Source: a bacterium
Lineage (GTDB): Bacteria; Gemmatimonadota; Gemmatimonadetes; Gemmatimonadales; Gemmatimonadaceae
NCBI GenBank assembly: GCA_902812375.1
Contig: CADDZN010000001.1
Location: 1 to 53,827, forward strand
Reading direction: 5' to 3'
Length of the DNA: 53,827 nt
Part shown: positions 1-53,827 of the stretch, piece after piece
Numbering within the stretch: the first letter of the stretch is position 1
Layout of the letters: the number at the start of each line of letters is the position of its first letter
The notes under the pieces: model-generated
Databases searched by the model: none
Told to the model about the DNA's origin: nothing
What the model saw: the letters and a program-made list of their open reading frames with translations, nothing else
Translations under genes and position numbers: made by a program

Positions 1-94
1 AAAGTGACGTGAACTCCGAGCAATCCATGTGGATCTCGTAATCACGGTCGGCGTACGGATTGTCGAATGTCTCGAGGAGCTCTGGTCTGGGCAT
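1..94 (-). CDS. queF: 7-cyano-7-deazaguanine reductase QueF, N-terminal part (cut by window edge)
   Basis: The first 31 codons read on the minus strand from an ATG at 94 give a peptide beginning MPRPELLETFDNPYADRDY and continuing through an EFTSL segment. This is the characteristic N-terminus of the QueF family, in which LETF-N-P and EFTSLCP precede the catalytic cysteine, which lies beyond the window. QueF reduces preQ0 to preQ1 with NADPH in queuosine synthesis and acts in the cytoplasm. The gene lies 55 bases downstream of the rhomboid gene on the same strand and probably ends the mutS operon seen here. TTG codons at 100 and 103 are in-frame alternative starts. Only the N-terminus is visible, but the match is specific. 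Confidence 0.85.
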   Translation of the reverse strand, partial: MPRPELLETFDNPYADRDYEIHMDCSEFTSL

Positions 95-149
95 CCCCAA
101 CAATGCACTGATGCCTGGCGCGGATCAATCCGCTTTAATCACGCTTCAA

Positions 150-1049
150 TCACGCGTCCCGCAGCCGTCGCGACATCTCCTCGAGCAGCCTTCTCTCTTC
201 CTTTGTCAGACTGGCCATGCCGTGCTGCGAGATTTTGTCCAGAACCCCGTTCACCCGGGCCGCATATTCCTTTGGCGATTCCTGTCGCGGCATGTGTTGC
301 AGAGCCTTGCTCTCACGCAGCACCACCGCGTTGCTCCGCGTGACGACTTCATCTACCCCCCGCGTCTGGTCGCGCATCGACGAGCGATTTCGAGGTACCG
401 CGCGTGGCATGTCCTCTGACTCCTCGGGCATCGCCGATACCCAACCCCGCACTCTGCTCAATCCGCCGAGTGACGACAGCTTGAGGAACACCCACCCGAA
501 TGCCATTCCCCCAACGTGCGCCGTCCAATCGATCCCCGAGCTCGGCGATAGCGCAAAAACGATATTCATTCCGATCATCGCCGCGATCAGCCAGCGTGAC
601 TTCATCGGAATCACACCAAAGAGATAGACCTCTTCGTCCGGCCACCGTAGCGCGTACGCAACCAGCACACCGCTGATCGCTCCCGATGCCCCGACCACTG
701 ACGTGTGCTGCGCGAATACGAGATGCGCGATTGCGCCGCCAATGCCGCACCACATGTAGAACTGGACGAAGCTGCGCGTTCCCCACAGATGCTCGAGCCT
801 GGGCCCGAACATCCAGAGCGTGAACATGTTGAACGCGAGATGCGCGAGCCACCCGTGCACGAACATGTACGTGACCACGGTCCACCAGTCACTCGGGAAT
901 CGCGCCGGATCGAGAGCGAGCGCCGAGTAGGTCGCGTCCTGGCCGAACAGCGTGAGCTGCAGGAAATAGACGCCGATGTTCAGGCCCAGTAGCCACTGAA
1001 CAGCCCGCGTCATGCGCGGCGACTCGGATGCTTCGTAAGACTCGCTCAT
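150..1049 (-). CDS. Rhomboid-family intramembrane serine protease
   Basis: A 299-residue membrane protein with about six hydrophobic segments in its first 193 residues. The rhomboid signature is complete: the oxyanion-region HGWLAHLAFN motif around residues 65-74, the nucleophile Ser122 in GASG, and His178 in DWTAHVGG on the last core helix. Rhomboids cleave transmembrane substrates within the bilayer. The last roughly 105 residues are hydrophilic, rich in Arg, Glu and Ser, and look like a cytoplasmic tail with no recognised domain. The gene follows ddl after 64 bases and precedes queF, at the end of a long minus-strand gene run. The substrate is unknown. Confidence 0.93.
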   Translation of the reverse strand: MSESYEASESPRMTRAVQWLLGLNIGVYFLQLTLFGQDATYSALALDPARFPSDWWTVVTYMFVHGWLAHLAFNMFTLWMFGPRLEHLWGTRSFVQFYMWCGIGGAIAHLVFAQHTSVVGASGAISGVLVAYALRWPDEEVYLFGVIPMKSRWLIAAMIGMNIVFALSPSSGIDWTAHVGGMAFGWVFLKLSSLGGLSRVRGWVSAMPEESEDMPRAVPRNRSSMRDQTRGVDEVVTRSNAVVLRESKALQHMPRQESPKEYAARVNGVLDKISQHGMASLTKEERRLLEEMSRRLRDA

Positions 1050-1113
1050 ACAGACCTGCTAAAAGAGGCTACATCTAAAACCCAGCGAGCGGCGAAAGAG
1101 TTCCTGTTGGAGC

Positions 1114-2112
1114 CTATTCGAGAGCGAGTTTGACTATCCGCTCACACAGTTCCGGGAACTTTATTCCCATGGCCGCGGCACCCTGTGGAATTAGACTGAG
1201 CTCGGTCATTCCCGGCAACGTGTTCGCCTCGAGGCAGTAGAACTCTCCCCCCGCCGTCATTCTGAAATCTATGCGTGAGTACCCTCTCAACTTGAGTGCC
1301 TTGAAAGCGGCAAGCGCCTGTTGCTGCACTCGCTCGGTGGCTTCCGGGGAGAGCTTCGCCGGAAATTCTTCCTCCGCCATTCCAGCGGTGTACTTGCACT
1401 CGTAGTCGTAAATCTCGTGCTTCGGAAGTATCTCGCCCACCGGCAAAGCGATGTCCCCCAGCACTCCGACAGTAAGCTCCCTTCCAGGGATGAATCGCTC
1501 GATCATTACTTCATCGTCATACTTGCTGGCCTCTGCTATAGCGGGCGCGAGATCTTCCCGGTTCTTGACCAGGGTAAGGCCAACAGTCGAGCCCTGTTTC
1601 GAGGGCTTCACTATGACAGGGAGCCCAAGAATTCCTTCGACCTGCTCGACCGTCACCGGCGCCATGAGCCACTCTGCCGTCTTTACCTCCGCTGCGCGGA
1701 AAAGCTTCTTCGAGAGATCTTTGTCCATCGCGAGCGCGCTCGAGAGATGCCCGCTGCCTGTATACCTGACGTGCGCCATGTCGAGCAAGGCCTGTATCGT
1801 CCCATCCTCACCCTGGCCGCCATGGAGAGCGAGGAATGCGACATCCGCATCCTTTATCTCTTCCATTGATGTCAGGTTGGGCAGAAATGTCCCTTCCGCG
1901 AACTTCGACAGAGATTCAAGGGAGGGAGGCTCCGTTCCCACTTTTCCTGTGCTCAGCTCGCGCTCCTCAGCCTCGCTGATCACTCCGCGCGCTGGATCGA
2001 GCGCTGTGACCACGTGCCCGCGCTCGCGCAACGCGAGAACGATTCGGATTCCTGACGCCAGCGACACGTTCCGTTCAGACGATGTCCCGCCCATCAGTAC
2101 GGTAATCTTCAT
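1114..2112 (-). CDS. ddl: D-alanine--D-alanine ligase
   Basis: A 332-residue ATP-grasp ligase that joins two D-alanines for peptidoglycan precursors in the cytoplasm. Family features are clear: an N-terminal MGGTSSERNVSL phosphate-loop-like segment, FLALHGGQGEDGTIQALL, a YTGSG motif followed by a conserved MDK, the VKPSKQGSTVG ATP-binding segment, and LEANTLPGMTELSL near the C-terminus with metal and substrate ligands. Length matches the family. It starts 21 bases after the CBS-like gene ends, in the same direction. Nothing is abnormal in the sequence. Confidence 0.96.
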   Translation of the reverse strand: MKITVLMGGTSSERNVSLASGIRIVLALRERGHVVTALDPARGVISEAEERELSTGKVGTEPPSLESLSKFAEGTFLPNLTSMEEIKDADVAFLALHGGQGEDGTIQALLDMAHVRYTGSGHLSSALAMDKDLSKKLFRAAEVKTAEWLMAPVTVEQVEGILGLPVIVKPSKQGSTVGLTLVKNREDLAPAIAEASKYDDEVMIERFIPGRELTVGVLGDIALPVGEILPKHEIYDYECKYTAGMAEEEFPAKLSPEATERVQQQALAAFKALKLRGYSRIDFRMTAGGEFYCLEANTLPGMTELSLIPQGAAAMGIKFPELCERIVKLALE

Positions 2113-2133
2113 TTCTCTCGGCTTTCCTTTGGC

Positions 2134-3528
2134 TTAGCGGGACATCATGAAGTGCAGCATGTCGGACCGGGTGACTATCCCTTGCACCACTCCATGCTCC
2201 TGCACGAGCACCGCGGGATTTGCCTTCGAGAGCAGCTTCACTACACTGTCGACGGGTTGGTCCGACGCCACCATCGGAAAGGGAGAATCCATGATCTCAC
2301 TGACTGTCGTATCCAGAAGCTGTGGATTCTCGAGACTCTTCTGCGACAGAGACCAGTCGCTCACCGACCCAACGCAATTGGAGCCATCCATCACTGGCAA
2401 TTGTGACACATCGTGCAGGCTCATGAGGCCGATAGCCTGACGCACCGTGGCACCCGGCGCGACACTCACCACGGTTGGCGCATTCCCGTTCTTTCTGCCG
2501 AGCACCGTGTGCAGAGCAACTTTGGGAGTGTCGAGCATCTGGTTCTCACGCATCCACTCATCGCTGTAAAGCTTCGAGAGATATCGCTCGCCGGTATCAC
2601 ACAGGATAGTCACGACTATCGCGTTTGGGTCGTTGACCTCGCGGGCAACTTTCAGAGCGACTGAAGCAATAAGCCCGGAAGAGCCGCCGACGAATAATCC
2701 CTCTTCGCGAGTGAGCCGACGCGCCATTGCGAACGATTCCTTGTCGGTCACTGTGACATAGTCGTCGATCACATCGAGGTCGAGTGTCCCCGGGAGCTTG
2801 TCCTGTCCGACACCTTCGATCTTGTATGGCGTGCCTTCTATTTTTGTCTTGCCTTTACTCCGCCAGTACTCAGCCAGGATCGAGCCCGCTGGATCGCCCG
2901 CAATCACTTTGATCGCCTTGTTCCGCTCCTTGAGGTAGCGGCCCACGCCGGTGAGCGTACCACCAGTACCCGCAGCTCCCACAAAGTGAGTGATCCTGCC
3001 CTCGGTTTGCTCCCAGAGCTCGGGACCCGTCGTCGCGTAATGAGCCTCAGGGTTGGCCTCATTGTAGAACTGATCAGCGAGTATCGCGTTCGGAGTCTCT
3101 GCGGCGATTCGCTTCGCCATCATTACATAATTGTCCGGGTGATCCGGCGGCACCGCCGTTGGAGTCACTATCACCTCGGCGCCAAACGCCTTCAACAGGC
3201 GGACTTTTTCCTGTGACATCTTGTCCGGCATTGTGAAGATGCACTTGTAGCCGCGCAGCGCGGCCGCGATCGCGAGGCCGACGCCTGTGTTTCCACTGGT
3301 GCCCTCGACGATTGTCCCACCCGGCTTGAGGCGACCTTCCTTTTCCGCCCGCTCGATGATCGGCAATCCGATTCTGTCCTTTACCGACCCGCCCGGATTA
3401 TAGAACTCCGCTTTTGCATACACGGGAGTGCGAATCCCACGCGTGACATGATTCAGCCTGATCAGCGGTGTCCACCCGATCGTCTCGAGGACATTGTCGT
3501 AGGGCTGCCGGTTCCGTTCGTGCTTCAT
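2134..3528 (-). CDS. Cystathionine beta-synthase-like PLP enzyme with C-terminal CBS domains
   Basis: A 464-residue protein with a fold-type II PLP domain followed by two CBS modules (about residues 345-464). The PLP lysine is Lys50 in NPGGSVKDR, and the phosphate/substrate loop SGNTG is at residues 77-81. The order catalytic domain then CBS pair is that of cystathionine beta-synthase, which condenses serine and homocysteine, and also of some cysteine synthases, so the exact substrate is not settled by sequence. CBS modules usually bind adenosyl ligands and regulate activity. The ATG overlaps the stop of the preceding TonB-like gene by one base (TAATG), suggesting translational coupling. Confidence 0.9.
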   Translation of the reverse strand: MKHERNRQPYDNVLETIGWTPLIRLNHVTRGIRTPVYAKAEFYNPGGSVKDRIGLPIIERAEKEGRLKPGGTIVEGTSGNTGVGLAIAAALRGYKCIFTMPDKMSQEKVRLLKAFGAEVIVTPTAVPPDHPDNYVMMAKRIAAETPNAILADQFYNEANPEAHYATTGPELWEQTEGRITHFVGAAGTGGTLTGVGRYLKERNKAIKVIAGDPAGSILAEYWRSKGKTKIEGTPYKIEGVGQDKLPGTLDLDVIDDYVTVTDKESFAMARRLTREEGLFVGGSSGLIASVALKVAREVNDPNAIVVTILCDTGERYLSKLYSDEWMRENQMLDTPKVALHTVLGRKNGNAPTVVSVAPGATVRQAIGLMSLHDVSQLPVMDGSNCVGSVSDWSLSQKSLENPQLLDTTVSEIMDSPFPMVASDQPVDSVVKLLSKANPAVLVQEHGVVQGIVTRSDMLHFMMSR

Positions 3529-4094
3529 TAACGCGATGACTTCCGTCTGGTTGTCGTTCGACTGGTCGATTTCTTCTTCGAGGTAGTCTTCGCGGGAGCC
3601 GTAACAACCGCTGGCTTTGGCGTATCGACTGGCGCGGCCGTCACCTTGGCTGTGTCGGAGTCGCGCTTGATAATCGAGTCGCCCGCCAGCGGAGGCGCGT
3701 CCGGGTGTCTGAAGAACACCGGAAGGAGAATTGATACGGCAACCGGTTGACCCTGCGTCTTCGCCGGCTCGAACTTCAGATCCCGCGAGCCCTTCATTGC
3801 CGCGGAGTCCAGCGCATTGAACCCTGAGGTTTCCGCGACTCGGGTCGACTCGGGAACGATTGCGCCATTACTGTCGATGTAGATCCGCAAAGTCACATTG
3901 CCCTGGACTTTTTGCGCGTACAACGCGGGCGGGTACCGGAACGGCAGCTCCTTGTTCAGCATCACGGGCGCGACATCCGGCTGCTTCCCCACTGTTTGAA
4001 ATGAGAGATTCGAGCCATCACCCTTTTTGCATGCTCCCACGGTTGCCGCGAGCAGGAGAGCACACGTGAGGCTTAACGCCGCTTTCAACCTCAC
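3528..4094 (-). CDS. TonB C-terminal-domain lipoprotein with basic C-terminal tail
   Basis: A 188-residue protein. Its N-terminus is a lipoprotein signal ending in VGAC with Cys22 as the predicted lipid site. A TonB_C-like domain follows (about residues 38-130) with the family pattern FRYPPALYAQKVQGNVTLRI and an LKFEPA segment. The remainder is low-complexity Pro/Ala/Thr/Lys sequence ending in a strongly basic Ser/Thr/Arg/Lys run. TonB normally has its domain at the far C-terminus after a Pro-rich spacer. Here the order is reversed and the anchor is lipid. The GTG start overlaps the mutS stop (GTGA). The role is unknown; an energy-transducer function is doubtful because no ExbB/ExbD genes are visible. 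Confidence 0.8.
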   Translation of the reverse strand: MRLKAALSLTCALLLAATVGACKKGDGSNLSFQTVGKQPDVAPVMLNKELPFRYPPALYAQKVQGNVTLRIYIDSNGAIVPESTRVAETSGFNALDSAAMKGSRDLKFEPAKTQGQPVAVSILLPVFFRHPDAPPLAGDSIIKRDSDTAKVTAAPVDTPKPAVVTAPAKTTSKKKSTSRTTTRRKSSR

Positions 4095-6724
4095 GCTTTC
4101 CCCTCTTCCTGCCTTACTTCATCGACGAGACGCGCGAGAACCTCGAGAGCTTGAATCGGTGTCATGGTATTTGGCTCCAGCTTTCGCAGATGTTGAAGGA
4201 CAGGATGCGGCGCTGACTCGAACAAGGCTAATTGGTCATCCGCGTTGGGCCGACCTGTCGCGCGGACGTTCCCCGTTCGGGGCACGATCTGTTCCGCTTC
4301 CAGAAGTTTCAATAGCTCCCTTGCCCGCTTGAGCACGCTATTCGGCAACCCCGCGAGTCGCCCAACTTCGATTCCGTACGAACGATCCGCGCCGCCCGGC
4401 TGCAATCGGTGCAGAAAGAGCACTTCATCACCGACTTCGCGAACCTGCACGTTATAGTTGCGAGCCGCTACTAATGTGTCGGCTAGCTGAGTTAGCTCAT
4501 GATAATGAGTTGCGAACACGGTCTTGCATCCCACCAGGTTGTGGAGATGCTCGCTCACCGACCACGCAATCGAGATTCCGTCGTACGTCGAGGTGCCACG
4601 GCCGATCTCGTCGAGGAGCACCAGACTCTTCGACGTCGCGGTATGGAGAATCGCGCTCGTCTCGGCCATCTCCACCATGAAGGTCGATTGACCGCGCACG
4701 AGATTGTCGCTCGCGCCAACACGTGTGAACAACCGATCGACGATTCCGATCTTTGCGCGTGAAGCCGGCACGAAGCTCCCTATCTGTGCCATCAGCACGA
4801 TCAATCCAATCTGTCGGAGAATCGTCGACTTTCCCGCCATGTTCGGCCCGGTGAGAATTATCATGCGTGCATCTTCCACCAGCGAGATGTCGTTTGGCAT
4901 GAACTTCTCACGCGCCATCATTCGTTCGACGACAGGATGTCTGCCAGCGGTTATCTCGAGCGAGAAGTCGTCGGTAAGCTCGGGCCGCACATAACCTTCC
5001 CGCTCCGCCACTTCCGCGAGCGACGCGAGAACGTCGAGCTCCGCGATTGTTCGTGACACAACCTGAAGGCGCTCTATCTCTTTGCCAACTCGCTTGCGCA
5101 GCGCCTCGAACAGCTCCCGCTCCCGCTCTTCCACCCGTTCCGCCGCTGTGAGGACTCGCTCCTCATATTCCTTGAGCGAAGGCGTCACATACCGCTCGGC
5201 ACCCGCCAATGTCTGCCGCCGCTGATAGTCATCTGGTACGAGATGCGAATTACTGTTCGTGATCTCGATGAAGTAGCCGAACACCTTGTTGTACCCGACC
5301 TTGAGCGAGCTGATTCCCGTTCGAGCGCGTTCCTCTGCTTGGATCCGAGCAATCCCATCCTTTCCGCCATCTCTCAGCGCTCTCCACTCATCGAGACTGC
5401 TGTCTACCCCTTCGCGAATACTCGCATCATCTCCAATCGCGACTGGAGGTCTGTCGACGAGCGTCCTCCGGACTTCCTCACAGAGGTCGCCACACGCGTC
5501 CCACGATGCTGAGTGTTTTTCGAACGCTGGTTCACCGTTGTCGAGCGCCGCTCGTTCGGCTCGCGCAAGCGCTGCCTCGACGAGCGGTAGCCGGGCCATC
5601 GAATCGCCCAACGCTCGCAGCTCTCTCGGAGATGCTCGTCCTGTCGCTGCTTTCCCGGCAAGTCGTTCGACGTCCCGCACCCCATCGAGCGCCTCTCGCA
5701 TTGCTGTACGGACGAGCGTATCGCCAAGAGCGGTTACTGCGCGCAACCTTGCTTCGATGAGTTGACGGTCTGTCAGGGGAGCAAGGATCCACTCGCGCAA
5801 GAGCCGCGCTCCCATAGGAGTGAGCGTGCGGTCGAGGACTCCGAGCAAGGTCCCGGATGTCTCGCCCCCGCGCATTGACTCGACGATTTCCAGATTTCGT
5901 CTCGTCATTTCGTCGAGTGGCATGCTGCCACTTGGCCTGTCGATTTTCGGGTGCGCGAGATGTGGGATGCCCGCTGGCTGGAGTTCGTCCAGATATCGCA
6001 ACAGTCCGCCAGCGGCGCCGAGACTTGCGCGATCCGACGACTGAATCCCGAACGACTCGAGCGAGCTTACCCGAAACCGCTCCGCGAGTTGGTCGCGGCC
6101 CAAATCAGGATCGAACTCCCAGAGCTCACGTTCAGTGATCATGGGCCCCTCTTCACCGGTCGGAGCCTTTAGAAGCTGACCGAGACCGGATCCACGAGAG
6201 AGAATGATCTCGCGCGGAGTGAATCGCGCCAGAGCGGACTCCAGGTCCGCTACTCCGGATGTTGCGAGTCGCAGCTCACCCGTTGAGAGATCGACAGCCG
6301 CGATCCCAACGTTATCTCCGTCGCTGTTTAGCGCGCACAGATAGTTGTTGCGGGTGCCGTCGAGGAGGTCGTCGGAGAAGGCCGCTCCAGGAGTAATCGT
6401 CTCGACGACTTCACGCTTGACTATCCCTTTGGCGTATCGGGGATCCTCGGTCTGCTCACAGATAGAAACCCGAAATCCCTGCTGAATGAGTCGCCGTAGA
6501 TATTCGCCCGCTGCCTTGACCGGAACACCAGCAAGAGGTACTTCGCTGGCGCCGCCGTTATTGCGTGAAGTGAGAGTCAGTCCAAGCGTTCTCGAAGCAA
6601 GCTCGGCATCCTCGTAGAACATTTCATAAAACTCACCCATCCGAAAGAAAAGAATCGCATCCTGATGACGCGATTTGATCTCCCGGTACTGCTGCATCAG
6701 TGGGGTAGATGCAGCGCGACTCAC
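4091..6724 (-). CDS. mutS: DNA mismatch repair protein MutS
   Basis: An 877-residue MutS1. The mismatch-reading Phe-x-Glu motif is present (Phe32-Tyr-Glu34 in GEFYEMF), followed by the connector, lever and clamp domains. The C-terminal ABC-type ATPase has its Walker A GPNMAGKST near residue 628, then a Walker B LVLLDEIGRGTSTYDG and a FATHYHEL switch. It binds base mismatches and small loops and recruits MutL, which is not in this window. Length is typical. The GTG start overlaps the TGA of the SPOR gene, so translation is probably coupled. The gene lies between a SPOR-protein gene and a TonB-domain gene. Confidence 0.98.
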   Translation of the reverse strand: MSRAASTPLMQQYREIKSRHQDAILFFRMGEFYEMFYEDAELASRTLGLTLTSRNNGGASEVPLAGVPVKAAGEYLRRLIQQGFRVSICEQTEDPRYAKGIVKREVVETITPGAAFSDDLLDGTRNNYLCALNSDGDNVGIAAVDLSTGELRLATSGVADLESALARFTPREIILSRGSGLGQLLKAPTGEEGPMITERELWEFDPDLGRDQLAERFRVSSLESFGIQSSDRASLGAAGGLLRYLDELQPAGIPHLAHPKIDRPSGSMPLDEMTRRNLEIVESMRGGETSGTLLGVLDRTLTPMGARLLREWILAPLTDRQLIEARLRAVTALGDTLVRTAMREALDGVRDVERLAGKAATGRASPRELRALGDSMARLPLVEAALARAERAALDNGEPAFEKHSASWDACGDLCEEVRRTLVDRPPVAIGDDASIREGVDSSLDEWRALRDGGKDGIARIQAEERARTGISSLKVGYNKVFGYFIEITNSNSHLVPDDYQRRQTLAGAERYVTPSLKEYEERVLTAAERVEERERELFEALRKRVGKEIERLQVVSRTIAELDVLASLAEVAEREGYVRPELTDDFSLEITAGRHPVVERMMAREKFMPNDISLVEDARMIILTGPNMAGKSTILRQIGLIVLMAQIGSFVPASRAKIGIVDRLFTRVGASDNLVRGQSTFMVEMAETSAILHTATSKSLVLLDEIGRGTSTYDGISIAWSVSEHLHNLVGCKTVFATHYHELTQLADTLVAARNYNVQVREVGDEVLFLHRLQPGGADRSYGIEVGRLAGLPNSVLKRARELLKLLEAEQIVPRTGNVRATGRPNADDQLALFESAPHPVLQHLRKLEPNTMTPIQALEVLARLVDEVRQEEGKA

Positions 6725-7713
6725 CGCTCAGGCGCTCGTACGACGAATCCGTCCATGTGCTTTGCCTTTAGTTTCTTCAACGCGTCCTCAGCTTCGGCTG
6801 ATGTCGGATATAGACCGATTCTCACGCGGAATGGTAGAATGTCCCCATCAACCCGCGCTTCGTAACCCGATTTTACGAGCGTCGCCGCTAGCTTTTCCGC
6901 ATCTGGTCTGTGATTGTACGCAGCCACCTGCACTGAATATCCTGTTGACCGTCTTGTAGCTACTGATTCCTTAGCTACTGATTCCTTAGCTACTGGTTCT
7001 TTAGCTACTGGTTCATTGCGACGATTTGTGTCCGTTTGCGCTGAATCGCTTCGTGTTTTGACGATAGTGGAAGATGAAGCCGGAACTGGCACAACGGGAG
7101 TTGCAGAAGAATCCGGGGTCCTCAGTTTCGATTGGACGGTCGCCCCAGCGACTGGACAACGCTGCCCCTGATACTGAATCTGATTGCGTAGCTCGATTTC
7201 GTCCGCCGCTGCCTCGGATAATGCGTTTGAATTCGCGATACAGGCATTTGCGATGTCGTTCTTCTCGAAGAGCACGCGGGCAGTCCAGTAATTCGCCCTC
7301 GCCAGGGATTTACTTCGAGGATAATCGCGCGGAATTCGTTGCAGGTGCGCAAGAGCGGCATCCCGGTCACCACGCGCCAGCTCGAGCTGGGCAAGCCGTA
7401 GCAGTGCATCCTCGGCTTGTGCCGCCAGTGGATAGTCTACCACGATGTGCTTGTAATCACTTTCTGCATCGGCGGCGTTCGATGCCAGCGATGCTCTCCA
7501 GAAAAGTGCCTTGGGGTAAAGAGGTGCGTTGGGTGGTGTTGCGGTCAACACCGAGTCTACAAGCGCACGTCCCGCTGTCCCATTGCCATCACTCACCAGA
7601 GCCTGTGCCCGCGCAAAGACCGGATCTACCGTCGGAGTAGCCGCTGTCTGTGCCGACGCGAGACCAGTCACGCACGCTGTCGCAAGCGCCGTTAAAACTT
7701 TCCATCTGAACAT
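6721..7713 (-). CDS. Exported TPR/SPOR-domain protein
   Basis: A 330-residue protein with a signal peptide (cleavage likely after LASAQ). An alpha-helical TPR-like region follows (about residues 25-170), resembling YbgF/BamD-type repeats. A low-complexity linker then contains a (VAKE-P/S) pentapeptide array, and the C-terminal SPOR domain (about 255-330) begins GYSVQVAAY. SPOR domains bind glycan strands lacking stem peptides at division sites, so a periplasmic envelope role is likely. The start has an AGGAG ribosome site 8 bases upstream. The gene sits between holA and mutS. Confidence 0.85.
   Translation of the reverse strand: MFRWKVLTALATACVTGLASAQTAATPTVDPVFARAQALVSDGNGTAGRALVDSVLTATPPNAPLYPKALFWRASLASNAADAESDYKHIVVDYPLAAQAEDALLRLAQLELARGDRDAALAHLQRIPRDYPRSKSLARANYWTARVLFEKNDIANACIANSNALSEAAADEIELRNQIQYQGQRCPVAGATVQSKLRTPDSSATPVVPVPASSSTIVKTRSDSAQTDTNRRNEPVAKEPVAKESVAKESVATRRSTGYSVQVAAYNHRPDAEKLAATLVKSGYEARVDGDILPFRVRIGLYPTSAEAEDALKKLKAKHMDGFVVRAPER
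6957..7016 (-). repeat. Four-copy 15-bp tandem repeat inside the SPOR-protein gene
   Basis: Four tandem 15-base units, the first two identical (plus-strand unit TAGCTACTGATTCCT) and the next two differing at a few positions. They keep the reading frame and encode repeats of Val-Ala-Lys-Glu-Pro/Ser at about residues 233-252, in the linker before the SPOR domain. The high identity at DNA level suggests recent expansion by slippage. Copy-number change would lengthen or shorten the linker without a frameshift. Confidence 0.9.
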
Positions 7714-7732
7714 TTACCACTCTCCTATCGTC

Positions 7733-8797
7733 TCATGCGGCAGCGTTTCGTTGGTCGGCTGCACACAGGCTGAGTACCAGCGTAGTCAGTAGTTGTTCGT
7801 CCGACGAGACCCTACTTTCCTTCAGGGCTACGTCTGCCTCGAGCAGAACATCCAGGGCGCGATCGAGCCGTTCGCGAGTCCAGCGCTCTGCGGCACGGCT
7901 CCAGATCGCGGTAGCAGATCCCCAGGGCCGGCCGGTGTACGCTCCCGTTTCCCTGAGCAGATCGAAATATTCCTGAGCCAGCCGACCCCGTGGTAAGCCA
8001 TCGTCGAGTTTTGCTCGACCCCACGAAATTGCAAGCATTTGAGTCGTCAATGCCATGACGATTGAAACGCCCGTGGTTTTCGGTTGCGAGAAGACATGCG
8101 GTATCAGCTCGAGCGCACGCGGCAGGTTAAGGTCCGCAATAGCGTCCAGAAGATCGGCTTGGGTTTCTCCTCGCCTCACTCCCACGACGGCGGCGACCGC
8201 CTCTTCGCTGATCTCCTCGCCTCTCCCGTCCATATAGCTTGCAAGTTTGTCGAGCTCTGCCGCGAGTTGATGCAAATCACTTCCGACAGCGGCATGAAGA
8301 AGCTCTATGGCTAGTTGGCTTATCCTGACACCAAGCTCCGTGGTCGCGTGATGCGCAATCCATTTAGGAATTCTGTCTCCACTTAATGGATCGAATTCGA
8401 GCAAAGTAGCATTGCCAGATATTGCGGGATCCACCTTGGAGCCTGGAGGACACGTCAAAAGCAGCAGTACATCCGAGGCTGGATTCTTCAGATACCTATC
8501 CAGAATCCTGCGTGCTTCCTTTCTCAAGCTTCCGGCGTCGCGAATGACGACTACTCTCCGATCAGCCATCATCGGTGGCGTTGAGAGCAGAATCTCCAGC
8601 GTCTCGGCGTCGACATCTGCGCCGCGCCTGACGTCAAGGTTGAAGTCGCGAGAGGCGGGGTCGAGTGCCGCTTCAATTAACTGCCGCACCGCGTCGTTTT
8701 TTTGATAGTCATCCTCCCCTGAGATGTAATAAGCGCCGTCAAATGAGCGGCGCTTGATTGCATCTCGTAACGTCTTCAATGAGGAAGAGGCAGACAT
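7733..8797 (-). CDS. holA: DNA polymerase III delta subunit
   Basis: A 354-residue HolA-like protein: an N-terminal AAA+-like domain with an AYYISGEDDYQK start and a VVVIRDAGSLRKEA strand, a middle helical part, and a C-terminal collar domain. The delta subunit opens the sliding clamp (DnaN, encoded about 19 kb away) within the clamp-loader complex. Sequence conservation in this family is low, but the overall pattern (GEDD, DP near residue 47, LLLLTCPPGSK) supports the call. GGAGG lies directly against the ATG, unusually close. The SPOR-protein gene begins 19 bases downstream. Confidence 0.88.
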   Translation of the reverse strand: MSASSSLKTLRDAIKRRSFDGAYYISGEDDYQKNDAVRQLIEAALDPASRDFNLDVRRGADVDAETLEILLSTPPMMADRRVVVIRDAGSLRKEARRILDRYLKNPASDVLLLLTCPPGSKVDPAISGNATLLEFDPLSGDRIPKWIAHHATTELGVRISQLAIELLHAAVGSDLHQLAAELDKLASYMDGRGEEISEEAVAAVVGVRRGETQADLLDAIADLNLPRALELIPHVFSQPKTTGVSIVMALTTQMLAISWGRAKLDDGLPRGRLAQEYFDLLRETGAYTGRPWGSATAIWSRAAERWTRERLDRALDVLLEADVALKESRVSSDEQLLTTLVLSLCAADQRNAAA

Positions 8798-8843
8798 CCT
8801 CCAAATATATGACCGCCCCGGAAAGCTGCCGATGCTTATCGGC

Positions 8844-9380
8844 TCAGTGCGTGTAGTTCGCTAGCTCGAGTGCGGAGTGCGCGAAACGCACCGGAGCCTG
8901 TTCCGCGAACACGGCGGCGGGCCAAATCGTGAGCCCAGCCGACACCGATGTGACTATAGCCGGAGTCGAAGTCGTAATGGGCGTTAGCTCTGGCTCTGGG
9001 AGAGTTGCAACCACGGGAGGCATCACGAGATCGCGCGATGAGTCAGCATGGGAGAGTGTCGTCGCAATGTATCCGAGCATTACCGCGCTGGCCAAAGTCG
9101 CGGCAATCGCCCCCCGACGCAGATTGCGTTGCGCGGAGACAAACCGGTCTTCACCTTCGCACTCACGACGGAGCCGCGCTTCGAGTCGCTCCGAAAAATC
9201 CGGTGATGGCTCGATCGAAGGAAGATTTCGGAAAAGTAGAAGCGCGCGGCGAACTTTTGCATCCTGCTTCGCGCAGCTCTCGCATTCGGCAATGTGGCGC
9301 TGCATACGCACCAGGTCGATGCCCGGGAGGGTATCGTCTACGAACGCAACATGCTTATCACAAAATTCACGACAATCCAT
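8844..9380 (-). CDS. Zinc-binding anti-sigma factor (putative)
   Basis: A 178-residue protein with an N-terminal zf-HC2/ZAS motif, His29-x3-Cys33-x2-Cys36, preceded by Cys3, Cys7 and His10. A hydrophobic segment (about residues 88-108) could be a membrane span, placing the C-terminal region outside the cytoplasm. ZAS-type anti-sigma factors bind their ECF sigma factor in the cytoplasm and release it on a signal. The gene starts 66 bases downstream of the ECF sigma gene, which is the usual partner arrangement. The partnership is inferred from this position. Confidence 0.82.
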   Translation of the reverse strand: MDCREFCDKHVAFVDDTLPGIDLVRMQRHIAECESCAKQDAKVRRALLLFRNLPSIEPSPDFSERLEARLRRECEGEDRFVSAQRNLRRGAIAATLASAVMLGYIATTLSHADSSRDLVMPPVVATLPEPELTPITTSTPAIVTSVSAGLTIWPAAVFAEQAPVRFAHSALELANYTH

Positions 9381-9446
9381 GGAGATCGGTTGAGGGTTCG
9401 GTAACAGGTACCCATTAGCGGGGCGCCTGTTCCCGAACCGTCAGCC

Positions 9447-10085
9447 CTAATCTACATATGGCGCAATAATTTCCGCGAACGAATTTCTGGCCCGATTGAG
9501 TCTGGATTTCACCGTGCCAAGGTTGCAGTCGGTGATCTCGGCGATCTCCTCGTACGATTTCCCTTCGAGCTCCCGCAGAATGAAAACGTTCCTGTGATGC
9601 TCGGGAAGCTTTGCAACAGTCTCCTCGACGATTTCTCTCAGATGACGCTTGCGATACATGTCGTCGGGCCGCGAAGTCGTGTCCTCGAACTGAAGAGGCC
9701 GGTCCTCATCCTGAAAGTTCTTCTGGACAGTCTGGAAGAGCACCAGTGGATTCCGGGATCGGTTGCGCAGTTCGTTTTTCGCCAGATTCGAGGCGATAGT
9801 GTAGACCCACGTCGAGAACTTCTTGGACCGATCAAAGCGATGCAGGTGTCGATAGACCCGAATGAACACCTCTTGAACAAGGTCTTCCGCCTTCTCACGG
9901 TCGCCAATTGTACGATAGATGAAGTTCAAAAGACGAGTCTGGTACCGGGTCACAAGCTCGGAGAAAGCGCGCTCTTCCCCGCCAAGGAACGCAGTGACGA
10001 CGGCTGAGTCATCCATCGCTTGCAGTCGCTCTCTGACGCTCGCGCCTTCAACGGCAACCATTTGCTTACGGACGATGTCAGCCAT
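9447..10085 (-). CDS. ECF-type RNA polymerase sigma factor
   Basis: A 212-residue sigma-70-family factor with only regions 2 and 4, typical of extracytoplasmic-function sigmas. Region 2 holds AEDLVQEVFIRVYRHL and FSTWVYTIASNLAKN. Region 4 holds ELEGKSYEEIAEIT and GTVKSRLNRAR, the helix-turn-helix that reads the -35 element. It resembles the RpoE/SigW group. An AGGAG ribosome site lies just upstream of the ATG. The downstream gene encodes a zinc anti-sigma factor, its likely regulator. The 242-base upstream spacer has an inverted repeat that could carry control sites. Confidence 0.93.
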   Translation of the reverse strand: MADIVRKQMVAVEGASVRERLQAMDDSAVVTAFLGGEERAFSELVTRYQTRLLNFIYRTIGDREKAEDLVQEVFIRVYRHLHRFDRSKKFSTWVYTIASNLAKNELRNRSRNPLVLFQTVQKNFQDEDRPLQFEDTTSRPDDMYRKRHLREIVEETVAKLPEHHRNVFILRELEGKSYEEIAEITDCNLGTVKSRLNRARNSFAEIIAPYVD

Positions 10086-10194
10086 TCTTCTCTCCTGGAT
10101 ATGTAAGAGACGCTCATGAACCGATAGTCATGCACATCCCATGGAACTTTTACAGTTACCCTATATTGCACGTGGCATGCCGAGTGACGGAGGT

Positions 10195-10225
10195 ACGTAA
10201 CTCTCTGCATTACAAGGGGTTACGT
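10195..10225. promoter_or_regulatory. Inverted repeat ACGTAAC-N17-GTTACGT upstream of the ECF sigma gene
   Basis: Seven-base perfect inverted half-sites at 10195-10201 and 10219-10225 lie in the 242-base spacer between the sigma gene and the NUDIX gene, about 110 bases upstream of the sigma start codon. Half-sites this far apart could be an operator, or paired GTAAC-like -35 elements. The function is inferred. The rest of the spacer shows no convincing ORF or RNA gene. Confidence 0.35.
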
Positions 10226-10327
10226 CGTGCGGCTCGGACGTCCCTTGTCCAGATTCTGAGAGCTCTGTCCTATTTACATGACACGTTTGGCGCCTTCATT
10301 GGTTAGACGCCAATTTGGCCAGCAGGG

Positions 10328-10897
10328 TTAATGGCCCGCGCGAAATCCCGCCGCGAAAAGCAGCCCCAACGCTGTCTTGCCGTCCTTGATCTCACCCGCT
10401 TTTACCATCTGTAGAGCTCGTGACAGCAGCATTGGCTGTAGCTCGAGAAATTCATCCGCCTCGTAGTTAGTCTCGCCAGCCTCCAGACCGGTTGCCATGA
10501 AGACGTGAATTTTCTCGTCGGTAAATCCGGGCGTCGTGTACATGGTGAAGAGATGCTCTACATGTTGAGCCGAGCAGCCCGTCTCTTCTTTGAGTTCTCT
10601 CGCAGCGCAGTCCACTGGCCGTTCACCTGGGCTCAAGCGACCCGCTGGAATTTCGTACAGATATCCGTCCGCTGCATATCTGTACTGGCGAATCAGTAAA
10701 ACCTGCGGGTCTTCCGCGTCCGGATCACTGAGGAAGGGAACCACCGCACTTGCTCCCGGGTGCCTGATCATCTCCAGCTCGCCCAGAGACCCATCGGGAA
10801 AGCGAACGGTATCTATGTCGAGCGAGATAACTTTTCCTGAATAGGCACGCCGGGAGGTCACCCGACCCACCCGCTCGCTCTCGCCCTGACTGCTCAC
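10328..10897 (-). CDS. NUDIX hydrolase, ADP-ribose pyrophosphatase-like
   Basis: A 189-residue NUDIX protein. The Nudix box is complete: G, five residues, E, seven residues, then RELKEETG. The surrounding sequence (an IRQYRYAADGYLYEIPAGRL segment just upstream) matches the NudF/ADP-ribose pyrophosphatase subgroup, which hydrolyses ADP-ribose and related sugar nucleotides. It probably begins at GTG 10897, 7 bases after the last M16 gene, and appears to be the last gene of that operon. The cellular substrate cannot be fixed from sequence alone. Confidence 0.9.
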   Translation of the reverse strand: MSSQGESERVGRVTSRRAYSGKVISLDIDTVRFPDGSLGELEMIRHPGASAVVPFLSDPDAEDPQVLLIRQYRYAADGYLYEIPAGRLSPGERPVDCAARELKEETGCSAQHVEHLFTMYTTPGFTDEKIHVFMATGLEAGETNYEADEFLELQPMLLSRALQMVKAGEIKDGKTALGLLFAAGFRAGH

Positions 10898-10904
10898 GGA
10901 AGAT

Positions 10905-12254
10905 TCAACTTTTGTGAATCGTTAATTGGCCGAGCGGCAGACCTGTCAATGAATCTCTGACAACTTGCGCGTCACCGACGATTACGGTCTGCAGCTCATC
11001 CGGATGAAGATGTGCCCTGGCTGCTTCGAGAACGTCGGTAGCCGAGACGTTGTGAATATTCCGCCGGTAGGAGTCATAGTACTCGGCTGGCAGATCATAA
11101 ATAGAAAGAGTTGCGAGAGCTGATGCGATTGCCGCAGTTGTCTCGTAGCGAATTGGAAAGACTCCCTCGAGATACTCTTTGGCAAGTGAGAGCTCTTCTG
11201 CCAGGACCGGTTCGCTGCGAATTCTCTCTACCTCGAGGAGAATCTCACGCAACGCCGGCGCTGTGACCTGGCTCTCCACTGCGGTGGAGATCACAAAAGG
11301 GCCTGGTCCCCGTCTCCAGTCGTAATAGGACGACGCTCCGTAGGTATAGCCGTGCACTTCCCTGAGATTGAGATTGATCCGGGACCCGAATAGTCCGCCA
11401 AACACGGCATTCAACACGAGCGTGGGAAAAAAATCGGGATGTTTTCGTGGGAGCCCGATATGCCCGACACGGAGTTCTGACTGAGGTGCCTCGGGTTTAT
11501 CGACTATGAGCGCGCTCCGCTCTGTTGCACGAGCCTTGGCCAATAAAGGCTGTCTGCGCGGTACACCGCTCGGCCAACTCCGAAATGCCTCAGTCACCAT
11601 TTCTCTCGTGGCGTCTGCCGGAATATCACCAGCGACTACCACCGTCGTAGTTCCCGAATTGTAGTTTGCGCGATAAAACTGGTCGACGTCTGCGCGCGTT
11701 AATGAGCCGACGCTCTTTGCGCTTCCCTCATCCGGTTGGGAATACCGGGATTCGTCCGCGTAAAGAAATTCGGAGAACTTCTCATCCGCCAATCCGCGGG
11801 GCTCTGTCTCGAGTTGAAGGATCTCGGCAAGTCGTTCAGCCTTGAGTCGTTCGATCTCACGCTCCGGGAAGAGCGGTCTGCTTATGGCCTCGCCAAGGAG
11901 CGCGGTTGCCAAATTCAGCTTATCCGACAACACGGTGATCTTGAAAAACGCACTGTCCCAGTCGGCACCCGACTCGAGGGATGTGCCGAGCTTCTCGAAT
12001 TCCTCCGCCAGTTCGGCGCCGTCGAGACGTTGCGACCCCTCGAGCAGCGCTGCGGCCGTGAGAGCTGCAACTCCTTCTTTGCCGCGCGGATCGCTGGTGG
12101 ATCCGGCGTCAACGAGTACGAGCACTGTGGCCAGCGGCAATTTGCTCACTGGTGACGTTACCAGTCGGATTCCGTTCGGCAGCACCTCGTCGCTGAACGA
12201 AGGAAATCGATAGCTGCGCGGAGGTCCTGGCTTGGGGCGGAGACTCGTTACCAT
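10905..12254 (-). CDS. M16-family peptidase-like subunit lacking the zinc motif (cytoplasmic pair)
   Basis: A 449-residue M16 protein without the HxxEH zinc motif; the corresponding region reads AALTAAALLEGS. It keeps the second-subunit feature of an Arg and a Tyr in LREVHGYTYGASSYYD, known to help bind substrate in heterodimeric M16B enzymes. There is no signal peptide. It lies directly after the active subunit with a TGATG overlap (ATG 12254, with a TTG just upstream as an alternative start), so the two probably make a heterodimer. The peptide substrate is unknown. Confidence 0.9.
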   Translation of the reverse strand: MVTSLRPKPGPPRSYRFPSFSDEVLPNGIRLVTSPVSKLPLATVLVLVDAGSTSDPRGKEGVAALTAAALLEGSQRLDGAELAEEFEKLGTSLESGADWDSAFFKITVLSDKLNLATALLGEAISRPLFPEREIERLKAERLAEILQLETEPRGLADEKFSEFLYADESRYSQPDEGSAKSVGSLTRADVDQFYRANYNSGTTTVVVAGDIPADATREMVTEAFRSWPSGVPRRQPLLAKARATERSALIVDKPEAPQSELRVGHIGLPRKHPDFFPTLVLNAVFGGLFGSRINLNLREVHGYTYGASSYYDWRRGPGPFVISTAVESQVTAPALREILLEVERIRSEPVLAEELSLAKEYLEGVFPIRYETTAAIASALATLSIYDLPAEYYDSYRRNIHNVSATDVLEAARAHLHPDELQTVIVGDAQVVRDSLTGLPLGQLTIHKS

Positions 12255-13594
12255 CAATCCGCAGTTGCAGCCGCGGCAAGGACACTATCGGCTTCAACCC
12301 CTTCTCTCGGTACGTATATGAGGTTGGCCCGGTTGTTCTCGCCGAAGCGGCTCGAAATGATCTCGTTCACTTTTTGAGCTGTGACGGCACGATATCGATC
12401 GATTTGATCGTTGATGAGTCCTGGTTCCTCAAAATAGGTCGCGAACATCGAGAGACGATCAGCGCGTTCGCCCGCTGATTGAAGAGACGCAGTGAGGTCA
12501 GTCTCTATTAATGAAGTGGCTCTTCGTACTTCGGCTTCCGAAACCCCGTCTCGACAAAGGCGGTCAATCTCGCTTTCCACTTCTTCCTCGAGCTGCGTGG
12601 CCGATGTCTCCGGACGAGCAGTAACGTCCACGACCAAAAGATCTGTAGCCTTGGCAAGATCGAAGGTGAAGGCGGTCGCATCGGCTGCTACTTGTTTCTC
12701 GCGAACGAGCGAACGATGGAGTCGACTGCCCCGCCTCAATCCGAGCGAGGCCGCTGCGACACTCGCCGCGTAATAATCCTCGGAGCCGAACACTGGTGAC
12801 CGGAAAGCCATGAAAATTCGCGACAAGCTGACGTTATCGTAGACGACCTCCCTCCGATGCTCGCCAAAGATCGGTGGAAGTCCCATTGGTGCAAGCGGTG
12901 GCTTCCCCTTTCCTCTCGGAATTGGGCCAAAATATTCCGAGACCAATCTGCGTGTTTCCGAGGGCTCGAAATCGCCGGCGACCGAGAGAACTGCATTGTC
13001 CGGCGTGTAGTACGTCGAAAAAAATTGCGCGACGTCATCAAGTGACGCGGCCGAGAGATCGTCCATCGAGCCAATGAGAGAGTGCTGAAAAGGATGCGCC
13101 GGCGGAAAGACGAGCTCCTGCATCTTCTCCAGCATGGTACCGTAGGGCTGGTTATCTACCGACCACCTTCTTTCGTTCTTAACTACGTCGCGCTGGGTGT
13201 CCAGCTTCTCCTGAGTCATGGCCGGCAACAGCTCGCCCATTCTGTCAGCCTCGAGCCACAATACCAGCGCGAGCTCATTGGACGGAACTGTCTCGAAGTA
13301 ATTCGTGCGCTCGAGCCACGTCGATCCGTTTAGCGTTCCTCCCGCCCGCTGAATTAGCTCGAAGTGCTCGTTTGCCCCGACGTGCGCAGATCCCTGGAAA
13401 AGCATGTGCTCGAATAAATGCGCGAACCCGGTGCGGCCTGCTCTCTCGTTGGCCGATCCCACATGGTACCAGAGATTTACCGCCACGATTGGTGTGGTGT
13501 GATCCTCAGAGAGCGTGACCGATAGCCCGTTGTCGAGATGGAAGGTTTCTACTGGAATTCGCATTGTCGTAAATTGCCCGCCATGCAAACCCAC
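12254..13594 (-). CDS. M16-family zinc peptidase, catalytic subunit (cytoplasmic pair)
   Basis: A 446-residue M16B peptidase with the inverted zinc motif HLFEH (His, His and catalytic Glu) and the downstream third ligand in VVKNERR. It has no recognisable signal peptide, unlike the related gene at 15062-16438. The GTG at 13594 is preceded by a G-rich run; an ATG at 13564, ten codons in, is an equally plausible start and gives MRIPVETF. It is paired with the non-catalytic subunit downstream. Together with 13617-16438 this forms a duplicated active/inactive cassette. Confidence 0.93.
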   Translation of the reverse strand: MGLHGGQFTTMRIPVETFHLDNGLSVTLSEDHTTPIVAVNLWYHVGSANERAGRTGFAHLFEHMLFQGSAHVGANEHFELIQRAGGTLNGSTWLERTNYFETVPSNELALVLWLEADRMGELLPAMTQEKLDTQRDVVKNERRWSVDNQPYGTMLEKMQELVFPPAHPFQHSLIGSMDDLSAASLDDVAQFFSTYYTPDNAVLSVAGDFEPSETRRLVSEYFGPIPRGKGKPPLAPMGLPPIFGEHRREVVYDNVSLSRIFMAFRSPVFGSEDYYAASVAAASLGLRRGSRLHRSLVREKQVAADATAFTFDLAKATDLLVVDVTARPETSATQLEEEVESEIDRLCRDGVSEAEVRRATSLIETDLTASLQSAGERADRLSMFATYFEEPGLINDQIDRYRAVTAQKVNEIISSRFGENNRANLIYVPREGVEADSVLAAAATAD

Positions 13595-13616
13595 TGGAAC
13601 CCCCCGGGATTACCGG

Positions 13617-15065
13617 CTACTGAATTGCTTGGCCCGATATGTCCCGAACGACGACAGGACCTACGTTAGTGGCTCGGAGACCCTGCTCGATCGTTTTGCG
13701 ATCTCCAACTATTACGACTGCAAGTGCGCCGGGATTAATGTATTGCCGCGCAACGCGATTCACGTCGGCCTGAGTTACGGCGTCGATGTTTTGGACATAG
13801 TTGTTGTAATAGTCCAGGGGCAAGCCATACAGAGCGACCGGAACGAGCGCGTTGGCGATCTGTTGAGTGGTTTCAAAGTTCCCGGGGAGCTGAAGCTCGA
13901 GATATCGCTTTGCCCTCACGAGCTCGTCCGTCGGGACCGAGTCGCGGATTCGCGTAAGCTCCTTCATGAATTCCAGAAGTGCGGAATCCGTTTTTGCCGC
14001 GACGATTTCTGCGGAAGCTGTAAATGGGCCAGCGGCGCGTCTCATGTCGAAGCGCGAGCCCGCTCCGTACGTGTACCCGCGGGTTTCGCGCAGATTTTGG
14101 TTGAGCCTGCTGCTGAACGAGCCGCCAAGAATCGTGTTCATAACCGTGAGCGCGAAATAGTCCTTGGTCGATCTCGGAACCCCAACGCTTCCGATCCGGA
14201 AAGACGACTGCGCTGCACCAGGCTTATCGATCAAATAAATCGTCGTTGCACCTGCCTTGGGCGGCTCCGCATAGTTGAGAGGGGGAACTTCCCCCCTCTG
14301 CCATGTTCCGAACAGCGACTTGATCTTTTCTTCGATCTGGTCCGGCCTTACATCGCCGACGATGACCAGCGTCGCATTGTTCGGTCTGAAGTTGGTTTGA
14401 TAGTAGGATTGCAGATCCGACGTTGTGAGCGATTTCACCGACGCTTCTGTGCCGATCGACGCAAGTCCATAAGGATGCGTCGGCCCGTAGACGATCGCGG
14501 GAAATGCGAGATTTGCGATCGCGGGTCCCTGATCTCTTATCTGCAGCAAATCCGTCAAGCGGTTTTTTCTGAGACGCTCGAATTCATTTGCCGGAAACGA
14601 TGGATGCAGCGCCACGTCCGCGAACAACGCGAGCGCGCTGTCCAGTTGGGCGGTCGGAGTATGTAACGACAGGGTGCTCGACTCCCAGCTACTCGCAGAG
14701 TTGAGATTGATTCCCAGAAAAGCTGCCTGATCGGCTATGTCGAGACTTTTGCGCGTGGTCGTTCCTTCGCGGAGCATGGCCGCCGTCAGATTTGCGACAC
14801 CCGGTTTGCCTACCGGGTCCGCGGTGCTCCCACTGCCTGTTAGCAGCACGAAATCAGCGAGAGGAAGCTCGTGCTGTTCGACTATCATCAGCTTGAGACC
14901 GTTCGCCAGTTGTCTGGTGATAATGGGCGGCAACGATACTGTTGGCGGTGGTCCGAGCTCTGGCGGCTTTGAGCGATCGATTGTCTGCGCGGATGCGCTG
15001 ACGCCGGCACTGAGAAGGAAAGCAACGACCCATGCGGCGCCGGCGCGAAGTCTGAGAAAGCTCAT
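13617..15065 (-). CDS. Exported M16-family peptidase-like subunit lacking the zinc motif
   Basis: A 482-residue M16 protein with an N-terminal signal peptide (hydrophobic core then VSASAQ). The zinc motif is absent: the aligned segment reads ANLTAAMLREGT. The paired Arg and Tyr motif is kept in LRETRGYTYGAGSRFD. It overlaps the upstream active subunit by ATGA, so the two are probably co-translated and act as a periplasmic heterodimer. It resembles the protein encoded at 10905-12254, consistent with duplication of a two-gene unit. Confidence 0.92.
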   Translation of the reverse strand: MSFLRLRAGAAWVVAFLLSAGVSASAQTIDRSKPPELGPPPTVSLPPIITRQLANGLKLMIVEQHELPLADFVLLTGSGSTADPVGKPGVANLTAAMLREGTTTRKSLDIADQAAFLGINLNSASSWESSTLSLHTPTAQLDSALALFADVALHPSFPANEFERLRKNRLTDLLQIRDQGPAIANLAFPAIVYGPTHPYGLASIGTEASVKSLTTSDLQSYYQTNFRPNNATLVIVGDVRPDQIEEKIKSLFGTWQRGEVPPLNYAEPPKAGATTIYLIDKPGAAQSSFRIGSVGVPRSTKDYFALTVMNTILGGSFSSRLNQNLRETRGYTYGAGSRFDMRRAAGPFTASAEIVAAKTDSALLEFMKELTRIRDSVPTDELVRAKRYLELQLPGNFETTQQIANALVPVALYGLPLDYYNNYVQNIDAVTQADVNRVARQYINPGALAVVIVGDRKTIEQGLRATNVGPVVVRDISGQAIQ

Positions 15066-16438
15066 TGGCCGCCTCCGCTTGCTGTCAGCATCATCTCTCT
15101 TTTTCCCTGTGGGACCACGGTGAGCACGATCTTCGGGCGGCCCAGGTACGTCTTCGCAACACGTTGAACGTCTCGAGCGGTAACATTCTCATACCGAGCT
15201 GCATCCTGCTGCACGTAGTCCGGGTTCCCAACGATATAGTTGTAGTAATTAAGCCGTTCTGCCTTTCCGAGCACACTCGCCAATCGGTTGAGGAAGCTCG
15301 CCTTGTATGAGTTCTGTGCTCGCTGCAGTTCGCGTGTCGTTACGCCATTCCTGATGACATTCGAGATCTCCGCCTGAACGAGCCGGTCGATATCGGCAAC
15401 TTTTTGTCCGGGCTTCGGCGTCACATCAATCTGGAACTTCCCGTCCAGGCGCCCGCCATCCTGATATGCCTCTACATCCTGCGCTACCTGGAGATCGTAA
15501 ACGAGCTTCTTGTAGAGACGCGAGTTCTTGTCGTTCGCGATGATCTGCGCAAGAATGTCGAGCGCCGCATCATCCTTTGCAAAATCTTTGACCGAGTGCC
15601 AGGTATAGAATAGCCGTGGCAGTTGGACGCGGTCTTCGAGTACCAGGAATTCATCATGCGGAATTACCACCGGAGGAACCGTCGTCCGTCGTTCAATCAC
15701 GGGTCCGCGCGGAATTCCGCCAAAGTATTCCGCGACGAGCTTTTTCGTGGCGGCAGGATCGAAATCCCCCGCGATGGCCAACGTCGCGTTATTGGGAGCG
15801 TAGTAAGTCTTGAAGAAATTCTGAACATCTGTGAGAGAGGCCGCGCTTAGATCGGCCATCGACCCGATTACCGGCCAGGAATACGGGTGGTTCTTCGGGT
15901 AGAGCGCCGCGAGAATCGTCTCATCCGCTCTACCGTAAGGCACATTGTCGACGCGCTGTCGCCGTTCATTCTTCACCACGTCACGCTGAAGGTTGACCTT
16001 CGCGAGATCCATGGTAGGTAGCAGAAATCCCATCCGATCCGAATCCAGCCAGAGGGCGAGGGGCAACGCATTCGACGGCAGAGTTTCGTAATAGTTGGTC
16101 CGATCCTCGGTCGTCGATCCGTTGTTATTTCCTCCTGCCGATTCCAGTAACTGATCGAAAGCTCCAACTGGCACATGCTGCGAGCCCATGAACATGATAT
16201 GCTCGAAGAGGTGAGCGAAGCCGGTACGCCCGACCTGCTCGTCTCCCGAACCCACGTGATACCAGGTGTCTACGGCGACTATCGGAGTAGAGTGGTCCTC
16301 GTGCAGAATCACTTCGAGGCCGTTGGGGAGCGTGTATTTCTCGAACTGGATCCGTGGGATCGCTTGCCCTGCTGCGACAACGGGCACCCACGCCCCTATT
16401 AAGTAGCAAAGCGTGACTAAAAGAATGTTCTTCCTCAC
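15062..16438 (-). CDS. Exported M16-family zinc peptidase, catalytic subunit
   Basis: A 458-residue M16B peptidase with a signal peptide, the HLFEH zinc motif and the third ligand in VVKNERRQR. It likely degrades peptides or misfolded fragments outside the cytoplasm. The GTG start overlaps the stop of the ydcF-like gene (GTGA), and its own stop overlaps the start of the exported non-catalytic partner. Compared with the protein at 12254-13594 it has the same core (TPIVAV and WYHVGS motifs), which supports paralogy. Confidence 0.94.
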   Translation of the reverse strand: MRKNILLVTLCYLIGAWVPVVAAGQAIPRIQFEKYTLPNGLEVILHEDHSTPIVAVDTWYHVGSGDEQVGRTGFAHLFEHIMFMGSQHVPVGAFDQLLESAGGNNNGSTTEDRTNYYETLPSNALPLALWLDSDRMGFLLPTMDLAKVNLQRDVVKNERRQRVDNVPYGRADETILAALYPKNHPYSWPVIGSMADLSAASLTDVQNFFKTYYAPNNATLAIAGDFDPAATKKLVAEYFGGIPRGPVIERRTTVPPVVIPHDEFLVLEDRVQLPRLFYTWHSVKDFAKDDAALDILAQIIANDKNSRLYKKLVYDLQVAQDVEAYQDGGRLDGKFQIDVTPKPGQKVADIDRLVQAEISNVIRNGVTTRELQRAQNSYKASFLNRLASVLGKAERLNYYNYIVGNPDYVQQDAARYENVTARDVQRVAKTYLGRPKIVLTVVPQGKREMMLTASGGGQ

Positions 16439-17058
16439 AGCTTCCTCTCGAAAAAGAAGGCCATCGGTGCTTTGATCGATTCACTGAAAATATACTTCCA
16501 GCGCTCTTCCCGGTTCGGCGAGATCGGACTGGTGCGCGTCGGAGATGTATACGGTGTAAAGCCGAAGCGCCTTGCGAGAATCCGTAGCCGCAGCATGTGG
16601 AAGGGGTCACTCACCAGAAGCGCGCTTTGGAGGCCGCGCGCTTCGAGAATGCCCGCCACCGCTCGCATGGACTCACTCGTCGTGCGACCCTCATTTTCTT
16701 CCACGATCGCGCTATCCGGAACCCCATGCTTCCTCGCATAAGTCCTTCCGACGGCCGCTTCACTTGTTGTATCGCCGGAACCTGTTCCGCCCGTGAGAAT
16801 CAGCAATGGGGAGAGATGTCGGTGCCAGAGCTCCAGGGCATGATCCAGTCGCGCGCGCAACACCGGCGAAGGTCGCCCGGCGTACTGGGCGGCGCCGAGA
16901 ACTACGATTGCTTGCGCTGGCCGCGCCTCGTCCCGGGAGCTCCATACCAATACCGCCGCCGCCGAGACTGCCCAAAGCACGATGATCGTAATCACAAGAA
17001 CGGCGAGTATCCGCCTGGCGCTCCGAAACGCCTGCCTGCGCTTGCCTGCCCGAACCAT
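16435..17058 (-). CDS. YdcF/SanA/ElyC-family (DUF218) membrane-anchored protein
   Basis: A 207-residue protein with one N-terminal transmembrane helix (about residues 17-35) and a DUF218 domain: QAIVVLGAAQ, LTGGTG, SEAAVGRTYA, EENEGRTTSESM and VSDPFHMLR. E. coli relatives SanA and ElyC act in envelope integrity and peptidoglycan precursor metabolism; the enzymatic reaction is not well established. It lies between the beta-CASP nuclease and the M16 genes, overlapping the first M16 gene by 4 bases. No strong ribosome site is seen before the ATG. Confidence 0.88.
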   Translation of the reverse strand: MVRAGKRRQAFRSARRILAVLVITIIVLWAVSAAAVLVWSSRDEARPAQAIVVLGAAQYAGRPSPVLRARLDHALELWHRHLSPLLILTGGTGSGDTTSEAAVGRTYARKHGVPDSAIVEENEGRTTSESMRAVAGILEARGLQSALLVSDPFHMLRLRILARRFGFTPYTSPTRTSPISPNREERWKYIFSESIKAPMAFFFERKL

Positions 17059-17072
17059 TGCTGGAAGCTACT

Positions 17073-18455
17073 TTAGAATTCGTATCGTGCGTGAGGTTCC
17101 GGACAATCCGCCGAGTACCCCAGTGCTGCAAGCGTGGTTCTGAATTCATCTTGGACTGGGGCTTCGCCGTGTACGAGCCAGACGGGTCCAAGGTTTGGTG
17201 ATTGCTCCTTCACGCGCCCGAGCCAACTGATAAGCTCCGTTCGATCGGCATGCGCGCTGTAGCCATCGATCACTTCGACTCGGGCGTGTAACGCCACGTC
17301 GTCTCCAAAGATCTGCAGAGTTGGTCGCTTTTCTACGACCCGTCGGCCAAGCGTGTGCTCCGCCTGGAAGCCGACCACAAGAATAGTATTGCGGGGGTCG
17401 CTTGCTCCCTGTGCCAGGTGATGGAGGATTCTGCCGTTCTCCATCATACCCGACGCGGCAATGATCACCATGGGACCATGGGCGCGAGAGAGAGCCTTCG
17501 ATTCCTCCACGTCACGGGTGTAGTGAAGAAGATCAAAGCGGAAAAGATCCTTGGTCTTGACGACCATTTCTTCCGACCGGTCGAATGCTTCCGGATGCAT
17601 CTCGAAGACTGTCGTTGCATCGATGGCCAGCGGGCTATCCACGTAGATAGGTATAGAAGGGATAGCTCCTTCTCTGGCTAGGGAGTGCAGAACATAGATC
17701 ATTTCCTGGGTGCGCCCCACAGCGAACGCCGGAATCAGCACCCGCCCGCCCTTGGCTGCGGTCTCCCGCACTATTTGCGCAAGCTGAGCTCTCGCGCCCT
17801 CCACTGATTCGTGGTCTCGATTGCCGTAGGTTGACTCCATGATGAGCGCGTCAGCTTCGCTCGGCGGGACCGGATTCCGAACGATCGCGAGGCCACTTCG
17901 GCCGATATCACCCGAGAAAACAAGGCGCTTCGTTTTCCCTCCCTCCGTGCAATCAAGGAGAACTGAAGCAGAGCCGAGGATATGGCCCGCATCGATATAC
18001 GTCGCTTTGAGACCTGGTACGACATCGAATGGTCGGCCATACGGGACTCCAACCATGAGATCCATCGTCCTGACGGCGTGACGCATTCCATATAACGGCT
18101 CTATGAATCCCTTGTGTCGTTTCGCCAGAAATTCTGCATCCTTTTCCTGGATATGCGCGGAATCTGCCAGCATTATCGCCGAAAGGTCGCGCGTTGCGGA
18201 AGTTGCCCAGATTGTCTTCGAGTATCCTTCGGCGATCAGGTAGGGAAGCCGTCCGGAGTGATCGATGTGCGCGTGGGAAAGTACGACCGCGTCTAGCTCC
18301 TTGATCGGAACAGGCAACTCTCGATTCTTGTCAGCCGATTCCTGTCGCTTCCCCTGGAACATTCCACAGTCGAGAGCGACAGTATGTCCGTTTACGCGCA
18401 GAAGATGGCAGGAGCCCGTGACTTCCCGGGCCGCCCCGACAAACGTTATTTCCAA
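17073..18455 (-). CDS. MBL-fold beta-CASP RNA-processing nuclease (CPSF/YSH1-like)
   Basis: A 460-residue metallo-beta-lactamase protein with the zinc motif HAHIDHSG, the later ligands in GHILGSAS and FSGDIG, and a beta-CASP domain carrying ESTYGNRDHE, a conserved histidine in YSAHADR and a VHGEA motif near the C-terminus. This family processes RNA and can act as endo- or 5' exonuclease. The start is probably TTG 18455, with AGAAGG 7 bases upstream that overlaps the end of the small DUF4177-like gene, implying coupled translation. It is the second gene of the M16 operon. Confidence 0.92.
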   Translation of the reverse strand: MEITFVGAAREVTGSCHLLRVNGHTVALDCGMFQGKRQESADKNRELPVPIKELDAVVLSHAHIDHSGRLPYLIAEGYSKTIWATSATRDLSAIMLADSAHIQEKDAEFLAKRHKGFIEPLYGMRHAVRTMDLMVGVPYGRPFDVVPGLKATYIDAGHILGSASVLLDCTEGGKTKRLVFSGDIGRSGLAIVRNPVPPSEADALIMESTYGNRDHESVEGARAQLAQIVRETAAKGGRVLIPAFAVGRTQEMIYVLHSLAREGAIPSIPIYVDSPLAIDATTVFEMHPEAFDRSEEMVVKTKDLFRFDLLHYTRDVEESKALSRAHGPMVIIAASGMMENGRILHHLAQGASDPRNTILVVGFQAEHTLGRRVVEKRPTLQIFGDDVALHARVEVIDGYSAHADRTELISWLGRVKEQSPNLGPVWLVHGEAPVQDEFRTTLAALGYSADCPEPHARYEF

Positions 18456-18458
18456 GAG

Positions 18459-18635
18459 CTAGCCTTCTGCTACGGCGTCGCGCTGAAATAAGATCGTGAC
18501 CCGCTGCTCATCCTGAGACATCATCGCGGGCTCCCAACCTCCTCTGCTACGCTCATTCAGAAGATCGGTGAGAGTGTCTTCATCCTCTCGAGTATGTCGC
18601 GTCAGCTTGACCACAACAGCCTGGTATTCTTTCAT
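18459..18635 (-). CDS. Small DUF4177-like protein, 58 residues
   Basis: An intact 58-codon frame from ATG 18635 to TAG 18459. It begins [11 protein letters not shown], has [15 protein letters not shown] in the middle and ends with a strand and VTILFQRD. The pattern Tyr-x-Val-Val near the start, LN-x-x-G-GW-E in the middle and a terminal F-x-R strand is that of DUF4177-type small proteins, whose function is unknown. The stop lies 3 bases before the TTG of the beta-CASP gene and overlaps its ribosome site region, so the two are likely one operon. No strong ribosome site of its own is seen. The family assignment is tentative. Confidence 0.7.
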
Positions 18636-18698
18636 GAGGGGTTAGAGATTAAGGGCCGGCACACATCCACTTTGCGAAGCCGGAATCTCGGGGCGAGA

Positions 18699-19349
18699 AT
18701 GATCGAGCGGGTAAAAGAATTCCCCACGCTGACTATTATCCGGCATCCTCTCGTTCAGCACAAGCTGACCATCCTTCGTGATCGAGAGACAGAAACCAAG
18801 CATTTCAAGGAACTGGTCGACGAAATCGCCATGCTCATGGCGTACGAGGCAACTAGCGAGCTGCCCCTGGAGCGGAGAGATGTCAACACGCCGCTCGAGA
18901 AAACTTCCGGCTGGCACATCAGTGGAAAGAAGTTGACTCTGGTACCCATACTTCGGGCGGGTCTTGGCATGGTGGAGGGGATTCTTCGGCTCGTTCCCTC
19001 GGCAAGAGTGGGTCACATCGGCCTCTATCGCGATCACGGCACGCTCCAGCCAGTCGATTACTACTTTAAGGTTCCTGGTGACACGGCTGAAAGAGATTTC
19101 TTTCTCCTCGATCCAATGCTGGCGACCGGAGGCAGCGCGGCGGCTGCCGTGAGCTCCCTGAAAAAAGCTGGCGCAAACAGAATCCGCTTTCTCTGCATCG
19201 TCGCGGCGCCAGAGGGAGTTCGCTACCTTAGCGAGGCGCACCCCGATGTTCAGATCTACTGCGCTGCGCTCGACCGCCAGCTCAACAGACAGGGATATAT
19301 TCTGCCAGGTCTTGGAGATGCCGGCGACAGACTTTTCGGTACGAGGTGA
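18699..19349 (+). CDS. upp: Uracil phosphoribosyltransferase
   Basis: A 216-residue enzyme that converts uracil and PRPP to UMP in pyrimidine salvage. It has the expected N-terminal [13 protein letters not shown], the [14 protein letters not shown] motif, the PRPP loop [12 protein letters not shown] and the C-terminal [14 protein letters not shown] chose ATG 18699 because the length then fits the family. An upstream in-frame ATG at 18594 would run over the divergent small gene and adds sequence with no family match. It converges with the DUF2225 gene, whose stop is 3 bases away. Confidence 0.95.
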
Positions 19350-19352
19350 TTT

Positions 19353-20003
19353 CTACCCGAACCACTCGCGTGGATTCAGCCGCTGCTGCTCAGCCGCATC
19401 TATCACCCACTGCTGGTTCTGGAGATCCACGACTTCGCCGGCAACCAGGTCGAACCAACGAGCGGCCTTGGTCAGGTCGCCGATTCGCCGCCAAAGCTCC
19501 CCAACGAGATAAGTGAGTATAGCCCGTTCTTCCCTGGGCACCGCGTCGTACGCAGCCAGCGCTTCCTCGAACATCCACGCCGCTCGGCGGCGAAAGAACC
19601 TCTCGGCCTCTATATCGCCTTCGTCGACGCAGCACCATGCTGCACGCAACAGGAGGTCGGCCACATGACGTGGCTCCATTCCCTGCCACTGTGCAACTTT
19701 GGCCGCTGCTTCATATTTCTCGGACCCACAAGTCGGTGACGGGCGGAGTGGCGCAAGCTCCTTGAGAACTTGCTGCTTGAGAATCGGGCTCACGTCGGTT
19801 GGCGCGGTAAAGTCAGCCTCACCGCCGGAGTAACCACATTCACTGCACATGTGGATGAGATAGGCCAGTGGCTGAGTTCCAGCCGCTCTCTCGTGAAAGT
19901 CAGTGCGCTTGCCGCCGAATGCGTTGGTGGAAACCACGCTTTGGGACTTGAATTCGTTGTCGCACACGGGACAACGAAGGTCGATCTGACGCAGCGTTGT
20001 CAT
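19353..20003 (-). CDS. DUF2225-family protein with zinc-finger-like cysteines
   Basis: A 216-residue protein beginning MTTLRQIDLRCPVCDNEF, with CPVC near the start and a later CSECGYSG pair, consistent with a zinc-ribbon. The rest is helical, resembling TPR-like regions in DUF2225 proteins. The start ATG 20003 is set by a strong GGGAGGAG ribosome site; an upstream ATG at 20069 would add a hydrophobic, unconserved tail. The function of DUF2225 proteins is not established. The gene is convergent with upp and divergent from the zinc protease gene. Confidence 0.86.
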   Translation of the reverse strand: MTTLRQIDLRCPVCDNEFKSQSVVSTNAFGGKRTDFHERAAGTQPLAYLIHMCSECGYSGGEADFTAPTDVSPILKQQVLKELAPLRPSPTCGSEKYEAAAKVAQWQGMEPRHVADLLLRAAWCCVDEGDIEAERFFRRRAAWMFEEALAAYDAVPREERAILTYLVGELWRRIGDLTKAARWFDLVAGEVVDLQNQQWVIDAAEQQRLNPREWFG

Positions 20004-20097
20004 GGTTACTCCTCCCTTCGCGCCTGAATCCTCTGGAAAAAAAAAGAGAAGGAATATCTGTGCCACCACCTTGAAATCCTTTTGGAAGGAATCGGTC

Positions 20098-20126
20098 TTG
20101 TTGGGAGTTTAGGTCGATTGTATCTT
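20098..20126 (+). promoter_or_regulatory. Sigma-70-type promoter for the zinc protease gene
   Basis: TTGTTG at 20098-20103 and TATCTT at 20121-20126 are separated by 17 bases, a good housekeeping-type match about 50 bases upstream of the ATG at 20176. Confidence 0.55.
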
Positions 20127-20175
20127 CTCGCATCGCAAAACCGCGACAGGCTCCCCACCCGCGAACTGGTCGTTG

Positions 20176-21114
20176 ATGCTCATCAACCTGCTGCCTGACT
20201 TCTTCGCAGTTCATAACAGTACAGACCGTGTCGCCGCCTATCTCCGCTACTTCGAAAATCACCGCCGCTTCTTGGAAGCGTACTGGCATAACTACGTTCT
20301 AGACCCCGCCGGCCCGCACTTTCTGGAAGTCGTGCGCTCCGCCGCGCTCGCGAGCAGGGTAGATCTTCGCACAATGCTCGAGAGAATCGATGTGGTCTCT
20401 CTGGCGAGAAATACCGAGGAGCAATGCCGCGCATTACTCGATATTGATACCGACATAGATGTCGTGCTCATGGTTGGAGTAGGTGCCGCGAACGCGGGCG
20501 AGCTCGTTGTGGATGGAAAGGGAATCGCTTTCGTCTGTCTTGAGCACTTCACAAGCGTTTCCAATCCGGAAACTCAGGGTCTCGGTCTCGATCCCGAGTT
20601 GATTCCTCTCTGGTTGGCTCACGAAATCGCTCATACCGTTCGATACACATCTCCGACGAGCCGTAGCGAGATGAAGCAGTTAATCGACGACGCCGGGGGC
20701 TACTATTCATACTGGGAGACAGGAAGGCGAGCGACGCTCCGCGAACTAATGATCAACGAGGGTTTGTCGACACATGTCTCGCGCGCGATCAGTCCCGGCC
20801 ACGCCGCCTGGGAGTACTACGGCTACACTCGGCGCGAGTATGCCAGTGTCCGAGAGTTGGAGCCATTGATGAGCCGGGCGCTTGCCGCAGATCTGGATCG
20901 CGCGGGGCTGGGCTTACGTTTGCGTTATCTCTCTGGCGGAATGAGTGACGATGCGCGGACCGTGGACCGCCATGTCTTCCCCGAAAGAAGTGGTTACTTC
21001 CTGGGCGCCAGAATGGTCGAGCCCGCCGTGAATGCGCGCGGCTTGTCCTGGGCCATCCGTGCGAGCGCTGCTGAGATCACTTCCATTTCCAGCTCCGCGG
21101 CTGCGTCCGCCTGA
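20176..21114 (+). CDS. Putative zinc metallopeptidase (DUF2268-like gluzincin)
   Basis: A 312-residue protein with HEIAH at residues 149-153 and a conserved glutamate in INEGLS (Glu195), spaced as in gluzincin peptidases. A GYFLGARMVEPAV segment near the C-terminus resembles the DUF2268 predicted Zn-protease family. There is no signal peptide, so it is probably cytoplasmic. A TTG immediately before the ATG gives an alternative start. A sigma-70-like promoter lies about 50 bases upstream. It converges with mnmE, 2 bases apart. The family placement is by motif and context only. Confidence 0.7.
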   Translation: MLINLLPDFFAVHNSTDRVAAYLRYFENHRRFLEAYWHNYVLDPAGPHFLEVVRSAALASRVDLRTMLERIDVVSLARNTEEQCRALLDIDTDIDVVLMVGVGAANAGELVVDGKGIAFVCLEHFTSVSNPETQGLGLDPELIPLWLAHEIAHTVRYTSPTSRSEMKQLIDDAGGYYSYWETGRRATLRELMINEGLSTHVSRAISPGHAAWEYYGYTRREYASVRELEPLMSRALAADLDRAGLGLRLRYLSGGMSDDARTVDRHVFPERSGYFLGARMVEPAVNARGLSWAIRASAAEITSISSSAAASA

Positions 21115-21116
21115 CG

Positions 21117-22490
21117 CTATTTCCCCACACAGAACGTCTTGAACACCTGATCGAAGACGTCCTCGATATCGACCGCTCCGATTAATTCCTCCAGAACGTA
21201 GACAGCGGCGCGCAGGTGAACGGATGCAACCGGCGCGGGAAGTTTTTCCGCGCGCCAGGACCGCTCAAAGTCTTCTACTTCGGCAAGCGCGCTTTTGAGT
21301 GCGTGTATGTGGCGGGCGTTGGTTAGCATCGGAAGGTCAGGATCAACTTGACCGTACCTCTCGGCAATCGTCGAGTCGATTGTCCCGAGCAGATCTTGCA
21401 GACCAACTCCGGTTTCTGCGCTCACGGCTACCGAGTTGGGCCAACTTATTTTGTCGCCGTTAGTGACTAAATCGACTTTCGTTTGCACTGGTATAATCGG
21501 CGCTCCCGCCTTTTCAGCGATCGTCGCGATCGTCCGTTCAATCCCCATTTTGGTTTCGGCGCACGCCAGTACCACCTGGGCCGCGGACAGATAACGCTCG
21601 CTCACTTCGATCCCCAGCCGTTCGATCGGATCCACGGTTTCCCGAAGGCCAGCCGTATCTACCAGACGGAGAGAGTACCTGCCGCTCCCGATTACCGCTT
21701 CGAGGGCGTCTCTGGTCGTACCAGGGATTTCTGTGACAATCGCGCGTGACTTCCCAAGAAGTGCATTGAAGAGCGACGACTTGCCTGCGTTTGGAGGTCC
21801 CGCAATGACTACCACCGCTCCTTCTCTGACCAGTTCTCCGGCCGGAACTGTCGAGAGGAGGGATTTTAGGAGACGAGTAATGTTGTCGGTCGCGCCTGAA
21901 ATCCGTTCGCGGGAGACTGGTCCGTCGTCTTCTTCTGGGAAATCGATGTCGTAGGCGATCATCGCTTCAAGCGCGATGAGATCTTCTCGCAACTTGAGCA
22001 GCCTCCGCGACAGCCCGCCGTCGAGCTGGTTGAGTGCGGTGTGCTGCATTGCATGCGAGCGAGCATCTACTAGGTCACTAATGGCCTCGGCCTGAAGGAT
22101 GTCGAGCTTGCCATTCAATACCGCCCTGCGCGTGAATTCTCCGGGAGCTGCTTGCCTCGCTCCTGAAAGAGTGAGAGCTGCAACTATTGAGACTGGAACC
22201 ACGAATCCACCATGCGAAGAGATCTCGACGGTATCGTCTCCGCTGAATGAATCCGGGCCCGCATATAGTGTCACGATCGCCTGATCGAGCATGTCACCGT
22301 CTCTGTGTATGGTGCTTAGCTGTGCGACACGAGACCTGGTAGGCCATGGAGTGACGTGCTTACGGGCGATGGCAAAAGCGTCGGGTCCAGTCAATCTGAT
22401 TACAGCAAGCGCTCCCCTCCCAGCAGGAGTCGCGACTGCAACGATAGTGTCCTCGAGGCGTCCTGCTACGCTACGAAGTCCATTACTCAT
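21117..22490 (-). CDS. mnmE: tRNA modification GTPase MnmE
   Basis: A 457-residue MnmE/TrmE. The N-terminal folate-binding domain begins DTIVAVATPAGRGALAVIR. The central G domain has the P-loop GPPNAGKSSLFNAL, a switch GTTRDALEA and DTAGLRE. The C-terminus is the diagnostic FCVGK (usually FCIGK), whose cysteine is catalytic. With MnmG it makes the cmnm5 modification of U34 in certain tRNAs. It overlaps the MBL gene upstream by ATGA and sits at the end of the rpmH-yidC run, as in many bacteria. mnmG lies about 24 kb away here. Confidence 0.97.
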   Translation of the reverse strand: MSNGLRSVAGRLEDTIVAVATPAGRGALAVIRLTGPDAFAIARKHVTPWPTRSRVAQLSTIHRDGDMLDQAIVTLYAGPDSFSGDDTVEISSHGGFVVPVSIVAALTLSGARQAAPGEFTRRAVLNGKLDILQAEAISDLVDARSHAMQHTALNQLDGGLSRRLLKLREDLIALEAMIAYDIDFPEEDDGPVSRERISGATDNITRLLKSLLSTVPAGELVREGAVVVIAGPPNAGKSSLFNALLGKSRAIVTEIPGTTRDALEAVIGSGRYSLRLVDTAGLRETVDPIERLGIEVSERYLSAAQVVLACAETKMGIERTIATIAEKAGAPIIPVQTKVDLVTNGDKISWPNSVAVSAETGVGLQDLLGTIDSTIAERYGQVDPDLPMLTNARHIHALKSALAEVEDFERSWRAEKLPAPVASVHLRAAVYVLEELIGAVDIEDVFDQVFKTFCVGK

Positions 22491-23275
22491 GGCGCTGCCG
22501 TGGGCAGAACGAAGCTGCTTCCGGGCTCGAGAATTTTCACCGCCGGATGCAGGGGATGATTCTGCAGAGTGGCACGTAGACGATCTATCGCATCGAATGC
22601 GGTCGAAGTCACGTGGTTGAAAGTTCCCCAGTGATACGGGATGAAATACTTTGCTCTCAACCTCTCGAAGAGTGTGAGAGCGTCGGCGCCGGTGAGATGC
22701 CCTTTACGGAATCCCGGCTTCCACCATGGGGCATGACCTATGGGCAGCAGAGCAAGATCGAGCGTCCGCCCGTGAGCCTCGAGGTGATGGTCAACCAATC
22801 GAGTGCTGCCAGCGGTGAGAGCCGTGTCGCCGGCGAAAAAACAGGAGGTTTTATTAGTCTCCATAAGATACATATTTGTTGCGCTTCGCCACCGATCGAG
22901 CCCGTATCTGTTACCTCGATGAGTGGCAGCAGCGGTACGAATCGTAACTCCGCTCACATCGGCCGCTTCTCCCGGGGCTATCCCTACTGCGTGCCTATAC
23001 CCCTGCTTCGCCAGCCACCTGGCTATGGCGGGTGGGGTATATATCGGAACGTCGCTCGGAAGGGCAGAGAGCGACTTGAACGAAAGGTGATCGGCATGCG
23101 CATGGGTGAGCAGAATCGCGTCGAGCTTGGGGAGTTTTTCGAGCGCGATTCCCGGCGCGCTGACTCTCGGAAGGAACTTTCCAAGCGCCTCGTCGAAATT
23201 GGGGTCGGTAAGGAACCTCTTGCCGCCGATCTCAATTAGTAACGTAGCGTGACCAATATACGTTACGCGCAGCAT
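22487..23275 (-). CDS. MBL-fold metal-dependent hydrolase (UlaG/NAPE-PLD-like)
   Basis: A 262-residue metallo-beta-lactamase-fold protein with zinc motif THAHADHLS, a GNRYG-containing loop, FFAGDTA, and a late histidine in FIPYHWGTF. This arrangement is seen in the UlaG/NAPE-PLD-like branch of lactonase or phosphodiesterase hydrolases; the substrate is not defined. I placed the start at ATG 23275, preceded by TAGGAAG, rather than an ATG at 23308 that runs into yidC. It is inserted between yidC and mnmE, where jag or mnmE usually comes directly. Confidence 0.88.
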   Translation of the reverse strand: MLRVTYIGHATLLIEIGGKRFLTDPNFDEALGKFLPRVSAPGIALEKLPKLDAILLTHAHADHLSFKSLSALPSDVPIYTPPAIARWLAKQGYRHAVGIAPGEAADVSGVTIRTAAATHRGNRYGLDRWRSATNMYLMETNKTSCFFAGDTALTAGSTRLVDHHLEAHGRTLDLALLPIGHAPWWKPGFRKGHLTGADALTLFERLRAKYFIPYHWGTFNHVTSTAFDAIDRLRATLQNHPLHPAVKILEPGSSFVLPTAAP

Positions 23276-23282
23276 CTTCCTA

Positions 23283-24968
23283 CTATCCCGCCGGACGGAG
23301 CTTGGCACGCTCTCGAGCCAGAAACCACTGCTGCGGCAGGGCGGCGATGTTTTGTGCCGTGTAGTAGAGATTGAGTCCCGACGCCAGATTCAGAAGAACA
23401 ACGGTCATCATCACTGGGAACATGTAACCCATCATCTTCGCCTGGGGGTTCGGAGGAGCGTTGCGCATGCCGATCCAGGAGAGGAGATACATCGAGGCCC
23501 CCATCAGTAGTGGGAGGATATACAGGGGGTCCCGAACAGAGATGTCGTGCAGCCAGAGAAAGGGTACCCCACGAAACTCAATCGTATTCTGAAACACGAA
23601 AAAGAGCGCAAAGAGGATTGGCATCGGCAAAAGCGCCGGCAGACATCCTGTAAGTCCGGCAAACGGGCTTACCCCAGCTTCCTGATAGACCTTCATTATC
23701 GCTTCGCGCTGTTGGACAGGGTCTTTGTATTTTTTCTGCGCGGCGGCGAGTTTTGGCTGCAGCTCCTGCATTTTCAGGCTTGAGCGCATCGTGCTCTGGT
23801 TCAGCGGCCACAATGCGAGCCGGATGAGAATGCCCAGGATCACTAGAACCCAGCCGTAGCTGAGATTCAACCGGCGGTGCATCCACACAACCACCTCTAT
23901 CACCTTCGACGCGATCGGGTGCACTACACCCTGAAGAAAACGCCAGCCATATGGGTTTACGTGATCGAAGTCGCGGCCCATCCGCGCTAATCGCTGCGAC
24001 TCCTGGGGGCCCGCGTAAATCTCGAATGCGAAGCTGTTATTTCGAAGAGCGTCTACCACCGTCGCAGATGCGTTCGTCGCCAGCTTGGAAATACGAGGAC
24101 CCCCAGCGAGAGACACTTCGCTGAAAGACCCTCCATTCGCCGGCGCGAGAATTCCCAGAACGAAGTACTTGCTCTTCACCGCTACCCAGCTAAGTGGACC
24201 TGATTCCAGAGTTTTCTCGCCTGTATCCAGCTTCCCAAACGGTACGCTCTGCGCATGATCGCGCTCGGGCTTGAAGGTGTAGGCGAGGCTTCGCAGGTCC
24301 GCAGTGGTGTCCGCCTCGGCGGGCCTGAGGGTCTTGGGCATTTCCATGAGGAGGTAAGCTGGACTCGTTGCTCCTTCCACCTTGCCATTAACGCCGACTA
24401 CATAGCTGCTAGCCGTATCCTTTGAGATCGTGTAGGAGAGCGATACGGATAACGATCTTATGGATGTCTCATAGGTCAGGATCTCCTCGCCCTGGTTTCC
24501 TACGCTTCGCTTCCCGGTAAACGCGACGCGAGAGAGGTCTGCGGTATCGGTTGCGGTGACAAGCTTATAGGCGAGGAGAGGCGATCCCTGAGCAGCCAGA
24601 TCCACGTGGCCGCCAGAACCTGATCTGTTTGTATAATCGCGGAGCACGATCGATGCGGGAGCCGCGCCTACACTTGTGAATTTATAAATGGCCTTCGGCG
24701 TCACGACTTCCGTTGTCTCAGCCGCCAGTCCCGCTGATGCACGACTGGTATCGCTCATTTGCGGCGACAGCGCGGTAGAGGTCGGCTTGGGTCGGTTTTC
24801 CGGAGTGGGTAAAGCGCCTGTCTTCCCCTGGCTTTTACTCGCCGCGGCAGAATCTTTCGCCGTTCCTGATCCCGGAGCCAATGATCTCTTCGCAGGCGGA
24901 AAAAGGAACTGCGAGATCGCGATTACGATCAGAGAGAGAAAGAGGGCGAGGAAAAAACGCTTATCCAT
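23283..24968 (-). CDS. yidC: Membrane protein insertase YidC
   Basis: A 561-residue YidC of the long Gram-negative type: an N-terminal transmembrane helix (about residues 5-22), a Ser/Ala/Pro-rich linker, a large beta-rich periplasmic domain (about 85-330), and the conserved C-terminal 60KD_IMP insertase domain with several transmembrane helices, containing NQSTMRSSLKMQELQP and a KEAGVSPFAG-like stretch. It inserts inner-membrane proteins with or without SecYEG. The ATG directly follows the yidD stop. Confidence 0.97.
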   Translation of the reverse strand: MDKRFFLALFLSLIVIAISQFLFPPAKRSLAPGSGTAKDSAAASKSQGKTGALPTPENRPKPTSTALSPQMSDTSRASAGLAAETTEVVTPKAIYKFTSVGAAPASIVLRDYTNRSGSGGHVDLAAQGSPLLAYKLVTATDTADLSRVAFTGKRSVGNQGEEILTYETSIRSLSVSLSYTISKDTASSYVVGVNGKVEGATSPAYLLMEMPKTLRPAEADTTADLRSLAYTFKPERDHAQSVPFGKLDTGEKTLESGPLSWVAVKSKYFVLGILAPANGGSFSEVSLAGGPRISKLATNASATVVDALRNNSFAFEIYAGPQESQRLARMGRDFDHVNPYGWRFLQGVVHPIASKVIEVVVWMHRRLNLSYGWVLVILGILIRLALWPLNQSTMRSSLKMQELQPKLAAAQKKYKDPVQQREAIMKVYQEAGVSPFAGLTGCLPALLPMPILFALFFVFQNTIEFRGVPFLWLHDISVRDPLYILPLLMGASMYLLSWIGMRNAPPNPQAKMMGYMFPVMMTVVLLNLASGLNLYYTAQNIAALPQQWFLARERAKLRPAG

Positions 24969-25178
24969 TCAGGGAACCGGATCGTAACCGCCCGGCCTAA
25001 AAGGGTGACAGCGAAGAATTCGAGCAGTCGTGAGTCGGATTCCTCTGGTCACCCCATATCGCCTGAAGGCTTCAAGCGCGTAGGCAGAGCACGTGGGATA
25101 GTAACGGCAAGTTGCCGGAAAAAGTGGAGAGATGGCTAGTTGATAGCCGCGGATCAACAGAACGAATATTCTGCGCAT
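24969..25178 (-). CDS. yidD: Membrane protein insertion efficiency factor YidD
   Basis: A 69-residue YidD with the classic pattern [11 protein letters not shown], then [19 protein letters not shown] and a C-terminal [14 protein letters not shown]. It is a small peripheral membrane protein that helps YidC-dependent insertion. It begins with a TGATG overlap of the rnpA stop and is immediately followed by yidC, the canonical order. Confidence 0.97.
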
Positions 25179-25648
25179 CAGTCCTGCGTGGTGACCCTCG
25201 CAGCCCAGTTTACTAGGGCATTCACCTGAAGAGTGAGCTCTTTAAAGCTCGCGGTGTAAGCCTTGGGCTTTGCGCGCAAGAGTAGATCTACATTTCCAAT
25301 TACTGGCAGCAGATGTAATCGCACAATTTCTCGTAGACGTCTTTTGGTGCGGTTCCTGTCCACGATACTCTGTCCATGCTTTGGAACTACGACACCAACT
25401 CTCGGATAAAGCGAAAGGGAAGCAGATACCCGAGCTTCGAGACACTCGGTTTGCATCCGCTTCCCTTTACGTCTTAAGGATTCCAGGTCAGCTTCGCTCG
25501 TAAGTCGCGAGACACGAGGGAAGCCGAAGGATCTACGCGCCAGCGTATTTGGAAGGCAATTGGACCGTGAGCCGCTTACGCCCCTTCTTCCGACGCCGAC
25601 TAAGAACTTCACGTCCCCATTTAGTAGCCATCCGCAACCTGAATCCAT
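25178..25648 (-). CDS. rnpA: Ribonuclease P protein component, start inside rpmH
   Basis: The C-terminal 115 residues are a clear Rnp[41 protein letters not shown] (the RNR signature) and a lysine-rich tail. The frame has no ATG, GTG or TTG between the rpmH stop and Met63, which would delete the conserved N-terminus. Translation must therefore start inside rpmH, at ATG 25648 (156 residues), GTG 25612, or CTG 25540. This gives an N-terminal extension read from rpmH in another frame, the arrangement known for Thermus RnpA. It is the protein cofactor of RNase P RNA, encoded at 29533-29871. Which start is used is undecided. Confidence 0.93.
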
Positions 25649-25697
25649 GGGTTCTGATGCGGCGCTTATTACGTGGACGGTAGGTGGGCTTACCCAT
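25533..25697 (-). CDS. rpmH: 50S ribosomal protein L34
   Basis: A 54-residue frame from ATG 25697 to TAG 25533, beginning [19 protein letters not shown] and ending [17 protein letters not shown]. This is a full-length L34, with the usual Arg/Lys-rich composition and the HGFRxRM motif. It has a GGAG ribosome site 8 bases upstream and a promoter about 50 bases further up. About 116 bases of its coding sequence also carry the start of rnpA in a different frame. Its position next to dnaA, divergently transcribed, is the classical origin arrangement. Confidence 0.97.
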
Positions 25698-25745
25698 TAC
25701 GATACTCCGAAAACCTATAAGATCAAATACCCTACAGAGCCGGTA

Positions 25746-25774
25746 AAACTATCCCAGCATTGAAGATAGGTCAA
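25746..25774 (-). promoter_or_regulatory. Sigma-70-type promoter of the rpmH operon
   Basis: Read on the minus strand: TTGACC (25769-25774), 17 bases, TAGTTT (25746-25751). The expected transcript start is near 25739, giving a leader of about 42 bases to rpmH. It is back-to-back with the dnaA promoter. Confidence 0.6.
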
Positions 25775-25804
25775 GTCACATAAAAGAGTCCGCTTCTCTC
25801 TGGT

Positions 25805-25833
25805 TTGACTTTTCCACATAAATCGGCTAGGGT
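25805..25833 (+). promoter_or_regulatory. dnaA promoter with a very short or absent leader
   Basis: TTGACT at 25805-25810 and TAGGGT at 25828-25833 are spaced 17 bases apart. The expected start is around 25840, at or within two bases of the dnaA ATG (25842). No Shine-Dalgarno sequence is seen. Leaderless or near-leaderless translation is inferred. Confidence 0.6.
25810..25818 (+). promoter_or_regulatory. DnaA-box-like 9-mer TTTTCCACA in the dnaA promoter
   Basis: One mismatch from the DnaA box TTATCCACA, lying inside the -35/-10 spacer of the dnaA promoter. DnaA bound here would compete with RNA polymerase, fitting the known autorepression of dnaA in other bacteria. It is the only near match in this spacer. 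Confidence 0.5.
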
Positions 25834-25841
25834 AGCGCGTC

Positions 25842-27260
25842 ATGTCCCTCAGTCCCATTGAAGTCTGGAAACTCCTCCTTGATCGCGCCCGCCAGGAGCT
25901 TCCAGACCAAACCTTTCAGGCCTGGCTCGAGCCAACGGAAGCGCTATCGATTGAAGGAGGTACGCTTTTCGTCGGGGCTCCAGATCAATTCACAGCCGAT
26001 TGGAACGAATCCAAACATTCCGTGTTACTGTCGAGCTATGCCCCGATAGTTCTTGGGCACCCGCTCAACGTTGCCTTTCGAGTTAACGAAGAGCGAAAGA
26101 AGCGCTCTCAGATGGATTTTTTCGTCGCGCCTCCACCTGTGCCACCAAGGACACAAAGCGGACATAATGGAAACAATTTGGCGCCTCTAAGCCAACGCTA
26201 CACCTTTGACCTCTTTGTAATTGGGAAATCGAACGAGCTCGCCGCTGCAGCAGCTCTCACCGTAAGCCAAGCCCCCGGCCGAGTGTACAACCCACTCTTT
26301 ATTTACGGGGACACCGGCCTTGGCAAAACCCATCTGATGCAGGCGGTCGCTCACGAAACGCTTCAACGGAATCCCGATACCCGAATAACCTATGTTGGGA
26401 CCGAGCAGTTCATGAACGAGCTCATCGGTTCAATTCTGGAACGAACCGGAGCGGACTTCAGACGCCGGTACCGCGAGACTGATCTTCTGTTGATCGACGA
26501 CGTCCACTTCCTGAAAGGTCGAAAAGAAGCGACCCAGGAAGAGTTTTTCCATACTTTCAATGCTCTATATGAGGCGGGCCGCCAGATCGTACTTACCAGT
26601 GATCGGCCTCCCTCAGAAATCACTGGACTCGAAGCAAGGCTTATAAGTCGCTTCCAGTGGGGAATGGTCGCCGACATAAGCCTACCCGACTTTGAGCATC
26701 GAGTTGCAATCCTCAAGCAAAAAGCACAGCTCGACCGGTTGGAGCTCACCATTCCAGATGACGTAATTCACTTCATCGCTGAGCACGTCCGCTCAAACGT
26801 CAGAGAGCTCGAGGGCTCGATAATAAAGCTCCTCGCCTATGCGTCTCTAAAACACAAGGACATAACGGTAGAGGTCGCTCGTGAGGCGCTTCGGGACAAG
26901 TTGCGTGCGATTGAGGGATTACAGGCAGAGGGTAACGGCGTCTTGAACGTTGCCTCGATCCAACAGGCTGTCGCCAAGGAGTGGGGTGTGACTGTCGAGG
27001 GTTTACGTTCCAAGACGAGAACGAAAACGCTCACGACCCCTCGTCAGATCGCCATGTATCTCACACGTGAGCTCCTCGCAACACAGTTGGTCGAGATTGG
27101 GAGTGCCTTCGGAGGTAGAGATCACTCGACCGTTATCCACAGCATTGAAAAAGTTCAACAGGCAGTCTCAAAAGACGCACAGCTCAAGACAAGAATTAAT
27201 AGAATCCGCGGACTGTTGGAAACTTTCAACACCAAGTCCGAAGGTGCGTGGAAACAGTGA
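25842..27260 (+). CDS. dnaA: Chromosomal replication initiator protein DnaA
   Basis: A 472-residue DnaA. Domain I occupies roughly residues 1-85 and a short linker follows. The AAA+ domain III begins YTFDLFVIGKSNELAAAAAL, with Walker A GDTGLGKTHLMQ and Walker B LLLIDDVHFL. The C-terminal DNA-binding domain IV carries the signature GGRDHSTVIHSIEKV. It binds DnaA boxes and opens the origin. The ATG appears to be at or next to the transcript start. The gene is divergent from rpmH and followed by dnaN in the same direction after a 208-base spacer that may contain the unwinding site. Confidence 0.98.
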   Translation: MSLSPIEVWKLLLDRARQELPDQTFQAWLEPTEALSIEGGTLFVGAPDQFTADWNESKHSVLLSSYAPIVLGHPLNVAFRVNEERKKRSQMDFFVAPPPVPPRTQSGHNGNNLAPLSQRYTFDLFVIGKSNELAAAAALTVSQAPGRVYNPLFIYGDTGLGKTHLMQAVAHETLQRNPDTRITYVGTEQFMNELIGSILERTGADFRRRYRETDLLLIDDVHFLKGRKEATQEEFFHTFNALYEAGRQIVLTSDRPPSEITGLEARLISRFQWGMVADISLPDFEHRVAILKQKAQLDRLELTIPDDVIHFIAEHVRSNVRELEGSIIKLLAYASLKHKDITVEVAREALRDKLRAIEGLQAEGNGVLNVASIQQAVAKEWGVTVEGLRSKTRTKTLTTPRQIAMYLTRELLATQLVEIGSAFGGRDHSTVIHSIEKVQQAVSKDAQLKTRINRIRGLLETFNTKSEGAWKQ

Positions 27261-27371
27261 GCTTCTCAATTGGAAGGCGTAGCCAGAGCATTTTCAGCCG
27301 CGTTTTCCAACATTCGATCGCACATCAACCGGCATAGCGGAAGCACAGTGCCTTTCATAAGTTAGAGCGAA

Positions 27372-27440
27372 TTCAACACAGCTCCACAGTACCTACTACC
27401 GCTACTAGTTTTTTTCTCTTTTAAAAGAGAAGCAATAGAA
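27372..27440 (+). other. Candidate oriC unwinding element (DnaA boxes, DnaA-trios, AT-rich tract)
   Basis: In the dnaA-dnaN spacer, in order: degenerate DnaA-box-like 9-mers TTCAACACA (27372-27380) and AGCTCCACA (27380-27388), then a triplet series TAC-TAC-CGC-TAC-TAG (27394-27408), then an AT-rich run to about 27440. Known bacterial basal unwinding systems have exactly this order: DnaA boxes, DnaA-trios, then the melting region. The boxes are weak (two to three mismatches), so this is a proposal, not a demonstrated origin. Confidence 0.45.
27414..27431. repeat. Perfect 18-bp AT-rich palindrome between dnaA and dnaN
   Basis: TTCTCTTTTAAAAGAGAA is self-complementary, with nine-base arms and no loop. 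It follows a run of T and lies 37 bases before dnaN. It could be part of the melting region, a protein-binding site or a weak transcription terminator for dnaA. Confidence 0.9.
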
Positions 27441-27468
27441 CCTCACTCGAATCCCACAGAGGGTAGGA

Positions 27469-28581
27469 ATGCGCTTTACGATCTCTCGCGAAAAGCTTCA
27501 GGAGGGGCTGGCGGCTGTAGCAGCGAGCATTCCCGCAAAGACCACCCTTCCCGTGCTGGCTAATATCCTGCTCGAGACCACGGATAAGGGAATCAAACTT
27601 TCCGGGACCGATCTCGACATTGCAGTTAGCACCGAAGTTATGGCGGATGTCGATGCGCCTGGAGCAGTAACAGTTCCAGCGAAAAAGCTTGCTGAGATTG
27701 CTCGAGAGCTTCCGCCAGCTCCGGTAAAGATTGGTGCTGTTGGGGAGCAGAGGGTTACGCTCGAGTGTGGAAGATCTCGCTTCAAGTTGTTGGGTCTGCC
27801 ACGGGATGAATTTCCCACCTTTCCTGCAGTGCGGTTCAACGAGAGTTGGAGGATTCGATCGGGAGACCTTCAGCAACTGATTTCTCACACTTCGTTTGCT
27901 GTATCTGCGGAAGAGAGTCGTCCAATTCTGAATGGCGTGCTTTGGGAATTGAGGCCTGATCGCATGCGGATGGTTGCCACCAATGGCCATCGTCTGGCAA
28001 AGATGGATATCCCCATTGACTCGGCGAACGCACCTCCAAGCGACTTGATCGTTCCGCCAAAGGCGCTTGAGCAGGTCCGTAGATTGTTTCCCGCTGAGGA
28101 AGAGTTGGAGATTGCTCGCGGTGAGAACCATATCGGTTTTAGATCTCCATTCACCGCTGTTTTTACTCGACTCATCGAAGGCCCGTATCCGAACTATGAG
28201 CAGGTTATTCCGAAGGACAATGACCGGGTAGCTGTTGCCGATAAGCAAGCGCTCGCTAGCGCTTTGAAACGGATGTCAGTCATTGCCTCAGATCAAACCC
28301 ACAGAATTCGACTCTCGTTCAATGCTGGAATGCTGAAGTTCAGCGTTCAGACGCCAGACCTTGGTGAGGCACAAGACGAGCTGCCCATTCGCTATACCGG
28401 TGACCAGCTTGATATAGGCTTCAATGCAAGCTATCTGCTGGAGATCTTGCGCTATATCCCAAGCGATGAAGTCCGGATGACGTTCAAGGCGCCCGAAAGA
28501 GCAGCGACTCTTGAGCCCGAAGCCTGGAAAGATCCGGCTTCCTATATGTGTCTCGTAATGCCGTTGCGACTTGTCGACTAG
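27469..28581 (+). CDS. dnaN: DNA polymerase III beta sliding clamp
   Basis: A 370-residue DnaN with the three-domain clamp pattern: MRFTISREKLQEGLAAV start, a central FAVSAEESRPILNGVLW motif, and a C-terminal end reading CLVMPLRLVD (family: ylvmPvrl). It is the processivity clamp for the replicase. A GGGTAGGA ribosome site touches the ATG. It follows dnaA after a 208-base spacer, the conserved order. Its stop overlaps the end of the convergent unknown gene by 4 bases. Confidence 0.98.
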   Translation: MRFTISREKLQEGLAAVAASIPAKTTLPVLANILLETTDKGIKLSGTDLDIAVSTEVMADVDAPGAVTVPAKKLAEIARELPPAPVKIGAVGEQRVTLECGRSRFKLLGLPRDEFPTFPAVRFNESWRIRSGDLQQLISHTSFAVSAEESRPILNGVLWELRPDRMRMVATNGHRLAKMDIPIDSANAPPSDLIVPPKALEQVRRLFPAEEELEIARGENHIGFRSPFTAVFTRLIEGPYPNYEQVIPKDNDRVAVADKQALASALKRMSVIASDQTHRIRLSFNAGMLKFSVQTPDLGEAQDELPIRYTGDQLDIGFNASYLLEILRYIPSDEVRMTFKAPERAATLEPEAWKDPASYMCLVMPLRLVD

Positions 28582-29459
28582 GGAGTAAGCAGGAATTCCT
28601 GCTTTGCGTGCTGTACGAACTTTGATTTGTTGGCGACCGTTGTCAGTTCGACATTCACGATTTGATCTGTGGTGAGGCGTAGTACCTGGCCTGAACTCAT
28701 GTCGAGATAATAAGTTCCAGTGCCACTGCCCACGGCCTGGATCGACACACGATGCTGCTGTAACCCTCCTTCTCCCTCAAGACTGGCACTGTCCGTTCTG
28801 ACGACTTCTACCACAGGATCGCCTTCAGACAGTGTGTCGCCTTTTACCAAAAACGATCTTGTAACCTTGCTCGAGGTCGGTATCCCGGCCTGACATCCCT
28901 TCATAGTGACCGAGTCTTTCCAAACCAATCCGGGGATCAGCGAATCGGGAAATGGTATGACGAGGTTATGAAGATCCATGGTCAGGACAGAGCTGATTGG
29001 ACTACAAGCCTCTGCATCGTTGTCGCTCTTGATGGTCAGGACGTTATCAGCCAAAAGCGCGGAGCTTTGCACGTGAAGGACGACCGGTTGAACCTGTTCA
29101 TTCAGCTCATGCGCCATCGGTGAAAACGAGTCTACAACTGCGGTAATGTTTATCCCCTGGGTGCTCGGTTCGAAGGTCAGTGTTTCACGTGTCGTATTTG
29201 CTGCTACTTGGGTTTGGCCATCGCCTGAGTCTGCCCGTTGGATTACTGCATTTCTCGTGACCAGGTAAGTCGCTCTGCCTGCTGTGCGGGTGAATGTCCA
29301 AGGTCCTCGACCGACGCTGTCAGACGGCGTGGCTATGGGTGCCGGTACTGCTGCCACGGGATGAGGTGTTGCGGCTGGCACAGGCGAACTGTGTACACTG
29401 GCGCAAGCAAGCGAAAAGCAAATAGCAATGGGCCACACCCAGCTTCGTTCAGGAATCAT
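28578..29459 (-). CDS. Unknown exported protein
   Basis: From ATG 29459 this is a 293-residue protein with a hydrophobic N-terminus (WVWPIAICFSLAC). Cys19 could be a lipid site, although the lipobox is imperfect. The body is beta-rich and begins with a Pro/Ala/Val-rich linker; no known domain is recognised. An in-frame start at 29540 would run through the rnpB terminator, so it is less likely. It lies between dnaN and rnpB. Function is unknown; the exported state is inferred from the signal-like sequence. Confidence 0.7.
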   Translation of the reverse strand: MIPERSWVWPIAICFSLACASVHSSPVPAATPHPVAAVPAPIATPSDSVGRGPWTFTRTAGRATYLVTRNAVIQRADSGDGQTQVAANTTRETLTFEPSTQGINITAVVDSFSPMAHELNEQVQPVVLHVQSSALLADNVLTIKSDNDAEACSPISSVLTMDLHNLVIPFPDSLIPGLVWKDSVTMKGCQAGIPTSSKVTRSFLVKGDTLSEGDPVVEVVRTDSASLEGEGGLQQHRVSIQAVGSGTGTYYLDMSSGQVLRLTTDQIVNVELTTVANKSKFVQHAKQEFLLTP

Positions 29460-29490
29460 CGCTATCACCCTGTGAGGATACTTCGAAAAC

Positions 29491-29525
29491 CAACAACCTC
29501 CGACACGGAACATCGGAGGTTGTTG
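29491..29525 (-). terminator. Strong terminator hairpin after rnpB
   Basis: Perfect 13-bp arms at 29491-29503 and 29513-29525 with a 9-base loop. Read on the minus strand, the hairpin is followed at once by GGTTTTC. It follows the RNase P RNA 3' end within about 10 bases and is the clearest terminator in the window. Confidence 0.85.
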
Positions 29526-29532
29526 ATATAAG

Positions 29533-29871
29533 TCAGGCAATCAGTCTGTAAGCCGGGTTCTGTCGGACCAAAATGTGGCCCGGACGACCATTTCTCTACG
29601 GGGATGGTCACCCATACCCTCTAGCAGCCTACCCGCGGTGTCTCGATCGAGGTGGACGACTCTCACCGCATATTTGGCCTTGCTCCAGCCGGGGTTTACC
29701 GTGCCGCTCATGTTACCACGAGCGCGGTGGGCTCTTACCCCACCGTTTCACCCTTGCCATCGGAAGATGGCGGTCTGTTCTCTGTGGCACTTTCCGTCGC
29801 TCGCGGCTCTCGCCGCTAACGCCCAGGAGTTACCTGGCGGCCTGTCCAATGGAGCCCGGACTTTCCTCGAA
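29533..29871 (-). ncRNA. rnpB: RNase P RNA
   Basis: Read on the minus strand, the transcript begins with the diagnostic GAGGAAAGTCCGGGCTCC near 29869 and ends with CAGAACCCGGCTTACAGACTG near 29540. These two conserved segments enclose about 340 bases, the usual size. It cleaves 5' leaders from tRNA precursors with RnpA. A TATGAT-like -10 box (29878-29883) lies 7 bases upstream of the predicted 5' end, and a 13-bp terminator hairpin follows the 3' end. End positions are approximate to a few bases. This gene explains the long protein-free stretch here. Confidence 0.95.
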
Positions 29872-30040
29872 TTAAGTATCATAAAGATATTTAACGCGCG
29901 ATCGCCCGACTGATTGTCCATTCCAAATATAACCAATTCTGACGAACACAGAGGTTCTGATCTTTTGCAGTACGACGGCGCTGACGCGAAATTGACGACG
30001 GTGGTTAGGCTCCTCCGTAGCATAAACCCGTGAGGATCCC

Positions 30041-30940
30041 ATGGCCTCTGACACCAAACGCAGCCCCCCACGCACTCCTGTATCGACTATCCTTACGCCT
30101 CTCGAGCGCTCCAGGGTCGACGCAGCCGCACAGGGATTATGTGATGCTCTGCATCGCGAATCTCTGGAAGAAGTGCTTCGCGACCTCCGTGACCAGAAGG
30201 CTAGCCTGGTCCTGATCTCTGTCACTAGATATGGGACGCAAAACTCCTCGAGAGTGGCTGCCATGGTAAGAGAGTTTCCTCGTATTCCCGCGGTGGCGCT
30301 CCTGACAGAAACACAGAATTCCACGCCGCACGCGACTCTCGCGCTTGGTCAACTCGGCATTCGTACTCTCGTTGATGCGAGGATTCCGACCGGTTGGCAA
30401 ACCCTCCGAAACCTTCTTGCGTCGCAGGGCTCTGTAGATCTGCAGCGTTCTGCTCTTACCCAGATCGCACTGGATTTGCCGAATGTACCAAAGGACTGCT
30501 GGAGGTTCTTCGAGTTGTTGTTCGATTCGTCGCCGAGAATCTCAACAGTCCGCCAACTCGCGCGTCAATTGAATATTCTGCCGAGCACCTTGATGAGTCG
30601 TTTTTTCAGAGCTGAACTTCCCGCTCCAAAGCGCTATCTCTCCTTTGCGCGGCTCATTCGAGCAGCTCGCCTGTTCGAGAACCCAGGGCTTTCAGTTGCT
30701 CGAGTCGCCAATCACCTGGATTATTCGTCACCACAAAGTTTTGGTCGTCACGTGCGCACCATGATGAAGATGTCTCCGGTCAAGTTTCGGACGACTTACG
30801 ACGGGCAAGGGATGCTTCAACTCTTTCGGACTGAGCTGATTCTACCCTATGTGGAGACACTTTCGACATTCCGACCCTCGGCTGCCTACCCCGGGTGGAT
30901 GCCAAAATCTCATAGACCTGCTCGTGCGGAGGACCCTTGA
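30041..30940 (+). CDS. AraC-type transcriptional regulator
   Basis: A 299-residue protein whose C-terminal part (about residues 160-260) carries the two helix-turn-helix motifs of AraC proteins, with SVARVANHLDYSSPQSFGRH as the second. The N-terminal half shows no cupin or other known sensor domain; it has a roughly receiver-like alternation of strands and helices but lacks convincing acceptor residues. An AGGA ribosome site lies 4 bases before the ATG. Its end overlaps the end of convergent pyrE by 31 bases. The target genes are unknown. Confidence 0.82.
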   Translation: MASDTKRSPPRTPVSTILTPLERSRVDAAAQGLCDALHRESLEEVLRDLRDQKASLVLISVTRYGTQNSSRVAAMVREFPRIPAVALLTETQNSTPHATLALGQLGIRTLVDARIPTGWQTLRNLLASQGSVDLQRSALTQIALDLPNVPKDCWRFFELLFDSSPRISTVRQLARQLNILPSTLMSRFFRAELPAPKRYLSFARLIRAARLFENPGLSVARVANHLDYSSPQSFGRHVRTMMKMSPVKFRTTYDGQGMLQLFRTELILPYVETLSTFRPSAAYPGWMPKSHRPARAEDP

Positions 30941-31494
30941 CCCTTGAGAGCTGAGAGGATCTGAGCCGCGCTGACCAGACTTACGACTGGGACGCCGATC
31001 CTTTCTATCACGTCTCGACCACCCTCCTCTCGGTCTATCAAAGCTAGAACGCCAGCTACAACGAGATTCGTGTTGCGCGCCGCCGTAATCGCGCGCAACG
31101 CCGAAGCACCTGTGGTGATAACGTCTTCTATGATTGCGACGCGATCTCTCTCATGCAAAGGACCCTCAATGAGCTTTGCGGTGCCGTGGGTCTTCGCTTC
31201 CTTGCGAACTGTAAATGCGCGAAGAGGATGCGCCGTAGATGCACTTGCATAGCTGATTGCGTAGGAAATTGGATCAGCGCCCAGCGTCAGACCTCCAACC
31301 GCATCGACATTCCACTGTGTTTCGACGATTGCTGAAAGTCCGAGGGTCCCGATAATTGATAATCCTTCGGGACTCATCGTCGTCAGGCGCGCATCTATGT
31401 AGAAGTTCGACCTTTTGCCAGACGCGAGCGTGAACTCACCCAGCTTTGCGGATCGTTCAGCAAGCAACCTCACAAGCGCTGAATAGTCGGTCAT
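30910..31494 (-). CDS. pyrE: Orotate phosphoribosyltransferase
   Basis: A 194-residue enzyme forming OMP from orotate and PRPP in de novo pyrimidine synthesis. The PRPP-binding motif VAIIEDVITTGASA and the FTLASGKRSNFYID N-terminus are both present. Length is typical. It begins divergently next to the sensor kinase gene and converges with the AraC gene, overlapping it at the 3' end. No strong ribosome site is seen before the ATG. Confidence 0.95.
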   Translation of the reverse strand: MTDYSALVRLLAERSAKLGEFTLASGKRSNFYIDARLTTMSPEGLSIIGTLGLSAIVETQWNVDAVGGLTLGADPISYAISYASASTAHPLRAFTVRKEAKTHGTAKLIEGPLHERDRVAIIEDVITTGASALRAITAARNTNLVVAGVLALIDREEGGRDVIERIGVPVVSLVSAAQILSALKGQGSSARAGL

Positions 31495-31530
31495 GGTGCG
31501 GGAGGTTATGGCTTCTTATGATTGGAGTCA

Positions 31531-32478
31531 ATGCATCCGTTTTCCGCAGTGGGATTTGACTTCTGGACTGGACTCGTTGGCTGGGTTGTCTCGTTAGCGA
31601 CAGTTCTTGGACTTGCTCTGGTCCTCCGTCATGAACGGCGTCAGGCTCGTAGCCTCGTAGAACGCTCGAAAGAATTGGAGCGACTCTCTTCCGAGTTGCT
31701 GCGAGTCAATCGTATGAAGAGTGAATTTTTGGCGAACGTGTCCCACGAGCTTCGCACACCGCTTAACGCAATCGTTGGTTTTGTAGATCTCCTTCGCGAA
31801 GGAGTCTACGGAGAGCTGGCGCCGCGGCAGGTAAAGCCTGTTGAACGTATCGAAGCGTCTGCGAATCACTTGCGGCATCTCGTGGATCAGGTGCTGGATC
31901 TCGCGAAAATGGCGGCCGGCAGGCTCGAGATTCATACGGAAACGCTAGACCTTCGGCCATTCGTGCTCGACGTCGCCAGTGAGATCGAGTCTTTGGTGAG
32001 CGAAAAAGGTCTCAGTCTCTCCCTCGTTATGGGCGCAGCTTTACCGCGCATTAGGACGGATCCCACGCACTTGCGACAAATCCTGGTCAACCTCTTGGGC
32101 AATGCGGTGAAATACACAAACGAAGGGGGAATCGTCATTCGCACTCGCCTTGTCGATTCCTTACCAGACAGCGGCTCTCTAGCGTCCGAGCCTGGTTCCT
32201 ATCCTACTAATCCGTGGATAGGCATCCAGGTGATCGACACCGGAATCGGTATCCACCCGGCTGATCAGCGACGGATCTTTGAGGAGTTTGAGCAGGTCGA
32301 TGCTGGGCCACGAGGGAATTCTGCCGAGCGTGGCACCGGACTGGGACTGGCAATATCTCGCAGGCTGGCGAGCCTGATTGGAGGAATGGTCGAGCTCGAG
32401 AGTGAGCTTGGCAAGGGTTCCACTTTCACGCTCTGGCTCCCAGTGGATCCGGAAGATCTATCGGTTACGCCTAAGTAG
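31531..32478 (+). CDS. Membrane-anchored sensor histidine kinase
   Basis: A 315-residue kinase with one N-terminal transmembrane segment (LVGWVVSLATVLGLALVL), a short coiled linker, a HisKA domain with SHELRTPLNAIVGF, and an HATPase domain containing NLLGNAVKYTNEG, DTGIGI and GTGLGLAISRR. There is no periplasmic sensor domain, so input may come through the membrane or from a partner. I prefer ATG 31531 with GGAG upstream; an in-frame TTG at 31522 is an alternative. No response regulator gene is adjacent, so it is an orphan here. Its last 21 bases overlap the convergent Ser/Thr kinase gene. Confidence 0.9.
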   Translation: MHPFSAVGFDFWTGLVGWVVSLATVLGLALVLRHERRQARSLVERSKELERLSSELLRVNRMKSEFLANVSHELRTPLNAIVGFVDLLREGVYGELAPRQVKPVERIEASANHLRHLVDQVLDLAKMAAGRLEIHTETLDLRPFVLDVASEIESLVSEKGLSLSLVMGAALPRIRTDPTHLRQILVNLLGNAVKYTNEGGIVIRTRLVDSLPDSGSLASEPGSYPTNPWIGIQVIDTGIGIHPADQRRIFEEFEQVDAGPRGNSAERGTGLGLAISRRLASLIGGMVELESELGKGSTFTLWLPVDPEDLSVTPK

Positions 32479-33363
32479 ACCCTTGAACTTGTTCAGAATT
32501 CTTGGCTCGGGTGTCAGAGCGGCAGCGTCGGCGAAAGCGCGCGCAAAAGCACTTACACTCGGATAGCGGTCCGCCGGCGATCGTGACAGGGCTCGCATCA
32601 CGACTGCATTGAGCTCAGGCGCAAAATCAAAAGCACCTCCACCTGCATCCTTGAGTGGAATCGGCGGCGTTGTCAGTAGCTGGGTAAACATCTCGCGGGG
32701 TGCCTTTGCCGTATAGGGAAGCGACCGCGTAAGAAGAAAGTACGCGATTGTGGCGAGACTGTACTGATCGGCAGCCGCGGTCACGATCTCCCCGGACAAC
32801 GCTTCCGGCGCAATGTACATGAGAGTGCCCACGAAAAAACCCGCTCTGGTGAGACGCTCATCGCCTGACGGTTGTGTATCGGTCGCTATCCCGAAATCGA
32901 GCAGCTTCACTTGACGCGTTTTCGCGTCGTACATCACGTTTTCAGGCTTGAGGTCACGGTGTACGATGCCTGCATCGTGAGCAGCCTGCACGGCTGCGGC
33001 TATCTGGGACACGATCGTAACTGCCTCATCCCTGGGCAGCGGAGCGAATTGCTTTGCGTACCTGTCGAGTATCTCGCCTTCGGCCCATTCAATCGCCAGA
33101 AAATGAAGGCCTTTATCGGACTGCCCGATTTCGATTGTCTCGACGACATTCGGGTGTTTCACTCGCGCGCCGTATTTTGCCTCGCGGACAAAGCGGGTAA
33201 CGGCGGTCGCATCCTGGCGCAGTTTTTCCCGTAGCACTTTGAGTGCGACAGTGCCATGATTCGAATGCTCGGCAAGATACACGGCGGAGGTTCCGCCCTC
33301 GCCTACTTCTTTCTTGATGACGTAGCCAGCTACGGTAGTGCCGACCATCTGCTCTCGAGACAC
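32458..33363 (-). CDS. Serine/threonine protein kinase (cytosolic, kinase domain only)
   Basis: A 301-residue Hanks-type kinase with the glycine-rich loop VGEGGTSAVY, VALKVL lysine, catalytic loop HRDLKPENVMYD and DFGIA. Unlike PknB-type proteins it has no transmembrane helix or PASTA domain after the kinase fold, so it is probably cytoplasmic or needs a partner. It begins at GTG 33363. Its 3' end overlaps the sensor kinase gene on the other strand by 21 bases. Substrates are unknown. Confidence 0.92.
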   Translation of the reverse strand: MSREQMVGTTVAGYVIKKEVGEGGTSAVYLAEHSNHGTVALKVLREKLRQDATAVTRFVREAKYGARVKHPNVVETIEIGQSDKGLHFLAIEWAEGEILDRYAKQFAPLPRDEAVTIVSQIAAAVQAAHDAGIVHRDLKPENVMYDAKTRQVKLLDFGIATDTQPSGDERLTRAGFFVGTLMYIAPEALSGEIVTAAADQYSLATIAYFLLTRSLPYTAKAPREMFTQLLTTPPIPLKDAGGGAFDFAPELNAVVMRALSRSPADRYPSVSAFARAFADAAALTPEPRILNKFKGLLRRNR

Positions 33364-33413
33364 GCCGCGAAACTAATAGAAACCAGCAAGACGGGATAGG
33401 GTATCAATCACTC

Positions 33414-34805
33414 ATGCGAATCACTAAGAAATGCTCTCTCGGCTTGCTGTTTCTGGGTTCATCCCTTGTTATCGCCTGTAGCTCGGCGACGTCGCGGGGT
33501 AATCCTCAACCGAACCCGCGAGCCCTTCCACCAGAAGGAAGTGCATCTCCTGATGTAAGCCAGATCTATAGGCAAATTGGATTGCTGGCTGCTCCGAGTC
33601 CGGTCGCTTTTGTAGGAAAAATTTCCTCTTTCGCCAGCTCTGCCCCGGACACGACACTGGTTCTTGCCAGCGTTTCCATCCCGAACCGAGGTTTGACCTT
33701 CACTCGAGAGGGCGAGAGGTATCGCGCTCCGTACGAGGTGAGAATTCTCCTCACGCGCGACGGAGTCGAGGTCGCCAATGTCAATGCAACGGAGATAGTC
33801 CGAGTAGGCTCGTTCAGAGAAACGAGTAGAACTGACGAAAGCATAATCTTTCAGCACTATCTACACGTCGCGCCCGGTATATACGCGCTCTCCCTGTCGG
33901 TTCGCGACGTAGGTGGCTCCCGCACGGCAATACAGAACGCAACAATTTCCGTTCCCGCTCTCGGAACGGGACGTTTGTCGACGCCCACGCTGGTCTATGA
34001 CGCAAGCGGTCGCTCGCGGCTGGACTCAGTACCACAGCTCCTCGCGAGTCCGCGCTCGAGCGCTGTATTCGGACGAGACAGCACAGTAGCGATCTACATA
34101 GAGGGATATGGCCAGGGGAACAGGCTTCCTGTGAGGTTCGTCGTGCGGAGCGACAACGGGAATCAAATCTGGCGTGATTCTATTGCGCTCGCACGCAATG
34201 GGTCGCTCTTCAGTGGTGTGGTAAACGTACCGATTTCTACTGTAGGAGTAGGCATCGCCAGAGTCTTCTTCGCCCGGGAAGATTCCGGAACGCCGGACAG
34301 TGTAAGCGCTCCACTCTTCGTGAGCTTCGGCGAAGACATTCCCCTTATGTCTTTCGAGGATATGCTCGGATATCTCAGATTCTTCGGCACACCGTCACGT
34401 CTCAGCGCACTCAGAAACGCTCCCCCAGAGAGGCGCGCGACAGTATGGGCGGAGTTTCTGAGAGCCACGGATCCGGTCCCGGAGACACCGGTCAACGAGG
34501 ATCTGGAGTCGTATTTCGGTAGAATTCAGGAAGCTAACGTCCAGTTCAGAATGGACCGTAATCCTGGTTGGCTATCTGATAGAGGGATGGTCTTCGTTGC
34601 GCTTGGGGAGCCTGACCAAGTTTACGAGCGGAACGTGAATCAGATACTTTCGCCGACACAGACGTCGTCCACTGCGCGTCTGCAGATCTGGGACTATCGT
34701 CAGTTCAACGCCCAACTCGTGTTCTATGAGGATGCGGGACGGTGGAGGTTGACGCGCGGTAGTGAAACGGAATTTTTCTCTCTGAGCACGCGTCGTCAGC
34801 ACTAG
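33414..34805 (+). CDS. GWxTD-domain lipoprotein
   Basis: A 463-residue protein with a lipoprotein signal ending VIAC (Cys22). The C-terminal third holds the GWxTD domain, here with GWLSDRG (Ser in the usual Thr place) followed by GMVFVALGEPDQVYE and the WDYRQF region. This domain is common in Gemmatimonadota, Acidobacteriota and relatives; its function is unknown. The protein is probably anchored in the outer or inner membrane, facing the periplasm. A TAGGGT hexamer lies 11 bases before the ATG. polA follows 73 bases downstream. Confidence 0.88.
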   Translation: MRITKKCSLGLLFLGSSLVIACSSATSRGNPQPNPRALPPEGSASPDVSQIYRQIGLLAAPSPVAFVGKISSFASSAPDTTLVLASVSIPNRGLTFTREGERYRAPYEVRILLTRDGVEVANVNATEIVRVGSFRETSRTDESIIFQHYLHVAPGIYALSLSVRDVGGSRTAIQNATISVPALGTGRLSTPTLVYDASGRSRLDSVPQLLASPRSSAVFGRDSTVAIYIEGYGQGNRLPVRFVVRSDNGNQIWRDSIALARNGSLFSGVVNVPISTVGVGIARVFFAREDSGTPDSVSAPLFVSFGEDIPLMSFEDMLGYLRFFGTPSRLSALRNAPPERRATVWAEFLRATDPVPETPVNEDLESYFGRIQEANVQFRMDRNPGWLSDRGMVFVALGEPDQVYERNVNQILSPTQTSSTARLQIWDYRQFNAQLVFYEDAGRWRLTRGSETEFFSLSTRRQH

Positions 34806-34878
34806 CTGTTTCTGCAAGGTGAGTGCGCTGACACATCCTCGCGCGCTCCCGTAACTGAGCACGTTTTATATTGACTCA

Positions 34879-37824
34879 ATGAAAGCTCCAGAAGGTCCAC
34901 GGTTATTTCTTGTGGATGGGTATGCGCTTATCTACCGCGCGTTTTTTGCCCTTATTTCTCGCCCGCTGACGACGAGCAAAGGGGAGAACACCTCGGCGAG
35001 CTGGGGCATTGCCAACTTCCTGCAGCGCCTGATCACCAAGCATCGGCCAGAATATCTCGGCTGGGTGCACGATTCTGGCTTGTCCTTTCGCCATGAACGA
35101 TATCCTGCCTACAAGGCAACTCGAGAGAAGCTGACTGAAGAGTTGCAGTCAGATTTTGATCGAGGAATGGACCGGATTTGCGAGATGCTCGACGCTTATC
35201 GTATTCCAATCCTTGCTCTTCCTGGATACGAGGCGGACGATGTAATAGGGACGTTGGTGGCCAAAAGTGTGAATGCGGGTATCAATGTCGTCGTGGTCTC
35301 CGGCGACAAGGATTTCCAGCAGCTAGTCAAGCCGGGAGTTTGGCTGCTGAATCCCGGCCGCGGCGGTCCGGCGAATGTTGAGGAACACTGGGTGGGCGTT
35401 GAGAACTCCGAAGAGCGCCTTGGCGTGGCGCCTGAATTCGTGACCGATTACCTGGCACTTGTGGGTGATTCGTCCGATAACGTGCCTGGTGTCAGGGGAA
35501 TCGGAGACAAAACCGCGTCGCAACTCGTGAAGGAATACGGACATCTCGAGTCGATACTCGCGCACGCGGGCGAGGTCACGAAGAAGCGCCCGCGGGAAGC
35601 GCTGTTGGAGCATGCGGAGAACGCTCGGCTGTCGAAGGAATTGGTAACTATTCGCGACGATTTACCCCTGGAGCTTGACCTCGAGGCTCTCCGGGTTAAG
35701 GAACCCGACTACACCAGGCTGAGAGATCTCTTTATCGAGCTCGAGTTTCACTCGCTTGCCAAGGACATCGTAGCACAAGCGCCGGTCGAAGAGCAGGAGA
35801 CAAAACCCAGGGTAAACTACGTCACGGTCGACACTCTGGAAGGCGTGCAGAGAGCTGTCTCGAAGGCTCGCGAGGCAAAGGTGATTGCTGTAGACACTGA
35901 GACATTGATCGATCCCGACAGTCCTCAACTCGTCGACCCCCTGCGCTCTTCTCTCGTATCGATCTCGATCGCCGTCGATGAAGGCGAGGCGTACTATTTC
36001 CCGTTCCGACACTCCTTGTACCAGCCAGGCCAGGGAGAGCTGCTTGTCGACGCCTCTGGTGACCGTTCTGCTACCGATGCACCGGAAGACCGCGGCCTCA
36101 TTCGAGGTGGTGACGAAGTTTTCCCCGAGGAATCGCCGAAAAAAAAAGCGGCAACTGAGTCTCTTGCAATAGCTGCCCGGATGCTCCGCACGAACAGGCC
36201 GACGCAAGTCCGAAATCTTCCAGCTCTGGATTCCGTTGAGATGTCTCCGTTGCGTGAGCTCCTCGAAGATCCATTGGTGCGGAAAACGGCGCAAAATGCA
36301 AAGTACGACAAGCTCACACTTCGGTGCGCCGGAGTGAACCTTGCCGGGCTCGACTTCGACACAATGCTGGCTAGCTACGTTCTGGATCCGGGAAGACGTT
36401 CCCATGGCCTCGATGTACTGGCGTTGGAGTTTCTCGACCACACCATGACGTCGTACACGGAGCTTTGTGGCAAGGGCCGTAGTGCGATTCCATTTGATGA
36501 ATGCCCAATCGAGGCTGCGCGGGATTACTCCTGCGAAGACGCGGACATGACGCTGCGACTTCGCAGACTTTTCGAGCCGCAGCTCGAATCCTATGAGCTC
36601 ACTCGCCTGTTCGACGGTGTGGAGATCCCGCTTGTCGATGTGTTGGCCGAAATGGAATGGACGGGAATAGCAATCGACTTGCCTTGGTTCTCCTCGTTGA
36701 AGCAACGCTTCCAGGCCGAACGCGAGGCGGTAGAAAAGCAGATCTATGAGGCTGCGGGAACCGAGTTCAATATCAATTCGAATTTGCAGCTTCGAGATAT
36801 TCTGTTCGGAAAGTTGAATCTTCCCGTCATCAAGAGAACCAGTACTGGGCCGTCAACTGACGCAAGCGTTCTGAAGGAGCTGGCCGAAGAAGGTCACGAA
36901 CTGCCTGTCTTGTTGATGGAGTACAGAGAATTATCGAAGCTCGAGAGCACCTATCTGGATGCGCTGCCAAGGCTCGTGAACCCTAAAACGGGCCGCCTGC
37001 ATACTTCCTTCAATCAGACCGTCGCAAGCACCGGACGACTTTCATCGAGTGATCCAAATCTTCAGAACATTCCCATCAGGCGGGAGCTGGGGCGCGATAT
37101 CAGGAGGGGATTCATACCTCGAGAAGGATGGGTCCTGCTCTCGGCTGACTACTCTCAGATTGAGCTTCGTTTACTCGCGCATCTCTCCCGCGACCCGGCC
37201 TTCGTGGAGGCGTTCCAGGCTGGTGGCGACATTCACAGGCAGACCGCCGCTCTCATTTTCGATGTCGATCTGGCGAATGTAACCAGCACCATGCGTGCTC
37301 GCGCGAAGACTATCAATTTCGCGACCATTTACGGCCAGGGTCCCCACGCCCTCTCTCGGCAGCTTGGCATTGAGCACGCCGAAGCGAAGGAGTTCATCAG
37401 CCGTTACTTCGAGCGCTTCAAGGGGGTGCGAAATTACCTCGACTCGATGGTGGCGTTTGCACGGGAGCATGGATACGTGCAAACAATCTTCGGACGCCGC
37501 CGCTACATACCAGAATTACGCGAGCGCAACTTCAATATTCGCGCGTTTGGAGAAAGAACCGCGGCGAACTCTCCTATCCAGGGGTCCGCTGCAGACCTGA
37601 TCAAGATCGCGATGATCAGAATCGATGATGCTATCAGGAATCGCCGGCTTCAGAGCAAGATGCTTTTGCAGGTGCACGACGAACTAGTGTTTGAGGTGCT
37701 TCCCGAGGAGATCGATCTCGTGAGCGAGCTCGTAAAGTACGAAATGGAGCACGCCGCCGAGCTCTCCGTGCCCCTTGTCGTGGATCTTGGCGTCGGGAAA
37801 AACTGGCTCGAGACTAAACTCTGA
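34879..37824 (+). CDS. polA: DNA polymerase I
   Basis: A 981-residue Pol I with all three domains. The 5' nuclease (about residues 1-300) starts LFLVDGYALIYRAFF. The 3'-5' exonuclease (about 320-580) retains its catalytic residues, the DTE near residue 339 and the YSCEDAD segment, so proofreading is likely active. The polymerase (about 600-981) has motif A LLSADYSQIELR and motif C LLQVHDELVFE. The exonuclease domain has an insertion of roughly 60 residues after DTE. A TATATT hexamer lies exactly 6 bases before the ATG and no ribosome site is seen, suggesting a leaderless transcript. Confidence 0.97.
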   Translation: MKAPEGPRLFLVDGYALIYRAFFALISRPLTTSKGENTSASWGIANFLQRLITKHRPEYLGWVHDSGLSFRHERYPAYKATREKLTEELQSDFDRGMDRICEMLDAYRIPILALPGYEADDVIGTLVAKSVNAGINVVVVSGDKDFQQLVKPGVWLLNPGRGGPANVEEHWVGVENSEERLGVAPEFVTDYLALVGDSSDNVPGVRGIGDKTASQLVKEYGHLESILAHAGEVTKKRPREALLEHAENARLSKELVTIRDDLPLELDLEALRVKEPDYTRLRDLFIELEFHSLAKDIVAQAPVEEQETKPRVNYVTVDTLEGVQRAVSKAREAKVIAVDTETLIDPDSPQLVDPLRSSLVSISIAVDEGEAYYFPFRHSLYQPGQGELLVDASGDRSATDAPEDRGLIRGGDEVFPEESPKKKAATESLAIAARMLRTNRPTQVRNLPALDSVEMSPLRELLEDPLVRKTAQNAKYDKLTLRCAGVNLAGLDFDTMLASYVLDPGRRSHGLDVLALEFLDHTMTSYTELCGKGRSAIPFDECPIEAARDYSCEDADMTLRLRRLFEPQLESYELTRLFDGVEIPLVDVLAEMEWTGIAIDLPWFSSLKQRFQAEREAVEKQIYEAAGTEFNINSNLQLRDILFGKLNLPVIKRTSTGPSTDASVLKELAEEGHELPVLLMEYRELSKLESTYLDALPRLVNPKTGRLHTSFNQTVASTGRLSSSDPNLQNIPIRRELGRDIRRGFIPREGWVLLSADYSQIELRLLAHLSRDPAFVEAFQAGGDIHRQTAALIFDVDLANVTSTMRARAKTINFATIYGQGPHALSRQLGIEHAEAKEFISRYFERFKGVRNYLDSMVAFAREHGYVQTIFGRRRYIPELRERNFNIRAFGERTAANSPIQGSAADLIKIAMIRIDDAIRNRRLQSKMLLQVHDELVFEVLPEEIDLVSELVKYEMEHAAELSVPLVVDLGVGKNWLETKL

Positions 37825-37827
37825 TTG

Positions 37828-38799
37828 CTAAGGGCGTTTCCTGTGTTCTTGAAATGCCGCATGGTAGGCTCCGCATAACAGGCTTACTAGATAGAACACG
37901 GCTGCAAGGAGCGAATGAAGCAGGATACCCACAACAGTGACGTGGATTACGTAGGTGAGAATCACCAACCCGATACCGAACAAAATCGTCAACGTTGCAG
38001 GTTGATCAGCATCAGTACTCCGCTGAACTGCGATGTTTCTGGCTATTCGTATCGGCAGGTGGTGAGTGACCCTTCCCCACCACGCCGCGACCATAATAAA
38101 GCCTTTGCGAAGCAGCCCATTCTTTCGTCTACCAACAGGTTCCGATTTCGACGGCAGACTCGCCTCTTCAGAAGCCTCCCGTAACCTCCTGGCAATTTCT
38201 TCTGTCAAGATCAGATGGTTTTCACGTGCCCAGCAATCCATCTCGATCACTTCTCCGATGCGTGCGCCAACTACTGTATTCGGAGCGCCCTTGTCCTCGA
38301 ATACCAAGCCTATTGGCAGAATTTTGATCCCAGCAATCCCTCTCTCTGTACTAGCCTGAAGCGCAAGCCTCGCGAGACCTGTCTTCAGCGGCTCGAGCGT
38401 ATGCTTATTGTGACTTTTTCCTTCTGGAAAGAGGAGTACTGCGCCCAGATCTTCGAGGACATCGATGATTTCCCGGAAAGCTCGCCGGTTTCGTTCAGGA
38501 TCAGGGACCCGTTCTCTCGTTCCTTCGAGCTCGTCACGCACGCGACGAAGCGGAACGACATGGAGGAGCCTGAATAGCAGGCCCATAATTGGGTTCTCGG
38601 CTAGCGTTGCTTTCGCCGTCATTGTGACTCGCCTGGGAATGAGCCAACCAACTATTAGCGAGTCTACAAGAGCATTTTGATGATTGACCGCGATCAGCAA
38701 CGGTCCTTCTAGCGGAATCCGCTCTCGTCCTATGACACGGATATCGCGATAGAACCAGTGTAAGGCGATGCTAGCTATCCATCGCAGGATACTGTACAT
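37828..38799 (-). CDS. 1-acyl-sn-glycerol-3-phosphate acyltransferase-like protein (PlsC family)
   Basis: A 323-residue acyltransferase. The catalytic motif is VNHQNALVDSLIVG (NHxxxxD) and the second block is LLFPEGKSH. Hydrophobic segments at the N-terminus and near the C-terminus anchor it to the membrane. It is longer than typical PlsC proteins, with an extra C-terminal membrane region after about residue 270. It overlaps the MFS stop by TGATG; a GTG at 38802 is an alternative start. It converges with polA, whose stop is 3 bases away. The acyl acceptor is not certain. Confidence 0.88.
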   Translation of the reverse strand: MYSILRWIASIALHWFYRDIRVIGRERIPLEGPLLIAVNHQNALVDSLIVGWLIPRRVTMTAKATLAENPIMGLLFRLLHVVPLRRVRDELEGTRERVPDPERNRRAFREIIDVLEDLGAVLLFPEGKSHNKHTLEPLKTGLARLALQASTERGIAGIKILPIGLVFEDKGAPNTVVGARIGEVIEMDCWARENHLILTEEIARRLREASEEASLPSKSEPVGRRKNGLLRKGFIMVAAWWGRVTHHLPIRIARNIAVQRSTDADQPATLTILFGIGLVILTYVIHVTVVGILLHSLLAAVFYLVSLLCGAYHAAFQEHRKRP

Positions 38800-40265
38800 C
38801 ACGCGAGTAGTCCGGGTTTAACAAAATTATCTGGAACTCTGCGCAACATGAGGAGGGCCAGGGTCATCCCAATCGCGACTGTTGCAACTCCGGCGCGATA
38901 CGCGAAACCGGTTCCCATTGAAGGTGTGAGGCTGTCGACTGCCAGCGCCCAAATAAATGGGCCAACGACAGCAGCCGCGCGTGAAGAAAGCACCATGAGA
39001 CTGAAAAAACGGCCGGCCTCCACGTCCGGAACGAGACTCAATAACAACGGTCGCTCGGCTGTCGATACACCACCGTAGATGAGTCCGATGGATGCGCCCA
39101 CTATCCAGAACGCTCCCCTCGTGGGAACGACAATCATTGCCAACAGAAGCACAACCCAACCAGTCAACACCCATGACAGCGTCCGTTTGGGACCGAACCG
39201 ATCGACCAATCGGCCAATGCCGTAACTGCCAATCACTGCGGGCACGGTGAGGATTACAAATAGAGTTGCTTCAGCGCCTTTCTTGAATCCCATTGCGAAG
39301 ATCGCGTAGAGAGCCATGTTGCTGATGATCGTGCCCATGGCGTCCTGGTACAGGAATGAAGTCAGGATAAACCTGATCGTACCCGGATATTTCTTTGCCT
39401 CGGTCAATGTCTGACGCACGTCACGGAAAGCCTCTCGCCAAGGCACGTGCGTCTTTGCTGCCACGGCGTTGTGGTCGCGGCAGAAAACGAATAGCGGTAC
39501 TGAGAACAGCAGAAATAGGAGGGCTGTGGGGACAAAGGTTGAAACACGCCCGCCATGCTGCGTAAATGGAATTGCCATTCGAAGCGTCGCAACGACTCGT
39601 TCAGGAAGCGCTCCCAGAATTGGCAGTGCACCAGTGAAGAACGGAAAAGTCAGCAAAACGCCGGTGATCGAGCCTGCGTAGCCGAATGCGGCGCCCATCC
39701 CCGACAAACGCCCCCGATAATCCACGGGAGCTAATTCAGGCAACATGGCATTGTAAAACGGCTGGGCCCCTTGGTACGCGTAATTTGCGACAGTGAATGC
39801 CGCAAGCACACCAAACAACGCTCTGCCGGGCGTCATCCATCCAATCGTTGTCGCGGTCGTGGGTGTTACGCCTTCACCGGTTGTAGGTAATCCAAGCTGA
39901 CCGAGAACTGCGATCATGATCGTAGCAAGACACGCGATCAGCGTGAATCCCACCACCCAGGGCTTTCTTCTCTGAGTCACATCGGAGATAGCGCCGAAAA
40001 TCGGAATAGAGACTACCACCAACGTCGATGCGATCCCGTTTACCGTCGCATACAGCGTGTTCGAATGTCCCAGGTCTCCGACGAGCCACGCGGCGAAATA
40101 AAGCGTAGCAATGTTCATCGAGAACACGGTGTTGGCGAAATCGTACAACGCCCAACTGAATCGCTCGCGCGCTGGGGCCAGCGGCGGGTTGAGTTCGCCG
40201 TTTTGCACAGCAGCTATAGGCTCACCAGTTGGTTGGTCGTTTCTGATTGCAGCCTTCGCTTCCAT
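38799..40265 (-). CDS. UMF1/Atg22-type MFS transporter
   Basis: A 488-residue permease with about 12 transmembrane helices. The start ERFSWALYDFANTVFSMNI matches the UMF1 family, relatives of yeast Atg22, which is thought to export amino acids from the vacuole. The substrate here is unknown. I placed the start at ATG 40265 because of GAGGT four bases upstream; an ATG at 40640 would add 125 residues of no known similarity and would cross the divergent lipoprotein gene. It shares a TGATG junction with plsC, so the two are probably co-transcribed. Confidence 0.88.
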   Translation of the reverse strand: MEAKAAIRNDQPTGEPIAAVQNGELNPPLAPARERFSWALYDFANTVFSMNIATLYFAAWLVGDLGHSNTLYATVNGIASTLVVVSIPIFGAISDVTQRRKPWVVGFTLIACLATIMIAVLGQLGLPTTGEGVTPTTATTIGWMTPGRALFGVLAAFTVANYAYQGAQPFYNAMLPELAPVDYRGRLSGMGAAFGYAGSITGVLLTFPFFTGALPILGALPERVVATLRMAIPFTQHGGRVSTFVPTALLFLLFSVPLFVFCRDHNAVAAKTHVPWREAFRDVRQTLTEAKKYPGTIRFILTSFLYQDAMGTIISNMALYAIFAMGFKKGAEATLFVILTVPAVIGSYGIGRLVDRFGPKRTLSWVLTGWVVLLLAMIVVPTRGAFWIVGASIGLIYGGVSTAERPLLLSLVPDVEAGRFFSLMVLSSRAAAVVGPFIWALAVDSLTPSMGTGFAYRAGVATVAIGMTLALLMLRRVPDNFVKPGLLA

Positions 40266-40332
40266 CTGTACCTCAGATCGTTGCCGAGTATGAACGGTAC
40301 ACGACTGAACACGTGCTTGAATACGTAGCCTG

Positions 40333-40350
40333 ACGTAGGTGTGCCTACGT
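40333..40350. promoter_or_regulatory. Inverted repeat ACGTAGG-TGTG-CCTACGT
   Basis: Perfect 7-bp arms with a 4-base loop in the 124-base spacer between the MFS and unknown lipoprotein genes. A second, weaker inverted repeat (CGTACA/TGTACG) lies directly downstream. They may be operators for one or both divergent genes; this is inferred from position. Confidence 0.4.
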
Positions 40351-40389
40351 ACACTCGACGCTGTACGTTGCGACACGCAGATTACTCGC

Positions 40390-41313
40390 ATGGCCGAGCC
40401 CTTTATCGTGCTTGCTAGAGCATCTTTGTCATTCCTTCTGGTCGTCGTAGCCTGCCGAGGAGAGGGGGCGAAGCTCGATAAGACATCCAGGACTTCTCTC
40501 CCACCTGTGTTTTCATTGGGTCCGGCAAACAGTACGAACTGGGACCCAAGTGCGGGGCCAGTGATACTTGTCGCGCTCGGTGAGATGGGTGATTCCGCAG
40601 CCGTTGTCCTCCCTGATGTAACCGACACCACCATGGACACGCTGAATCTGCGCGTGCCGCAGATTTCAGAGCGTGTGTTCGATCTCTACGGGCGGTCGGG
40701 AAAACTCGGATCGTCAGCCGCAGGGCCCTTCCGAGAGGCCAAGACGAGTGATGGGTGTGATGCGTGGCCCAGTGTACGTCTACGTTCAGCGCATCAGGGC
40801 TGGCAGGTAGCATTCGCAAGTGGGGCCGCGAGAGCGATCCCTCTGGACTCGATCGAATCGTTATCGAGCGCGGACTCTGCATCTCTGGCTGCGTCTCTCG
40901 CGGAAACTGTCGCAACACTTTCTATCGCCTCAGACCCAACATTTCGCCGACTGCCCTTCAGGGTGCGTTACGCCTACGCGACTCACTCCGACTCCATTGA
41001 AATCGTTGTTGCTGATATCGTCCGTGCCTTGAACGAAGAGGCGAATCCTCGCATTGAGCACATTTTTCTGGTGGGCGAGCGACCGGCCGACAATCGAGGC
41101 AAATTCACCGTCGGGTATTACAGCCGCACTGCCGGAGCCGAAGAAAAAACGCAGGCCACCGAAGTTCTCGCTGCTCTCGCAATTGGCTCTTCAAGACGTC
41201 CAGGATTCGTCATCAACGTGGCCTCAGACGAAGGTGCTCGCTTTGGCCTAATTGAAAGGACAGGGCCGGCAGAATGGCGTCCGTTGTGGTGGAGCGCTTA
41301 CACCGGCTGTTGA
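40390..41313 (+). CDS. Unknown lipoprotein
   Basis: A 307-residue protein with a signal peptide ending VVAC (Cys22), so it is predicted to be lipid-anchored. The body has no recognised domain; it is rich in Ala, Ser and Asp, with two cysteines (CDAW, and a C-terminal YTGC). It has a predicted mixed alpha/beta pattern. The start ATG 40390 has no strong ribosome site. It is divergent from the MFS gene and precedes convergent nif3 after 16 bases. No function is proposed. Confidence 0.75.
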   Translation: MAEPFIVLARASLSFLLVVVACRGEGAKLDKTSRTSLPPVFSLGPANSTNWDPSAGPVILVALGEMGDSAAVVLPDVTDTTMDTLNLRVPQISERVFDLYGRSGKLGSSAAGPFREAKTSDGCDAWPSVRLRSAHQGWQVAFASGAARAIPLDSIESLSSADSASLAASLAETVATLSIASDPTFRRLPFRVRYAYATHSDSIEIVVADIVRALNEEANPRIEHIFLVGERPADNRGKFTVGYYSRTAGAEEKTQATEVLAALAIGSSRRPGFVINVASDEGARFGLIERTGPAEWRPLWWSAYTGC

Positions 41314-41329
41314 GCAGAGCGGCTCTCCG

Positions 41330-42106
41330 TCATAACCCAGTTGGCGCGTTCACAAATTGCCATGGCAAGGCAAACCGTTCAGCGAGACGCTTCGTGAGCG
41401 CGCGTACCCCGAGCGTTTCCGTCGCGTAATGACCCGCGTAGATAATTGCGAGATCATTTTCCTCCGCGTACACCGCCGTCCAGTGCGGCCCCTCACCTAC
41501 GATCAGGGTATCGACTTGAGTATCGCGCGCTTCGGTCAGTGTTTCCGCAGAGGCGCCTGCTCCCGTACAGATCGCCCATCTCTTGGTGCGACGTTCGCGA
41601 TCGAATACTGATGCGCGACAACTTCCCCCATACGCGTGCGCGTACTCGTTCGCTCGACCAGCAAGTTCCGCGGTCTTGATGTCGGCGTCCCCGCTCACAC
41701 CAATGAAAATGTTCTCGAACCGTGCGAACCCTCTGGTCGGCTCCAGCCCGAGCTCCTTTGCCAGGAGAACATTATTCCCAATTACCGGATGGCAGTCGAG
41801 CGGAAGGTGAGACGAGTATACTGCCACATCTGCCTGAAGCAACGTCCGATATCGGCGATACGCTGATCGAGTAATGTGTTCGAGTCCGCCCCAGAACATT
41901 CCGTGGTGGACCACCAGGAGATTCGCTCCTTGGTCAATCGCTTGTTGCAGCGCCCTAGTCGAAAAATCGACTGCTGCGGCAACCCCTTTTATTGGTGAGC
42001 CGTTTTCGAACTGAAGCCCATTGAGTGCTTTTGGGTAATCTGGCGTTTCTGTCGTCCGCAGTAGCTCATCTGCGTACTCGGCGACTTCGGCTGCGCTCAC
42101 CCTCAT
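41330..42106 (-). CDS. Nif3-like dinuclear metal-centre protein
   Basis: A 258-residue protein of the Nif3/YbgI family. Metal-ligand motifs are present: VVHHGMFWGG, HLPLD, and GHYATE near the C-terminus. Members form hexameric rings with two metal ions; the cellular role is poorly defined and some were mis-annotated as GTP cyclohydrolase. It follows the parB gene in the same direction, 102 bases downstream of its end. A DnaA-box-like TTTTCCACA lies just upstream of its start (42120-42128). Confidence 0.9.
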   Translation of the reverse strand: MRVSAAEVAEYADELLRTTETPDYPKALNGLQFENGSPIKGVAAAVDFSTRALQQAIDQGANLLVVHHGMFWGGLEHITRSAYRRYRTLLQADVAVYSSHLPLDCHPVIGNNVLLAKELGLEPTRGFARFENIFIGVSGDADIKTAELAGRANEYAHAYGGSCRASVFDRERRTKRWAICTGAGASAETLTEARDTQVDTLIVGEGPHWTAVYAEENDLAIIYAGHYATETLGVRALTKRLAERFALPWQFVNAPTGL

Positions 42107-42208
42107 GCAACCAGCTTCTTGTGGAAAACCGCCGTGGCTACAAGAGCCCGAGCGAAGCTAACGTGAACTGCCATAACGACTTACGAGCCCGGTGGAAAAG
42201 TGTGTTGA

Positions 42209-43096
42209 TTACGTTGGGACTTGCATTAGCTCAAGTAGCCGCTCTAGGTCGTCAACCGAGTAGAAGTGTATTGTCAGGGTGCCCCGGTTGTTGCTTCCTA
42301 CGCTGAGGCTCACATCCGTTTGTAACCGGCGCCGGACGCGATCTTGGATGTCTTTCATCCCCGGTGCCTGGTAACTGGTCCGTGGGCGGCCTGTCCTTTT
42401 CTTCGTCCCGTCTACCAATTGGCGAAGACGTTGCTCCAGCATTCTCACCGTAAGACCACTTCGAACAATCTCGTCAGCTAGCTCTCGGATTCGTTCAGGG
42501 TCATTTAGTCCGAGCAGTACTTTCGCGTGGCCGATCGTCAGTTTTCCCTCTTTCAGATATGTCCTGGCCAGCTCAGGCAGTTGGAGAACCCGAAGCATAT
42601 TGGCCACCGTTGTTCGGTCTTTCCCTACGGTATCTGCAATCTGCTGTTGAGTCAGCCCAAACTCCTTAGCAAGCCTCTGATACCCTTCGCCCTCCTCAAT
42701 CGGGTTGAGATCGGCTCGCTGCAGATTCTCCACGAGCGCCAGAGTAAGGATGGTCTTGTCGTCAATTTCTTTGATGATCGCGGGAATCGCCTTCCATCCG
42801 AGCTTTGTAGCAGCTCGTAATCTCCGCTCGCCTGCGATCAACTCAAACCCGTCTTTCCCGCGACGTCGGCGCACGGTTATTGGCTGTAGCAGACCGCTTG
42901 CCTTGAGGCTTTCTTCCAACTCCGTGAGCTCGCTCGCGCTGAATTCCGTGCGAGGCTGGAACGGGTTTCTGGCAATCTGAGATATGGGAATAGACTTGAG
43001 GGCGCCCTCATCGCTCGACGCGAGCCCCCCGCCTGTCCCCAAGAGGGCTTCAAGTCCCTTGCCCAGACGCCTGGGCGGTTTCTCAGCGGCCACCAT
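42209..43096 (-). CDS. parB: Chromosome partitioning protein ParB
   Basis: A 295-residue ParB. Box I reads [10 protein letters not shown] and the GERRLRA box lies in the CTPase domain. A central helix-turn-helix follows with [21 protein letters not shown], and the C-terminal end is a dimerisation region. ParB loads at parS, hydrolyses CTP and spreads. I place the start at ATG 43096 because AAGGAG lies 4 bases upstream, rather than the in-frame ATG at 43120. It overlaps the end of parA by 14 bases, in the usual parA-parB order. Confidence 0.95.
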
Positions 43097-43871
43097 TGTC
43101 TCCTTGTCCCGTTCGCTCAATCAATTCCTTCGCGACGTTCATGTATGCCTGCGCTCCAACCGAGGCAATGTCGTACAGAATTATTGGTTTGCCAAAGCTG
43201 GGCGCTTCTGCCAAGCGGATGTTTCGAGGGATGACACTGTTGAAAACCTTCGCGCCGAAGTACTCGCGCGCATCATCTGCTACCTGGCGCGACAGGTTCA
43301 ACCGGGAGTCGTACATGGTGAGTAGCACGCCGTCGATCCCCAAGCCTTCGTTCGCGCTGTGCTGAACTCTATGCACAGTGTTGAGAAGTTGGGACAGTCC
43401 TTCGAGCGCGTAGTATTCACACTGCACCGGAATCAGTAGTGCGTCGGCCGCCGCCAGCATGTTTATGGTGATTAGTCCCAAGGACGGCGGGCAGTCGATT
43501 ATCACGTAGTCATACCCAGCACGGAGTGACTCTACCGCCTGCCTCATCACATGTTCGCGGTCCGCTTTCTCGATCAGCTCCACCTCCGCTGCCGCCAGAT
43601 CCGGAGTTGCGCCGACCACGTCCAGCTTAGGGAATTGAATTCCGGCTTGCCTCGCGGATCCAAGATCGGAGTTGCCGACAAGTACATCATAGAGGGTTAG
43701 TGGGATGGCTTCTTTTTCAAGCCCCATCCCACTCGTAGCATTGCCTTGCGGATCGGCGTCGACAAGAAGAGTTCGTTGCTCCGCCGCAGCTAAGCTCGCC
43801 GCGAGATTAACGGCCGTGGTCGTCTTGCCGACTCCGCCCTTCTGATTAGCGATTGCGATGATGCGCGCCAC
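43083..43871 (-). CDS. parA: Chromosome partitioning ATPase ParA
   Basis: A 262-residue ParA/Soj ATPase with the deviant Walker A KGGVGKTT, the second lysine in IANQKGG, and the DCPPSLGL motif. It moves ParB-parS complexes to segregate the origin. The likely start is GTG 43871 ([10 protein letters not shown]); there is no strong ribosome site. Two parS-like sequences lie 49-89 bases upstream. Confidence 0.95.
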
Positions 43872-43919
43872 TGAGTACCGGTGGGGGTCCGGCGCTTAAT
43901 CTATTGAGACCCGCCACGA

Positions 43920-43935
43920 CTTTCCACGTGGAACT
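43920..43935. promoter_or_regulatory. parS-like site 1
   Basis: Contains the perfect 12-bp palindrome TTCCACGTGGAA (43922-43933). It matches 13 of 16 positions of a TGTTCCACGTGGAACA-type variant of the parS consensus TGTTTCACGTGAAACA. It lies 49 bases upstream of the parA start, a common location for parS. Confidence 0.65.
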
Positions 43936-43944
43936 CTATGGGGA

Positions 43945-43960
43945 TGTTCTACATGGAAAC
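43945..43960. promoter_or_regulatory. parS-like site 2
   Basis: TGTTCTACATGGAAAC matches 12 of 16 positions of the same parS variant and lies 10 bases from site 1. Two sites this close are plausible as a ParB loading cluster. Confidence 0.5.
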
Positions 43961-43979
43961 TCGCTTCTGAAGCGGAAGT

Positions 43980-44699
43980 CTACTGGCCCGGGAGGAACCG
44001 CCAGCGTGTGGCCACCTCAACTGAGAGATTTTGTTCACCAGGGTTTATCGGAGTTTCAGCAGCGGCGCTAGTGGCTCCCCGGAGCATGACCATGGGTCGA
44101 GGCGGCGGGGGCGCGTAAGACCCAATATTGATCTCGAGTAGAGTTCCGAGGGTTCCGTGGGCGGCGCGTGCGGCGGCCTCGGCGTCAGCCCGTGCATTCT
44201 CGATAGCTACAGCGATCGCGCTGCGCCGAGCGGCTTCGGTACTCGAAGAGTAGAACTGAAGAGACGTAATCATGTTCGCCCCATGTGCGAGGGCGGCATC
44301 TATGATTGCTCCGACCTGGTTGAGCTTTCGGACGTCAACCAGGATGGTATTCGTCACGTTGTAGCCGACTATTACTGGGTCCTTTCCCTCTTGGTAACGC
44401 TGCTCAGGGTAGACATTATAATTGATAGTAGAAAGCTGATCGCTCGTAAGGCCAAGCGCCCGTAAAGCTGCAAATACCGACTGCTGCTTTGCCGCGTTCT
44501 CCGATGCGGCCGCCGCCGCCGTCGTTGCCCGAGTCTGGACACTAACCTGAATTGTTGCACGGTCGGGAGAAACTTTGACCTCACCTCGACCGACTACCGC
44601 AATCTGCGGCGGGCCACTTACCGGCGGGATGTTGTCCTGTGCCTGGGATGATACTGGCGCCAAAATCGAGCCAATTAGTAGCAGAAATCGTATTTGCAT
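43980..44699 (-). CDS. SIMPL-domain exported protein
   Basis: A 239-residue SIMPL (DUF541) protein. A signal peptide ends near SSQAQ, so it is exported. The start of the domain is IAVVGRGEVKVSPDRATIQVSV, the typical oscillating-hydrophobic beta strand pattern, and YSSSTEAARRSAIAVAIENARADAEAAA follows in the middle. SIMPL proteins are periplasmic or lipoprotein-like; the family function is poorly known. A weak ribosome site (AAAGG) precedes the ATG. It lies between the Kir-type channel gene and parA, separated from parA by the parS-like sites. Confidence 0.88.
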   Translation of the reverse strand: MQIRFLLLIGSILAPVSSQAQDNIPPVSGPPQIAVVGRGEVKVSPDRATIQVSVQTRATTAAAAASENAAKQQSVFAALRALGLTSDQLSTINYNVYPEQRYQEGKDPVIVGYNVTNTILVDVRKLNQVGAIIDAALAHGANMITSLQFYSSSTEAARRSAIAVAIENARADAEAAARAAHGTLGTLLEINIGSYAPPPPRPMVMLRGATSAAAETPINPGEQNLSVEVATRWRFLPGQ

Positions 44700-44763
44700 T
44701 GCCTTTCTCGATGTGAGAGTTTGTACCAGTAGACGCTAGCAACGCTCATTCGTGCACACCGTG

Positions 44764-45699
44764 TCAGGGCGTTGCCGTTTCGATGTCATGAATACGGGTG
44801 AGATTCATGCCAACTATGCCGTCAGCCTTCGTTCGCACGAACATGTTCGCGAACTTCGCGCCCCAGACGATCTCATCCGCCTTATACGAGGATCTCGAGT
44901 GAACGACCTGTGACAAAGTTTCGTCCGTCCCAGTGAGAAGGATCAAAATCTCCGCGTCCGCTTTCCGAAGATCTTCAGCCGTCAATCCCCACATGGGGCT
45001 CGCGGGGTCAATCGGATGAACCACCGTCCAGCTCAGCGCGAAAAAGACAACGCGTTGTCGCTCCAGGGGCAGATCGTGGAATTTCCGAACAGTGGTGCTG
45101 CCGATCCGTTCCATCTTGGTGAGAATTACCTGGATCTGGACCTCGATCAGTTGGCTGCTACGTGCGTTGGCGATCCTGAATTCGAGGGCGGTTCCCCCAC
45201 GATAAGGCGCGACCACTGCGTTACGGCTGTAGATAATTCTCGCTGATGGCCTCGAGAACCTGCTGAAAATTACGCCCGTTGCCAACGCGATGCCCAAAAT
45301 GTTAAGTAGCGCTTCTATCGTGACGAGAGTATTGGCTGCAACTCCAACCGGGATGATGTTTCCGTATCCAATCGTGGCAAATGAATCGACACTGAAAAAG
45401 AATGCGCGATAGAACGGCTGGTTGATGAAACTGCCGGGGTTCGACTGCAACGCTTCCGGTCCACAAAGCAGGAAGGCGCCCGCAAACAGCGCGTTTACGA
45501 TGATGTACGAGGCGGTGATGAAGCCGAGGAACTGTGGCCACGAGATTCGCAGAAGCCAGTGGTAGAGACTGAGTGAAGAGAGAGGATTCAAACCTTCACG
45601 GACTACGTTGAAGCTTCCGTCTCTATTCAGCAGACGTTGCTGTGCCCCTCTCGCGACTTCGGTCCCAAAGCCGAGGTCCTTGAACTCCTCTTCGGCCAC
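44764..45699 (-). CDS. Inward-rectifier (KirBac-type) potassium channel
   Basis: From GTG 45699 this is a 311-residue channel. It has an amphipathic slide helix region (LYHWLLRISWPQFLG), TM1, a pore helix with the K+ filter TIGYGN, TM2, and a large C-terminal cytoplasmic domain of Kir type with MERIGSTTVRKFHDLPL and WTVVHPI motifs. In KirBac proteins this domain gates the pore. No ATG gives a normal length: TTG 45750 and TTG 45861 are alternatives, but the last would overlap the divergent EamA gene. It lies between the EamA and SIMPL genes. Confidence 0.9.
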   Translation of the reverse strand: MAEEEFKDLGFGTEVARGAQQRLLNRDGSFNVVREGLNPLSSLSLYHWLLRISWPQFLGFITASYIIVNALFAGAFLLCGPEALQSNPGSFINQPFYRAFFFSVDSFATIGYGNIIPVGVAANTLVTIEALLNILGIALATGVIFSRFSRPSARIIYSRNAVVAPYRGGTALEFRIANARSSQLIEVQIQVILTKMERIGSTTVRKFHDLPLERQRVVFFALSWTVVHPIDPASPMWGLTAEDLRKADAEILILLTGTDETLSQVVHSRSSYKADEIVWGAKFANMFVRTKADGIVGMNLTRIHDIETATP

Positions 45700-45827
45700 T
45701 CGTGGAGCGGGAGCTGATTGATCGGTGAATGTTGGTGAGCTCAGAGCCAAGTACCGGAGCAAGCTGGATGTGGACGGTCTCTGGCCGAAAAATGGCCACC
45801 TTTCCGAGGCAACGCTACATTGCTGCG

Positions 45828-46727
45828 ATGGAATTCCCGGGCAGCTCTCCCCACCGCGCAACGTTGTCGATCGTTGTGTCGGCCTTCTGTTTCGGATCGA
45901 TCTCTGTATTGACCGTTCTCCTCACGAGCAACGGTGTTTCTCTGCTGACGGCAATGACATGGAGGTACGTACTTGCCGGGTTGGTCCTCTTCGTATTCGT
46001 CGGGGTTCGTCCGATTCAATCGTTATCGAAGCGCCGCTTGGCAGGTCTTTTTTGGATTGGCGGAGTCGGGCAAGCACTTATCACTTATACCAGCCTGCAC
46101 GCGCTCGAGTATATACCGGTTGGCCCGCTTGCGTTCCTTTTTTATACCTACCCGGCGTGGGTGGCGCTCCTCGCAGCCATACGTAAAACAGAAAGACTCA
46201 CGCTCGTACGGATCATCGCCCTGACACTCGCGCTCGTCGGTGTGTCAGCAATGATTGGTGCTCCGCCATCTGGCACGCTCGACCCGAGGGGAATAGTGCT
46301 TGCCTTGGCGTCGGCTATGCTCTACGCCGTTTATCTTCCTTCGCTTGGATATCTACAAGCGTCTATTCCCGCGGCTGTCTCCACGCTCTTGGTTATTCTC
46401 GGTGCGGCAACTTCATTTCTCGCGACCTCAGTGTTCATGCGGGAGTTCCACGTTCCGAAGGGTGCGTCCGCATGGACGAACATTCTGCTCCTCGCTCTCG
46501 TTTCGACGGTCCTCGCGTTTTTCGCCCTCATAAGAGGACTTGCTCGACTCGGGCCAGTCAGAACTTCGATAATCGCCACGATTGAACCGTTCTTCACCGC
46601 GATTCTTGGCGCGGCAATTTTAGGAAACCGGCTCACTAACGCAACGGCATTTGGCGGAGCGCTCATTGCATCGGCAGTGCTGCTCATCCAATGGAGCTCC
46701 GCGCGTCGTGAGGCTGCTACGGCTTAG
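45828..46727 (+). CDS. EamA/DMT-family transporter
   Basis: A 299-residue permease with about ten transmembrane helices and two EamA repeats. It starts around SIVVSAFCFGSISVLTVLL, and the second repeat begins GIVLALASAMLYAVY. The family exports metabolites such as amino acids; the substrate is unknown. I placed the start at ATG 45828, just before TM1; ATG 45792 or 45729 would add a polar stretch. There is no clear ribosome site. It ends with an 11-base overlap with convergent mnmG. Confidence 0.87.
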   Translation: MEFPGSSPHRATLSIVVSAFCFGSISVLTVLLTSNGVSLLTAMTWRYVLAGLVLFVFVGVRPIQSLSKRRLAGLFWIGGVGQALITYTSLHALEYIPVGPLAFLFYTYPAWVALLAAIRKTERLTLVRIIALTLALVGVSAMIGAPPSGTLDPRGIVLALASAMLYAVYLPSLGYLQASIPAAVSTLLVILGAATSFLATSVFMREFHVPKGASAWTNILLLALVSTVLAFFALIRGLARLGPVRTSIIATIEPFFTAILGAAILGNRLTNATAFGGALIASAVLLIQWSSARREAATA

Positions 46728-48645
46728 CGGACAATCTTCGCCGACGCTCTATCTCGATAACGAGATTCTGAAGATCGCTGGGGCTTACGCCAGGGATTCT
46801 GGAAGCTTGTGCAAGAGAGCGTGGTCGCAAGGCCGCAAGTTTCTGCCGCGCCTCGAATGAGAGCGATTGCATATCAGCGTACGCGAGATCGGAGTCGAGG
46901 GAAAAATCTCCCATGCGACGCATTCGATCGGCTTGGGCTCTCTCGCGCTCGAAGTACCCAGCGTACTTGATCTCCAGGTCCGCAGTAATCAGAGCCTCTC
47001 GATCCAGCTCGGCGCCGACACCGGCTGCATGGAATAGTGCTTCGAGTGAAACCTCCTGTCTGCGCGCGACTTCGGCGATCCTAACCGATTGAGAGAGACC
47101 CGTGCTCCCTGACGCGGACAGAATAGGTTGCGCCTCTAGGGGCCGAATGCTCTCGCTGTCCGCCAGACGCAGAGCTCTGTCCTCGTCGCGCAATCTGGTC
47201 TCGATGATTTCTTCCTCACCCCCGGAATAGAGGCCGAGCTTCAATCCGATGGGGCCCAGGCGTCGGAGTGCATTGTCCTGTCGGACAGTCAGCCTGAACT
47301 CAGAACGCGAAGTAAAGAGGCGGTACGGTTCATCGACCCCGCGAGTCACGAGGTCATCGACGAGGACGCCAACATAAGACGTCTCGCGGCCAAGTATTAA
47401 TGGCTGCCTTTCCAGGGAAGCCAGTGCAGCGTTGAGGCCCGCGAGGAGTCCCTGCCCCGCCGCTTCCTCATATCCTGTGGTTCCGTTGATCTGCCCGGCG
47501 AAATAGAGTCCGGGGAGTGTCTTTACCTGAAGGGATGCGTCGAGTTGCGTGGGTGGGTAATAATCATATTCAATCGCGTAGCCTGCTCGGTTCATTCTGA
47601 CGTCGGCCAATCCACGGATGGAGCGCAGTATCTCGAGCTGCACGTCTGCCGGCAGCGATGTGGACAGCCCGTTCACATATAACTCGGCGGTGTCGTGCCC
47701 CTCCGGCTCGAGAAAGATCTGATGCCGCTCAGCGTCCGGGAATTTGACGACCTTGTCCTCAACCGACGGACAATATCGCGGGCCACGAGACGCGATTGCT
47801 CCGCCATACATTGCGGATTTAGCGATGTTGTCCTTGATGATCTTCTTTCCAGCGTTCTCCAGAAAGGTGATCCAGCAGGGTAACTGTGGCGGGTGCCTGA
47901 GATCAGGGTCCCCAGCTCTCTTCGATTTCCAGAAGTGAGACCACGAGTAATCGAACTGCTCGATTTCACTTTCCTGGCGCTCCAGCAGGGAAAAATCGAC
48001 CGATCGCCCATCGATGCGAGGAGGAGTTCCGGTCTTGAATCTCGCGACTGTGAGGCCCGCCTGCTCCAATTGCTCGGCTAGATGAGTCGTGGCACTTTCA
48101 CCCGCCCGGCCGCCGGCAACACGAGTTTCCGTTCCGATGTGGATTCTGCCCCGCAAAAAAGTACCGGTCGTCACAACCACGGCTTTTGCACCGAAGCGCC
48201 GACCCTCGAGAGTCTCGACTCCGATGACACGCGACTGGTTTGCCAGCATCAGCCGTACAACGGTCGCTTGGATCGTTTGGAGGCGAGTGTGATGTTCGAG
48301 CAGAGCTCTCACTGAGCGACGATACAGTCCACGATCGCACTGAGCACGCGGCGCCCAAACGGCTGGACCCTTGCTCCGATTAAGCATGCGGAACTGAACC
48401 ATCGCGAGGTCAGTGGCTCGTCCCATCAGACCGCCGAGCGCATCGACTTCTCGTACGACAGTGCCCTTCGCAATTCCGCCGATCGCGGGATTGCACGACA
48501 TCTGCCCTATGGTTTCGAGCGAACTCGTAAGGAGTCCAACCGTGGCCCCGGTGCGCGCCGCGGCTACGGCTGCCTCAGTTCCTGCATGCCCGCCGCCAAT
48601 TACCACGACATCGAACGCGGCCTCGAATTTTGTAGACTGCAGCAT
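46717..48645 (-). CDS. mnmG: tRNA uridine 5-carboxymethylaminomethyl modification enzyme MnmG
   Basis: A 642-residue MnmG/GidA. The FAD motif is DVVVIGGGHAGTEAAVAAAR, followed by the GNPAIGG-type motif SCNPAIGGIAKG, ATTHLAEQL, and a C-terminal helical domain that binds MnmE. With MnmE it makes cmnm5U34 in tRNAs. The ATG has no ribosome site, but a TATCTT hexamer lies exactly 6 bases upstream, suggesting a leaderless transcript. It stands alone: mnmE is about 24 kb away and rsmG is not nearby. Converges with EamA, overlapping by 11 bases. Confidence 0.97.
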   Translation of the reverse strand: MLQSTKFEAAFDVVVIGGGHAGTEAAVAAARTGATVGLLTSSLETIGQMSCNPAIGGIAKGTVVREVDALGGLMGRATDLAMVQFRMLNRSKGPAVWAPRAQCDRGLYRRSVRALLEHHTRLQTIQATVVRLMLANQSRVIGVETLEGRRFGAKAVVVTTGTFLRGRIHIGTETRVAGGRAGESATTHLAEQLEQAGLTVARFKTGTPPRIDGRSVDFSLLERQESEIEQFDYSWSHFWKSKRAGDPDLRHPPQLPCWITFLENAGKKIIKDNIAKSAMYGGAIASRGPRYCPSVEDKVVKFPDAERHQIFLEPEGHDTAELYVNGLSTSLPADVQLEILRSIRGLADVRMNRAGYAIEYDYYPPTQLDASLQVKTLPGLYFAGQINGTTGYEEAAGQGLLAGLNAALASLERQPLILGRETSYVGVLVDDLVTRGVDEPYRLFTSRSEFRLTVRQDNALRRLGPIGLKLGLYSGGEEEIIETRLRDEDRALRLADSESIRPLEAQPILSASGSTGLSQSVRIAEVARRQEVSLEALFHAAGVGAELDREALITADLEIKYAGYFERERAQADRMRRMGDFSLDSDLAYADMQSLSFEARQKLAALRPRSLAQASRIPGVSPSDLQNLVIEIERRRRLSAKP

Positions 48646-48728
48646 ACATTAAAGATAAGAAGGAGTGCGCGCAGGAAGACGCCTGTGAGCACACCCCTGT
48701 TAGTTAGCTTCTAATCGAACCCCCCTTA

Positions 48729-49028
48729 ATGCCGGTCGAACTCACTCATGGCCGCCCAGTCGTTTTGGTTCGGAAGAGCGCGTACGAGCGCAGCGACATA
48801 CTCCGGCAAGCGCTCGACGAACGGTATAGCCTAACACCGGACGAGTTCGTGGTCGAAGGCGGGCTCGTTTGTATCGGTCCCTTACCGTCCGATGACCTGC
48901 TCTCCGATTTGATCAGTGAACTCGAGCAAAACGGCCTCGTCTATTTCGACGATTTTTTCGACCTGAGCGGGAACTGGCCGGAATGGCTCACACTTTATGC
49001 TCGAGCCGACAACGACCGAAGGAGTTAG
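48729..49028 (+). CDS. Small conserved-looking unknown protein, 99 residues
   Basis: A 99-codon frame with GC-rich third positions similar to neighbouring genes, beginning MPVELTHGRPVVLVRKSAYE. It has no signal peptide or membrane helix, is acidic in its second half (VYFDDFFDLSGNWPEW) and has no recognised domain. There is no obvious ribosome site. It is divergent from mnmG and overlaps the end of nfeD by 4 bases. It is probably real but unproven. Confidence 0.6.
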   Translation: MPVELTHGRPVVLVRKSAYERSDILRQALDERYSLTPDEFVVEGGLVCIGPLPSDDLLSDLISELEQNGLVYFDDFFDLSGNWPEWLTLYARADNDRRS

Positions 49029-49558
49029 AGTCGTTGCTCAACGACTGTCCATTCCTCGACGAATGCCACCCCGTTCTCAATCCTGTCGATTACGACCTCG
49101 GAGCCCACCGGAAGAGATTTCGCACTCAACGCGCGGGCCGGAGCCCTGAGCGTTTTGCCAAAGTAATCGTAGGATATTTCGCCCTGCCCCGCTGGCGTGA
49201 TCTCTACTGATACCATAGCAAACTGCCCTTGAATATCCTCGGCATCGAGTGACTCGGGGGGACCTCCACGCAAGGCCCATCGAGCGAGAAGAACGATCAT
49301 TCCGGTGGTGGCGAGCAGCCCGCTAGTCACGGCGATCAGGATTATCGCCAAGGCAGACATCGTGGTGCGATGCACCAGCGGGTAACCAACCGCACCGAAA
49401 GCGACCGCGAACGCGGCAATCGAAGGAACGTTGAAGTACGGTGATGGAGCACGCGAACGATCTCGCCGCGTGTACTCGATGCCGTGCAACATGGCGAATA
49501 CCGCCAGGATGAGGCCGACGATGAAAGCGGCAAGAAATAGTATGTGAAGCTTCGTCAC
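49025..49558 (-). CDS. NfeD-family membrane protein
   Basis: A 177-residue protein with about three transmembrane helices (N-terminal LFLAAFIVGLILAVFAML, then two further) and a C-terminal OB-fold (about 105-175) with the NfeD pattern GQGEISYDYFGKTLRAPARAL. NfeD proteins often pair with slipins or membrane proteases; no slipin gene is next to it here. The likely start is GTG 49558. It ends by overlapping the small unknown gene by 4 bases. Confidence 0.85.
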   Translation of the reverse strand: MTKLHILFLAAFIVGLILAVFAMLHGIEYTRRDRSRAPSPYFNVPSIAAFAVAFGAVGYPLVHRTTMSALAIILIAVTSGLLATTGMIVLLARWALRGGPPESLDAEDIQGQFAMVSVEITPAGQGEISYDYFGKTLRAPARALSAKSLPVGSEVVIDRIENGVAFVEEWTVVEQRL

Positions 49559-49598
49559 GGCACCGAACCGAAGCTTCCGGCTAGACTGCGGTTAGCGA

Positions 49599-50507
49599 TC
49601 AAGAGCCCAGATATTTTCTAAACCACGCTATCGTCGCCGGCCATGCCGCGCGAGCGGCCGCCAAGTTGGCGCCTTCCATCCCGGATTGTTGCCTTAAAAA
49701 GCCGTGCCCCGCGCCGGGATAAATGACGTATTCGTATGTGCGGCCGAGCGCTCGCAACGCAGAATCGGCGGGCGGAATAGTAGCATCTACTCGGGCATCG
49801 TTTCCGCCGTAAAGTCCGAGCACAGGAGCGCGCACTGAAACGAGCTCGGACGTTGGAGGTGAAGTGCCGTAATACACCACTGACGCACTGAGTGACGGCG
49901 AATGGACTGCATGGGCGAAAGAAACTCCGCCTCCCCAGCAAAAGCCAACGATTCCGTACTTCTTCTCCGCTGCGGGCAACGATATCCCGTACTGAGCGAC
50001 AGCGTCAAGCTGTCTTTGAATGCGTGCCGGATCCAGCGTTCTGATTGCGGCAACCGCCAAGGGTGCCAGCACGCTGTCTGGTCCCTCTGGAAGGTTCTTC
50101 ATGGTTAGTAAGTCAGGCGCTATCGCTATAAAGCCATCTGCCGCGAGTTGATCGGCTACGCTCCGAATCCACGTTGACAGTCCGAAAATCTCATGGACAA
50201 CGAGCACGACCGGCGCCTTTGTGCTGCGCTCCGGATAAACGATCCAGGAGCGCACACTGTCGCCTTCGCTCGTGTGAATCATCGCCCACTCTCCGTGCCG
50301 GGGGGATTTATCCAGGCGGGAAAGAGCCCCCGCGGCATCTGGAGGCAATCCCCGGATCTCAGGAATGCGTGTGTTGCTGGCGGAAGTCGAGGATGCTGCA
50401 TGGTCCGCGGCCGAATGCGAATCTGATTCGGGTATAGTCTTGCTGGTAGTGCAAGCCAGCGCGAGCAACACAACCAGACAGGGTACGCAGATGCTTCGAG
50501 GACTCAT
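49599..50507 (-). CDS. Exported dienelactone-hydrolase-family protein
   Basis: A 302-residue alpha/beta hydrolase with a lipoprotein-like signal (ALAC, Cys19). The DLH nucleophile Cys190 lies in VGFCWGGG, an Asp lies in GGNDARVD and a His in GAGHGF, giving the Cys-Asp-His triad of the family. Dienelactone hydrolases act on small lactones or esters; its substrate is unknown, and the gene neighbourhood gives no hint. It follows the YheT-like hydrolase gene on the same strand. Confidence 0.88.
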   Translation of the reverse strand: MSPRSICVPCLVVLLALACTTSKTIPESDSHSAADHAASSTSASNTRIPEIRGLPPDAAGALSRLDKSPRHGEWAMIHTSEGDSVRSWIVYPERSTKAPVVLVVHEIFGLSTWIRSVADQLAADGFIAIAPDLLTMKNLPEGPDSVLAPLAVAAIRTLDPARIQRQLDAVAQYGISLPAAEKKYGIVGFCWGGGVSFAHAVHSPSLSASVVYYGTSPPTSELVSVRAPVLGLYGGNDARVDATIPPADSALRALGRTYEYVIYPGAGHGFLRQQSGMEGANLAAARAAWPATIAWFRKYLGS

Positions 50508-50531
50508 GTTTCCCTCCAGTTTCGCTTGCTT

Positions 50532-51539
50532 TTACGAAGGTGACCGCCGCGCAACTGCTTGGGCGAATCGCTTGGCAAGAAATTCTCCCACTCGGTGTTC
50601 AGCATAATAGTATGGGCGCCAAGGGACAGAACCGCTAACGAATCCGGCGTGACCTCCTCTCGCAACAAAGTCTACCTCGAGCGCGGGATTGGCGGCTGCC
50701 ACCTCGCGAACTTCCTCGAGCACCACTGGCGGAAGCATCGGGTCGTCAATGGCGCTAAATAGTAGCGTATTGAGTCTAATCTCCTTTAAATACCGCAAAG
50801 AGCTTGAGCGTTCATAATAGTCCCGCGCGTCGCTGAAGCCGTGAAGTGGCGCGGTGATCAGGTTATCAAAGTCCTCCAAGGTGCGCAGCGAAGCGATCTC
50901 CTCTGGCGCGGCCAAGCCTGGAAAACGTTTCGCCTTTTGTGCCGCCTTCCGCTTGAGTGAATGAAGGAAAAAGCGCTGATAGATTTTCGAGAAACCCTGA
51001 TTGATTCGTTTTGAGGAGCGTCCTAGGTCAAACGGCACAGAGATAGCCGCCGCGGCCTTTACGCTCTGCGGAAGATCATCACCCCGCTCCCCGAGAAACT
51101 TCAACAGCGCATTTCCGCCCAGCGATACTCCTACCAAGGCAAGTGGAGAAGACGGGAACTCGGTCGCAATCCGGTCCAGTACGAAGGCAATATCGTCGGT
51201 TTCGCCAGAGTGATAAAATCGGCGGGCTCGATTGATCTCGGAGCCACAGGACCGAAAAATGAGGAGATCGGCACCCCAGCCTCGTCGGGCAGCTTCATTC
51301 AATAATGCCTGGGCGTAATGCGACCGGACGCCCCCCTCGAGGCCGTGCAGCAGCAAAAGACGCGGTGTCAATGACCCGGCAGCGAGGCGGTGTAGCTCGA
51401 GGAAGTCGCTATCAGGAGTATCCCACCGCTCGAGGCTCGTCGGAGCCGCTCGTTGTCGCCTGAACAGCTTTCCCCACAACGTCTGCAGATGACCGCCGGG
51501 AATCCACCAAGCGGGCGAATAGATTACGTCGCGAGCCAT
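50532..51539 (-). CDS. YheT-family alpha/beta hydrolase
   Basis: A 335-residue cytoplasmic hydrolase of the YheT/Emb8 family, with the diagnostic GGHLQTLWG near the N-terminus, LLLHGLEGG, the nucleophile serine in GVSLGGN, an Asp in DDPMLPP and the final His in GGHAGFV. YheT proteins are predicted esterases of unknown substrate. It is the first of two adjacent hydrolase genes, 24 bases from the dienelactone-hydrolase gene. No ribosome site is clear. Confidence 0.9.
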   Translation of the reverse strand: MARDVIYSPAWWIPGGHLQTLWGKLFRRQRAAPTSLERWDTPDSDFLELHRLAAGSLTPRLLLLHGLEGGVRSHYAQALLNEAARRGWGADLLIFRSCGSEINRARRFYHSGETDDIAFVLDRIATEFPSSPLALVGVSLGGNALLKFLGERGDDLPQSVKAAAAISVPFDLGRSSKRINQGFSKIYQRFFLHSLKRKAAQKAKRFPGLAAPEEIASLRTLEDFDNLITAPLHGFSDARDYYERSSSLRYLKEIRLNTLLFSAIDDPMLPPVVLEEVREVAAANPALEVDFVARGGHAGFVSGSVPWRPYYYAEHRVGEFLAKRFAQAVARRSPS

Positions 51540-51601
51540 GAGTTGGGACGAATTCAGAGCAAGTTATCTTCCCTTGCTCCGCAGTTGCTGGAGGAACGAG
51601 C

Positions 51602-51949
51602 TTGGAAATTCAGATTTTTGGAATCAAGAAGAGCGCCGATACGCGAAAGGCTCTCCGTTTTTTCTCGGAACGCAGAGTGAAAACCCATTTCGTTGATCTC
51701 ATGGAAAGGCCTGCATCTCTCGGTGAGCTCAGAAGATTCGCCCAAAGATTCGGTGCCATATCTCTGGTCGATAGAGATTCCAGAAGATTTGGTGAGCTCG
51801 GCTTGCGCTATTCTCAACTCTCCGATGACCGGTGGCTCAACAAACTAAGCGAAGAGCCCTTATTGCTGAGAATGCCGCTCGTTCGAAACGGCAACCACTT
51901 AACCATTGGGTCAGACGAGAGCACATGGAAGAAGTGGCTCCAGACATAG
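51602..51949 (+). CDS. ArsC/YffB-like protein without the catalytic cysteine
   Basis: A 115-residue thioredoxin-fold ArsC-family protein. The usual GIKxCxT motif reads GIKKSADTRKA here, with Ser11 in the position of the catalytic cysteine. The rest fits: a VDLMERPASLGELRRF stretch and a conserved RMPLVRNG near the C-terminus. It cannot act as a normal Cys-based reductase; a binding or regulatory role, as with Spx, is possible. Strong GGAGG ribosome site 7 bases before a TTG start. Divergent from the YheT gene; serA follows on the same strand. Confidence 0.85.
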   Translation: MEIQIFGIKKSADTRKALRFFSERRVKTHFVDLMERPASLGELRRFAQRFGAISLVDRDSRRFGELGLRYSQLSDDRWLNKLSEEPLLLRMPLVRNGNHLTIGSDESTWKKWLQT

Positions 51950-52030
51950 CAGACTACTCGCTTGTGGCTCGGAGCGGAGTCAGGCGATATTGCATTTCCG
52001 CTTGTCCCGCCTAACCAAACCAGAAAAACA

Positions 52031-53638
52031 GTGACTTACCGAGTTCTCGTCACCGATGAGATCGATGCCGAAGGCGTTGGGCTTCTACTGGCCGAGCCAG
52101 CGCTCGTTGTCGATGAGGTGCCGACACTACCGCGAGAAGAGCTCCTCGCCAGAATCGCCGATTACGATGCGATAGTTGGACGTAGTGCGACTCGAATCTC
52201 TTCGGAGTTGTTGGAGAAAGGGCGTCGGCTCAAAGTCGTCGGCCGGGCAGGCGTCGGCGTCGACAATATTGCCCTGGATACGGCGACAGCGCTGGGAATA
52301 GCGGTAATCAATGCGCCCGCTGGAAATACCAACGCGGTGGTCGAATTGTTCTTTGGCGCAGTCATCTCACTTCTGCGGCACTTGCCACGTGCCGACACAT
52401 CAATGCACGCCGGCCGGTGGGACAGATCTGCGCTCCTCGGGTCTGAGCTCAAAGGAAGAACGCTGGGAATCGTCGGCCTCGGCCGGATCGGCGGAGAAAT
52501 AGCCACAAGGGCCAGAGCCTTTGAAATGAACGTTCTTGCATATGACCCGTATATCCCGCGATCGCGTTTCGAAGCGTTGAGAGTGCAGAATTCAGCGTCG
52601 CTGGACGCTCTCATCGAGCAGTCAAACGTGTTGACGGTGCATACTCCTCTCACGGACGAGACAAAGGGAATGATTGGCCGACGCGAACTGGCGAGACTAC
52701 CTGCCCGGTCGATCGTGGTCAACATGGCTCGCGGTGGGATTGTCGACGAAGATGCTCTCATCGACGCGCTCGAGACCAAGCAGTTGATGGGAGCCGTAAT
52801 CGACGCGTACGACAAGGAACCACTCGCAGCAGATCATCCGTTACGAAAGCAGTCTGATGTGTTGCTTACGCCACACATTGGAGCATCGACCACTGAGGCA
52901 CAGCGGAATGTTGCTGTTGATGTCTGCGTAGCGGTGCGCGATGCCCTGTTGAGCGGCGAGCTCTCGCGCTCGATAAATGTTGCTGACGTTGGTGGCCAAT
53001 GGGCCGAGGTCGAGCCAGCACTCACGCTGGCCCGTCGGGCCGCAGCGGTTGGCAGAGCAATTCTAGCCACCCAAGGAGCCCGCGCCATCCAAAGAATCGA
53101 CGTACGTGCCGGGGCATCACTGGCTGCGGCGAGGAGCGCTCTCGTTGCTTCAGCAGCGCGCGGAGTGCTTGAGGGAACGGTCGAGCAGGAGCGGTTGAAT
53201 CTCATCAACGCGCGCTCTGTGGCCCAGGCTCGTGGAATCGAGTTATCTACTACGGAGACAGCAACACAGGATAATCCGTACACGGTCGAGGTAAGACTTG
53301 GCGGAGGTATGCAGGAAATTGCCATAGCTGGAGCCGCGCAGCCAGGTGCCAGCGCAAGACTTACCAGGATCGGCGCGTTCCACGTCGACATCCAGCCGCG
53401 CGATACGCTTTTAATACTCACTAACAACGACGTTCCGGGCGTAATAGGCAAAGTGGGAACACTACTCGGCGAAGCAGGCGTTAACATCGCCGAGTACCAT
53501 CAAGCGCGCCTTGCTCAAGGAGGGCAGGCTCTTGCGGCAGTCTCTGTTGATGGTGACGTGAGTGAAACGATTCGCGAATCACTACTGGGGCTGCCGGACG
53601 TGCTGTCTGCCGCAGTCGTCTGCTTTCATCCAGGGTGA
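52031..53638 (+). CDS. serA: D-3-phosphoglycerate dehydrogenase
   Basis: A 535-residue SerA of the long type. The NAD-binding motif is GIVGLGRIGGEIATRA; catalytic Arg lies in NMARGGIVDEDAL, and catalytic His in TPHIGASTTEA. A C-terminal intervening domain and an ACT domain (DTLLILTNNDVPGVIGKVGT) follow. It oxidises 3-phosphoglycerate, the first step of serine synthesis. I chose GTG 52031 (MTYRVLVTDE); a TTG at 51962 would add 23 unconserved residues. No clear ribosome site. Its stop overlaps the next gene by GTGA. Confidence 0.93.
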   Translation: MTYRVLVTDEIDAEGVGLLLAEPALVVDEVPTLPREELLARIADYDAIVGRSATRISSELLEKGRRLKVVGRAGVGVDNIALDTATALGIAVINAPAGNTNAVVELFFGAVISLLRHLPRADTSMHAGRWDRSALLGSELKGRTLGIVGLGRIGGEIATRARAFEMNVLAYDPYIPRSRFEALRVQNSASLDALIEQSNVLTVHTPLTDETKGMIGRRELARLPARSIVVNMARGGIVDEDALIDALETKQLMGAVIDAYDKEPLAADHPLRKQSDVLLTPHIGASTTEAQRNVAVDVCVAVRDALLSGELSRSINVADVGGQWAEVEPALTLARRAAAVGRAILATQGARAIQRIDVRAGASLAAARSALVASAARGVLEGTVEQERLNLINARSVAQARGIELSTTETATQDNPYTVEVRLGGGMQEIAIAGAAQPGASARLTRIGAFHVDIQPRDTLLILTNNDVPGVIGKVGTLLGEAGVNIAEYHQARLAQGGQALAAVSVDGDVSETIRESLLGLPDVLSAAVVCFHPG

Positions 53639-53827
53639 GCTCTTTTTTAAGCGCAGACAGATCCGTACGTGAATCATACGAAGCGGATTCCTCAGGGCTT
53701 CACCTGGTTCCGGATTTTGTTGCTCGCCCGGAATCGACCAGCGACGTAATCGATGTCGTGCGGCAGGCGCTCTCGCAGAAAACCTCGATCACGTGCGCCG
53801 GCGCGCAAACGAGTACAACGGGGGCGT
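53635..53827 (+). CDS. FAD-linked oxidase (glycolate/lactate dehydrogenase-like), N-terminal part
   Basis: From GTG 53635 the frame stays open to the window end (64 complete codons). It begins MSSFLSADRSV and continues HLVPDFVARPESTSDVIDVV, then a QKTSITCAGAQTSTTGA stretch. This matches the start of the FAD-binding PCMH domain of GlcD-like oxidases, where the P-x-x-V-x-RPES and AGAQTSTTG loops bind the cofactor. Translation appears coupled to serA through the GTGA overlap. The substrate is not known and the C-terminus is off the window. Confidence 0.75.
   Translation, partial: MSSFLSADRSVRESYEADSSGLHLVPDFVARPESTSDVIDVVRQALSQKTSITCAGAQTSTTGA

Follow-up and report, generated by a model that had tools for sequence, protein, structure and literature searches.

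Introduction

The replication origin of Escherichia coli, oriC, contains a left and a right array of DnaA boxes, and its unwinding element is located outside these arrays. The basal unwinding system (BUS) of Bacillus subtilis comprises DnaA-boxes #6 and #7 together with DnaA-trios (PMC8287927, PMC10721633). The spacer between the better box and the trios is up to 16 nt long in BUS sequences, with a published peak at 10-13 nt (PMC8287927). Directly opposite the trios, B. subtilis carries the DnaD recognition element (DRE), a series of 5'-TnnT-3' repeats that is read by DnaD (PMC10201434). How two helicases load on opposite strands is a stated open question (PMC10721633, PMC10201434, PMC13326638).

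Here we describe the dnaA-dnaN region of a soil Gemmatimonadota bacterium from the family Gemmatimonadaceae. It lies within a stretch of 53,827 nucleotides, hereafter the window, from a 3.23 Mb MAG in 437 contigs. A literature search, with most subscription papers outside its reach, returned no origin study on Gemmatimonadota, nor any measurements of DnaA binding or origin melting in these bacteria.

Results

Organization of the dnaA-dnaN gap

The dnaA and dnaN genes are adjacent and co-oriented, and are separated by a gap of 208 bp (Table 1). From left to right, the gap harbors TTCAACACA, AGCTCCACA, the GTAC spacer, CTACTACCGCTACTA, a T run, TTCTCTTTTAAAAGAGAA, GCAATAGAAC, AATCCCACA and the dnaN ribosome-binding site. 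The original prediction placed an unwinding site here, with two adjacent degenerate DnaA boxes, a triplet series and an AT-rich palindrome in the order known from the BUS. Both boxes are present, the palindrome is perfect, and the order is borne out, with position and spacing conserved across the phylum. The triplet series is real as well, its conventional register being CTA, one base before the TAC frame first proposed. The site very probably constitutes the BUS of the chromosomal origin, oriC, and the gap is probably where the chromosome first opens for copying.

Table 1. Sequence features of the dnaA-dnaN region, in window coordinates.
Feature	Position	Strand	Remarks
Likely dnaA promoter, TTGACT - 17 nt - TAGGGT	25805..25833	+	Putative promoter assignment
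Strong DnaA box, TTTTCCACA	25810..25818	+	At -35/spacer of the likely dnaA promoter
dnaA	25842..27260	+	472 aa; ORF; Pfam: DnaA_N, ATPase and C-terminal helix-turn-helix domains
Possible third DnaA box, TTAGAGCGA (TTAGACCCA in close relatives)	27362..27370	+	Very degenerate; about 9-10 nt upstream of box 1; tentative
Degenerate DnaA box 1 (box #6-like), TTCAACACA	27372..27380	+	Starts -21 from trios
Degenerate DnaA box 2 (box #7-like), AGCTCCACA	27380..27388	+	Starts -13 from trios; 8 nt from box 1
Spacer GTAC, 4 nt	27389..27392	+	Box 2 to trios; sequence
DnaA-trio array, CTA CTA CCG CTA CTA	27393..27407	+	Complement 3'-GAT GAT GGC GAT GAT-5', presumed DnaA-bound strand
Perfect 18-bp AT-rich palindrome, TTCTCTTTTAAAAGAGAA	27414..27431		Core of presumed unwinding element
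Inverted trio-like run, GTT CTA TTG CTT CTC TTT	27424..27441	-	Six phased N-T-N triplets
Right-hand degenerate DnaA box, AATCCCACA	27450..27458	+	5/9; orientation of left boxes; just before dnaN ribosome-binding site
dnaN	27469..28581	+	370 aa; ORF; Pfam

The two boxes are arranged in tandem in the same orientation, and end 12 nt (box 1) and 4 nt (box 2) ahead of the trios. The box 1 spacer thus falls within the published 10-13 nt peak (PMC8287927). A trio array is defined by at least three phased 3'-NAN-5' triplets, with 3'-GAT-5' preferred; four of the five trios in the window are CTA, and CCG interrupts the run. Under the strict (.A.){3,} rule, the run that continues in phase past CCG (CTA CTA GTT TTT TTC) still yields at least three triplets. 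Each box agrees with TTATCCACA at 6/9 positions, and the weakness of the boxes noted in the original prediction is confirmed, with three mismatches each. The published BUS program calls for one box with at most two mismatches to TTATCCACA, and would miss the window copy because both boxes have three. This threshold is a detection cut-off and no mechanistic requirement. The candidate third box contains a TT that is conserved about -30 from the trios, and shows a mean of 5.3 mismatches, compared to a background of 6-7.5 at its offset.

Uniqueness and conservation of the pattern

Across the 53.8-kb window, CTACTANNNCTACTA is matched exactly only once; four matches appear when up to two mismatches are allowed, versus 0.75 expected. 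The pattern TCCACA-(2-7 nt)-CTNCTNNNNCTACT occurs a single time in the 3.2-Mb genome. Exactly one match to the box-plus-trio pattern is found in 16 of 41 related genomes, and in all 16 cases it directly follows dnaA.

The best match to (CTA)5 reaches at least 12/15 in 97/106 distinct Gemmatimonadales dnaA-dnaN gaps, a score attained by about 0.7% of dinucleotide shuffles. The trio array is also retained in the majority of the other orders covered: it is present in most loci of the sister orders (78 loci in 56 clusters) and in three outgroup-class loci, which carry TTATCCACA-type boxes and CTAATAATAATAG. Over 97 relatives, the mean number of mismatches to TTATCCACA has minima of 3.9 at -21 and 4.0 at -13, surrounded by values of mostly 6-7.5, and these minima coincide exactly with the two boxes originally predicted. 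Conservation of the triplet spacing in relatives, proposed at the outset as a check, is thus observed across the phylum, the boxes being fixed at these two offsets. The homologous boxes of relatives are near the canonical sequence, and TTATCCACA itself is reached in the outgroup class. The better box at the homologous place has at most two mismatches in 43/97 Gemmatimonadales and in 58/78 sister-order loci. The outgroup locus L221 displays the same 8-nt box offset, with a near-canonical TTATCCACATATCCACA followed by CTAATAATAATAG.

Two variations were observed among the relatives. A TATGATGA triplet series, possibly altered trios, follows the boxes and replaces the CTA repeats in L211 (genus g50), L332, L339 and L341 (sister orders). 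The dnaA-dnaN gap is enlarged in L021 (571 bp), L022 (1226 bp), L026, L080 and L084, and in some of these, inverted repeats of the GCTGTTAGCTGTTGGCT type follow on the right-hand side of the unwinding site.

The DnaA protein and the strong DnaA boxes

The best PDB match of the window DnaA is B. subtilis DnaA on BUS DNA (8btg, E 7e-122). In an alignment with 8btg, the residues involved in trio capture (E183, N187, I190, I193, R202, K222, E223 and E228, B. subtilis numbering) are all conserved, as is the arginine finger R264. The window DnaA has R in place of N196, the residue in contact with the third base, which is not captured.

The original prediction proposed that the weak boxes may point to a divergent DnaA recognition sequence. 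In the window, the segment of DnaA that recognizes the box is GGRDHSTVIH, and in B. subtilis it is GGRDHTTVIH, indicating a normal domain IV. A strong box (at least 8/9) is found upstream of dnaA in 97/103 relatives, always in the direct (+) orientation; within the genus its position is conserved, about -32 relative to the dnaA start codon. The normal recognition segment and the strong canonical box before dnaA therefore argue against a divergent recognition sequence, and we reject this explanation as unsupported. As judged from these comparisons, the two boxes of the window are simply weak sites.

The strong box at the likely dnaA promoter probably serves dnaA autoregulation and lies outside the unwinding site. 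A perfect TTATCCACA is also present inside dnaA, at positions 27133-27141; it overlaps the codons for VIH, a portion of the DnaA signature, and is probably a coding coincidence. The statement that nothing similar exists elsewhere between rpmH and dnaN holds for the trios, but strong boxes are located elsewhere, at 25810 and 27133.

Other DnaA-like proteins were noticed in these genomes. The genome of the window encodes a second, shorter one of 334 aa (contig C3; L002:1465-2469, - strand), which comprises ATPase and helix-turn-helix domains without the N-terminal domain (Pfam). Another, larger one (about 590-800 aa) is widespread in Gemmatimonadota (L347:71-1846 and L348:412-2280, both on the - strand, and many other genomes). 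In it, two DnaA ATPase-like regions are arranged in tandem, and a DNA-binding domain is apparently missing.

Position of the origin

A GC skew minimum far from the locus would speak against an origin at this place. The genome of the window itself being the 437-contig MAG, we computed the skew on 20-kb samples of four large assemblies from relatives. Within the 53.8-kb window, GC skew is uninformative. In G071 (4.64 Mb, dnaA at the record start), the skew switches at dnaA (p 0.003). In G107 (5.18 Mb, dnaA at 3.69 Mb), the best origin is at 3.62 Mb, with p 0.013 at dnaA. Both are complete genomes from the family of the window; they belong to a common genus and are thus incompletely independent. 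In G061 (L108, CP070716.1, a MAG), the best origin is at 2.84 Mb and dnaA at 2.08 Mb, about 0.75 Mb apart, which could reflect a misassembly, a rearrangement or a different origin. G108 is flat and gives no usable skew. The predicted location therefore agrees with the skew in two of the three informative genomes, all of them relatives, and disagrees in G061. These data support an origin between dnaA and dnaN, short of proof.

The G061 offset would also fit a reading in which the signals in the gap regulate dnaN and the true origin lies elsewhere, and the right-hand box is indeed positioned just before the dnaN ribosome-binding site. However, the ordered box-box-trio architecture is found phylum-wide and at one place only per genome, and the GC skew agrees with this place in the two complete genomes of the same family. 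We consider regulation of dnaN highly improbable as an explanation of these signals.

The far side of the AT-rich core

The original prediction overlooked the far side of the palindrome, where relatives carry conserved inverted signals. Counts in this section are given per cluster, a grouping that only partly removes relatedness, and some motifs and intervals were picked after the sequences were viewed. On the right flank, 47/55 sister-order clusters contain an inverted DnaA box scoring 7/9 or better, versus 5.2 expected (z 17.8); most of these boxes lie +34 to +38 relative to the end of the trios. It is comparably strong to the left boxes, which are found in 52/56 clusters. Direct-orientation boxes are absent from this flank in the sister orders, and inverted trios are modest there (z 3.7).

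The Gemmatimonadales right flank is composed differently. Inverted trios (GTAGTA on the + strand) occur to the right of the AT core in 30/59 clusters versus 8.1 in shuffles (z 9.0; about 8-9 overall). Two controls, forward trios on the right flank and inverted trios on the left flank, are not enriched. A right-hand direct box at about +31 to +44 reaches at least 7/9 in 20/35 clusters, versus 2.7 expected. Inverted DnaA boxes are not enriched on this flank in Gemmatimonadales, and the window has none there. The inverted trio-like run of the window is weak when taken alone (p = 0.02 for the score, 0.05 for the run). Gemmatimonadales and the sister orders thus appear to share a structured right flank built of different parts, of which the window reads as a weak example.

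The inverted repeat could form a hairpin or cruciform, with no second trio array. Such a fold could arise in single-stranded DNA once the origin is opened, or in RNA as a structure or terminator between dnaA and dnaN. The perfect 18-bp palindrome of the window would fit this explanation, as would the palindromes that recur in close relatives with varying sequence. We compared the complementarity of the left and right arms within a genome to that between genomes. The arms pair better within than between genomes in the Gemmatimonadaceae (p = 0.008 for the core, a weak matched-pair signal) and in the sister orders (p = 0.0002), both values being uncorrected for relatedness. However, the folding energy is barely below that of shuffles (mean z -0.6; -0.1 for the core alone), the + strand has no T run after the stem, and the other, non-family Gemmatimonadales display no matched-pair signal. 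A hairpin without a second trio array is thus unlikely, and the small folding z-scores, together with the lack of a matched-pair signal in most Gemmatimonadales, led us to reject the idea that it fully accounts for the inverted repeat. A contribution of pairing is possible in the family of the window and in the sister orders.

Since the arms have no within-genome pairing advantage in most Gemmatimonadales, a second trio array is favored over a hairpin there. The right-flank signals suggest that DnaA could also load on the other strand, at a second site. Extending the BUS reading, the origin would then be partly mirrored, with this second entry site facing inward, so that two DnaA oligomers, one per strand, would open the AT core from both ends and place one helicase on each strand. 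The inverted box of the sister orders, where direct boxes are absent, points in this direction, as do the inverted trios of the Gemmatimonadales with their unenriched controls. Nor does a hairpin account for the symmetry in the non-family Gemmatimonadales, whose arms show no pairing advantage within a genome over pairing between genomes. On the other hand, the right-hand box is direct in the order of the window itself, the inverted trios are marginal in the window (p 0.02-0.05) and modest in the sister orders, and the counts carry the relatedness and post hoc choices stated above. We therefore regard a two-sided origin as possible rather than probable. If it exists, the species of the window would carry a degenerate version. 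Our literature search, again with most subscription papers outside its reach, found neither inverted trios nor a DnaA box facing trios across a melting core.

Discussion

The left module of the site most likely works as in B. subtilis. The degenerate boxes at 27372-27388 would anchor DnaA via domain IV, and ATP-DnaA would polymerise rightwards along the strand complementary to CTACTACCGCTACTA. The AAA+ domain would capture two bases, G and A, in every 3'-GAT-5' trio. This would melt the trio array together with the neighboring AT-rich palindrome, allowing helicase loading, and replication would start there. As in the B. subtilis BUS, two tandem boxes, a short spacer, CTA (3'-GAT-5') trio repeats and an AT-rich core lie beside dnaA and dnaN, and the trio-capturing residues are conserved in DnaA. 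Unlike in B. subtilis, both boxes of the window are weak, with three mismatches each.

What is new on top of the known BUS layout is an apparent structure beyond the AT core, with inverted signals in relatives. Like E. coli oriC, such an arrangement would have DnaA sites in opposite orientations and two sub-assemblies of DnaA. It differs from oriC in that the unwinding element of the sister orders sits between the oppositely facing sites. The inverted trios or inverted DnaA box that relatives carry beyond the AT core also set these origins apart from the B. subtilis BUS as published (PMC8287927, PMC10721633). As with the DRE (PMC10201434), a loading signal for the second helicase is proposed on the strand opposite the trios. 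In contrast to the DRE, the right half in Gemmatimonadota is located beyond the AT core and resembles DnaA trios or boxes.

This analysis traces the BUS through Gemmatimonadota and provides a large set of sequences for comparison, in which the spacings are fixed. With origins that have a conserved inverted box or inverted trios beyond the melting core, one answer to the helicase-loading question would become directly testable on short DNA scaffolds. A two-sided origin, if true, would be an origin-encoded solution to bidirectional helicase loading.
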